This document shows positions 1-35,500 of a DNA stretch of 35,500 nucleotides, piece by piece. The DNA is from a virus, in IMG/VR virus record IMGVR_UViG_3300049855_000164, positions 1-35,500 of that record. One strand, written 5' to 3'. Made by a program: the position numbers and the translations under genes. Positions within the stretch are counted from its first letter, which is position 1. The number at the start of each line of letters is the position of its first letter. The notes below the pieces were generated by a model. That model was not told the DNA's origin and searched no databases. It saw nothing but the letters and a program-made list of their open reading frames with translations.

Positions 1-133
1 GACCAGAGGCGATCACATAAGCCAGCGTCAGGAATGCGGCGATTAGAGCGACCAGAGCCATCTTCAATGAGTTGAGACAGACTGATACGATCATCATCGC
101 TACAGCAGCCATGATCATCGCGACTACTTCCAT
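1..133 (-). CDS. Small membrane protein, copy 1 (3' end cut by window)
   Basis: The ATG at 133 opens a frame that runs off the window after 44 residues. It is the counterpart of the complete 61-aa gene at 34448-34633. The visible part starts MEVVAMIMAAV and consists of two hydrophobic stretches (about residues 3-20 and 24-43) separated by a short polar turn with NSLK. It overlaps the end of the 96-aa gene by 10 nt. It is holin-like in size and layout, but no family was recognised. Confidence 0.75.
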   Translation of the reverse strand, partial: MEVVAMIMAAVAMMIVSVCLNSLKMALVALIAAFLTLAYVIASG

Positions 134-414
134 CGCCAGATCTCCTTCTTAAAATCTTCATCCAGCTCCAGGCTGTTCTGGCAGTGGTCCTGAGACCCCA
201 TGATGGCATTGAGGAACGGCTCCAGGATGAACTGGCAGAACCTGTTACCTGCTATCCTGGCGCGTGCGGTACGCGAGCAGATCGACTCATCGGGATCTCC
301 TCCGAGGATCGCCGATACAGTCTGAGACAGCGACAGGCCGACGTTGTAGACGTACTGAATCAGAGGACGAGCTTCGCCTCGGGTTACTCCTCCGCCTTCA
401 AAGTAACCACCCAT
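124..414 (-). CDS. Conserved 96-aa tail-region protein, copy 1
   Basis: This is a 96-aa protein starting MGGYFEGGG with three Cys and a charged, Trp-containing C-terminus (EIWRWK). It has no signal peptide or membrane segment. It starts at the stop of the 150-aa gene (1-nt overlap) and overlaps the small membrane gene at its 3' end. It differs from its second copy (34624-34914) at only two residues, both conservative I/V swaps, making it the best conserved protein of the repeated cassette. The position after tail-tip genes suggests a late structural or assembly role. The function is unknown. Confidence 0.85.
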   Translation of the reverse strand: MGGYFEGGGVTRGEARPLIQYVYNVGLSLSQTVSAILGGDPDESICSRTARARIAGNRFCQFILEPFLNAIMGSQDHCQNSLELDEDFKKEIWRWK

Positions 415-866
415 TATAGTTTGGCTCCTTCGTTAAATAGCTGATCGATATGCTCCTCTGATAAACCGAGCATCGGAGCCATGGCGACGAGCAGGGGATC
501 GTCCCGATAGAACTCGCTGGCATACTCCCATGAGATAGATGCGATCGTTCTCATCGGCTCATCCAGCTGTCCCAGCATCGCGGAGATCTGGTCCAATCCG
601 ATGCCAGCTCCGACCATAGCCAGTCGGATCTGCCGCGCGGTTATGATACGAGGAACCTTGGAGATCCCATGCCATGCGTCGAACTCAGCCTGATGCGCTG
701 CGAGATAGGCGTCGTATTCTTCTTGCTTTAGAACCTTCCATCCCTCCGACTCGTACTGCTCCCTCTGTTCATCTTCGATAGAAGCCATCTGCCAAGGCCA
801 GACGGGAGGGATGCCGACAGGCATCTGATCATCAGGACAGTCGGCGAAAGTCTTAAAAGCGATCAT
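414..866 (-). CDS. Tail-tip accessory protein (150 aa), copy 1
   Basis: The C-terminal two thirds (from about residue 70) has the pattern ITARQIRLAMVGAG, then SWEYASEF, DDPL and GLSEEHIDQLF. In my knowledge of phage proteins this helical pattern is common in small proteins encoded next to tail fibres or tail-tip proteins, sometimes as a fibre assembly factor. The N-terminal 50 residues (with PVWPWQMAS) differ most from copy 2 at 34914-35366; overall identity is about 83%. It overlaps the upstream 228-aa gene by 4 nt (ATGA). A chaperone or fibre-attachment role is an inference from position. Confidence 0.8.
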   Translation of the reverse strand: MIAFKTFADCPDDQMPVGIPPVWPWQMASIEDEQREQYESEGWKVLKQEEYDAYLAAHQAEFDAWHGISKVPRIITARQIRLAMVGAGIGLDQISAMLGQLDEPMRTIASISWEYASEFYRDDPLLVAMAPMLGLSEEHIDQLFNEGAKL

Positions 867-1549
867 ACGAACTCCCTTACTAAGATACAGCTGCCGACGC
901 CGATCGTTACCTGGCTGGCGTTAACTTCTGATCTGAACTGAGGCGTCAGCGTTCCGCCAGTGGTGCAGACGAAGACTCCATCCATGCGGCATATATAATC
1001 AGTCGTCGCAGCTGGGACGGCAGTCGATATAACCAAGTCGCCGAACGCAGTAATCGCGCCAGCATAAGCAGCTGCGGTTCCGTCAGCGGCGATCAGCATC
1101 TGCGCCGTTAACGCCAGAGTCCCGACTGCTCCAGTCGCTGCCATCGTAACTGCTAGGCCAGTTCCTGCTGCGGCCGACTGATGCATCAGCGTTATCTCGA
1201 TCTTATATCTGCGACCAGCGACGACGGGGAAGGCCAGCTGGGTTATGTTCGTCAGCGTTACGTTCGAGTTATTATTCAGAGCGACAGTAACGAACGATTC
1301 AAACCAGACATCGATCTGAGCTTGGAGATCGTCGATCAAAGCCTGAACCTTGCCGAACGCAGTGAGGATCGTATCCGTCGCGGCGATGGCGACAGGTGTC
1401 CCGACGACGAAGCCAGTGAGGACGGTCGATAGAACCCCTGCGGCGAACCCGATCACGTTCGCGACGAGGACGGTAACAGGAGACGCAGTCGGCGCGCTGA
1501 CCGGAGTCCCTTCAGGGATCGCGAAGTTCTGGATCTCGCCATTCGCCAT
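863..1549 (-). CDS. Tail-tip / receptor-binding candidate (228 aa), copy 1
   Basis: This 228-aa protein starts at 1549 behind a GGGAGC ribosome binding site. The N-terminal quarter is Pro/Thr/Val-rich, followed by a hydrophobic and helical part (about 28-85), then an Ala/Thr/Gly-rich beta domain (about 90-228) that looks like a jelly-roll fibre tip. The start MANG resembles that of the tape measure. It is the last large tail gene before the small assembly genes, the usual place of a fibre or receptor-binding protein. The last 45 residues are nearly identical to the partial copy at 35363-35500 (M to I, V to A). No specific family was recognised. Confidence 0.75.
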   Translation of the reverse strand: MANGEIQNFAIPEGTPVSAPTASPVTVLVANVIGFAAGVLSTVLTGFVVGTPVAIAATDTILTAFGKVQALIDDLQAQIDVWFESFVTVALNNNSNVTLTNITQLAFPVVAGRRYKIEITLMHQSAAAGTGLAVTMAATGAVGTLALTAQMLIAADGTAAAYAGAITAFGDLVISTAVPAATTDYICRMDGVFVCTTGGTLTPQFRSEVNASQVTIGVGSCILVREFV

Positions 1550-1564
1550 GATGATGCTCCCTCG

Positions 1565-3739
1565 TTAGAACGCAGCCAGATCAGTCGCTTCGATCCGTAC
1601 TGAGTCCATTGTAACCGATACGTTCTGAGTCTTTAAGTTTACGCCATTATCGTAGCTGCCGGATGGATCGCCATAGCCGAGAATGTCCGTCCCGATCAGG
1701 CTGATGTCCTGGCCGAGCAGCATGGTCAGGAAGTTATGGGACAGCGTCGCCTTATAGATCGCCTTGCGTCGCTTAAGGATCGTGAAGATCGCCGTGATCC
1801 TGGAGCTGATGTCCTGGAGAACGTGATCGAAGGTTATCGTATTCTCGATTTCATGCAGGTTACGGACTGCCGGATCGTCCAGCTGGATCACTGTCGCCTT
1901 GATGTCGGGGTTCTGAGCGACGATGCCTGTCGCGATGTCCTGATAGTCCACATCGATATCATCGAAGACAGCGTTATTCTCGTTAACCTGGGAGCCAGCA
2001 GCAGGAGCGCCGAGCAGCTTATATTCGACAGCTCCAGCATCATTGACGTTCAGATATCCGAACGTCGAGCCGAGGATCTTCTGAGCATAGCTCAGATAGC
2101 TTCCGAGGCTGCTCTCGCTTGGAGCTGGCATCTGCATCGCGACGTTCACGGGAAGCGCGAGCGCGGCAGCTGCGAAGCTGGCAGCGTCAGCCGTCATCCC
2201 TGAGAACTCGACCATGCGCTTCAGTAGATCAGCATGGTTATATGGATAAGCAGGAGTGACTCGATAGAACATCCTGAGCTGCGACGGGACGATGCCAGTC
2301 GCAGGACCGAATATGTTTACGTTCGCCTCGAAGTTGTTTACGAGCGTGATGGATATCCGGCGCTGTAACGCTGTCGGTCCGACGAAGGAACCATCGAGAT
2401 TCTCGCTCGTCTCCAGGACTGTATAATCGAGACCCTCTCTGACGAAGTACCGATCGAGAGGACCATTCCCGAACTCGATCTGAACCGCGATAGCTGGAGA
2501 AGTAACGCTCGTCGATGCAGCGCTGATATAAGATCCGCCAGCGACGCTGCTCGGAGCGAAGGCGGCAAGGTTATAATTTAGTCCGCCACTGACAAAAGGT
2601 ACTCGCGTTATCACTGTCGCGAAGTAAGGCGTACCAGCTTCGATCCATCTGAACGTATCGCCGACATCGTAGTTCGCGTTAGGTCCGTTCACTTGCGCGA
2701 TGATGAACCCGAACGTAGCTCCGCCTCCGACTGCTCGCGTTAGAGAAGTGAACGAGTTCTGCTTCAGGACTGACGTCCCTGGTCCTGATCCGTTATTAGG
2801 AACTCGGCATAAGGACCATGATCTATTTCGAGTAACCAGTGGTATCGGATTAAAGTTCGCAGTGCAGACGGCTTCGTTACAGTCGTCGCGGTCCAGATAA
2901 AAAGTATCGAAGTCGAGAGCGATACCGACCGATGTAAAGTCGATGACGCTGTTCCCGGCTCTGCTCTTAGCTCCGCAGATGAACGGCAGGATGCGGCCGA
3001 CTTTAGTTGGATCGATCGAACCATAGAAGCCAGTATTATCCAGGTAAGGAGCAGCGATGCGGGATCGCATATTAGCGATCCGCTTCAGCTGGTTAAAAGT
3101 ATCATTGATCGTTATCGATACCGTCTCGCCGATCGTTACCTTCGCGACTGATCCAGTATATAGACGCTTGATATTCGCTATCGAATCGATGAAGGCCCAG
3201 ACATCAGCTTTGGCGTTATAGAAGCTATCCTCTTTAGTAAAATATTTATTAAAGAAGTTATCGGCGTTCCCCGCGATCAGGTTCAGCTGAGAGATCTGAA
3301 AGACTCCCTGAGTGATATCGTCGAACCCCTGAGAGAAGGACGGATCTGATCCGATCCTCGGCTCCCACTGCCGCAGGACTTGGTTAGCAGTGAGAACAGT
3401 CGGATCGTCAGGCAGCGCCGATCCAGCTCCGCTCGTTAAATAGATCCGATAGAACGCGATGAAGACTCCCGTCGTTACGTTCGGAGCCGTCGCTGAATTG
3501 ACGAACAGGACGCCAGTGGCATTGTTATAGAAGAAGCTATTAAGAACAGTCGGAGCAGCCGTCAGCCTGGTCAGCGCGACTCCGTTCAGCGTTACGCTCA
3601 TGACGTTATAAGGGATCGCGACTTGATACTCGGTCCCTGCGACGAGCGAGAGCTGAAGCGTAACGTCGCGCTTCGGAGTGATCCTCGCCAGGATCGTCCG
3701 CTCGCTTGCCTGCCTGGTTATCTGCGACGTGAACGTCAT
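1565..3739 (-). CDS. Tail-tip hub / baseplate-like protein (724 aa)
   Basis: This is the largest gene after the tape measure, overlapping the 161-aa gene by 4 nt. It has an N-terminal beta domain (about 1-110), a middle region with many aromatic residues and several Cys (DRDDCNEAVC near 280), and a C-terminal helical/beta part. Length and position fit the central tail hub or fibre-carrying protein that follows tape-measure genes in siphoviruses. I could not assign a domain family, and no peptidase or lyase motif is apparent. Confidence 0.75.
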   Translation of the reverse strand: MTFTSQITRQASERTILARITPKRDVTLQLSLVAGTEYQVAIPYNVMSVTLNGVALTRLTAAPTVLNSFFYNNATGVLFVNSATAPNVTTGVFIAFYRIYLTSGAGSALPDDPTVLTANQVLRQWEPRIGSDPSFSQGFDDITQGVFQISQLNLIAGNADNFFNKYFTKEDSFYNAKADVWAFIDSIANIKRLYTGSVAKVTIGETVSITINDTFNQLKRIANMRSRIAAPYLDNTGFYGSIDPTKVGRILPFICGAKSRAGNSVIDFTSVGIALDFDTFYLDRDDCNEAVCTANFNPIPLVTRNRSWSLCRVPNNGSGPGTSVLKQNSFTSLTRAVGGGATFGFIIAQVNGPNANYDVGDTFRWIEAGTPYFATVITRVPFVSGGLNYNLAAFAPSSVAGGSYISAASTSVTSPAIAVQIEFGNGPLDRYFVREGLDYTVLETSENLDGSFVGPTALQRRISITLVNNFEANVNIFGPATGIVPSQLRMFYRVTPAYPYNHADLLKRMVEFSGMTADAASFAAAALALPVNVAMQMPAPSESSLGSYLSYAQKILGSTFGYLNVNDAGAVEYKLLGAPAAGSQVNENNAVFDDIDVDYQDIATGIVAQNPDIKATVIQLDDPAVRNLHEIENTITFDHVLQDISSRITAIFTILKRRKAIYKATLSHNFLTMLLGQDISLIGTDILGYGDPSGSYDNGVNLKTQNVSVTMDSVRIEATDLAAF

Positions 3740-4221
3740 GCGAACCCTAACTCCTTCTTAACGACGAAGTTCATCCTCATGCCTTGAGCCGTCCCGGATG
3801 AAGATGGGTTCTCAGGGAACGGCCAGTCCAGCAGCCAGCCGACGAAGAAGACGAGCGCGTTCCTGGTATAGTTCTGGCTCTCGACTGCCAGATAGTAAGT
3901 CTGACCGGCATCGATGAACGGCTGAGTCGGGAACTGGAACGGAACCGTCCCGCGCCATCGCGCTGTAAGAGGACCGGCTGCTGCTTCGATCTGAGCGATC
4001 GAGATCCAGTCGCTCGCAGCATGGAGCGCCGTCAGCGTATCGTTATGATAGATCGCCAGGCGGAACTGCTCCGTCCCGGCATGAGTCCCGACTTTGAGGA
4101 TCGTCGCCGCGATCGACTTCATCCTGGCGTTCTCGGGAGGCGTGAAGCCTCCAGACATCCAGGACTCAGGAGACTCCAGGATCTTCCAGTATTCATTCTG
4201 AGGAAACTGGAGTGTCGCCAT
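3736..4221 (-). CDS. Small beta-sandwich-like tail protein (161 aa)
   Basis: It begins at the stop of the 372-aa gene (TGATG, 1-nt overlap) and overlaps the 724-aa gene by 4 nt. The core has alternating beta pattern with FRLAIYHND and TYYLAVESQNYTRNALVF, which resembles the carbohydrate-binding-like beta-sandwich modules common in phage tail tips. There is no signal peptide. A role in the tail tip or host-surface contact is inferred from sequence texture and position only. Confidence 0.7.
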   Translation of the reverse strand: MATLQFPQNEYWKILESPESWMSGGFTPPENARMKSIAATILKVGTHAGTEQFRLAIYHNDTLTALHAASDWISIAQIEAAAGPLTARWRGTVPFQFPTQPFIDAGQTYYLAVESQNYTRNALVFFVGWLLDWPFPENPSSSGTAQGMRMNFVVKKELGFA

Positions 4222-5339
4222 CAGATCAGCTCATCAGCGCTGAAGTCGATGTTAAAATACTTATAGAGTTGATGACTAACGGACGCGCTATCGACTCTCA
4301 TGTACTTCGTAAACTCGCCGACTGTCGCCGAGATCGAAGCAGAAGGGTCGTAGCTGATGAAGATCGGCGTCGTCGTCCCGATCTCCGAGAAGACTCGCTC
4401 CAGCTCCGTCCGGTCCGAGTCGATTAGATACTCGACCGATGTCGAGCTGTAACGCCAGTAGCGCGGGACGCGCCTCCAGAACTTAGATCCTCCGCTCGAC
4501 TTGAACTCGCGAGAGTCGTCGATGATCTCCCGGACCAGGCCGAGATGAAGGTTCGTCAGGACTGGCGTGATATACCGGCCGAGATAGATCTGATTAATAG
4601 GGAAGTATGGTCCGTTCGGGTTCTCCCGATCCTGGAACTCGAACTCCCAATATCGATAAGTGGTATTAGGGAAGGCATCCGTCTCCAGGAACTTAAAGTT
4701 CCCCTGATCCTCGGCAGTGATCGAGATCGAGATCGGAGCGCCGACCATGGACGGGATGTTATTAGCCTTCAGCGTCTGGACGGCTGTCGAGCTGATCTTA
4801 AAATACTGAGCTGCTGCGCCGATCGCGAAGAAGGCTCGGATCTCCTGAGCCGTCGAGAGATCCATCAGGATCGACTCGCTGGTATGGTTCCGCCTGACGT
4901 TCGCAGCGAGCGAAGGGTTCGCGCTGGTATCGACGCCAGCAGTGAAGCCGATCGTGTCCCAGATGGCGTTAGTCGTTACCGTCATGCGGAGGATCGCGGT
5001 ACCTGCGCTGCGTCCTATCGTAAACTTACCAGTAACGTCAGAGTACGAGCAGGACCATAGCGTCGAGACAGCGTTCAGCGCGGCAGCGATCGCCGTCGCC
5101 AGAGCAGCTCCAGACGCATAGCTGGCGATCGCGACGTTCGCCGTTAGGTTCCCGCCTGTATTGATATGGATCTGCTGGTTCGCCGCAGTGATAACGAACC
5201 TGCCGCCCGTCATCCATGCGCGGTAACGGTACGAGTCCACGGCATAGGAGACAGGGAAGTTCGCCAGAGCGCTCGACGCAGTGAGGACCGTCGTCGGCAG
5301 CTGGAGCAGGTTATTCTGGCAGAACCTTATGTTCTTCAT
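4221..5339 (-). CDS. Distal tail protein (372 aa)
   Basis: It follows the tape measure directly (4-nt overlap), which is the usual place of the distal tail protein. Residues about 45-150 contain a module also seen in the tail tube protein at 9078-10589: a helical ALATAIAAALNA-like segment, then YSDVTGKFTI, then IGFTAG and an Asn/Ser/Arg-rich loop. The C-terminal half (about 215-372) is rich in Tyr, Arg and Trp and looks beta-rich. The assignment as distal tail or tail-tip adaptor rests on gene order plus this shared module. Confidence 0.7.
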   Translation of the reverse strand: MKNIRFCQNNLLQLPTTVLTASSALANFPVSYAVDSYRYRAWMTGGRFVITAANQQIHINTGGNLTANVAIASYASGAALATAIAAALNAVSTLWSCSYSDVTGKFTIGRSAGTAILRMTVTTNAIWDTIGFTAGVDTSANPSLAANVRRNHTSESILMDLSTAQEIRAFFAIGAAAQYFKISSTAVQTLKANNIPSMVGAPISISITAEDQGNFKFLETDAFPNTTYRYWEFEFQDRENPNGPYFPINQIYLGRYITPVLTNLHLGLVREIIDDSREFKSSGGSKFWRRVPRYWRYSSTSVEYLIDSDRTELERVFSEIGTTTPIFISYDPSASISATVGEFTKYMRVDSASVSHQLYKYFNIDFSADELI

Positions 5340-8300
5340 GCGGTCCTCAAGTTACGTCGGCTGACGTTAAGCATAGCCTTCGCCAGAGTCGATCCGTCGA
5401 TCTGAACATTGACAGTCTGACTTTGATCTCCGCTCGCCATCTGGCTGGCGATGACAGACAGCAGCGCGACGACTTGATCCATGTTCTGACCAGATCCGCC
5501 TGCTGCGTTCGCGCTATCGAGGAACGACGTTAGATCGCGGTTCTGCTGGACGGAGACGACGCGCTCTCCTGATGTCAGGTTAGATCTGAAGCTGTCATTC
5601 GGGAACCCAGCAGGGACGATGCCGCCCGTCGCGAGTGGAGTCGATGGATCGCCGTCGAAGCCTCCAGATGCGAAGTCAGAACCAGGCAGCTCGAAGCTGA
5701 ACAGGTTATCGATGAAGTCCTCCAGACGGCGAACCCAGCTCGGCGTCCTGGTCAGCGGATCGAAGGCATCATCGAGGATATCGGCCGCGCGCGTCAGCGG
5801 GGAGAACAGTCCCGCCAGCTTCTGCGGGAAGCTGGTCAGCGTAGCGAGCGGAGCGCTGAAGGCGTTCGATATGTTCTCGCCGACGCCACTGATCGCCTCG
5901 CGTACCTTCGCAGCGCCAGCGTCGATCGAGCCTCCGATCTTCGCCGCCAGCTCGGTTCCCGCCTCGGCGATCCTCTGCTTCCCGGCAGTGAAGCCGTTAG
6001 CGATGGCGGACGTGATCGCAGTCCCCGCTTCAGTGAAGACAGCCGGGACGCTGGAGACAGTGGTATCGAACGACGTGATCGCGCCGACGAACGCGGTAAC
6101 GCCTTCAGTGAACGGGATGAACGCCTGTCCGAGCAGCTCGAAGGCAGCGATCGGAGCCGATAGCGTATCGTTAAGGATCGCTCCCGCCTGCGCGAAGCCG
6201 TCCGTTAGAGGACCGAGCGCATCAGATAAGCCGTCCTTAATACTGGCCGACAGCTCATCGGCTCCCTTCTTAAATCCGCGCGGTATCCCTTCGATACCGT
6301 CAGCCAGGATATCGACGCCTTCAGTGAAGCCGTCGCTGATCGTCCCGCCGATGTTCGATGCGTTAAAGGCGTCGCCGAACTCCAGGCCGATCTGCTCGCC
6401 GATCGCTTTAAAGATCGCCTCTCCGGCCAGAGCGCGCGCGAGAGCGATGGCGATCTTAACGATCCCGCCTTCATTGATTAGGCTATCGACCAGAGCCTCG
6501 ACGATGACAGGAACTGACTCAGCGATCGCCGTGATGATGTCAGGGATCGCTTCGACGAACCCCTTAACCATGGCTTTGTTAGCTTCCGGTCCTGCTGCCA
6601 GCTGCTCCGTCAGCGCTGCGACTGCGTTACCAGAGCCAGGGAAGAACGAGTCAGCGACCAGGCCAGCTCCCTCGCCGAGCAGCTTCTTCGCGCCTTCAGC
6701 GCCATCGAGGACGCTCGAAGCGATGCCGATACCTGCCGCGATCCCCTTGCTGTTAGCGCGCAGTCCGTCCGCGATGTCCTTACCTGCTTCAGTAAAGACA
6801 GAGCCGAGCGAGTCTCCGAATATGTCGGAGGCGTCCACGTCGGGGAGCTTATTAAAGATGAACGTCAGCGGATCGGCGATCGTTCGCTCGACAGCAGCGC
6901 GAACCTTAGCTGCTGCTTCTGCCGCCTTCGCGACGCTCTTATCGTAGTTCTCCTGTTCGATCGCCAGGATCTTATCGCCGGTTGCATTGATCGTAGCGAT
7001 CCGCAGGTTCGCAGCCTCGATATCGCCGAGTCCGCCAGCGTCGTTATTCTTTTGAATCTTAGCGAGCAGCTCGTCGCGCTTGCTGATCTCGGCGTCGATC
7101 GCCGTCTGGTTCAGACGCGAGACTTCGAGCCGGAGCTTATCGGCTTCCTCGATAGTCTTAGCGAGATCAGTCGCTGACTTCGCGCTGTCGCGCGCGGCGA
7201 CGGCTCGCTTCTGAGATGCGTCCTTAGCAGACTTCGCCGTCTTACCATCTGCCGCGACGATGCGATCAGTCGAAGCCTGGATCTTCCTCTGGAGAGTGTC
7301 AGAGCCGAGCGCTGTATTATCGAAGAACTTCTCTATCTCGCCATCGACTGCATTGACATCAGCCGCGACTTTTTTAAAGTTCCCGGTTATGCCGTCGGCC
7401 GTCTCTTTAGTAACCAGGCCGAACCCAGCCAGGACTCCCGTAACCGACTCGACTGCTCCGGCGATCGCGTTCGTACCAGCGCCAGCCAGCAGGAGCGGGA
7501 TACCGCCGAGGATGCGCGTGAAGAACTCCAGCGCCGAGTTTACGATCTCGATCGAGCCGAGGAACCCTTGAGCGAACTGGTTCGAGACTTCGACGGCAGC
7601 GACCAGCAGGCTATCGAGTCCGCCAGTATTCTCACTTACCAAAGCCTGCGATGTCTGGAGCGCGCCAGTGATCTCCTGAAGCGCAGAGACGAGGACCGGG
7701 CTCTGGACGATCGCCTCGCCGAACGCCTCCTGAAGGTTCCCGAACGCGTTCTCGACGCCGAGGATAGCTCCGGCGAAGGTATCCATCCGGGCGGCAGCAG
7801 ATCCGCCATAGCGATCGAGGACCAGCTGGATCGCCTCGCCGTTCGCCAGCTGCTTTTTGGTTAGTTTATCGAAGCCAGCGATCTGATCGTCGAGCGGACC
7901 GGCGATCCCTGAGAACGTTTTGCCCAGCGTCCGAACGCTGGACTCAAGATCCTTCCCTGTTACCGCGGATAGCTCCGTCGCTGCCTTAACGAGATCCTTA
8001 GCCTGATCGTTCGTTATGCCGAATGACTTCGCGATCGCTGCCTGCTGGAGGATGACATCGTCGGCGATGCCGGTCGAAGACTCCAGCTCATCGGCCAGGG
8101 ACTTGAACTCGTCGAGAGCCTGAGTCGATGCGTCGCCGGTCAGGATCAGCTGCTGCTCAAGAGCAGCCATTGCCGACTCTTGTTTGATCGCCGCGTCGAT
8201 CCCGGACTCGAAGAAGTTGATGATCTGCGCGCTGCCGAATACCGCGACGGCGACGGCTGCCGCGCCTTTGATCGCGTCGAAGGCGGACGTGGTTTTGTCC

Positions 8301-8401
8301 GCGACTTCCTCGCCCTTCTTCTCGAAGGTATCGAGCGCCTTGATGGCGTCGCGGATATCGATCAGGATATCTAGTTGGACTTGATCATCGCCGTTAGCCA
8401 T
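5336..8401 (-). CDS. Tape measure protein
   Basis: This 1021-aa protein sets tail length. It is Ala/Gly/Ile/Asp-rich with long helical and amphipathic stretches, a hydrophobic segment near residue 50, and repeated hydrophobic helices through the centre (about 550-850). It has a low-complexity C-terminal region with the phage-typical ATGGIVP and GERVVSVQQN. Using the general rule of about 1.5 angstrom per residue, the tail would be near 150 nm. It lies downstream of the tail chaperone genes and upstream of tail-tip genes, as in lambda-type siphoviruses. No muramidase or peptidase domain is obvious. Confidence 0.95.
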   Translation of the reverse strand: MANGDDQVQLDILIDIRDAIKALDTFEKKGEEVADKTTSAFDAIKGAAAVAVAVFGSAQIINFFESGIDAAIKQESAMAALEQQLILTGDASTQALDEFKSLADELESSTGIADDVILQQAAIAKSFGITNDQAKDLVKAATELSAVTGKDLESSVRTLGKTFSGIAGPLDDQIAGFDKLTKKQLANGEAIQLVLDRYGGSAAARMDTFAGAILGVENAFGNLQEAFGEAIVQSPVLVSALQEITGALQTSQALVSENTGGLDSLLVAAVEVSNQFAQGFLGSIEIVNSALEFFTRILGGIPLLLAGAGTNAIAGAVESVTGVLAGFGLVTKETADGITGNFKKVAADVNAVDGEIEKFFDNTALGSDTLQRKIQASTDRIVAADGKTAKSAKDASQKRAVAARDSAKSATDLAKTIEEADKLRLEVSRLNQTAIDAEISKRDELLAKIQKNNDAGGLGDIEAANLRIATINATGDKILAIEQENYDKSVAKAAEAAAKVRAAVERTIADPLTFIFNKLPDVDASDIFGDSLGSVFTEAGKDIADGLRANSKGIAAGIGIASSVLDGAEGAKKLLGEGAGLVADSFFPGSGNAVAALTEQLAAGPEANKAMVKGFVEAIPDIITAIAESVPVIVEALVDSLINEGGIVKIAIALARALAGEAIFKAIGEQIGLEFGDAFNASNIGGTISDGFTEGVDILADGIEGIPRGFKKGADELSASIKDGLSDALGPLTDGFAQAGAILNDTLSAPIAAFELLGQAFIPFTEGVTAFVGAITSFDTTVSSVPAVFTEAGTAITSAIANGFTAGKQRIAEAGTELAAKIGGSIDAGAAKVREAISGVGENISNAFSAPLATLTSFPQKLAGLFSPLTRAADILDDAFDPLTRTPSWVRRLEDFIDNLFSFELPGSDFASGGFDGDPSTPLATGGIVPAGFPNDSFRSNLTSGERVVSVQQNRDLTSFLDSANAAGGSGQNMDQVVALLSVIASQMASGDQSQTVNVQIDGSTLAKAMLNVSRRNLRTA

Positions 8402-8419
8402 TGGAGCGATCCCTCGCTA

Positions 8420-8644
8420 TTATTTGCTTCTCCGGCGATCCTTATCAGCCTGGCGCTTCCTGCGCTCGGCTTCGAGCTGCTGTAACTTCGCATGACATTC
8501 GAGAAGAATCTCGACTTCACGCGCTGGCCGGTTCGTCAGACTGGCCGAGAAGCCCATCTCTGTCAGTCGGCGACGATCGAAGAACTCAGAGACATAGACG
8601 TTCATCGGACTATGTCTCTTGATGCCCTTGAACGTCGCCGCCAT
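8420..8644 (-). CDS. Tail assembly chaperone, second frame (T-like)
   Basis: This is a 74-aa reading frame with a very basic coiled-coil C-terminus (AERRKRQADKDRRRSK). It lies 18 nt before the tape measure, the place of the lambda T frame. Upstream of its ATG the same frame stays open through EEDLEELRRA back into the end of the 129-aa gene, where it is -1 relative to that gene. Expression as a frameshift fusion of about 210 aa is therefore likely. Independent initiation is possible, but the nearest GAGGAG is 12 nt from the ATG, a poor spacing. Confidence 0.75.
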   Translation of the reverse strand: MAATFKGIKRHSPMNVYVSEFFDRRRLTEMGFSASLTNRPAREVEILLECHAKLQQLEAERRKRQADKDRRRSK

Positions 8645-8661
8645 GGCGCGACGCAGCTCCT

Positions 8662-9051
8662 CTAGATCTTCTTCCCCACTGCGAACGACTCGACCAGCTT
8701 CATAGCGAGGAAGGTGATCACGCCTCCGCCGAGATCGGTATCATGCTGGAGCTGCTCCAGGCTGCTGAACTTGTATCCGTCTTCGAGCCGAGTCATATCG
8801 ACTTTGATGACGAACTTCGGCAGCTGCTTCGCGATCGCCTGATAGTACCTGTATCGATCCGCCTTCGATGAGTCCTTACCGACGCTTCCGCCAGCTTCCT
8901 CGATGGCGATGAGCAGGCTCATACGCTCATCGTAGTCCGGGACTGCGAACGTAACTGATCCAGAGTACCGAGCCGGGATCTCCGTTCCGGACTCTGGATC
9001 TTTTGTCGCCTGGCATTGGTTAGGGATAACCTCTCGCGTAACTCGTTCCAT
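8662..9051 (-). CDS. Tail assembly chaperone (G-like)
   Basis: This 129-aa protein lies between the tail tube and tape measure genes, with an AGGAG ribosome binding site before the ATG at 9051. It has an N-terminal beta part and a helical C-terminal half, ending in VESFAVGKKI. In siphoviruses this position holds the chaperone that binds the tape measure, usually made in a short form and a longer -1 frameshift form. A G-rich slip site lies four codons before the stop, and the next frame continues open. Family assignment is by context; the sequence itself was not recognised. Confidence 0.75.
   Translation of the reverse strand: MERVTREVIPNQCQATKDPESGTEIPARYSGSVTFAVPDYDERMSLLIAIEEAGGSVGKDSSKADRYRYYQAIAKQLPKFVIKVDMTRLEDGYKFSSLEQLQHDTDLGGGVITFLAMKLVESFAVGKKI
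8671..8677 (-). promoter_or_regulatory. Candidate -1 ribosomal frameshift site GGGGAAG
   Basis: Read on the minus strand, the end of the 129-aa frame is GTG GGG AAG AAG ATC TAG. The heptamer G GGG AAG has the X XXY YYZ spacing of -1 slip sites. The P-site Gly codon can re-pair perfectly after slipping; the A-site AAG to GAA re-pairing is weaker than in the lambda site. After the slip the frame reads on without a stop into the 74-aa T-like frame. Location at the very end of the first frame matches lambda G/GT. Confidence 0.6.
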
Positions 9052-9077
9052 GATAAGTGGCTCCTAAGTGGGATGCT

Positions 9078-10589
9078 TCACAGCATACCGAGGAAGATCT
9101 CCCCTACGCCAGCCGTTTCGACGAACGGCTGGAGTTCCATCTCCAGCGTCGCGAGTCCATCGTCATCCGTGATCTGGAAGGACGTGATCGTCGCCGATGG
9201 CGTGAACAGATAGCCGACGAAGCCAGGGTTCCAGTTCCCGCCTGTCTTCGTACCGAAAGAATATTGGAACCGAACCTTATCGCCCTCGCGATACTTGCGG
9301 AACTTATCCGCATCGTACTGCTCCAGCAGAACAGTTAAATTGATCGTACTCTCGCGAGCATTGATCACTGATCCGAGGCGTCCAGACTCAGCGCAGATCG
9401 ACTCGATCACTCGACGAGTCAGGCTGCCGGAGAAGCTGATCGCGCTGGCGTTAAGGCAGGCATAGTCATCCTGATCGCCAAACATAACTTCATGGAACTT
9501 AACGGCCAGGGGATCAGATGCGTCGAGAGTCGGCGTGAACGGGGAAGCCAGGTTCTGCGCGGTATCGGAGTTATATCCCGTCGTCGCTGCGGTACCAGTC
9601 TCATCGGCGACAGCGAAGCCGATCTTCGTCGCGATGGTGTTAGCTGTATTCGCGCCAGTCGAGAACAGCAGCGAGAGCAGCGTTCCCGTCGTCTTAATAT
9701 TGAACTTACCAGTCGCGTCAGAATAAATGACTGTCGGCGTCTCGCCAGGGTTCGCCGCAGCCATCGCGTTCTCAAGAGCATCGGCCAGCTCATGCGGATC
9801 TTTGTACCATTTAACGGGAACCTGCGCGGCCCAGGTTCCGTCGTCATCAGTGAAGTCGAGGAAGCGAGTCGATGAAGTGATCTCGATCGGATCGAGGAAG
9901 TAGCCGATCCCCTCGAACGAGTAGCTCGCGTTCAGGAGTTCGCCTGCCGTCGCGTCGAAGCTGAACTCGGTAACTCGGCAGCCGCTGACCATCTGGACGG
10001 CTCCGCCGTTCCCCAGGTACTGCCAGAGCGTCAGCGTCTGATGTCCGGTATCGACCGGAAGATAGGCAACACATTTGCCGAGGCTGACGCCAGTCGCTGG
10101 AGCCACTGGTACGTTAAAGGACATCGGGACGTTGTTACCACTGTTACCAGTGGAGACGCGGACGCGGTATCCGTTCACTCCGTCCTTAATCAGAGCGCCG
10201 ACGCCGATCGGGAAGTCCGATCCGCCAGCAGCCAGGACCAGCTGAGAGACGGTCGAGCCGACAGTCGTCACTCGCTCGGTTACGTTAACCTGCTCAGAGC
10301 CGAACCATGCCTTCGGCAAGTCGTTATAGTTTGGAGCCTGTCCTTCGACGCCAGATGCGCGCAGATAGTGAGAGCCTGAAGCAGTCGGCTCCTCGGCTCC
10401 GAGGATCGGCTTCGCGATGCCGATGGATGCGCGGAACTCTGCGTTCTCCAAAGTCTGGAACGACGGGGAGAACTCCCAATCGTCCTGGAGCGCGATGAAG
10501 TCCGTCCCTGCTGTCGGAGCGACTGGAGTCCCTTCGGTAACTTCTGGCTTCACGGCCAGCAGTGAGCTTCGAGTGGAGATGCCGACCAT
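9078..10589 (-). CDS. Major tail tube protein
   Basis: This 503-aa protein has a strong GAGGAGG site before the ATG at 10589. The N-terminus has hallmarks I know from siphovirus tail tube proteins: LAVKPEVTEGTPVAP, then an ENAEFRASIGIAKPI-type stretch, then SGSHYLRASGVEG with NDLPKAWFG. At about 225-350 it carries an extra module (HELADALENAM, YSDATGKFNI, IGF) shared with the distal tail protein at 4221-5339, which makes it longer than a simple tube protein. The C-terminal part (LTRRVIESICAESG, EGDKVRFQYSFG) returns to the tube fold. It is followed by the chaperone genes. Confidence 0.85.
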   Translation of the reverse strand: MVGISTRSSLLAVKPEVTEGTPVAPTAGTDFIALQDDWEFSPSFQTLENAEFRASIGIAKPILGAEEPTASGSHYLRASGVEGQAPNYNDLPKAWFGSEQVNVTERVTTVGSTVSQLVLAAGGSDFPIGVGALIKDGVNGYRVRVSTGNSGNNVPMSFNVPVAPATGVSLGKCVAYLPVDTGHQTLTLWQYLGNGGAVQMVSGCRVTEFSFDATAGELLNASYSFEGIGYFLDPIEITSSTRFLDFTDDDGTWAAQVPVKWYKDPHELADALENAMAAANPGETPTVIYSDATGKFNIKTTGTLLSLLFSTGANTANTIATKIGFAVADETGTAATTGYNSDTAQNLASPFTPTLDASDPLAVKFHEVMFGDQDDYACLNASAISFSGSLTRRVIESICAESGRLGSVINARESTINLTVLLEQYDADKFRKYREGDKVRFQYSFGTKTGGNWNPGFVGYLFTPSATITSFQITDDDGLATLEMELQPFVETAGVGEIFLGML

Positions 10590-10607
10590 GATTAAGCCTC
10601 CTCAGTT

Positions 10608-11075
10608 TTAAGTTATGCTCTCAAAATATTCTGCGGCGAACTCGGCCGATATGACCAGGAACGATCCGCTTTGATCCGTCGTCGTCAGCTGCTCGACTCC
10701 GCCATCTGCGATCCATCGCGCATTAGCGGCGATGTTCCCCAGCGAAGGATCTTGCTCGACTGACTTCTTCAGCAGGAACATATCTTCGACCATGAGCTTA
10801 TGGATCTGCTCGATGGACTCAGAGTTATTAGCAGTCGTCGAGAGCAGCCGAGTGAAGCGGATCGCATAGCTGCGGTCCTCGCTCATCTCGCAGCCGACGA
10901 CTCGGTTCGTATTAACTGATGGACCGAACGCGATCCCGTAAGAGTTCTTGAGAGTGAGTCCCGTACAGGACTCCAGCGCCAGGACGTTCGGAACCTTCTT
11001 CTTAGCAGTCGGTCCCGTGAACAGCGTCAGGATCTTCGCTTCGAGCGCGTCATATATGAGGCTTACCTTACTCAT
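10608..11075 (-). CDS. Tail terminator-like protein (155 aa)
   Basis: It lies between the connector-like gene (4-nt overlap) and the tail tube. The sequence has the alternating helix/strand texture of tail terminators: an N-terminal helix (SLIYDALEAKI), then strands with YGIAFGP, RVVGCEM and YAIRFTRLL, then a long helix and C-terminal strands (GSFLVISAEF). Position and size fit the head-to-tail joining or tail terminator protein. I recognise the pattern, not a named family. Confidence 0.65.
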   Translation of the reverse strand: MSKVSLIYDALEAKILTLFTGPTAKKKVPNVLALESCTGLTLKNSYGIAFGPSVNTNRVVGCEMSEDRSYAIRFTRLLSTTANNSESIEQIHKLMVEDMFLLKKSVEQDPSLGNIAANARWIADGGVEQLTTTDQSGSFLVISAEFAAEYFESIT

Positions 11076-11920
11076 CGATATAGGAACCCCGTCGTCGCGC
11101 GCTTATCCGCTTCAGTGGCTCGTCCCTGAGCCGAACGATCGACTTCATAGAACTTGATGTTCGAAGTGATATCGTACTGCTTCTGAGCTTCGACGCGCGA
11201 GTCAGTGAAGCCGTTACCGAGTCCGCCATAGATGATCGAAGCTGTCTTATTAACGCTCGCCTGGACGAACAGCGTATCGTCCATGATCTGCTCGCGACGC
11301 ATGACGATGTTCCGGCGACGCAGATCCTGAACGATGATCTCGGCAGCAGTAAGAGCCTGCTCCTTCCAGTCCGTCTTGCCAGTCTGGAACGAGTCCAGCA
11401 GATCAGCATCATCGAGATCTGGATACTGAGTGAACAGAGCGCCGTCGTCGCTGAACAGATGACCGACGTACTTCAGAGAGAACGAGGCTGTCAGGTTCGC
11501 GGAGAACTTCACTCTGGCCCAATAGAGATAGGTGATCCTCGTCGTCTCCAGGCCGATCACTTTTTTACTGTCCTGCTCCTGCTGCCAGTTCGCCTTATCC
11601 AGATCAGGAGCGAAGCTGACCTTCCCTGATACGGACATCGACGCGCCAGCTGCTGACGCAGTCTCATCGATCAGATCGACGACGGGAACCCATGCGGAGC
11701 CGTTCCAGATATCGACGCTGATCGTCGAAGCCTGCACGTTAGCGACCAGGACATCAAAGTACTTATGATTAAACGGCATCTCAGCGCCGATATAGATCGC
11801 GTCCGTCGCAGCGATGAACGGGATAACGGCTACGCCAGAGCGATAGTCGTTAAGCTGAGCGCTCAAGTCCCTGAGCGTTCCGCTATTATTCCAGATGATG
11901 CGCTGCTTACGGTCGAGCAT
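11072..11920 (-). CDS. Head-tail connector / adaptor (282 aa)
   Basis: I place the start at the ATG at 11920 because AAAGGAG lies 5 nt upstream; a GTG at 11941 would add 7 residues. The N-terminal 120 residues look like a beta module (IYIGAEMPFNHKYFDV, WNGSAWVPVVDL). The C-terminal half is helical (TAAEIIVQDLRRRNIVM, then FTDSRVEAQKQYDI), which is typical of gp6-like connector proteins. It lies between capsid and tail genes. The frame stays open upstream through the 74-bp spacer, as described in the findings. Confidence 0.65.
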   Translation of the reverse strand: MLDRKQRIIWNNSGTLRDLSAQLNDYRSGVAVIPFIAATDAIYIGAEMPFNHKYFDVLVANVQASTISVDIWNGSAWVPVVDLIDETASAAGASMSVSGKVSFAPDLDKANWQQEQDSKKVIGLETTRITYLYWARVKFSANLTASFSLKYVGHLFSDDGALFTQYPDLDDADLLDSFQTGKTDWKEQALTAAEIIVQDLRRRNIVMRREQIMDDTLFVQASVNKTASIIYGGLGNGFTDSRVEAQKQYDITSNIKFYEVDRSAQGRATEADKRATTGFLYR

Positions 11921-12015
11921 CCATGCTCCTTTGATCTTCACTTGAGGCTGACTCTCAGTACCGGAGGAGCCACCGAACCAGTAAGAGAGCCAGCCGTTCT
12001 TAACGACGCCAGCCG

Positions 12016-12516
12016 TTAAGGCTTGAAATACTGAATGACGAACTCGACCTTACCGGCTGTCAGAGCAGCAATGGTTATCGCGAACCTGATCTTATCAGCT
12101 GCTGGCAGTGGATACGGGACGCCGAGGACGTTAGGGGTTCCTTCGATCAATGGCGGGAACAGGACCGGCGACGTAGCAGTAAACTGTCCGATGCCGTTAC
12201 CTGGAAGGAAGCGAGTTTCCTGTCCAGTTACGCCAGCCGTCAGAACTGGAACGCCTGCGCTCGTCAAAGTGGTCAGCGTTTTAACCCAGAAATTCTGGAT
12301 CACGATACCCTGACCAGCTGTCGCTACGTCAAAAGTATCGATCGCTCCGCCGTCCTGGGAATAATCCCACTGGATGCGAGCGACGCAGATCTGGTTATCA
12401 GCGCAGTTACTCAGAGTCAGATGTTTTTTGAGAACTGATGCGCTGGCGATGTCGGAAGCGAACAGCGTCGAGAGCGCGATCAGCGCCGATGCGAAGATGG
12501 GAAAGAAGCGACTCAT
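12016..12516 (-). CDS. Signal-peptide-bearing protein in the head region
   Basis: The start is the ATG at 12516, preceded by AAGGAGTT at good spacing. The longer upstream frame has no such site and would cover the neighbouring gene. The first 26 residues look like a Sec signal peptide: SRFF, a hydrophobic core, then DIASA before SV. The mature part of about 140 aa is beta-rich, with two Cys near its start (NCADNQIC) and a C-terminus FVIQYFKP. It sits between the major capsid region and the connector, where a decoration protein would be expected. A signal peptide on a virion gene is odd. Alternatives are a membrane-exported factor or a hydrophobic N-terminal tail. Confidence 0.75.
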   Translation of the reverse strand: MSRFFPIFASALIALSTLFASDIASASVLKKHLTLSNCADNQICVARIQWDYSQDGGAIDTFDVATAGQGIVIQNFWVKTLTTLTSAGVPVLTAGVTGQETRFLPGNGIGQFTATSPVLFPPLIEGTPNVLGVPYPLPAADKIRFAITIAALTAGKVEFVIQYFKP

Positions 12517-12517
12517 G

Positions 12518-12760
12518 TTACTTAACTCCTTCTGCGGACTTGCCGCGAACCTGGTTATGTTTAGGAACCTGACGGGATGCCTTAAGCGCTGCGCGGTTCG
12601 GCTTCGCAGCTGGAGACGGAGCGACGTACTTGTCACTCATCTCGCAGACTGCGATGAAGCCGACGCCTTTGGACGCGACGCATAGGACTTTTTTAACTTC
12701 CTCTGAGTTAACGAACTTCTCAAGTTCGCTGACTCCCATAGCTTCGTAGATCTTAATCAT
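12518..12760 (-). CDS. Small head-region protein (80 aa)
   Basis: AGGAG lies 9 nt before the ATG at 12760. The N-terminal 50 residues have a helix/strand pattern (SELEKFVNSEEVKKVLCVAS), followed by a Lys/Ala/Pro-rich basic tail. It lies just after the major capsid gene and one base before the signal-peptide gene. No family was recognised. Similar small genes next to capsid genes can encode head decoration or completion proteins, but nothing here decides that. Confidence 0.75.
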   Translation of the reverse strand: MIKIYEAMGVSELEKFVNSEEVKKVLCVASKGVGFIAVCEMSDKYVAPSPAAKPNRAALKASRQVPKHNQVRGKSAEGVK

Positions 12761-12781
12761 CTGATGATGGCTCCTGATTAA

Positions 12782-13675
12782 TCAGATGTTATATTGAGCG
12801 ATATGCTTCACAGCGCCGTCGATGCCGAGCTTCACGCCGCAGACCATGCTGACGACGATGACATAGCTCAGCTGGTTATTCGCCAGCTTGTCGCCGATGC
12901 GGAACGTCGGCTGCTGCTGAGTGACGAGATAGAGCCAGTCTGGATTGAACGCCAGGCCGAGATCAGTCGTCGCCAGAGTCGGGCTAACGTCCTTCATCGC
13001 GACGGATGCGTCCTCGACGATGTTAAAGCCAAAGCGCTGATTCACGATCTTCCCGCCGATAACCGGAGGAGGAGTCGCGCCGACGTAGTCGGAGCTGGTC
13101 AGCGTCTGAGCTGCGAGCATATCGGCATAGTAAGAAGGATCGGCGAGGAACCAGCGGTTCTCCTCTGGCCAGTAAGCCTGGCTGGCGAGCTTCCGCAAGT
13201 TGATCAGAGCAGCAGCGTCGCAGTTCGTAACGCCAGAGACATCATGGTCAGGAGCCGACGTGGACGGAGCGACAGCGCCGTAGCAGAGCGCGTTCAGGTT
13301 CCGCATCACTGCGCGCATCAGGGTATCGCGGATCTTCGACTGACCGTCTGGCGAGCCGAGCTGTGTCTGGAGTTCGGCCAGATCGGCGATCTCGTAGCTG
13401 GCGGTGATCACTTTGTTAGCGACCACTTCGACTTGAGTCGAGCCGATCAAGCGAGGCGTGAACGTCGTCGTATCATCGACGCCGACAGTCTTCGTATCTG
13501 CTTCCGTCTCATTGATGGCGGAGACTTTGACGGTATCGCCCTGAGCCATCAGCGTACCTTCGTACGCGCGGTTTACGAGCGCTGGCAGGATCGTCTGTTC
13601 AAACAGACGGGGAACGAACGTCGGAGCCCAGAACTTCTGAGCAAGCTGTTCGAGATCTTCCTTACGAGTAAGCAT
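12782..13675 (-). CDS. Major capsid protein
   Basis: This 297-aa protein has the texture of HK97-fold capsid proteins: FWAPTFVPRLFEQTILPALVNRAYEG at the start, a strand-rich A/P-domain region (GDTVKVSA, RLIGSTQVEV, ASYEIADLAELQTQ), the spine-helix-like IRDTLMRAVMRNLNALC, and later WFLADPSYYADML. It follows the scaffold gene in the standard order. There is no protease cleavage motif or long N-terminal delta domain, in keeping with a separate scaffold. Confidence 0.85.
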   Translation of the reverse strand: MLTRKEDLEQLAQKFWAPTFVPRLFEQTILPALVNRAYEGTLMAQGDTVKVSAINETEADTKTVGVDDTTTFTPRLIGSTQVEVVANKVITASYEIADLAELQTQLGSPDGQSKIRDTLMRAVMRNLNALCYGAVAPSTSAPDHDVSGVTNCDAAALINLRKLASQAYWPEENRWFLADPSYYADMLAAQTLTSSDYVGATPPPVIGGKIVNQRFGFNIVEDASVAMKDVSPTLATTDLGLAFNPDWLYLVTQQQPTFRIGDKLANNQLSYVIVVSMVCGVKLGIDGAVKHIAQYNI

Positions 13676-13733
13676 CGCCTGATCCTCCTTGATGTTTTAA
13701 GTCCGGGGATCAGGCGACCATGCCAGAGCCCGG

Positions 13734-14438
13734 TTATGTCTTAGCTGCTGCCGGATGTCCTTCGACGCGAGAGAGCGGGATCTTCTTCTGTTCGGCGTAG
13801 GGCATTTTGCTCCACGCCTCATAGCTGATCAGTCCGCCGCCATCTGGACCGGGAGGCTCATCGCCTGGTCCCTTCTTCTTCTCGCCGAGGATCTCTGGAT
13901 ACTCTGTCTTGAGTTCGTTCGCGTACTTCGCGAGCGATGTCTCGTTTATCTTACCGTCCGAGCTGACTTCGATCCGACTTACGTCCACGATCGGGAAGAA
14001 CCGCTTAGGGATCTTCACTGTAAGAGCGCGCTCGATAGCGGCGAAGCGCATCGCGTTCGTCCACTTGCCGTCTGAGTCGGCCAGCTTGCCCTGAAGCTCA
14101 GCTATCAGCTGATCCTTCTGCTTCGCCAGAGCATCCCAGTCGCCTGCCTTCTTCGCGCGTTCTTCTTCCGCCAGTCGCTCCGCGTTCTGATAACGAGCCA
14201 GCTCCGTAGCGAGTCGAGTCTTCTCAGCCTCGGCTGCTCTAAGCTTCTCGCCACGGTTACGCGCGAGCTTTACGCTCTTATCGTAACTGTCGAACGCTAC
14301 TTTTCCCGTCTCGTCGGCTTTGGCGATATCGATCCCGTCAGGATCATCGCCGGTAACTCCATCGGAGTTACTTTGATCGTCATCTGGAACCATTGTCAGC
14401 GGACGTTGGAACAGATGACGCATCGACTTAACTAACAT
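13734..14438 (-). CDS. Scaffolding protein
   Basis: This 234-aa protein starts at 14438 behind AAGGAGA. It has an acidic N-terminus (DDDQSNSDGVTGDDPDG), a long charged coiled coil (about 50-120: LRAAEAEKTRLATELAR and KQKDQLIAELQGKLA), and a Pro/Gly-rich linker before a basic C-terminal tail. It sits immediately before the major capsid gene. This is the classic composition and position of a phage scaffold, which guides procapsid assembly and is then lost. No maturation protease gene is visible nearby. Confidence 0.8.
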   Translation of the reverse strand: MLVKSMRHLFQRPLTMVPDDDQSNSDGVTGDDPDGIDIAKADETGKVAFDSYDKSVKLARNRGEKLRAAEAEKTRLATELARYQNAERLAEEERAKKAGDWDALAKQKDQLIAELQGKLADSDGKWTNAMRFAAIERALTVKIPKRFFPIVDVSRIEVSSDGKINETSLAKYANELKTEYPEILGEKKKGPGDEPPGPDGGGLISYEAWSKMPYAEQKKIPLSRVEGHPAAAKT

Positions 14439-14461
14439 CGTGGCTTCTCCTTCTCAAGTTA

Positions 14462-14968
14462 CTATCGGATGCCCTTTTTGACAAGAGCGCTAAAACGCTT
14501 ACGATAGGCGATACCCAAAACTGACAGCTCTGACTTCGATAAGAACAGGAACGGCCGTCCTCCGATCGCAGCGTAGCGCGCGACTTGCGGGTTCGTCTTA
14601 CCGTCGTCCCTCTGCGACTTTAGATTGATCGACCAGTTCCCGATCCGGCGACGCCGAGCATAGAGCGAGTCGAGCATCTGTCCAGAGTATGTCAGGTTCG
14701 ACTTCCCAGGACTCGTCTCACTTGACAGCGCGCTCCGAGTACGCTTGCGATGATCGACGTATTCAGGACTAAGCTTCTTCAGACGCTGCGCTGGTCCGCC
14801 ATCTGATGCGACTCCGTATCCTCTGCGCGTCCTGGTCTTAATCAGGTTCGCAGCTTCCTCGGCATAGAGCTGGACGATCGGATCGAGCCGTCGCTGGCTG
14901 ACGATGTTCTGTCGGATCTTCTGCGAGAACTGGAGCAGTCCGCGCGCGAGATCTTTAGTCTTCGCCAT
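14462..14968 (-). CDS. Tail-completion / virion morphogenesis-like protein A
   Basis: This 168-aa basic protein shares a pattern with its upstream neighbour: IKTRTRRGYGV, then LTYSGQMLDSL, then a region with Gly/Arg/Pro and a helical C-terminus (RKRFSALVKKG). The pattern resembles the virion morphogenesis or HK97 gp10-like families that join heads and tails. It starts at the stop of the neighbouring gene (TAATG). Two related copies side by side suggest a tandem duplication with divergence. Confidence 0.65.
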   Translation of the reverse strand: MAKTKDLARGLLQFSQKIRQNIVSQRRLDPIVQLYAEEAANLIKTRTRRGYGVASDGGPAQRLKKLSPEYVDHRKRTRSALSSETSPGKSNLTYSGQMLDSLYARRRRIGNWSINLKSQRDDGKTNPQVARYAAIGGRPFLFLSKSELSVLGIAYRKRFSALVKKGIR

Positions 14969-15393
14969 TATTCATCCCGATCATAAGCAGCGAGTATCGC
15001 CTCCCGTTCTTCGACCGTCAGGCCGAGGAACTTGCGAGCCTTGCGCGGGTTCGGTGATCGACCATAGCTGCCGAGCTGGTTCCCTTCAGCCTTATCATTC
15101 TGCTCGCCTTCCTCAAAGCCGATGACGACTTCGCGTCCGTCGATGTCCAGGACTTCGATCGAGTTCAGCATCTCCTCCGAGAGAGTGAGATCGACTCGGC
15201 GCTGTCCTCCTTTGACGTTCACGCGATAGGCTTCGCTGTATTCGGGGAACTGGTATGTCTTACCGCGACGGACGCCGAACCCGTTCTGAGAACGATCCTT
15301 TATAAACTGGATCACGTCCTCGGCGATGGACTCCAGATCATCCTCGCGATATCCGCGCGGCAGCTTAAATGTGAACTTCTGCTGTTCAGCCAC
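14968..15393 (-). CDS. Tail-completion / virion morphogenesis-like protein B
   Basis: This 141-aa protein has IKDRSQNGFGV, a Tyr-rich linker, DLTLSEEMLNSI, a strand pair (GREVVIGF), then NQLGSYGRSPNPRKARKFLGLT and a final helix. The last block is what I know from phage virion morphogenesis proteins. It is similar in layout to the downstream 168-aa gene. A function in head-tail completion is inferred from family pattern and position after the portal. Confidence 0.7.
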   Translation of the reverse strand: MAEQQKFTFKLPRGYREDDLESIAEDVIQFIKDRSQNGFGVRRGKTYQFPEYSEAYRVNVKGGQRRVDLTLSEEMLNSIEVLDIDGREVVIGFEEGEQNDKAEGNQLGSYGRSPNPRKARKFLGLTVEEREAILAAYDRDE

Positions 15394-15697
15394 GGCGAGG
15401 CTCCCGCGTCCGTCCCATTGAGTTCGTTACGATGACTCCCTTCGATGTCCTGATCAGATAGTCGCCTGGATACGCGATCGTAGTTCCGCCTCCGGCCAGG
15501 ACGACGCTCATCGTCTTCTCTCTCGGTTCGACAGCGTATGCCGTCCAGCCAGGGAGCGCGGTATTTCCGCCGTTCCATTGATAGATATCGTTCATGCAGA
15601 GATGGCAGGATACGGAGCGCGGATCTGGAGTGATCCGATCCAGGCTGTCTCCGCTATCGCAGAGCCTTCCGTTCGCCGTCGCATAGTGAGCCATCAT
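15386..15697 (-). CDS. Small head-completion-region protein with Cys motifs (103 aa)
   Basis: It overlaps both neighbours (8 and 4 nt). The first 35 residues contain three Cys (C13, then CHLC near 31-34) and could bind a metal, although a fourth ligand is not clear. The rest is beta-like (MSVVLAGGGTTIAYPGDYLI). It lies between the portal and the tail-completion genes, so a head-tail joining role is possible. The family was not recognised. Confidence 0.7.
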   Translation of the reverse strand: MMAHYATANGRLCDSGDSLDRITPDPRSVSCHLCMNDIYQWNGGNTALPGWTAYAVEPREKTMSVVLAGGGTTIAYPGDYLIRTSKGVIVTNSMGRTREPRRG

Positions 15698-15966
15698 GAC
15701 GCTCTATCCTTCGCAGCCATCTCGCGATCGCGCTGCGTCGCGAACATCTGGCCGACAGCTTCGCCGCCTTCGTTCAGGATGCGACGGACGATCGTCGCAT
15801 GGATCGGGATCATCAGATCATAAGTGATCCCAGTAAACCGCACATAACGAGGCATCATCGGAGGAGCGATCGGCATGGAGCCAGCAGGAGCCGATCGGAC
15901 TTCCCGCTTCCATGCGTCGATCTGGCTCCTAACTTCTTCGAGCGATCGCGTCTCCTCGGCGAACAT
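15694..15966 (-). CDS. Small portal-adjacent protein (90 aa)
   Basis: The ATG at 15966 overlaps the portal stop, and the gene overlaps the next one by 4 nt. An N-terminal helix (LEEVRSQIDAWKREV) is followed by a Pro/Met-rich stretch and a helix (IHATIVRRILNEGGEAV). There is no Cys and no membrane segment. The tight linkage suggests co-translation with the portal. Function is unknown. Confidence 0.7.
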   Translation of the reverse strand: MFAEETRSLEEVRSQIDAWKREVRSAPAGSMPIAPPMMPRYVRFTGITYDLMIPIHATIVRRILNEGGEAVGQMFATQRDREMAAKDRAS

Positions 15967-17537
15967 CAGAGTACCTCGCTGGTATCGATCGACTTCTCCG
16001 CGATCGGACCGATGATCGCTTCTGCCGACTCGTCCGATAGGCCGAACGCTTGCATCAGGACCGACTTCGCCGACGCCTTCGGCAGCGTACCGAGAGCGAC
16101 GCGCTCCAGGATGGCAGCCATGGACTCGACTTGAGCGCCGTTAAGGGATGTCGATGTCGAGCTGCTCTGCTCCAGCGAGATCGTATCGCGGTACTTCAGG
16201 ATCTCGTCGGCCGTCCAAGTTGGATGCAGCTCGGCGATCGCATCGTCCCGCGTCATCAGCTTCAGCGTCATCGCCTTGCCGAGTTCTTCGATCAGCGCTG
16301 CGCGACGGACCAGGGGAACCTGCTCGGCGTACTTCACATAGACGCGCGCTGTCGGCGCGATGTCGCCAGTGAACGCGATCGGCATCCCTTCTTTAATCCA
16401 CTCAGGGTGCAGAGTATGAAGGACCAGATCCCAAAACTCGCCTTCAGCTTCCTGGAAGTACGGGATCTGCTGCTCTCTGTTCTCCGTCGTATCCATCTCG
16501 TCGAGCATCTTCGCGACGCCAGAGGAGAAGTTAGAAGCAGTGATATCGCCGAGCGCTCCCGGTTTGATGTCGCGAGTCTGGAGCCAGAACGCCAGCTGGT
16601 TCGCGACGGAGTTCCACATGAGATCGATATCGGCTGACGGCTTGATCACTCCGACTTCGGGCTTCTGCTCCGTACCTGGCTTCGTCTTAAAGGACCAGAA
16701 CGCATTAGGCGAGAAGCGAAGTCCTTCATCATCGACGTTAATCCCATATAGAATCGAGAACGCAGTAAACATCGCAGAGAAGTTGATGTCCGTCATGAGG
16801 ATCGGGAGCAGCGTCGTCATCTGATAGATATCGGTGTCCTGCATCGGCATGACGCGCTCGCGATCCCTATTGATATAGACGTAGGGGATGCGGCCGAGTT
16901 CGTTCACGCCTTCTTGATTATCTGGCGCGAACTTCGCGGTAACGTCCTCGCCGTCTTCCGTGAAGTAGCAGAACTCATCAGCCTCGATAGCCTTATAGAC
17001 TTCCTTCGACTGACGATCGATCTTATGGCATCCCATGAACAGGACGATCCCCTCCGCCTTCTCTGGCTGCTTTGGATCGAAGCTGTAAGCGATGAACTTA
17101 TGCGCTGGGATGACGCGCATCGACGGAGTCGGATCGAGTGAATCAGCTTCAGCCAGGTACGGCTGAACGAGGACGCGCTTGCTCAGGTTAAAATACTCGT
17201 TCGCCAGCATGAAGAAGATATCGGGCTTCATCTCCTGCTGATACCAGCTCAGCGCCTCCTGATCGTTCTCGTCGCCATTGACGACGGTACGCGCGACTCC
17301 TTTGGAGTAAAGCTTCGAGAGCTTATTGATCACGCGCTGGAGAACATTGATAGGCGGGACGCGCTGCGCGGCGATGCGAGCCGAGTCGCCGCTGAGCTGC
17401 TTATTCAGCTCCAGCAGAATATACTGGAGCAGCTGTCCCTTAAAAATATTATAGAGCTTCTTATCGTACTCCAGCTCAGAGCGCCGAGCATTGATGTCAG
17501 CCAGGATCGCCTTGATCTTCGCCTTTTTAAAAGCCAT
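15966..17537 (-). CDS. Portal protein
   Basis: This 523-aa protein directly follows the large terminase (1-nt overlap), the standard order. It contains features of siphovirus portals: an N-terminal helical part with QRVINKLSKLYSKGV, a wing with ANEYFNLSKRVLVQPY and IPYVYINRDRERVMP, a stem/crown-like helical region with FWLQTRDIKPGALGDI and SGVAKMLDEMDTTENREQQ, and a Ser-rich helical C-terminus. It forms the ring through which DNA enters the capsid. Confidence 0.85.
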   Translation of the reverse strand: MAFKKAKIKAILADINARRSELEYDKKLYNIFKGQLLQYILLELNKQLSGDSARIAAQRVPPINVLQRVINKLSKLYSKGVARTVVNGDENDQEALSWYQQEMKPDIFFMLANEYFNLSKRVLVQPYLAEADSLDPTPSMRVIPAHKFIAYSFDPKQPEKAEGIVLFMGCHKIDRQSKEVYKAIEADEFCYFTEDGEDVTAKFAPDNQEGVNELGRIPYVYINRDRERVMPMQDTDIYQMTTLLPILMTDINFSAMFTAFSILYGINVDDEGLRFSPNAFWSFKTKPGTEQKPEVGVIKPSADIDLMWNSVANQLAFWLQTRDIKPGALGDITASNFSSGVAKMLDEMDTTENREQQIPYFQEAEGEFWDLVLHTLHPEWIKEGMPIAFTGDIAPTARVYVKYAEQVPLVRRAALIEELGKAMTLKLMTRDDAIAELHPTWTADEILKYRDTISLEQSSSTSTSLNGAQVESMAAILERVALGTLPKASAKSVLMQAFGLSDESAEAIIGPIAEKSIDTSEVL

Positions 17538-19000
17538 TAGAGAAGCCTCGTCCTTTGAGGAGTGGAGTTACCGAATGTTTTAACAGCCATCGTCGCGTAG
17601 CCTGCTGCCGTCGTAACGTGTTGCCATGGACATTTTGCTGAGTCGTCCTCTATATAGTCCGCTCCCTTCTTAAGACTTGCAAGTCTGAACCCCTTATGGA
17701 GCGTAGGAGCGTCCCGATAGACGAACGTCCGGTTCTTCCCGACGTTATTCTCGAAGTAAGCGTTCATCGTATTATGGCGCTTACGGATCTCAGGGTTCGC
17801 CAGGGGAACCCAGCGCTCCAGGCGGGACTGATCGCCCTTCAGATAGACGAGCAGCTCCTCCATGATCAGCTCATAGTCATTGATGTTCGAGCGCGTATCG
17901 CGGGACTTGCCGGAGGCGTCTCCGCATACGATGAACTTCTGAACCTGATGATCCAGATGTCCTCGCGCGATCACTTCCCGGACCGACTCCAGAGTCCGCG
18001 CTCCCTCGATGATGACTTCAGCGAACCAATGGAACTCGTCCTGCTCTGGCAGGTACTGACCGAGACACATGGAGAGAGGCTTCCCCATGCCGATGTTAAA
18101 GTCCCAGCTCAGGATGATCGGCAGGCGAACGTCGATCTCGTAACTATAATCCCGATAGTTGTTAGCCGAGTTATAGCAGTAATAGATCTGTTCCTTCGTT
18201 AGCTCGATCCATCGACCCTTGAGATAGCGGAGCGCGCGCTTCGGATCTAAGTCCTCGTTCAGCTGCGCGATATAAACCGGATCGAGATAGATATTCTGCT
18301 CGGTTAGCGAATAAAAAACTCTCCTCGTTTTATGCTGGCGTCCGCCTTCGTTCGGCTCGATGAAATAATCATAGAGCCAATGAGAAGGGGAGTCGGGGTT
18401 CGTCGCGACGATCAGGACGTTCTCGCGAACATGCGGCAAGCGACGGAGACGAGCCTTCGCTTCGAGGAAGCCTTCCTTATCGCCGTCGTCGTTCTCGGTC
18501 CCTTCTTCGATGGCGAGGAAGGACAGCTTCAGAGATCGGAGCTTCTTATAGCGGCGATCTCCCCAGCAGATCGGGATGATCTCCGCTTTGTTTTTGAATC
18601 GGATCTGAGCGCGCGACTCGCTGATCCAGTAGTCCCGTCCTTCGACGAACAGCGCGTTCCCGTCGTCGTCCTCTGCGTTCTCAATATGCTCGACGATCTC
18701 CTTAAAGAGCGTCGCCTTCAGATCCGGCATAGTGCGACGGCAGATCCCAGCTCTGGCTCCAGGGTTCTCCATGCAGTGAGTTACGACGAGATGCGCGAGC
18801 AGGACGGACTTCGACGAGCCATAGCTGCCGGATAGCAGGATCTCCAGAGTACCGACTGAATAATCCCAATCGTCGCGGATCAGATCGATAACGTCGCGCT
18901 GGTACGGTATGCCATCAGGACAGAACGCTGTCAGGTTCGGCTTCGAGTTCTGGATCTCGATCGGATAGGCGGAGAGATCCAGATTAAGCGCTGCTCCCAT
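17537..19000 (-). CDS. terL: Terminase large subunit
   Basis: This is the ATPase-nuclease that packages DNA, 487 aa. A Walker A-like SGSYGSSKS lies at about 57-65, Walker B with catalytic Glu (LAIEE) at about 162-166, and coupling motif ATNPD at about 199-203. In the nuclease domain the RNase H-like acidic positions are visible as LSWDFN (D300) and VCGDASG (D361). It starts with TAATG overlap from a tiny gene rather than directly after the small subunit, which lies 1.3 kb upstream. Headful versus cos packaging cannot be decided by eye. Confidence 0.93.
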   Translation of the reverse strand: MGAALNLDLSAYPIEIQNSKPNLTAFCPDGIPYQRDVIDLIRDDWDYSVGTLEILLSGSYGSSKSVLLAHLVVTHCMENPGARAGICRRTMPDLKATLFKEIVEHIENAEDDDGNALFVEGRDYWISESRAQIRFKNKAEIIPICWGDRRYKKLRSLKLSFLAIEEGTENDDGDKEGFLEAKARLRRLPHVRENVLIVATNPDSPSHWLYDYFIEPNEGGRQHKTRRVFYSLTEQNIYLDPVYIAQLNEDLDPKRALRYLKGRWIELTKEQIYYCYNSANNYRDYSYEIDVRLPIILSWDFNIGMGKPLSMCLGQYLPEQDEFHWFAEVIIEGARTLESVREVIARGHLDHQVQKFIVCGDASGKSRDTRSNINDYELIMEELLVYLKGDQSRLERWVPLANPEIRKRHNTMNAYFENNVGKNRTFVYRDAPTLHKGFRLASLKKGADYIEDDSAKCPWQHVTTAAGYATMAVKTFGNSTPQRTRLL

Positions 19001-19140
19001 TAGAGCGGATCTTTAGTCAGGGAGAAGGCTAACAGCGCGAGCTTACCTCGCAGGCTGATCGATCTATAGCCTTCGCGGTTCCAGCGTCGCTGCCGCCGAT
19101 ACAGATCCTTACCGCGCCAGGTACGATGCGACTTCTTCAT
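19000..19140 (-). CDS. Tiny basic protein (46 aa)
   Basis: This frame was found by reading the minus strand from the ATG at 19140. It encodes 46 residues, starting MKKSHRTWRGKDLYRRQRR and ending in LTKDPL. It is very rich in Arg/Lys, with a short hydrophobic part near the end. Its stop overlaps the terminase start (TAATG), and its start overlaps the ribbon-helix-helix gene (ATGA). The unbroken chain of overlaps supports real translation. It could bind nucleic acid or the packaging machine; no family was recognised. Confidence 0.65.
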   Translation of the reverse strand: MKKSHRTWRGKDLYRRQRRWNREGYRSISLRGKLALLAFSLTKDPL

Positions 19141-19313
19141 CGATGCTCTCCGATGAACTCCTCGATCATCATGCGAAGGATCTCAGCGCGCGAGAAGCCG
19201 AGCTTCTTACAGCAGGCATCGAACAGGACCATGCGCTCCCGTTTGATCGAGACGTTAAAACTAAAGTCATAGTTGACGCTCGTCTTATGGCTTCTGCTTT
19301 TGAGCTTCTTCAT
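19137..19313 (-). CDS. Ribbon-helix-helix-like DNA-binding protein (58 aa)
   Basis: This 58-aa protein has a basic N-terminus, then a strand-like FNVSIKRERM followed by two predicted helices (VLFDACCKKLG and SRAEILRMMIEEFIGEH). That order and spacing is the Arc/CopG/MetJ ribbon-helix-helix fold, in which the strand binds operator DNA as a dimer. It overlaps both neighbours by 4 nt. It is a candidate regulator of the late operon, or a packaging accessory given its place just before the large terminase. Confidence 0.7.
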   Translation of the reverse strand: MKKLKSRSHKTSVNYDFSFNVSIKRERMVLFDACCKKLGFSRAEILRMMIEEFIGEHR

Positions 19314-19429
19314 CGTTCGACGCTCGACTTAAGAGCCCAGTAAACTGCTGCGATCGGAACCGAGTGAATAGCCGTCAGCGCGACAGCACAGGCGATCATG
19401 ATGGATATGTCTCTGATGATCAGCTTCAT
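19310..19429 (-). CDS. Tiny single-pass membrane protein (39 aa)
   Basis: It starts at the ATG at 19429, which overlaps the stop of the preceding gene (ATGA). A longer upstream reading frame exists, but it runs back through the neighbouring gene. The protein is MKLIIRD followed by a hydrophobic stretch from ISIMIACAVALTAI to AAVYWAL and a charged end. It fits a single membrane span. Function is unknown; it is one of three small membrane proteins in this cluster. Confidence 0.65.
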   Translation of the reverse strand: MKLIIRDISIMIACAVALTAIHSVPIAAVYWALKSSVER

Positions 19430-19809
19430 CGCTGCCTCCTCGGCCGTCTCGGCTTCCTCGGCTCGTCGATCGCGAGCAGGACTGGGTTCGTGCGATCCAT
19501 ATCCCATATCGACTTAGTACCGCAGCCAGCGCAGTCGAACTCGCTCCCCCCTCTGATCGGACGGTCGCGCTTGAACACTCCAGCTTCTGCCAGGTTCACG
19601 CCGCAGCGTACCGTCTCGATCTCATCCGGTCCCTTGACCATACCGCGATCGACGTTAGGAGTCGTCGTCACTTCGACGATGACCTGGCATAGCGCGACCT
19701 TCCCCTTGAACGAATCGATGCGCTCCTCCCGCTTCCAGCGCCGTCGGAAGTAGAGGAACACCAGGCCGAAGAACACGACAGCGCCGACGATCGCGAATAC
19801 ATAAGTCAC
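19426..19809 (-). CDS. Membrane-anchored Cys-pair protein (127 aa)
   Basis: GTG start at 19809 behind AGGAGGTAA, overlapping the stop of the previous small gene (GTGA). An N-terminal membrane span (YVFAIVGAVVFFGLVFLYF) is followed by Arg/Lys, so the C-terminal domain should be cytoplasmic. Cys at about 41, 69, 93 and 96 (the last two as CAGC) suggest a small zinc-binding or redox site. The tail is basic (PRKPRRPRRQR). The ribosome binding site region matches 14 bases in the loop of the hairpin at 29490-29537. Confidence 0.75.
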   Translation of the reverse strand: MTYVFAIVGAVVFFGLVFLYFRRRWKREERIDSFKGKVALCQVIVEVTTTPNVDRGMVKGPDEIETVRCGVNLAEAGVFKRDRPIRGGSEFDCAGCGTKSIWDMDRTNPVLLAIDEPRKPRRPRRQR

Positions 19810-19934
19810 GGCTTACCTCCTAAAAATTCTCTGAGTCGATGATACGGATCGTACAGGTACATATAACCGAACGCTGCGACGATGCAGGTCGCGACGAAGA
19901 GCTGGTGAGCGACCCAGTTCGAGACGCGCTTCAT
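19806..19934 (-). CDS. Tiny membrane protein (42 aa)
   Basis: It was read from the ATG at 19934, with GGAG about 8 nt upstream. The 42 residues are MKRVSNWVAHQ, a hydrophobic segment LFVATCIVAAFGYMYLY, and a polar C-terminus ending FLGGKP. Its end provides the ribosome binding site and start for the 127-aa gene (GTGA overlap), which supports translational coupling. One membrane span with a basic N-terminus suggests N-in orientation. Function is unknown. Confidence 0.65.
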   Translation of the reverse strand: MKRVSNWVAHQLFVATCIVAAFGYMYLYDPYHRLREFLGGKP

Positions 19935-20026
19935 CAGTCAGGCTCCACTGCTGCTCTGTTCGCCCAGTCCTCTGCCGTGAACGATCGCGGGAACGATCCC
20001 TTATCGACCAGCTGGCGTCATCATGA

Positions 20027-20314
20027 TTAGTGATCCGTCGTCGCGAAGTGGCAGGGGAACTCGAACCCTGCTGCGATGTCGTTCATCAGTTCCTGGCGGA
20101 ACGTCGGGATCTTGTCCAACGGCCAATTGTGTCTTTGGCCGTCCTCGCCGAGATGCAGCAGCGTATCCATCTCGTGATCGGTCAGCTCGCGCGCTTCGAT
20201 CTCTTCGCCGTCCAGTTCGTGTTCCTTGCAGAACTTAATGGCTTCTTCTGGCGTCGCTGCTGCGATCCAGTCGTAGCCGTTCATGTTAAAAATTTTTATT
20301 GCTGGCGTCGTCAC
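20027..20314 (-). CDS. Unknown acidic protein (95 aa)
   Basis: This 95-aa protein overlaps the small terminase gene by 4 nt. It opens with strand-like IKIFNMNGYDWIAA, then AATPEEAIKFCKEHELDG. Similar short phage proteins combine such a strand with a 'TPEEAI' helix, but no named family was recognised. It has many Glu/Asp/His residues. It lies between the small terminase and the tiny-gene cluster; the next 92 bp (19935-20026) hold no convincing gene. Confidence 0.7.
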   Translation of the reverse strand: MTTPAIKIFNMNGYDWIAAATPEEAIKFCKEHELDGEEIEARELTDHEMDTLLHLGEDGQRHNWPLDKIPTFRQELMNDIAAGFEFPCHFATTDH

Positions 20315-20691
20315 TCCTTCGGCTCCTTCTTCCTGGCGTAGTTTAGTTTGAACTCTTTAACGGTAACGTCCGCAGTCGTATCCTGCCTGTCCGTCCATCC
20401 GCATAGGTTCTTAGTGCACCATATCAGCATTGTATTGTCGCCCTTCAGAGCCTTCTCGATGCAAGCGCGAACCAGAGCATGACGTGTATGGACAGCCTTT
20501 TGATCTCGAAAGGTCGCAAAATCCTTGCCGTGATGCTTCCTGATATGCCTCCGGATCGTATCCTCGTTACAGTCGAAGAACGCAGCAGTATCCTCGATCG
20601 TCGGCTTCAGACGCATCAGAGCGATCAGCTGCTTATCGTCGATCTCGATGATCGGACGGCCGCGCTTAGGCTTGGCTTTCGCCTTACCCAT
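20311..20691 (-). CDS. terS: Terminase small subunit-like protein
   Basis: This 126-aa protein has a basic N-terminus (KAKPKRGRP), a helix-turn-helix segment (IEDTAAFFDCNEDTIRRHIRK), then a helical part with ALVRACIEKALKGDNTMLIW and LCGWTDRQ. That order is what I know from small DNA-recognition subunits or TerS-like proteins. It overlaps the ParB-methyltransferase by 8 nt. The large subunit follows after six small genes, an unusually wide gap. It could also be a general phage HTH protein. Confidence 0.75.
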   Translation of the reverse strand: MGKAKAKPKRGRPIIEIDDKQLIALMRLKPTIEDTAAFFDCNEDTIRRHIRKHHGKDFATFRDQKAVHTRHALVRACIEKALKGDNTMLIWCTKNLCGWTDRQDTTADVTVKEFKLNYARKKEPKE

Positions 20692-21904
20692 CGATCAGCT
20701 CGGCCGTCTTACCTGTGAACTGCTCCCAGCGAGTCAGGACGACGTCGCAGTATTTTGGGTCCAGCTCCATGCCGTAGCATCGGCGCTTCGTCTTCTCGCA
20801 GGCGATCAGAGTCGAGCCGGAGCCGAGGAACAGATCGACTAAATTTTTAGTCTTTTTGCCCCAGCGTTCAATGAACCACTCCGTCAGAGCGATAGGCTTC
20901 TGAGTCGGATGGACGCGGCGCTCGTTCTCAATACTGGTAAATCCCTTATGCATGATCCGCGCGAGATCGCGCTTATGCTTCGCCTTAGACCAGCAAAGCT
21001 CAAAGTTAGACCCATGAAATTTCTCGACTCCAGACTGCTCTCCATTTGCCTTAGTAACCTTGTCCCATACGATCCAAGATCCTTTCTTCCTGTCAGGAAT
21101 ATGCTCTGCAAAATAATCAGCTCCGAAAATAAAGATCTCCGGACAGTCGGAGAAGCAGACGAAGATGGTCGCTATTAGCTCTGGCGAGAAATCATCATTA
21201 TCTCCTGCGACCGCTGAATGTTTCAGTCCTCGCGATCGTCCCATATCCTTACCCCGATATCCGCCCGGACCGTTTGAAGTTCGATAGTCCGTATCAAGGC
21301 TCATGCCATACGGCGGATCGGTAAACACCATGTCCGCCTTCTCCACGCCCATCAGTCGCTCAACATGCTGCACGTTGGTCGAATCGCCGCAGAGCAGTCG
21401 ATGCTCGCCGAGCTTCCATAGATCGCCAGGCTTACAGCGCGTCTCGACGTTCTCCGGTACTGCGTCCGGATCTGTCAGTCCTTCAGCTGGAGCGACTTCC
21501 GGATTAAGCAGAGCCTCGAGTTCTTCTCCGTCGAACCCCGTCAGGCCGAGATCGAAGTCGAGCGACTCGAGATCCTTCAGCTCGATCGAGAGCAGCTTAG
21601 TATCCCAACCAGCGTTAAGGGCGAGCTTATTGTCGGCGATGATATAAGCCTTCTTCTGAGCCTTCGTTAGACCAGAGAGAGTGATCGTCGGAACCTCTGG
21701 CAGCTTCAGCAGATGCGCTGCCTTCAGTCGGCCATGCCCCGCGATGATGCCCGTCTCCTCATCGATAAGGATCGGGTTCGTAAATCCGAACTCCTTTATA
21801 GAGCCAGCTATCTGCGCGACTTGATCGTCGCTATGGGTTCTGGAGTTACGAGCGTAGGGGATAAGATCAGCCGTCGGGAGATAGACGACTTCCAGCTTCT
21901 GCAT
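20684..21904 (-). CDS. ParB-domain DNA methyltransferase (406 aa)
   Basis: The start is placed at the ATG at 21904, with AGAGGAG 6-7 nt upstream. An N-terminal ParB/Srx-like domain (about 5-100) has NSRTHSDDQVAQIA and AGHGRLKAA. A DNA methyltransferase domain follows, with catalytic DPPY at about 196-199 and the SAM-binding motif DLFLGSGSTL near the C-terminus. The order catalytic motif first, SAM motif last is that of beta-class amino-methyltransferases, which make N6-methyl-adenine or N4-methyl-cytosine. The gene lies beside the small terminase, common for this family. It may protect phage DNA or mark it for packaging; target site is unknown. Confidence 0.88.
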   Translation of the reverse strand: MQKLEVVYLPTADLIPYARNSRTHSDDQVAQIAGSIKEFGFTNPILIDEETGIIAGHGRLKAAHLLKLPEVPTITLSGLTKAQKKAYIIADNKLALNAGWDTKLLSIELKDLESLDFDLGLTGFDGEELEALLNPEVAPAEGLTDPDAVPENVETRCKPGDLWKLGEHRLLCGDSTNVQHVERLMGVEKADMVFTDPPYGMSLDTDYRTSNGPGGYRGKDMGRSRGLKHSAVAGDNDDFSPELIATIFVCFSDCPEIFIFGADYFAEHIPDRKKGSWIVWDKVTKANGEQSGVEKFHGSNFELCWSKAKHKRDLARIMHKGFTSIENERRVHPTQKPIALTEWFIERWGKKTKNLVDLFLGSGSTLIACEKTKRRCYGMELDPKYCDVVLTRWEQFTGKTAELIDG

Positions 21905-21917
21905 GTTTGGCTCCTCT

Positions 21918-21930
21918 GCCACATCGTGGC
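21918..21930 (-). promoter_or_regulatory. Short hairpin before the methyltransferase ribosome binding site
   Basis: On the minus strand GCCAC-GAT-GTGGC forms a 5-bp stem with a 3-nt loop, placed just before the AGAGGAG of the ParB-methyltransferase. It lies in the 115-bp gap between this gene and the 335-aa gene. It could modulate translation. There is no U-run, so it is not a clear terminator. The rest of the gap shows no gene and no convincing promoter. Confidence 0.3.
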
Positions 21931-22019
21931 GTCCGGTTTAAAGTTGAGTCTTTTATCGTCGTACTCAGGACGTTGCCGCAGTGCCCTAAACTGAAGCGTA
22001 GGCTCTCGGATCGGAAGGA

Positions 22020-23027
22020 TCAGGCTTTGGACGTGAAGCCGATATCGACTGCGATCGGATAAGATCCGTTATTAGTTACTGTCACCTTCGCCTGGACGTA
22101 GGGCCATGGCGACGAGTCGCCGACGAAGTTATTCGCGCTGAACGGGACGTTAGAGACTTCGTTCCAGTAAGCATCTGGCGTACCTTGCGGGACCATGCTT
22201 CCCTCGACGACGACTGCATAAGCGAGTGGCGTGAAGATCGTCTGAGTTCCTAAGCCGAACGTACCCAGATCGAGCAGGTTCCCGCCAGGGATGGCTGCAT
22301 CATACAGCTCGAACTCGTCAGCATTGACAGGATTGACGAAGTAGTCTGTCGAAGCTGTTAAGCCTGACGGGAGAGTATCGTCAGTCGATATCTGGATAAC
22401 GTCGTTAAGGGCGAAGCCATGAGCGACTGACTTGAACTTATCGTTAGTCGGATCGACGAAGCCGTTCGCGCCTGGAGCGACGTTCGCAGTACTGATCGCT
22501 CCGTCCGTGGTTCCGTCAGAGTTTTTGACCAGCGCCATCGTCACGGTTTTGATATAGCCGTTCGCCGGGAACTCGTTCGTCGCGTCCCATGCTCCAGCTG
22601 ATACCACTGACGCCGAGAACTTCTCGTTAAAAGCAGGAGACGCTGAGAAGCCGAGTCGCGCTGCGCGGAAGTTCGTCGCGACTTGATCGGCTGTCGTATC
22701 GCCGGAGATATCGACTTCGATCTTATGATCCGAGTCGAGAAGATCCCAGGCCGCATAGCTCGGCTCGACTGCTGCTCCCGACTGGTTCGTCCAGAATCCC
22801 CAGCCCTGTCCGTCCTCGTCATAGAGGATCACGTTATCGCCGTCGTTCATCGACGCCTGCGCTACGAACTGGAGCTTCTGAACTTGCTGAGTCCCTGAGA
22901 TGAGCGCGACGGAGTTCCCGAACCTGCCGAATGTTCTGACGCTGTTCCCGTCCATCGTCGGCGCTGCGAGTACGAGCGATGCTCCTGCTGCGAGTGTCTG
23001 ACGCTTATGATCGTATCCAGTGGTCAT
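22020..23027 (-). CDS. Virion-type protein of unknown role (335 aa)
   Basis: A strong GGAGG lies 8 nt before the ATG. The protein is Ala/Thr/Asn/Gly-rich with repeated beta-like segments. At about 215-260 it has SVAHGFALNDVIQIST, LPSGLTASTDYFV and FELYDA, a module I know from phage tail-fibre and other virion surface proteins. It ends in a strand-rich part (VQAKVTVTNNGSYPIAVDIGF). Oddly, it lies between replication-type genes and the methyltransferase/terminase, away from the other structural genes. Head decoration or a fibre are possible. Confidence 0.75.
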   Translation of the reverse strand: MTTGYDHKRQTLAAGASLVLAAPTMDGNSVRTFGRFGNSVALISGTQQVQKLQFVAQASMNDGDNVILYDEDGQGWGFWTNQSGAAVEPSYAAWDLLDSDHKIEVDISGDTTADQVATNFRAARLGFSASPAFNEKFSASVVSAGAWDATNEFPANGYIKTVTMALVKNSDGTTDGAISTANVAPGANGFVDPTNDKFKSVAHGFALNDVIQISTDDTLPSGLTASTDYFVNPVNADEFELYDAAIPGGNLLDLGTFGLGTQTIFTPLAYAVVVEGSMVPQGTPDAYWNEVSNVPFSANNFVGDSSPWPYVQAKVTVTNNGSYPIAVDIGFTSKA

Positions 23028-23049
23028 TATCGATCCTCCAAAGTTATTT

Positions 23050-23295
23050 TTATTTTTGAACTGGCTTCAGCCGTCTCGCGTTCAGCTGCTCATTGAACTT
23101 CCAGAGTTCAAGGCTCCCGATCACCTTCGCGAGAGGGATGTTCGGGATGTCGCAGTAAGTTAAGGCTGTCTCGTTTGAGTCGAACATGAATAAGAGCAGT
23201 CCGCAAGTCTCTCCTGATTTTATCCTGGCTTTGACGTCCTCGCAAAGCTGGAGGAGACGGCTTTGAATATCGCTATCTTCCGTCTTAATGCTCAA
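23050..23295 (-). CDS. Unknown small protein (81 aa)
   Basis: It overlaps the preceding methyltransferase gene by 4 nt (ATGA), so it is probably co-translated. A helical N-terminus (DIQSRLLQLCEDVKARI) is followed by strands (GLLLFMFDSNETALTYC) and a last helix (SLELWKFNEQLNARRL). No motif decides its function. The layout resembles a small all-purpose phage regulator or adaptor, and nothing more can be said. Confidence 0.7.
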   Translation of the reverse strand: MSIKTEDSDIQSRLLQLCEDVKARIKSGETCGLLLFMFDSNETALTYCDIPNIPLAKVIGSLELWKFNEQLNARRLKPVQK

Positions 23296-23804
23296 GTGAT
23301 GCCTACCTTTCGCTCGACAGTTACGAGCGTATCGTTCCGGTTCCCGCCATGAGATACGATCAGTATCTCGACTATCTCCATCCCGTTCTTCTTCCCCAGT
23401 CCGGCAGTGTTCCAGCCAAACGATATGCTTATCATCCCCGGCTCGAGGAGATCGGCGAGAGCCTTGCGGACCAGCGGGAACCCGCCAGTAGGGTTCTCCT
23501 TCGATTTAAATTTTAAACCGATATCGTTATACGATCGCGATACCTGCGTCAGCGAGTAAGGCGGATCGAACAGCGCGCCTGATACCGGCCAGCGCTTTAG
23601 GTTCAGGAAGTCGATCGCTTCGAGATGATGCTGGGCATGAGCATTGTCTGGATTGAGATCGTTACGGAACTCAGCTGGCGATGTTACTCCGCAGAACGGA
23701 TCGATCCATCCTGCTCCGACTTCATAGCGAGTCAGCAGATCCCTGATCGGTTTGATCTCGAACGTCCACTTAGACGGCATCGACCATATTCTGCTGATCT
23801 TCAC
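23292..23804 (-). CDS. Small adenine-specific-type DNA methyltransferase (170 aa)
   Basis: SAM-binding motif IDPFCG at about 34-39 is followed by catalytic FDPPYS at about 79-84. This order (SAM motif first) differs from the ParB-methyltransferase, so the two are unrelated in architecture. At 170 aa there is little room for a target-recognition domain. It lies in the early leftward operon with 4-nt overlaps on both sides. Likely activity is N6-adenine or N4-cytosine methylation of phage DNA; the target is unknown. Confidence 0.75.
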   Translation of the reverse strand: MKISRIWSMPSKWTFEIKPIRDLLTRYEVGAGWIDPFCGVTSPAEFRNDLNPDNAHAQHHLEAIDFLNLKRWPVSGALFDPPYSLTQVSRSYNDIGLKFKSKENPTGGFPLVRKALADLLEPGMISISFGWNTAGLGKKNGMEIVEILIVSHGGNRNDTLVTVERKVGIT

Positions 23805-24049
23805 TGGAACGCCTCCGATGCTTCTTCCGACTGCTGCTTCCGCAGGTTCTTCCTAAAGTTGTCCGTCCGTATCTCTGGCTCATGGTTCGCCAGCTTCGTC
23901 GCCGCCTGGATGCAAGCGCTGGCCAGAGAGCGAAGCTGATCGGCCGATCGCAGATAGACTCGCCTTCTCTCGCTGCCGTCCGCGATCTCCAGCGATACTC
24001 GATCGCGCTTCCAGCGCATCTCGATACTGTCATCTAAATAAAAAATCAT
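23801..24049 (-). CDS. Unknown small early protein (82 aa)
   Basis: This 82-aa protein has strands at the start (MIFYLDDSIEMRWKRDRVSLEIAD), then a long helix (SADQLRSLASACIQAATKLANHE) and a charged tail. It overlaps both neighbours by 4 nt. It contains no recognisable catalytic or binding motif. Its place between the winged-helix protein and the methyltransferase suggests a role in early DNA metabolism. Confidence 0.7.
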   Translation of the reverse strand: MIFYLDDSIEMRWKRDRVSLEIADGSERRRVYLRSADQLRSLASACIQAATKLANHEPEIRTDNFRKNLRKQQSEEASEAFQ

Positions 24050-24495
24050 GATGGCTCCTTCCTCCGAACTTCTCGAACGTGAATGATCTCGTAGTCCTGC
24101 TCGTCGATCCTGGCTGGACGGTATCCGTAGACGCGCGGCGACAGCTCCGGCGATCCCTTCTCGCGTACCAGCCAGAACTCGCGAACCTGTCTCCGCTCGT
24201 ACCGGCGATCGGGATCTGGCTGGACCGCCTCCCAGACGATCGCGTTCCGCTTCGTCATCCGGCAGTGGCGTACTTCCTTCTCACTTACCAATCCGAGTCC
24301 CTTCAGCTCCGAGAGTCGCTTATGGAGTCCCCGGCCGAACATCCCGGCCGCGCGCTCCAGCTCCGAGGCTGTCATCGGTCCCTGCTCAAATAATAGGCTC
24401 CAGGCTTCGAGCTGCCGCGTCCCCAGGATGCGACTGTCTCTGAGTCGCAAAATCGACTCCAGGCTCGTTTGACGATGGCTGCTATGGCTCGGCAT
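24046..24495 (-). CDS. Winged-helix protein (149 aa)
   Basis: Residues about 25-85 have a winged helix pattern: RQLEAWSLLFEQGPMTASELERAAGM, then GRGLHKRLSELKGLGLVSE, followed by a wing-like strand region (IVWEAV). The C-terminal part is rich in Arg and Tyr (PDPDRRYERRQVREFWLV). It overlaps the end of the initiator gene by 14 nt. It could be a partner of the initiator or a transcription regulator. No specific family was assigned. Confidence 0.7.
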   Translation of the reverse strand: MPSHSSHRQTSLESILRLRDSRILGTRQLEAWSLLFEQGPMTASELERAAGMFGRGLHKRLSELKGLGLVSEKEVRHCRMTKRNAIVWEAVQPDPDRRYERRQVREFWLVREKGSPELSPRVYGYRPARIDEQDYEIIHVREVRRKEPS

Positions 24496-25252
24496 GGGAT
24501 GGCTCCTGTTCGTTCGCTGCCGTTTGATTTTGACGCTCCTGCTGCATCACTGCGTGGAGATCCTCGATCACGTCCCCCTTGAACAGGTTCAGCGTCCGCT
24601 TCTTCCGTTTGATCTTGAACGACGTGAAGAAGGACTCCAGGTTCCCGATCGCCAGGCTGAACGCTGGCCAGTCGTCGCCGAGTTCGGCAGCCAGTCCGTC
24701 GATAACATCCTGTCGGCCGGTAGATGCCCCTGACTCCAGTAACTGATCGATGAACGCGAAGCCTTTGGCAGTGGCAGCAGTGGCTCGATGCCTGTCCTGC
24801 TCTACTTGTTTTTGTTCAGTGTTCTTCTTCTTGTTCTTTATAGGATGCTCGACTGGTAGCTGGACTGGTAGCTGGACTGGTAGCTGGACTGGTAGCTGGA
24901 CTGGCTTCTCTCTGTTTTTGGACTGCTGATACTTATCATAGTTACAAATTGTTATGATGTTACCGCAGTGGCTTTTTTGCTGGCTGATTGTTCCGTTTTT
25001 TTGGAGCCAATCGAGTCGTTTTTTTACGACTCCGCGATCGAAGCCTAACGCCTCGGCGATCGTCCGCTCGCTCGTCGCCAGCTGGCCGCGCTTAAGATAG
25101 ATCTTCTGCCGAGGGAGAGGAGACCAGGCATCGACGCGGTTCGCCTTCCCGATGAGATAGATCGTCGTCGCGAGGAGCCAGCCGTCCTGTTCGCATAACG
25201 AGAACAGCTGCCGGTCGATACTGAACCAGCCGATCAGATCGTTACCCTTCAT
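24482..25252 (-). CDS. Replication initiator / replisome organiser-like protein
   Basis: This 256-aa protein begins with a DnaD-like or replisome-organiser winged helix (about 5-110): IGWFSIDRQLF, LKRGQLATSERTIAEALG, VVKKRLDWLQKNGTI, ITICNYDKYQ. A linker with PVQL repeated four times (about 117-132) then leads into a basic stretch and a helical C-terminal domain (FAFIDQLLES to DLHAVMQQER). The family recruits host helicase to the phage origin. The linker is encoded by the 12-bp tandem repeats at 24851-24904. No phage helicase, primase or polymerase is visible, so host enzymes must be used. Confidence 0.85.
   Translation of the reverse strand: MKGNDLIGWFSIDRQLFSLCEQDGWLLATTIYLIGKANRVDAWSPLPRQKIYLKRGQLATSERTIAEALGFDRGVVKKRLDWLQKNGTISQQKSHCGNIITICNYDKYQQSKNREKPVQLPVQLPVQLPVQLPVEHPIKNKKKNTEQKQVEQDRHRATAATAKGFAFIDQLLESGASTGRQDVIDGLAAELGDDWPAFSLAIGNLESFFTSFKIKRKKRTLNLFKGDVIEDLHAVMQQERQNQTAANEQEPSHAEP
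24851..24904. repeat. 12-bp tandem repeat, candidate origin iterons
   Basis: GACTGGTAGCTG is present in four perfect direct copies (24851-24898) followed by a 6-base partial copy. It lies inside the initiator gene and encodes its PVQL linker. Both flanks are AT-rich (T-rich 24805-24842 and AT-rich 24935-24960), as around an unwinding element. Iterons inside the initiator gene are known from lambda-type phages. The perfect repeat could alternatively be a simple coding expansion of a flexible linker. Confidence 0.85.
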
Positions 25253-25755
25253 CGTTCTGCCTTCAGCAATCGATCGAGTTTACCAATGTTGCAATCGGAG
25301 CAAGCTGTAACCAGATTTTTTTGATCGTCCGATCCTCCATGGCTCCTCGGCATAACGTGATCGACTTGAAGCGTCGCGACATCCGGCTCGACTCCGCAGT
25401 ATCGACATCTGAATCTGTCACGTTCGAGGATAGCGAACCGCTTCGCCTTACTAAGGCCGGGCTTCTTTAGAGCTTCGCTAACCCGAACCTTTTTTATCTT
25501 CCGCCACTCAAGAGAGCCGTCGAACGAGAAGCCGATAGTCAAGTCGTCTTGCCGATAACCGCAGCAGAACGTCGCATACCACTTAGGCGATACCAGTCGC
25601 AGCATGAACGCGCATCCGCCGCAAAAATGAACATCATTCGATTTCTCATAGTGAGGATGAGATTCATGGATCGACGCATCGCATCCGTCACAGCGATAAT
25701 AATGGCTATCCTCGAAGTGATCGCCGTTCGGAACTTGAACTGTCTTCACGAACAT
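25249..25755 (-). CDS. HNH endonuclease (168 aa)
   Basis: GGAGTG precedes the ATG at 25755. The C-terminal HNH domain shows RCRYCG (C117, C120), LQVDHVMPRSHGG (D132-H133), then KNLVTACSDCN (N147, C152, C155), so the two zinc-binding pairs and the His-Asn core are complete. The N-terminal part has two more CxxC pairs (about 22/25 and 45/48) that may bind another zinc. It follows the HTH gene after 3 nt and overlaps the initiator gene. It may be a free-standing homing-type nuclease or serve replication/recombination. Its position far from the terminase makes a packaging role less likely. Confidence 0.88.
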   Translation of the reverse strand: MFVKTVQVPNGDHFEDSHYYRCDGCDASIHESHPHYEKSNDVHFCGGCAFMLRLVSPKWYATFCCGYRQDDLTIGFSFDGSLEWRKIKKVRVSEALKKPGLSKAKRFAILERDRFRCRYCGVEPDVATLQVDHVMPRSHGGSDDQKNLVTACSDCNIGKLDRLLKAER

Positions 25756-25758
25756 CGA

Positions 25759-25986
25759 TCACTCCGCGGTTAGATCTTCGATCTGATCGACGTCTACGAC
25801 TGGCGCTCCGACTTTGATTAACGCTGTTCGCAGCAGCGCGCGGACGCGCTTCGATGGCGGATAGTGAGGTTCTGATCTGTTAACAATCCGCGAGATATCC
25901 TGAGCGGTCAGCCTGCCGCGCGTAGCGCGCGTTAGGTCCGCTCCTTTAATACGATGCTCGAACAGGTACGTCCTGAGATCATTCAT
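25759..25986 (-). CDS. Small HTH protein, Cro/repressor-like (75 aa)
   Basis: This is the first leftward gene from the divergent region. Its layout is a short helix (LRTYLFEHRIKGADL), a recognition-like part (RLTAQDISRIVNRS), then a third helix (SKRVRALLRTALIKVG), which fits a small XRE/Cro-like DNA-binding protein. The acidic end (DVDQIEDLTAE) may be the dimer or partner region. Being the only regulator at the divergent promoters, it probably controls the early switch. No CI-type repressor or integrase accompanies it. Confidence 0.7.
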   Translation of the reverse strand: MNDLRTYLFEHRIKGADLTRATRGRLTAQDISRIVNRSEPHYPPSKRVRALLRTALIKVGAPVVDVDQIEDLTAE

Positions 25987-26092
25987 TATTTTTCCCCGCG
26001 TTTTTCGCTAGATAGAACGCTTGATTTATTTGTTAAACCTTGCCAGATTGTCCCTCGCATCTCAATAACTATTTAAGCAGGAGCTGAACCCT
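25987..26092. promoter_or_regulatory. Divergent early promoter region
   Basis: These 106 bases separate the leftward and rightward gene blocks and are AT-richer than the rest of the window. No gene fits in it. It must hold promoters for both directions unless transcription enters from elsewhere. Rightward elements are not clear: TTGATT at 26021 and TTGTCC at 26048 are possible -35 boxes without a good -10. I see no clear operator repeat. Confidence 0.6.
26009..26036 (-). promoter_or_regulatory. Candidate leftward promoter
   Basis: On the minus strand TTAACA (26036-26031) and TATCTA (26014-26009) are separated by 16 bases. The -35 matches 5 of 6 consensus bases, the -10 only 3 of 6. It is located 23 bases before the start of the HTH gene, in the right direction. 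Weak by sequence, supported by position. Confidence 0.35.
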
Positions 26093-26806
26093 ATGAGCCT
26101 CATGGCATCCGAGAACTTGAACCCATCGCCGCCTATGCGAGATATGACGCCGGATGAGCTGCAAGCCAGATACGACGCGCAGCTCGCGAAGGTTAAAGCC
26201 ATGGACGCAGAAGCCGAACCGCCAAAGCCTAAGCGATCACTCGGCGACATTCTCGCCGCGCTGAAGCAGATCGAGGAACTCGCGCAGTCCGATGACTTCG
26301 ATCCGGCATCGATCGTCGGCGATCTGGCGGAGAACGCTGAGCAGCGCATGAAGAAGATCGACTCGATCGATCATGTTGTTACCGAGCTGGAAGCCTACGC
26401 CGCGCGAACAGTCGAGCGCGCCAATAAGATCGCGGCGAGAGCGCGCGCTGCGTCGAACAAAGCGCTCGGTTTAAAAAACTACGTTAAGCAGGAGATGGAG
26501 AAGCATGGATGGATGGAGCTGCTCGGAACAGAGCGGAAGATTAAATTTGTCACTCATCATACTCCGTCGCTCGTACTGAGCCGCGAAGCGACTGCCGACG
26601 ATATGCTCGCGCTCGGTAACGAGTTCGTTCGTCGTCATCCCGCGGTATTCGAGTTCAATAAAAAAGCGATCGGCGACGCGATCAAAGCAGAGAAGCTGAA
26701 GCTGGACTTCGCTCAGTTCGTTTACTCGACGCGAGTTGAGTTCGACGAGCGCGATCGCCCAGACATAGCGCCAGAGAAAAAACTGAAGAAGGGAGCTAAG
26801 AAGTGA
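26093..26806 (+). CDS. Gp157-like early protein (237 aa)
   Basis: First rightward gene, behind AGGAG and an ATG at 26093. The middle has the coiled-coil pattern of the siphovirus Gp157 family: DSIDHVVTELEAYAARTVERANKIAARARAASNKALGLKNYVKQEMEKHGW, shown here only as KALGLKNYVKQEMEKHGW, then ERKIKFVTHHTPSLVL. Gp157 homologues are reported in phages of lactic bacteria and others, often beside recombination genes; their job is unclear. The C-terminus is basic (KKLKKGAKK). The next gene starts inside its stop (GTGA). Confidence 0.75.
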   Translation: MSLMASENLNPSPPMRDMTPDELQARYDAQLAKVKAMDAEAEPPKPKRSLGDILAALKQIEELAQSDDFDPASIVGDLAENAEQRMKKIDSIDHVVTELEAYAARTVERANKIAARARAASNKALGLKNYVKQEMEKHGWMELLGTERKIKFVTHHTPSLVLSREATADDMLALGNEFVRRHPAVFEFNKKAIGDAIKAEKLKLDFAQFVYSTRVEFDERDRPDIAPEKKLKKGAKK

Positions 26807-27828
26807 GCGGATCAGAACTTGAGATATCGGCAGGCAGTGGACTCGGAGCAAGCGGTCAGGCTCTGCTGACGCGCGAGCAGCATGAAGTCCAGGGGATGAT
26901 GATCATGGCGCGCAGGTTCCCGCGCGACGAAGGACGAGCGCTGAAGCGGATCGAGTCAGCCTGCGCTGATATCGATCTGGCTAACATGGCTATGTATTCA
27001 TATCCCAAAGGCGGAACGACGGTAGACGGTCCTTCGATACGGCTGCTCGAAGTGATCTCGCAGAACTGGGGAAACATGCAGCAGGGTTTAAAGTTCGTAA
27101 ACGTCGGCGCGACTCAGTCCGAGATCGTCGCCTTCGCTTGGGATCTGGAGACTAATACTCGCCATGCGATCGAGTTCACTGTTCCCCACTGGCGCGACGT
27201 CAAAGTCTCAGAGAAGAACCCAGCAGGCGGATACGCGATAACCGAGCAGCGCGAGATCTACGAGCTGGCTGCGAACATGGGGAGCCGTCGCCTTCGCAAA
27301 TGTCTGGAGACGATCATCCCGAACCATGTGATCAAGGCAGCCGTCCGCGCTATCAAGGCGACGATCGAAGGAGCTGGCGGGATCGCGGAGCGAACGGAGG
27401 AACTGGTTAAGGCGTTCGCGCCGATGGAAGTGACAGTCGATGATCTTGAGAAGCGACTCGGCAAAAAGATTCATGCTGTCTCGAATCCAGAGATCCATCA
27501 GCTCCGCAAAATCTATGTGTCGATCCGCGACGGGATGACGAACCGGAACGACTGGTTCGATGCGATCGTCGATCCAGGCAAGTTTAAGGAAGCGACAGCA
27601 GCAGCTCCGCGCCAGGATACGCCGATCGACAAAGCGGAGAAGGAGAAGGTTAAGCTGACCGCGAAGCAGGACTTCGATAACGCTGTCGCGCGCGTGAGAC
27701 TCAAAGGAGCGAACCCGTTCGCGATGATCCGAATGACAGAGGAAGTAGCGCAGAAGCTGGAGCCGTCGAAGCTCCAGGCTGCTGCTGATATTTTAAACGA
27801 CTGGGCAGATAAGGAGGAGAAGGTATGA
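26803..27828 (+). CDS. Conserved phage early protein, possible recombination function
   Basis: GTG start overlapping the Gp157-like stop, with GGGAG upstream. This 341-aa protein has MARRFPRDEGRALKRIESAC, MYSYPKGGTTVDGPSIRLLEVI, FAWDLETNTRHAIEFTVPHW and REIYELAANMGSRRLRKC. I know this pattern from many phage proteins encoded next to Gp157-like genes. It is often suspected to act with single-strand annealing, but I know of no proof. The C-terminal third is helical and charged and probably oligomeric. Confidence 0.6.
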   Translation: MSGSELEISAGSGLGASGQALLTREQHEVQGMMIMARRFPRDEGRALKRIESACADIDLANMAMYSYPKGGTTVDGPSIRLLEVISQNWGNMQQGLKFVNVGATQSEIVAFAWDLETNTRHAIEFTVPHWRDVKVSEKNPAGGYAITEQREIYELAANMGSRRLRKCLETIIPNHVIKAAVRAIKATIEGAGGIAERTEELVKAFAPMEVTVDDLEKRLGKKIHAVSNPEIHQLRKIYVSIRDGMTNRNDWFDAIVDPGKFKEATAAAPRQDTPIDKAEKEKVKLTAKQDFDNAVARVRLKGANPFAMIRMTEEVAQKLEPSKLQAAADILNDWADKEEKV

Positions 27829-28340
27829 GTATGTTCAAAGTCGGTCAGGTATGGGAGACGCGGAACGAGAAGGGGAGAGGGGCGATCGCGGAGATCTCCG
27901 GTTATAATACGGACTATCCGATCAAGTTCGTTTGGGATGAGCCGCTTCCTGGCTTCGTTCAGGATCGACCAGTAACGCTCGACGATGAAGCAGCGCATCG
28001 CTGGGATCTGTTCCGCGCCGATGGCGGGTTCTCGATGGTGGGTTCGACGCATAACAGCGAGTGGGATCTCGTCCGCCTGGTCGAGACGCCAGCGCCAGTG
28101 ATCAAACGCTACGATATGGAGACGGATAGGATCATCGCTGAAGAAGCTGGGATAAACGATGATGACGATACAGCATGGGAGGCTCTGGAGAAGCGCGGAC
28201 ATATTAATGCGATGGCTGTCTCCTTCGCAGAGATCGGCGCTCAGGCGCGTCCGGATCTCCCGGCCGCTGATATCGCGCGCTGCGCTTTCGATTTAGCAGA
28301 AGCCATGATCACTGAACAAATTAAAAGGGGATACCGATGA
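27825..28340 (+). CDS. Unknown early protein (171 aa)
   Basis: It overlaps both neighbours by 4 nt. The N-terminal 75 residues are strand-rich (FKVGQVWETRNEKGRGAI), the C-terminal part helical and acidic (INDDDDTAWEAL). There is no membrane segment and no metal motif. The N-terminus resembles small beta-barrel 'KVGQVW' modules seen in phage early proteins. Function is not assigned. Confidence 0.7.
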   Translation: MSMFKVGQVWETRNEKGRGAIAEISGYNTDYPIKFVWDEPLPGFVQDRPVTLDDEAAHRWDLFRADGGFSMVGSTHNSEWDLVRLVETPAPVIKRYDMETDRIIAEEAGINDDDDTAWEALEKRGHINAMAVSFAEIGAQARPDLPAADIARCAFDLAEAMITEQIKRGYR

Positions 28341-28696
28341 GCATCGAAGCAACTAACGAGAAGTCGATCGTAACGCTGGCGCTGGAGATGGCTGGGAAGG
28401 GTTCCAGCTATGACGGGATCGCGCTCCAGCTGAACGAAGAAGGATACCTAACCAGCAAGGGAGCCGAGTGGACTGGCTCGACCGTCAGCGCTCTGCTCGT
28501 TAAGAACGGGTTCCGCAAGCGCGCTCCGGCCGTGAAGGCTGCGGCGAAGAAGTCGCTCCGTAAGATGGAGTCAGGATCAGACGACTGCATCAAAGCAGCG
28601 ATCGGGATGCTGAAGATGGATATTAATCCAGAGCTGCGGATTAGAGCAGCGCTGGCTCTGCTGGAGCCGACAGGAGGATCAGATGGATCGCCATGA
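28337..28696 (+). CDS. Small HTH early protein (119 aa)
   Basis: Residues about 10-60 have a recombinase-type HTH motif: GSSYDGIALQLNEEGYLTSKGAEWTGSTVSALLVKNGF, seen as LNEEGYLTSKGAEWTGSTV, as in the DNA-binding end of serine recombinases, but no catalytic domain is present. A basic linker (KAAAKKSLRK) leads to a helical C-terminus. It overlaps the preceding gene by 4 nt and the next by 14. It could be a regulator or DNA-binding accessory protein. Confidence 0.65.
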   Translation: MSIEATNEKSIVTLALEMAGKGSSYDGIALQLNEEGYLTSKGAEWTGSTVSALLVKNGFRKRAPAVKAAAKKSLRKMESGSDDCIKAAIGMLKMDINPELRIRAALALLEPTGGSDGSP

Positions 28697-28895
28697 TAAT
28701 CCGCTCTATCGCCGAGCGCATAAGGCTGCTCTCAACTTCTCGGAGACAGTCTATAACTCGTCTCGCCTGGCTCGGACAGAAGCGAGGCTCCAGCCGTTTT
28801 GGTGTTTGAATGATCTCAGCGGAGAGGAAGTCCAAACGATGCGCCATCTCATGACTGAGCGCGATCTGCTGCGCGAACTAGTGAGGCTTAAATGA
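28683..28895 (+). CDS. Unknown small early protein (70 aa)
   Basis: It overlaps the end of the HTH gene by 14 nt and the next gene by 4. Mostly helical: RRAHKAALNFSETVYNSSRLART and EEVQTMRHLMTERDLLRELV. It has one Cys and no membrane segment. No family was recognised; probably a small early helical factor. Confidence 0.65.
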   Translation: MDRHDNPLYRRAHKAALNFSETVYNSSRLARTEARLQPFWCLNDLSGEEVQTMRHLMTERDLLRELVRLK

Positions 28896-29098
28896 TCTTA
28901 TCTGGACACTCGCGAACGTCGCAGATCGAGCGCTGGGTTCTCATCGCGATCATCGCCGGATGCGCGATCTACTTCCTCGCGCAGCAAGCGTACCGAGCTG
29001 GTTATCGATCTGGATATGATCAAGGCATGACGACGGCCGGAGGACTGGTCGGACTGTTCTGCGAGTGTCCAGCTCTGGAGAAGGAGAAGGGGATCTGA
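28892..29098 (+). CDS. Small membrane protein (68 aa)
   Basis: ATGA overlap with the preceding gene. A single membrane span (about 16-31: VLIAIIAGCAIYFLAQ) is preceded by a basic N-terminal part and followed by YRAGYRSGYDQGMTTAGGL and a Cys pair (CEC). It is in the early operon, so an inner-membrane role during early infection, such as exclusion, is conceivable. Nothing in the sequence proves this. Confidence 0.7.
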   Translation: MILSGHSRTSQIERWVLIAIIAGCAIYFLAQQAYRAGYRSGYDQGMTTAGGLVGLFCECPALEKEKGI

Positions 29099-29271
29099 TG
29101 AGCCGTATTCAAGTGAAGATATACGACGGGACCGGGAGGCGAGTTCACACGAACGAAGCCGTGATCCTGTTCGCTCCAGTCGAAGAACTGAAGGACATCG
29201 CCGATCAGTTCATCAGCGATCTGGTTAAGTCGTCCGCTCATTATAGAATCGAGGATACCGATGCAGATTAA
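29098..29271 (+). CDS. Unknown small protein (57 aa)
   Basis: The start is the ATG at 29098, overlapping the previous stop (TGATG), with AAGGAGAAGG upstream. An alternative start at 29065 lies inside the previous gene. The protein has strands (SRIQVKIYDG, EAVILFAPV), then a helix (LKDIADQFISDLVKSS). No family was recognised. Confidence 0.65.
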   Translation: MSRIQVKIYDGTGRRVHTNEAVILFAPVEELKDIADQFISDLVKSSAHYRIEDTDAD

Positions 29272-29476
29272 GCTGACGACAGCGAAGGAGCTGCGCGATC
29301 GAGGATGGAACTGGTCGATGATCGAGCGACTGCCGGAGCCAGACGAGATCGTCAGGACTGGACGGAACCGAGTCCCGGCTCATGCCTGGAAGCAGGAGTC
29401 CATCCAGTCCGTCCAGGCAGATCCAGAGTGGCAGCGCCATGCGGCGAAGGCGGGGATCGAGCTGTCAAAAGTTTAG
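29261..29476 (+). CDS. Unknown small protein (71 aa)
   Basis: It overlaps the end of the preceding gene by 11 nt. The sequence is Arg/Trp/Gln-rich: AKELRDRGWNWSMIERL and AHAWKQESIQSVQADPEWQ. The first part has a short helix-turn-helix-like pattern like that seen in small DNA-binding phage proteins. It is the last gene before the two hairpins. Function not assigned. Confidence 0.6.
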   Translation: MQIKLTTAKELRDRGWNWSMIERLPEPDEIVRTGRNRVPAHAWKQESIQSVQADPEWQRHAAKAGIELSKV

Positions 29477-29489
29477 TCAGAGAATTTAA

Positions 29490-29537
29490 TTAGGGCATCT
29501 AAGACGGCTTACCTCCTGCCGTTTTTAGATGCCCTAA
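29490..29537 (+). ncRNA. Strong hairpin with anti-Shine-Dalgarno loop
   Basis: TTAGGGCATCTAA (29490-29502) pairs perfectly with TTAGATGCCCTAA (29525-29537). Inside it GACGGC pairs with GCCGTT, with one G-U pair and one bulged T. The 9-nt loop is TTACCTCCT, containing the CCTCC of the 16S rRNA end. There is no U-run after the stem, so it is not a standard terminator. It may be an attenuator, a processing site or a regulatory RNA. It lies in the 126-bp gap before the 62-aa gene. Confidence 0.55.
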
Positions 29538-29555
29538 AGTTATTCGCCGATTCTC

Positions 29556-29574
29556 CCGACAAGTACCTTGTCGG
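29556..29574 (+). promoter_or_regulatory. Second hairpin in the same gap
   Basis: CCGACAAG-TAC-CTTGTCGG is a perfect 8-bp stem with a 3-nt loop, 18 bases downstream of the large hairpin. It sits in the leader of the 62-aa gene, 28 bases before its ATG. It lacks a U-run. Two strong stems in one short leader suggest RNA-level control of the 29.6-30.8 kb genes. Confidence 0.5.
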
Positions 29575-29602
29575 TTATGTGAGTCAAACAAAAGGAGCAT
29601 CC

Positions 29603-29791
29603 ATGGAACGCAAGTTCATCATTCAGAAGGCTCTCGGCGACAGCGACCAGACGCTCGGCTGGGACATCCTCGAAGTCATCGGCGAAGGCGATACCGCATC
29701 GACGGAGTGGTGCGAGCGCTTCGAGCTGAAGCGCTGGGCGAAGGAAGCGCTCGCGAACTATCTGGCCGGTCGCCCGATGATGCCGAACTGA
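29603..29791 (+). CDS. Unknown small protein (62 aa)
   Basis: ATG at 29603 behind AAAGGAG. An earlier GTG would place the start inside the hairpin leader. The protein has strands (RKFIIQKALG, WDILEVIGEG) and a C-terminal helix (LKRWAKEALANYLAG). Short phage proteins of this 'I...W.V' type occur beside PP-loop genes, but I cannot name the family. Confidence 0.65.
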   Translation: MERKFIIQKALGDSDQTLGWDILEVIGEGDTASTEWCERFELKRWAKEALANYLAGRPMMPN

Positions 29792-29821
29792 ACAGCTAAC
29801 CAGAACGAAGGAGACTCGAAC

Positions 29822-30586
29822 ATGGATACCATGAACCAAGTCAAGAGCCTGATCGAACGCGGAGCGCTGTTCATCGTAAACCACTCTGGCGGGAAGGACT
29901 CGCAGGCGATGTATCTTCTGATCCGCGATCTGGTCCCAGCCAGTCAGATCGTCATCGTTCACGCCGATCTCGGCGATGTCGAGTGGACGAACGTCCAGGC
30001 TCATATCACGGCGACGACGGACGGACATCCTCTCCGCATCGCCAGCGCGATCTATAAGGACGGAACTCCAAAGTCGCTGCTGGGCGAGTGGAAGCGCAAG
30101 GGGAAGGCTCCGTCATCATCGCAGCGCTGGTGCACATCCGATCTGAAGCGCGGACCACTTGAGAAGCTGATCCGTCGCATCATGGCGGAGCGCGGATCGA
30201 CGCTCGCAGTGAACTGCATGGGACTACGCGCGCAGGAGTCTCGCGATCGCGCGAAGAAGATCCAGTTCGAGAAGCATGAGAAGCTGTCCGTCGCAGGCCG
30301 CGAAGTCTGGAGCTGGCTTCCGATCCATACCATGACGACGGTCGAAGTCTTCGCCGCGATCGCAGCTGCTGGCCAGGAACCTCATGCGATGTATGCGAAG
30401 GGTATGACGCGACTCAGCTGCTGCTTCTGCATCATGGCGAGCCAGGCGGATCTGACCACGGCCGCGAAGCTGAACCCCGAACTCTATGCGAAGTACGTCG
30501 CTATGGAGAAGGCGACTGGCTTCACTCTGCGCGCGAAGAAGGGACTCGAAGAAGTGACAGGCATCAAAGCGAAGGATATCGCATGA
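29822..30586 (+). CDS. PAPS reductase / DndC-like PP-loop protein
   Basis: AAGGAG lies 8 nt before the ATG. This 254-aa protein has the ATP-binding PP-loop SGGKDS at 22-27, HADLG at 48-52, and Cys at 104 (WCTSDLK), 132, and 200/201/203 (SCCFC), which could hold an iron-sulfur cluster. The family includes PAPS reductases and the DndC protein of DNA phosphorothioation. Phage members are common but their substrate is mostly unknown. Possible roles are sulfur chemistry on DNA or tRNA, or sulfur assimilation. No DndD/E neighbour is present. Confidence 0.8.
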   Translation: MDTMNQVKSLIERGALFIVNHSGGKDSQAMYLLIRDLVPASQIVIVHADLGDVEWTNVQAHITATTDGHPLRIASAIYKDGTPKSLLGEWKRKGKAPSSSQRWCTSDLKRGPLEKLIRRIMAERGSTLAVNCMGLRAQESRDRAKKIQFEKHEKLSVAGREVWSWLPIHTMTTVEVFAAIAAAGQEPHAMYAKGMTRLSCCFCIMASQADLTTAAKLNPELYAKYVAMEKATGFTLRAKKGLEEVTGIKAKDIA

Positions 30587-30768
30587 TCTTAAGAGTTAGG
30601 TTCGCAGGACTCTATGAGTTCACTGCGAATAAGGACGGAGGATGGACGGTCTATCTGAACGATCTGGATCTCGACAGCTGTGAGCCGATCGGACATTTTG
30701 CATCGTTCCATGAAGCATGGACATCAGTCGGACAGCCAGCATTGGACGAAGACGAGGACGATCAGTAA
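30583..30768 (+). CDS. Unknown small acidic protein (61 aa)
   Basis: ATGA overlap with the PP-loop gene. It has strands (LRVRFAGLYEF, WTVYLNDLDL), then a helix and an acidic tail (ALDEDEDDQ). Its stop codon overlaps the stop region of the oppositely oriented endolysin gene by 7 bp, so there is no space for a terminator between the two blocks. Function not assigned. Confidence 0.65.
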   Translation: MILRVRFAGLYEFTANKDGGWTVYLNDLDLDSCEPIGHFASFHEAWTSVGQPALDEDEDDQ

Positions 30769-31121
30769 CCGAACACGACGAGCGGACCAGGCCGCCGTCC
30801 GAGATGGATGAACTTCCCGCCAGGTATGCCGATCGCAGTGAAGCCATGACGGATAGCGATCATCATGATGACGCCGCGATCGGTGGAGTTCTTAACTCGG
30901 ATATCCAGCGCATCGCCGCGGAGATGATCGCTGGTATCCGATCCCCCTTCCTTCTCGTTCCAATAAGGACAGCGCTCGGCGCTGTTAACGTGCATCGGCT
31001 TCCCGTACTCACGTCGAACTCCGTCCATAATCATCATCGTCTCGAACTGCATCGGAACTGCGTCGCAGTCCGGGCGATCGCAGCGACAGCGCAGCTCATC
31101 CGGTTTGAAAAACTGGCTCAT
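30762..31121 (-). CDS. Endolysin, peptidase M15 family
   Basis: This 119-aa protein has the complete M15 zinc motif: SDHLRGDALD (H66, D73) and FIHLG (H106). Such enzymes cut peptide cross-links or stems in peptidoglycan and are typical small phage endolysins. There is no signal peptide, so export needs a holin. It overlaps the upstream membrane gene by 4 nt (ATGA) and its end meets the convergent early operon. The N-terminal Cys-rich part (CRCDRPDC) matches the usual start of this family. Confidence 0.88.
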   Translation of the reverse strand: MSQFFKPDELRCRCDRPDCDAVPMQFETMMIMDGVRREYGKPMHVNSAERCPYWNEKEGGSDTSDHLRGDALDIRVKNSTDRGVIMMIAIRHGFTAIGIPGGKFIHLGRRPGPLVVFGY

Positions 31122-31366
31122 TTGGTTCCCTGAGCTTTGACGAGGAACTCCAGATAATACTTGATCGCCGCCTGGTCCTCGCGAACGGACTGGATCGTCT
31201 CGCGCATCAGCTTCAGCTCTTTAATGTCCTCGGAGTTCCTGCGCGTCTCCGCCTTTGTCTCAGTCATGGTATTAGACGTAGCGAATACCACTCCCGTTAG
31301 TACGAGGACTAACGAGAGAGGCATAAGCGTTCCTTCGCTGATCGCCCTCAGTCCGGTTGCGAGCAT
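31118..31366 (-). CDS. Holin-type membrane protein (82 aa)
   Basis: I choose the ATG at 31366 because GAAGG lies close upstream. An ATG at 31381 would add five residues without a site. One membrane span (TLMPLSLVLVLTGVVFAT, about 13-30) is followed by a charged coiled-coil region (NSEDIKELKLMRETIQSVRED). Together with its place directly before the endolysin this fits a holin, or an inner-membrane spanin-like protein. Confidence 0.7.
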   Translation of the reverse strand: MLATGLRAISEGTLMPLSLVLVLTGVVFATSNTMTETKAETRRNSEDIKELKLMRETIQSVREDQAAIKYYLEFLVKAQGTK

Positions 31367-31581
31367 TTTTTGCCTTCGCATTTACGCTTCAGGCGATCGC
31401 GGAGATCAGTCAGAGGCTTGCGATCGCGGAACAGTTTATAGTCATCCTTCGCCTTCATCAGCTCTGCCTCGGCTTCCTTCTTCTCGTCGTCGCTCAGATC
31501 CTTCATCAGCGCGATGATCTCCCGGATCAGCTTTACGAGCGCAGGACCGTACTGAAATATCAGGATGATGATGTTCCACAT
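31348..31581 (-). CDS. Lysis-region membrane-associated protein (77 aa)
   Basis: AAGGAGT precedes the ATG at 31581. A hydrophobic N-terminus (WNIIILIFQYGPALVKLIREIIALM) is followed by a highly charged part with Cys near the end (KCEGKKC). It overlaps the holin-type gene by 19 nt. The one-span, basic-tail layout could be a holin, antiholin or i-spanin. Two candidates for the holin role are adjacent here. Confidence 0.65.
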   Translation of the reverse strand: MWNIIILIFQYGPALVKLIREIIALMKDLSDDEKKEAEAELMKAKDDYKLFRDRKPLTDLRDRLKRKCEGKKCSQPD

Positions 31582-31592
31582 GATCCGACTCC

Positions 31593-32078
31593 TTAGTTCG
31601 AGATGAGCTGCCGGATCTTCGCCTTCTTCGCCGAGGACCAGACGCCGACAGAGGACCAGACGCGAACATGGTTCCGGTCGAGAACGATCGTCGTCGGATA
31701 GCTGGAGACGCCGAGCGACTGACCGACATCGCCTGAACAGTCGTTCAGGACTGGACCGTCAGCAGCGTAGCGCGCTAACCAGTTCGCATAGTCGGCCAGA
31801 TCGCAGTCGATGGATATCTCGACCACCTGCGCGCCTTGATCATGCCGTTCGGTCGAGAGAGCCTTCACGTTCGGAGCGTTCTCCCGGCAGTACCGGCAGC
31901 CATCAAAATAAAACTCCAGGACCATAGGCTGTCCCATGAACCCAGCGCTGTCATACCTGCCGCCTTCAGCTCCCATATCGGTAAGTGAGAAGTGGACTGG
32001 AGCAGCCTCGGCTGGCCAGGTAACGCAGGCTGCCAGCCATGGCAGGACAGCCAGGATCATCAGACGCATCATACTCAT
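31593..32078 (-). CDS. Exported thioredoxin-like protein (161 aa)
   Basis: The start is the ATG at 32078 (ATGA overlap with the 60-aa gene). A much longer frame upstream is the shadow of the Cys-rich gene. N-terminal signal sequence with a lipobox-like LAAC at 15-18 (or cleavage after AEA). The thioredoxin fold follows: VLEFYFDGCRYCREN with active-site C61-R-Y-C64, a strand/helix pattern, and cis-Pro in SSYPTT (P128). It acts outside the cytoplasm, in disulfide or thiol chemistry. It lies near a Cys-rich exported protein and a cysteine protease. Confidence 0.82.
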   Translation of the reverse strand: MSMMRLMILAVLPWLAACVTWPAEAAPVHFSLTDMGAEGGRYDSAGFMGQPMVLEFYFDGCRYCRENAPNVKALSTERHDQGAQVVEISIDCDLADYANWLARYAADGPVLNDCSGDVGQSLGVSSYPTTIVLDRNHVRVWSSVGVWSSAKKAKIRQLISN

Positions 32079-32257
32079 GGTTTGACCCTTCCCCTTTGAC
32101 GTTTGAGAGCAGCTCTCGCCAGCATCAGAAGGATCTCGTCGTCCTCGGCCATAGCCGAGATCAGGATGTTCAAGACCTCCTTCACCTGAGCGATCGACAT
32201 CGGACGCTTCAGTCCCTCGGCCAGCGTCAGCTGACGCGCGAGTTCGTTCTGGTTCAT
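32075..32257 (-). CDS. Small helical protein (60 aa)
   Basis: Overlaps both exported neighbours by 4 nt. The sequence is helical: QNELARQLTLAEGLKRP and IAQVKEVLNILISAMAEDDE, with a basic C-terminus (KRQRGRVKP). It slightly resembles the N-terminal helices of HU-type DNA-binding proteins, but the DNA-binding arms are missing. There is no signal peptide, unlike its neighbours. Function not assigned. Confidence 0.65.
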   Translation of the reverse strand: MNQNELARQLTLAEGLKRPMSIAQVKEVLNILISAMAEDDEILLMLARAALKRQRGRVKP

Positions 32258-32679
32258 AGGCAGCGCAGCCGATCGCCGAGCGTCCCGTCAGGAGCCTGGC
32301 TGTATTCGATCTGCCGACAGTCGAGCCAGAGAGTGAACGGCTTACAGCTGCCGCCGTCGCAGCCTCCGTCGCCTCCGTCGCCGCGATCGGGACCGTCTGT
32401 CCCGTCGTCGTCCCCAGCTTCTCCACATGGACACTCGCATCCATCCGGACAGTCGCAGGCTCCCATGGCGCAGTCGTCTCCGTCGCAGCCGTTCTCGCAG
32501 CAGGCAGCGCCAGGACACTCGCAGTCCGAGCAGATGCAGGTTCCATCATCGTAACATTCGCAGCTGTTACAGACGCAGCCGTCCTCGGCTGGCTCATCGG
32601 CGACAGCCTTCCTCTGGCTGAAGTCGCCTCCACAGCCGACAGTGATCGCGAGCAGGAACATCGATAGAAGGAACTTCAT
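32254..32679 (-). CDS. Exported Cys-rich protein (141 aa, 22 Cys)
   Basis: GGGGAGGC precedes the ATG at 32679. A signal sequence (KFLLSMFLLAITVGCGG) has Cys16 at a lipobox-like place, so it may be a lipoprotein. Residues 35-112 hold 18 Cys in CxC and CxxC patterns with Asp/Gly/Glu between them. A Gly/Asp-rich linker and a short C-terminal part with two more Cys follow. It looks like a disulfide-rich or metal-binding exported protein. I know of no family match. The thioredoxin-like gene is two genes downstream. Confidence 0.78.
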   Translation of the reverse strand: MKFLLSMFLLAITVGCGGDFSQRKAVADEPAEDGCVCNSCECYDDGTCICSDCECPGAACCENGCDGDDCAMGACDCPDGCECPCGEAGDDDGTDGPDRGDGGDGGCDGGSCKPFTLWLDCRQIEYSQAPDGTLGDRLRCL

Positions 32680-32691
32680 CGGAGCCTCCCC

Positions 32692-32874
32692 TTATTTGCG
32701 ACGATGGATGAAGCGGAAGATCGTTCCCGCCTTTGGGATACGCGTAGTGATACGGCCGCGCAGTCCGTGGCGGACGCTCAGATAGTCGCCGTCCTCGGCT
32801 GTCTCTTTGACGAACCAGCAGCGACGGAAGAAAATGTTATGTGCAGTTTTATAGACGACGCGCTTAAGGACCAT
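32692..32874 (-). CDS. Small basic protein (60 aa)
   Basis: GGGGGA precedes the ATG at 32874. A basic beta-like protein (LKRVVYKTAHNIFFRRCWFVKET, then GRITTRIPKAGTIFRFIHRRK). It lies between the protease and the Cys-rich gene and separated from the protease by a hairpin. Function not assigned. Confidence 0.6.
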   Translation of the reverse strand: MVLKRVVYKTAHNIFFRRCWFVKETAEDGDYLSVRHGLRGRITTRIPKAGTIFRFIHRRK

Positions 32875-32893
32875 GGCGTTCCCCCTGATGAAG

Positions 32894-32914
32894 GGACGCC
32901 ATGGATAGGCGTCC
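32894..32914 (-). promoter_or_regulatory. Hairpin after the protease gene
   Basis: GGACGCC and GGCGTCC (7-bp perfect stem, 7-nt loop) lie 2 bp after the protease stop and 20 bp before the start of the next gene. It could end or process the transcript, but no U-run follows. The loop-side sequence repeats part of the next start region (GCCATGG). Confidence 0.4.
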
Positions 32915-32916
32915 GG

Positions 32917-33906
32917 TTACTGGCGAATACAGGCTTTAAATGAGTCGTATTTTTCGGAGCAGCTCTGCCTTTTATTATACTGCGAGGAAGCGCTATCAAC
33001 AATGCAGTCGGCCAGCTCCATATAAAGCGCTGGACAGTCAACAGGATCAGGCGGGTTAGTCGGCTGAACCTCGAAGAACAGAGCAGCGTCTCCGGCGGAA
33101 CTGGCGAGCCGGTTACAGCCTTGCTTCGACCAGGCGAAGCCTCCGAGTCCCCAGCTGGTTCCCCAGCTGTTCGCGATCAGGAACTCGTATCCTCCGCCAC
33201 TGGTCGCAGGACGGTATCCGACCAGAGTAACCATGTGGTTTATCGAGCGCGATCCGCAGCCAGTGATAACGCCAGCGCTGTTCGGCGCAAAGCTGCCGCC
33301 TGCCGCGACGGTAACGGCGAGCGCTCCCTTAAGATAGATCGCCGCGCGCAGATCGTCAGCGGTCGGACTGGTCGAGCTGTTCGCTCCGACCATGCTCCAG
33401 CTCACAGGCTGCGATGCCTTTGGCTTCTGACAGCTGTATCGAGTCGATGCTCGGTAAGGGCAGTCAGCTTCGAGAGACTGACCGTTCTCGACTTCGTATC
33501 TGCCATCCATGAACCCGCCGTTACAGCCGTAAGCAGAGCTATCATTGACGAGCGTATCCTGCTCGGCCAGATCCAGCACGAGGCTGTTACCAGCTTTGAG
33601 CCAGGCCGACTCATGCGCTTTGGTTCGAGCGAAGCTCCAGCATGAACCGCATGATCCCTGATTAACGATAGGCGTCGTCAGTCCATGATCTCGCAGATCG
33701 TAGCTGTCCGGGAGGGAAGCGATCTGGTCAGGAGTCGGCTTCCAGAACGATGCTCCGAGTGGACCGCCGTCGCGCTTACCGAGATAGCCGGTCGAGTAAC
33801 GATGTCCTCTGATGACGGTCGATAGTGAATCAGGAGCAGCAGCATAGGACTCGCTCGCAGCGAACAGCGTCGCGGCAGCGAGAAGGATCGAACTGATGAA
33901 CTTCAT
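32917..33906 (-). CDS. Secreted papain-family (C1A) cysteine protease with twin CX9C tail
   Basis: This 329-aa protein has a signal peptide (about 1-23, ending SYAAA) and a short pro-region. The papain core is complete: Q83 and catalytic C89 in QGSCGSCWSF, the CNGG loop near 128-131, H224 in INHMVTLVGY and N246 in IANSWGTSWG. The C-terminal 40 residues carry C291-x9-C301 and C316-x9-C326, the twin CX9C pattern of disulfide-bonded helical hairpins. It should act in the periplasm or outside. C1A proteases are rare in phages. Possible roles are lysis, envelope protein cleavage or virion processing. Confidence 0.9.
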   Translation of the reverse strand: MKFISSILLAAATLFAASESYAAAPDSLSTVIRGHRYSTGYLGKRDGGPLGASFWKPTPDQIASLPDSYDLRDHGLTTPIVNQGSCGSCWSFARTKAHESAWLKAGNSLVLDLAEQDTLVNDSSAYGCNGGFMDGRYEVENGQSLEADCPYRASTRYSCQKPKASQPVSWSMVGANSSTSPTADDLRAAIYLKGALAVTVAAGGSFAPNSAGVITGCGSRSINHMVTLVGYRPATSGGGYEFLIANSWGTSWGLGGFAWSKQGCNRLASSAGDAALFFEVQPTNPPDPVDCPALYMELADCIVDSASSQYNKRQSCSEKYDSFKACIRQ

Positions 33907-33928
33907 GGTATCCCCCGAATACAGTTAA

Positions 33929-33955
33929 GCCGATCGAACTCCATGTTCGACCGGC
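33929..33955 (-). promoter_or_regulatory. Hairpin between the 93-aa gene and the protease
   Basis: GCCGATCGAAC and GTTCGACCGGC form an 11-bp stem with one G-U pair on the minus strand and a 5-nt loop. It sits in the 70-bp gap upstream of the protease. It could be a terminator-like or leader element; no U-run follows. It lies 23 bp before the protease ATG and GGGGGA site. Confidence 0.45.
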
Positions 33956-33976
33956 AGCGAGAACTCTATCAGATGA

Positions 33977-34258
33977 TCAGGCAGGCTTCAGCTTCTTCAG
34001 AGCTTCGCCTGCGGCGACGAACTTACTCGCCGTCTGAGCGGAGCGATCGATCAGCTTATCGATCTCCATGACATCCAGATCGCGCAGCTCGCCGACGACT
34101 TGATCGACGCCTTGAACCGCTTTAACCATGGCTTTGATCGGAGCCATCGCATGGCGCAGATCGAGAAGATTGATCTTCCCGTCATCGCACATTTTGACCA
34201 GAGAGTCGGCAGTCGCATCGGCCGCATCGTAAACTTCTAAGACTTCTTTGAGTTCCAT
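33977..34258 (-). CDS. Unknown helical protein (93 aa)
   Basis: An all-helical protein: LKEVLEVYDAADATADSLVKM, then LRHAMAPIKAMVKAVQGV and DKLIDRSAQTASKFVAAGEAL. One Cys. It has no membrane segment and no metal motif. It follows the small membrane genes of the tail-end cassette after 49 bp. The regular heptad-like spacing suggests an oligomer. Function not assigned. Confidence 0.7.
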   Translation of the reverse strand: MELKEVLEVYDAADATADSLVKMCDDGKINLLDLRHAMAPIKAMVKAVQGVDQVVGELRDLDVMEIDKLIDRSAQTASKFVAAGEALKKLKPA

Positions 34259-34307
34259 GGTAGCGCTCCTCTAAAATTGTTAAGGATTGAATCAGCACTC
34301 GATTATA

Positions 34308-34451
34308 TCAGACTCTCGGCATCGCGACATAGAGCCAGATCCATAGGAACCAAAGCGCAGCGACGGCGCTCACAGAACAGACGCCGAGGATCAGCCACTG
34401 AATACTGATACAGATGAGCGTCGATGATGTCTGGATACAGACGGAGATCAT
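34308..34451 (-). CDS. Small membrane protein (47 aa)
   Basis: Found by reading on from the ATG at 34451, which overlaps the 61-aa gene's stop (ATGA). After MISVCIQTSSTLICIS it has a hydrophobic stretch (WLILGVCSVSAVAALWFLWIWLYVA) and a short basic end. Probably one or two membrane spans. With the adjacent 61-aa protein it forms a pair of small membrane proteins after the tail genes, so a holin/antiholin-like role is possible. Confidence 0.6.
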   Translation of the reverse strand: MISVCIQTSSTLICISIQWLILGVCSVSAVAALWFLWIWLYVAMPRV

Positions 34452-34633
34452 AGCCGGTCGAGATACTTCAGGCGCTCGCGACGGATACCTTCAGCCTCCA
34501 GACTGGAGGCGATCACATAAGCCAGCGTCAGGAACGCAGCAACCAAAGCAGCGAGCGCCATCTTCAGAGACTGAAGACAGACAGAGACGATCATCATAAC
34601 GATGGCAACCAGGATCATTGCGACTACTTCCAT
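34448..34633 (-). CDS. Small two-span membrane protein, copy 2 (61 aa)
   Basis: The complete copy of the gene cut off at 1-133. Two hydrophobic spans (about 3-20 and 24-43) are joined by a short QSLK turn, and the C-terminus is charged (EGIRRERLKYLDRL). This is the layout of a class II holin. It overlaps the 96-aa gene by 10 nt. Its true partner would be the endolysin at 30762, though other membrane genes lie nearer to that. Confidence 0.7.
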   Translation of the reverse strand: MEVVAMILVAIVMMIVSVCLQSLKMALAALVAAFLTLAYVIASSLEAEGIRRERLKYLDRL

Positions 34634-34914
34634 CGCCAGATCTCCTTCTTAAAATCTTCATCCAGCTCCAGGCTGTTCTGGCAGTGGTCCTGAGATCCCA
34701 TGATGGCATTGAGGAACGGCTCCAGGATGAACTGGCAGAACCTGTTACCTGCGATCCTGGCGCGTGCGGTACGCGAGCAGATCGACTCATCGGGATCTCC
34801 TCCGAGGATCGCCGATATAGTCTGAGACAGCGACAGTCCGACGTTATAGACGTACTGAACCAGAGGACGAGCTTCGCCTCGGGTTACTCCTCCGCCTTCA
34901 AAGTAACCGCCCAT
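34624..34914 (-). CDS. Conserved 96-aa tail-region protein, copy 2
   Basis: It has the same length and sequence as the gene at 124-414, except I19V and V33I. The surrounding DNA differs far more outside this gene, so selection or recent recombination keeps this block uniform. It starts at the stop of the 150-aa gene and overlaps the membrane gene. Function unknown. Confidence 0.85.
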   Translation of the reverse strand: MGGYFEGGGVTRGEARPLVQYVYNVGLSLSQTISAILGGDPDESICSRTARARIAGNRFCQFILEPFLNAIMGSQDHCQNSLELDEDFKKEIWRWK

Positions 34915-35366
34915 TATATTTTTGCTCCTTCGTTAAATAGCTGATCGATCTGCTCATCGGATAAGCCGAGCATCGGAGCCATGGCGACGAGCAGTGGATC
35001 GTCCCGATAGAACTCGCTGGCATACTCCCATGAAATAGTAGCGATCGAGCGCATAGGCTCATCCAGATTCTCCAGCATGGCGGAGATCTGATCCAGGCTG
35101 ATGCCTCCTCCGACCATAGCCAGACGGATCTGCCGCGCCGTGATGATACGAGGAACCTGGGAGATACCATGCCAGGCGTCGAACTCAGCCTGATGCGCTG
35201 CGAGATACGCCTCATAGCCTTCTGAACTCAGAACAGTCCAGCCGTTAGATCCGTACTCATCAGCCTGCGCTTCTTCGATAGAAGCCATCTGCCACGGCCA
35301 GACGTTAGGGATGCCGAAAGGCTTCTGATCATCGGGACAGTCGGCGAAAGTCTTATATGCGATCAT
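34914..35366 (-). CDS. Tail-tip accessory protein (150 aa), copy 2
   Basis: Homologue of 414-866 with about 26 differences. Twelve lie between residues 30 and 55, while the RQIRLAMVG to LDQIS and EYASEFYRDDPLLVAMAPMLGL blocks are almost unchanged. The variable N-terminal part may bind a partner that also varies. It overlaps the upstream gene by 4 nt. Confidence 0.8.
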   Translation of the reverse strand: MIAYKTFADCPDDQKPFGIPNVWPWQMASIEEAQADEYGSNGWTVLSSEGYEAYLAAHQAEFDAWHGISQVPRIITARQIRLAMVGGGISLDQISAMLENLDEPMRSIATISWEYASEFYRDDPLLVAMAPMLGLSDEQIDQLFNEGAKI

Positions 35367-35500
35367 GCGAACTCCCTCACTAGGATGCAGCTGCCGACAC
35401 CGATAGTTACCTGGCTGGCGTTCACTTCGGATCTGAACTGAGGCGTCAGCGTTCCGCCAGTGGTACAGACGAAGACTCCATCTATGCGGCAGATATAATC
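35363..35500 (-). CDS. Tail-tip protein, copy 2 (5' part beyond window)
   Basis: The last 45 codons and stop of a second copy of the 228-aa gene. The translated end (from DYICR to REFA) differs from copy 1 only at M to I and V to A. The gene continues past base 35500. It shows that the repeated cassette extends into the larger tail genes. Confidence 0.8.
   Translation of the reverse strand, partial: DYICRIDGVFVCTTGGTLTPQFRSEVNASQVTIGVGSCILVREFA

Follow-up and report, generated by a model that had tools for sequence, protein, structure and literature searches.

An exported papain-like cysteine protease, a Cys-rich lipoprotein and a lipoprotein redoxin form, as judged by comparison with related phages, one inherited unit within the lysis run of a tailed phage. 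This phage is represented by a 35.5-kb viral entry in IMG/VR, for a unit genome of ~34.5 kb, and the window analysed here is that whole stretch of 35,500 nucleotides. The segment from 33906 to 30762 is quite possibly an extended lysis/egress operon, in which the exported protease would be added to a holin-like protein and an endolysin, the pair made of the Cys protein and the redoxin being accessory. A lysis role for the protease is suggested by the co-directional gene run, by the recurrent adjacency to endolysins in other phages, and by the retention of signal segments and of the catalytic set.

A sequence-only reading of this DNA had recognised three genes on one strand, for a complete C1A protease, a protein with 22 Cys and a thioredoxin-like protein with a CxxC motif and a cis-Pro, as well as two small genes between them. 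All five are real and were found in place, the three larger ones within 33906–31593 on the minus strand, and the three protein descriptions held. The signal sequences had to be described differently: all three products look exported, but those of the Cys protein and of the redoxin are of the lipoprotein type, with lipoboxes, and not plain secretion signals. The redoxin reading frame had been listed from 32633, and the true gene extends from the ATG at 32078 to 31593. The trio is located between the tail genes and the lysis genes (Table 1). From H93 to the endolysin, the successive intergenic gaps are +70, +42, +12, −4, −4, +11, −34 and −4 bases, values typical of an operon with translational coupling, and no internal promoter or terminator was detected above chance in this gene run. 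An endolysin and a holin-like gene thus lie in one co-directional run, as expected of a lysis cassette, the holin function being predicted from the size, topology and place of the protein. The latter shows weak similarity to small membrane genes beside C1A proteases in two other phages (L034 and L009). Neither the small basic protein nor the membrane/coil protein has a family match in Pfam or PHROG.

Table 1. Genes of the run from H93 to the endolysin, in order of transcription.
Feature	Coordinates	Strand	Evidence or remark
H93, 93-aa helical protein	33977..34258	-	homologs also present on various other phage contigs with C1A
Exported papain-family (C1A) cysteine protease, 329 aa	32917..33906	-	PF00112, catalytic set, AF2, signal peptide
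Small basic protein, 60 aa, pI 11.5	32692..32874	-	82% identical in L002, dN 0.14
Cys-rich lipoprotein, 141 aa, 22 Cys	32254..32679	-	lipobox ITVGC; L002, L003 orthologs
Small helical protein, 60 aa, pI 10	32075..32257	-	50-54% identity with L002; missing from L003
Lipoprotein redoxin, TlpA/ResA/DsbE type, 161 aa	31593..32078	-	PF08534, CRYC, cis-Pro, lipobox LAAC
Small holin-like membrane protein, 77 aa, with a hydrophobic helix at the N-terminus	31348..31581	-	63% identical in L002
Membrane segment + coiled-coil protein, 87 aa (spanin- or holin-like)	31118..31381	-	sequence
M15 peptidase endolysin, 119 aa	30762..31121	-	PF08291 1.4e-18; PHROG 894 endolysin 1.9e-22

The protease matches the Pfam family Peptidase_C1 (PF00112, E=9.5e-37), and its catalytic set is complete, with C89, H224, N246 and the oxyanion Gln, Q83. 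Its AF2 model (pLDDT 79.7) is related by Foldseek to cathepsins L and K with a probability of 1.00. Since both the match and the fold are those of papain C1A proper, assignment as an NlpC/CHAP-type peptidoglycan hydrolase was rejected. The signal peptide is MKFISSILLAAATLFAASESYAA, and a hydrophobic signal-like N-terminal segment is present in 24/24 aligned phage proteases. Among these homologs, Q83 and C89 are invariant, H224 and N246 are at least 90% conserved, and nearly all keep the catalytic set, except the truncated protease of L004. The fold, the Gln-Cys-His-Asn set and secretion are common to the phage enzyme and to papain C1A proteases such as cathepsins L and K and the bacterial and giant-virus C1A; it differs from these by its pro-region and its tail, and in that its gene belongs to a tailed phage and lies next to lysis genes. 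No I29 inhibitor pro-domain was matched in a Pfam scan with E up to 1. V-CATH, the baculovirus enzyme, has a cathepsin L-type pro-domain, and membership of the V-CATH/cathepsin L-like zymogens was rejected because I29 is missing. The pro-region is short and carries a TGY motif, which is largely conserved in the phage homologs and replaced by TGL or similar in some. At the C-terminus (residues 290–329, window 32917–33036), a twin CX9C helical hairpin is predicted, with C291/C301 and C316/C326; each of its two predicted helices begins at a CX9C Cys and the spacing is exact. This geometry is like that of the mitochondrial CHCH proteins, and no CHCH domain was matched by Pfam in the tail. The twin CX9C is conserved in L002; in L003, the tail reads as Ig-like instead, and the L004/L163 protease has a Gly-Pro linker followed by a short Cys-bounded segment.

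The Cys protein contains two CxCxxCxC units, followed by an acidic Gly/Asp tail, and its Cys core aligns with that of the L002 and L003 orthologs. It has no match in Pfam, PHROG or NCBIfam. Its CxC and CxCxxCxC spacing is shared with metallothioneins, from which it differs as an exported lipoprotein with an acidic tail; the L003 protein, compared with all PDB sequences, retrieved metallothioneins only, at a non-significant E=0.22. With this value, and with no Pfam match at E up to 10, membership of the metallothioneins was not accepted. The redoxin matches Redoxin (PF08534, 3.7e-13) and AhpC-TSA (2e-12) in Pfam, and its CRYC motif is accompanied by SYPTT, which holds the cis-Pro. It is nearest to ResA/TlpA/DsbE according to NCBIfam and PDB matches, those of NCBIfam being all below cut-offs; its AlphaFold model, built from three sequences, reached a pLDDT of 57, and the classification was made by sequence families only. 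TlpA/ResA proteins form a thiol-disulfide reductase family, whose members reduce periplasmic disulfides with electrons from DsbD/CcdA. The domain, the CxxC, the membrane anchoring and export are common to the phage protein and the TlpA/ResA/DsbE redoxins, whereas the former is lipid-anchored, phage-encoded and part of a distinct subfamily that occurs mainly in the Oligoflexia/Bdellovibrionota phylum. Both lipoprotein signal peptides (ITVGC in the Cys protein, LAAC in the redoxin) lack Asp at +2, so that outer-membrane anchoring of both is predicted from the E. coli rules. The trio has no defence-system match in PADLOC, and a defence-system reading was dropped on that account.

The sequence-only reading had also proposed a joint system and suggested looking for the same gene set in other phage contigs. 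A set of 2.9 million viral contigs was scanned, and the trio was present in two further phages, L002 and L003. The pattern that would have spoken against this proposal, genes occurring independently at random positions, was not observed: a redoxin-alignment scan and an independent DNA-pattern scan for the Cys core returned the identical two contigs, both with the protease and with unchanged gene order; this convergence argues that the trio is a unit. The three genes are adjacent in 3/3 redoxin-bearing phages, which is not expected by chance, and neither the redoxin nor the Cys protein was seen without the protease in the scanned contigs. L002 keeps the five genes along with the holin-like and membrane/coil genes, and its endolysin is a CHAP, not an M15. 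In L003, only the trio is found, contiguous at about 40–52% identity despite different surroundings; an M15-like gene lies nearby on the opposite strand and a tyrosine integrase is close to the trio, so that its expression may differ there. The protease, the basic protein, the Cys protein and the redoxin of the window are 71–82% identical to their L002 counterparts, compared with about 30–45% for most other shared genes; H93 (52%), the 60-aa helical protein (50%) and the holin-like protein (63%) are less conserved. For the four best conserved genes, dN is 0.14–0.24 and dS is saturated or >1, which indicates real genes under purifying selection. The idea of a joint system is right for inheritance and too strong for function: one exported, recurring unit is inherited, but the protease is generally independent of the pair, as seen in L004, in L009 and at most loci.

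A protease-alignment scan found exported C1A proteases in 54 viral contigs, most of which have no redoxin and Cys protein. With the window included, grouping at 70% identity gives 41 protease clusters, and in at least 17/41 an endolysin lies within about 3 kb (P ~6e-6 against a rough chance level of 13%, ~1e-3 at a level of 20%). No endolysin was seen near the protease in the other 24/41 clusters, where the flanking DNA is often truncated and the search covered only part of the endolysin families. The endolysins belong to five unrelated types (M15, CHAP, Amidase_2, GH24 and GH108-like); as their type varies while the protease stays, it is the neighbourhood that is conserved, not one ancestral lysin. 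In L004 and L009, the protease is followed by a small membrane (holin-like) gene and then by the endolysin, with nothing between, and these contigs hold neither a redoxin anywhere nor the Cys protein; the link between protease and lysis is therefore broader than the Cys pair. The L004 contig is circular, the remainder of the protease gene being found at its beginning (L163, base 2). In L026, the small membrane gene is followed by an amidase encoded on the other strand. Homology among the holin-like small genes beside C1A is weak.

Other partners recur at these loci. A secreted family of about 230–280 aa, here called protein X, is encoded beside C1A in 16 loci from at least nine clusters (for example L034:724–1515, L022:7053–7886 and L024:6810–7565) and also on a few contigs with no C1A gene seen nearby; it has no match in Pfam, PHROG or NCBIfam. 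In seven loci (L043:6337–7158, L046:5346–6176, L047, L048, L050, L051 and L053), an amidase precedes C1A and a secreted HExxH-like protein (CHELGH/CHEIGH) directly follows it, so that two exported proteases may possibly stand by an endolysin. The papers searched offered no description of phage-encoded exported papain proteases, or of Bdellovibrio-phage lysis with cysteine proteases; databases hold similar proteins of uncultured Caudovirales, labelled Peptidase_C1.

The core of the proposed operon would consist of the exported papain-like protease, the small holin-like membrane protein and the endolysin, which are adjacent in other phages too. Late in infection, the protease would be secreted to the periplasm, where, once the holin triggers or afterwards, it could cleave proteins of the envelope or of cell debris, thereby freeing the virions. 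The accessory pair, which in this lineage sits between the protease and the holin-like gene and appears always to travel with the protease, would be lipid-anchored, probably in the outer membrane. This association of a TlpA/ResA-type redoxin with a metallothionein-patterned Cys protein is probably a lineage-specific accessory, for which thiol or metal control seems the most likely role. A redox partnership of the redoxin with the protease and/or the Cys protein is plausible: by reducing disulfides in the otherwise oxidising periplasm, the redoxin might keep the Cys protein, as a metal or thiol buffer, capable of binding metal, and the active-site Cys of the protease free, which would let the latter be active at the outer membrane when needed. 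A wider reading, which we regard as doubtful, is that exported proteases are a regular part of the lysis cassette, beside holin and endolysin, in a class of tailed phages whose hosts are mostly uncultivated; their partners would be lineage-specific (the redox/metal lipoprotein pair, protein X, or the secreted metalloprotease-like protein), and in the present case the protease would be gated by thiol chemistry that the phage itself provides in the periplasm.

Phage lysis is described with three classes of proteins, namely holins, endolysins, and spanins or outer-membrane disruptors. Classical holin–endolysin–spanin cassettes share with the phage run their place, small membrane genes, an endolysin and an outer-membrane lipoprotein, whereas the phage run is set apart by its exported protease, its redoxin and its 22-Cys lipoprotein. 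No spanin pair was identified in the run and no short o-spanin was recognised; the protein encoded at 31118–31381 has a membrane segment and a coil, and may be spanin- or holin-like. Two-component spanins need periplasmic disulfides (PMC6139136), which provides a precedent for redox-dependent lysis proteins; o-spanins have at most 4 Cys (PMC6139136), a range that does not include the Cys lipoprotein. In baculoviruses, which infect insects, the papain-type protease V-CATH and the chitinase ChiA, a polysaccharide hydrolase, aid the spread of progeny and liquefaction of the host (PMC9965964). The likeness is one of role only, the host being here bacterial and the partner hydrolases endolysins. 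A recurrent exported papain-type protease in the lysis run would add proteolysis to the lysis classes, be a phage counterpart of the protease-plus-hydrolase release of baculoviruses, and suggest an exit route for phages whose hosts have an unusual envelope or lifestyle. The recurrence of exported proteases in phage lysis regions, beyond the coordinates of the trio, is the most interesting aspect.

Other functions were considered for these genes. Superinfection exclusion, in which a receptor in the outer membrane of the infected cell would be blocked or degraded by the lipoproteins, and possibly by the protease, in the manner of T5 Llp or Cor, seems unlikely. It is common for exclusion proteins to be small lipoproteins of the outer membrane whose genes lie beside tail-tip or receptor-binding genes (PMC9586334), as for the two found here between tail and lysis genes, and the protease could strip receptors from debris; such proteins are however typically expressed early (PMC9586334), while the trio belongs to a strand run joined to lysis genes. 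The phage lipoproteins are also Cys-rich and have no detected similarity to known families of such proteins, T5 Llp/Cor included (Pfam, PHROG, PADLOC), and exclusion leaves unexplained the proximity of protease and endolysin in lipoprotein-free phages. This recurrent adjacency, together with the embedding of the window and L002 genes in the lysis run with overlaps, also weighs against a moron, or lysogenic conversion cassette, which would serve host fitness (exported protease, redox, metal), from a prophage or during infection, and not lysis. The integrase near the L003 trio, a redoxin whose subfamily is characteristic of the probable host phylum and the metal-binding-like spacing of the Cys protein are in its favour, but a search of 58 genomes of that phylum with terminase and protein X queries, a weak test, found no prophage copy, and we consider this explanation improbable.

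The genes might also be neighbours only, with the protease as a lysis gene and the Cys protein and redoxin jointly serving another target, such as protection against metal or oxidative stress, or the assembly of a disulfide-rich protein. The many proteases that occur without the pair would agree with this, as would the bacterial redoxins of the subfamily, which have no C1A neighbour in stretches of ~3 kb. Against it, the pair has not been met apart from the protease, and the L003 trio has remained contiguous in changed surroundings at its low level of identity; mere neighbourhood is thus rather unlikely. A virion-associated or maturation protease, as the sequence-only reading had envisaged, would fit a gene that adjoins tail genes, but capsid maturation takes place in the cytoplasm and the signal peptide, with its signal-like counterparts in the phage homologs, makes such a role very improbable.

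The last 995 bases of the window (34506–35500) repeat positions 6–1000 at 89% identity, so the assembly is either circularly permuted or strain-chimeric, with two strains joined. The search for relatives among cultured phages gave a sole match, to an unannotated faecal contig of 5.9 kb (25%); the terminase likeness to cultured phages being only ~25%, no host can be called by relatedness. The terminase frame of L003 (L003:13931–16324, 797 aa) has a large internal insertion with an intein-like look. In the redoxin tree, the phage proteins form a single clade (support 95/93), which joins redoxins of the phylum that includes the Pseudobacteriovorax and Oligoflexales genomes; a 100/100 branch separates it from the best Pseudomonadota matches, and long branches limit finer placement. 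At E up to 1e-15, the redoxin was matched in 12/58 genomes of the Oligoflexia/Bdellovibrionota phylum, in 4/398 of the phylum to which a Contendobacter genome belongs (Pseudomonadota), and in none of 189 Myxococcota and 199 Planctomycetota; by these counts, the subfamily is concentrated in the first. The best guess for the host is thus a member of the Oligoflexia/Bdellovibrionota phylum, some of whose bacteria prey on other bacteria, with the reservation that gene transfer could mislead such an affinity. At 29822–30586, the window also encodes a PAPS-reductase-like protein that matches the BrxP, SspD and DndC models and is possibly related to DNA modification or defence.
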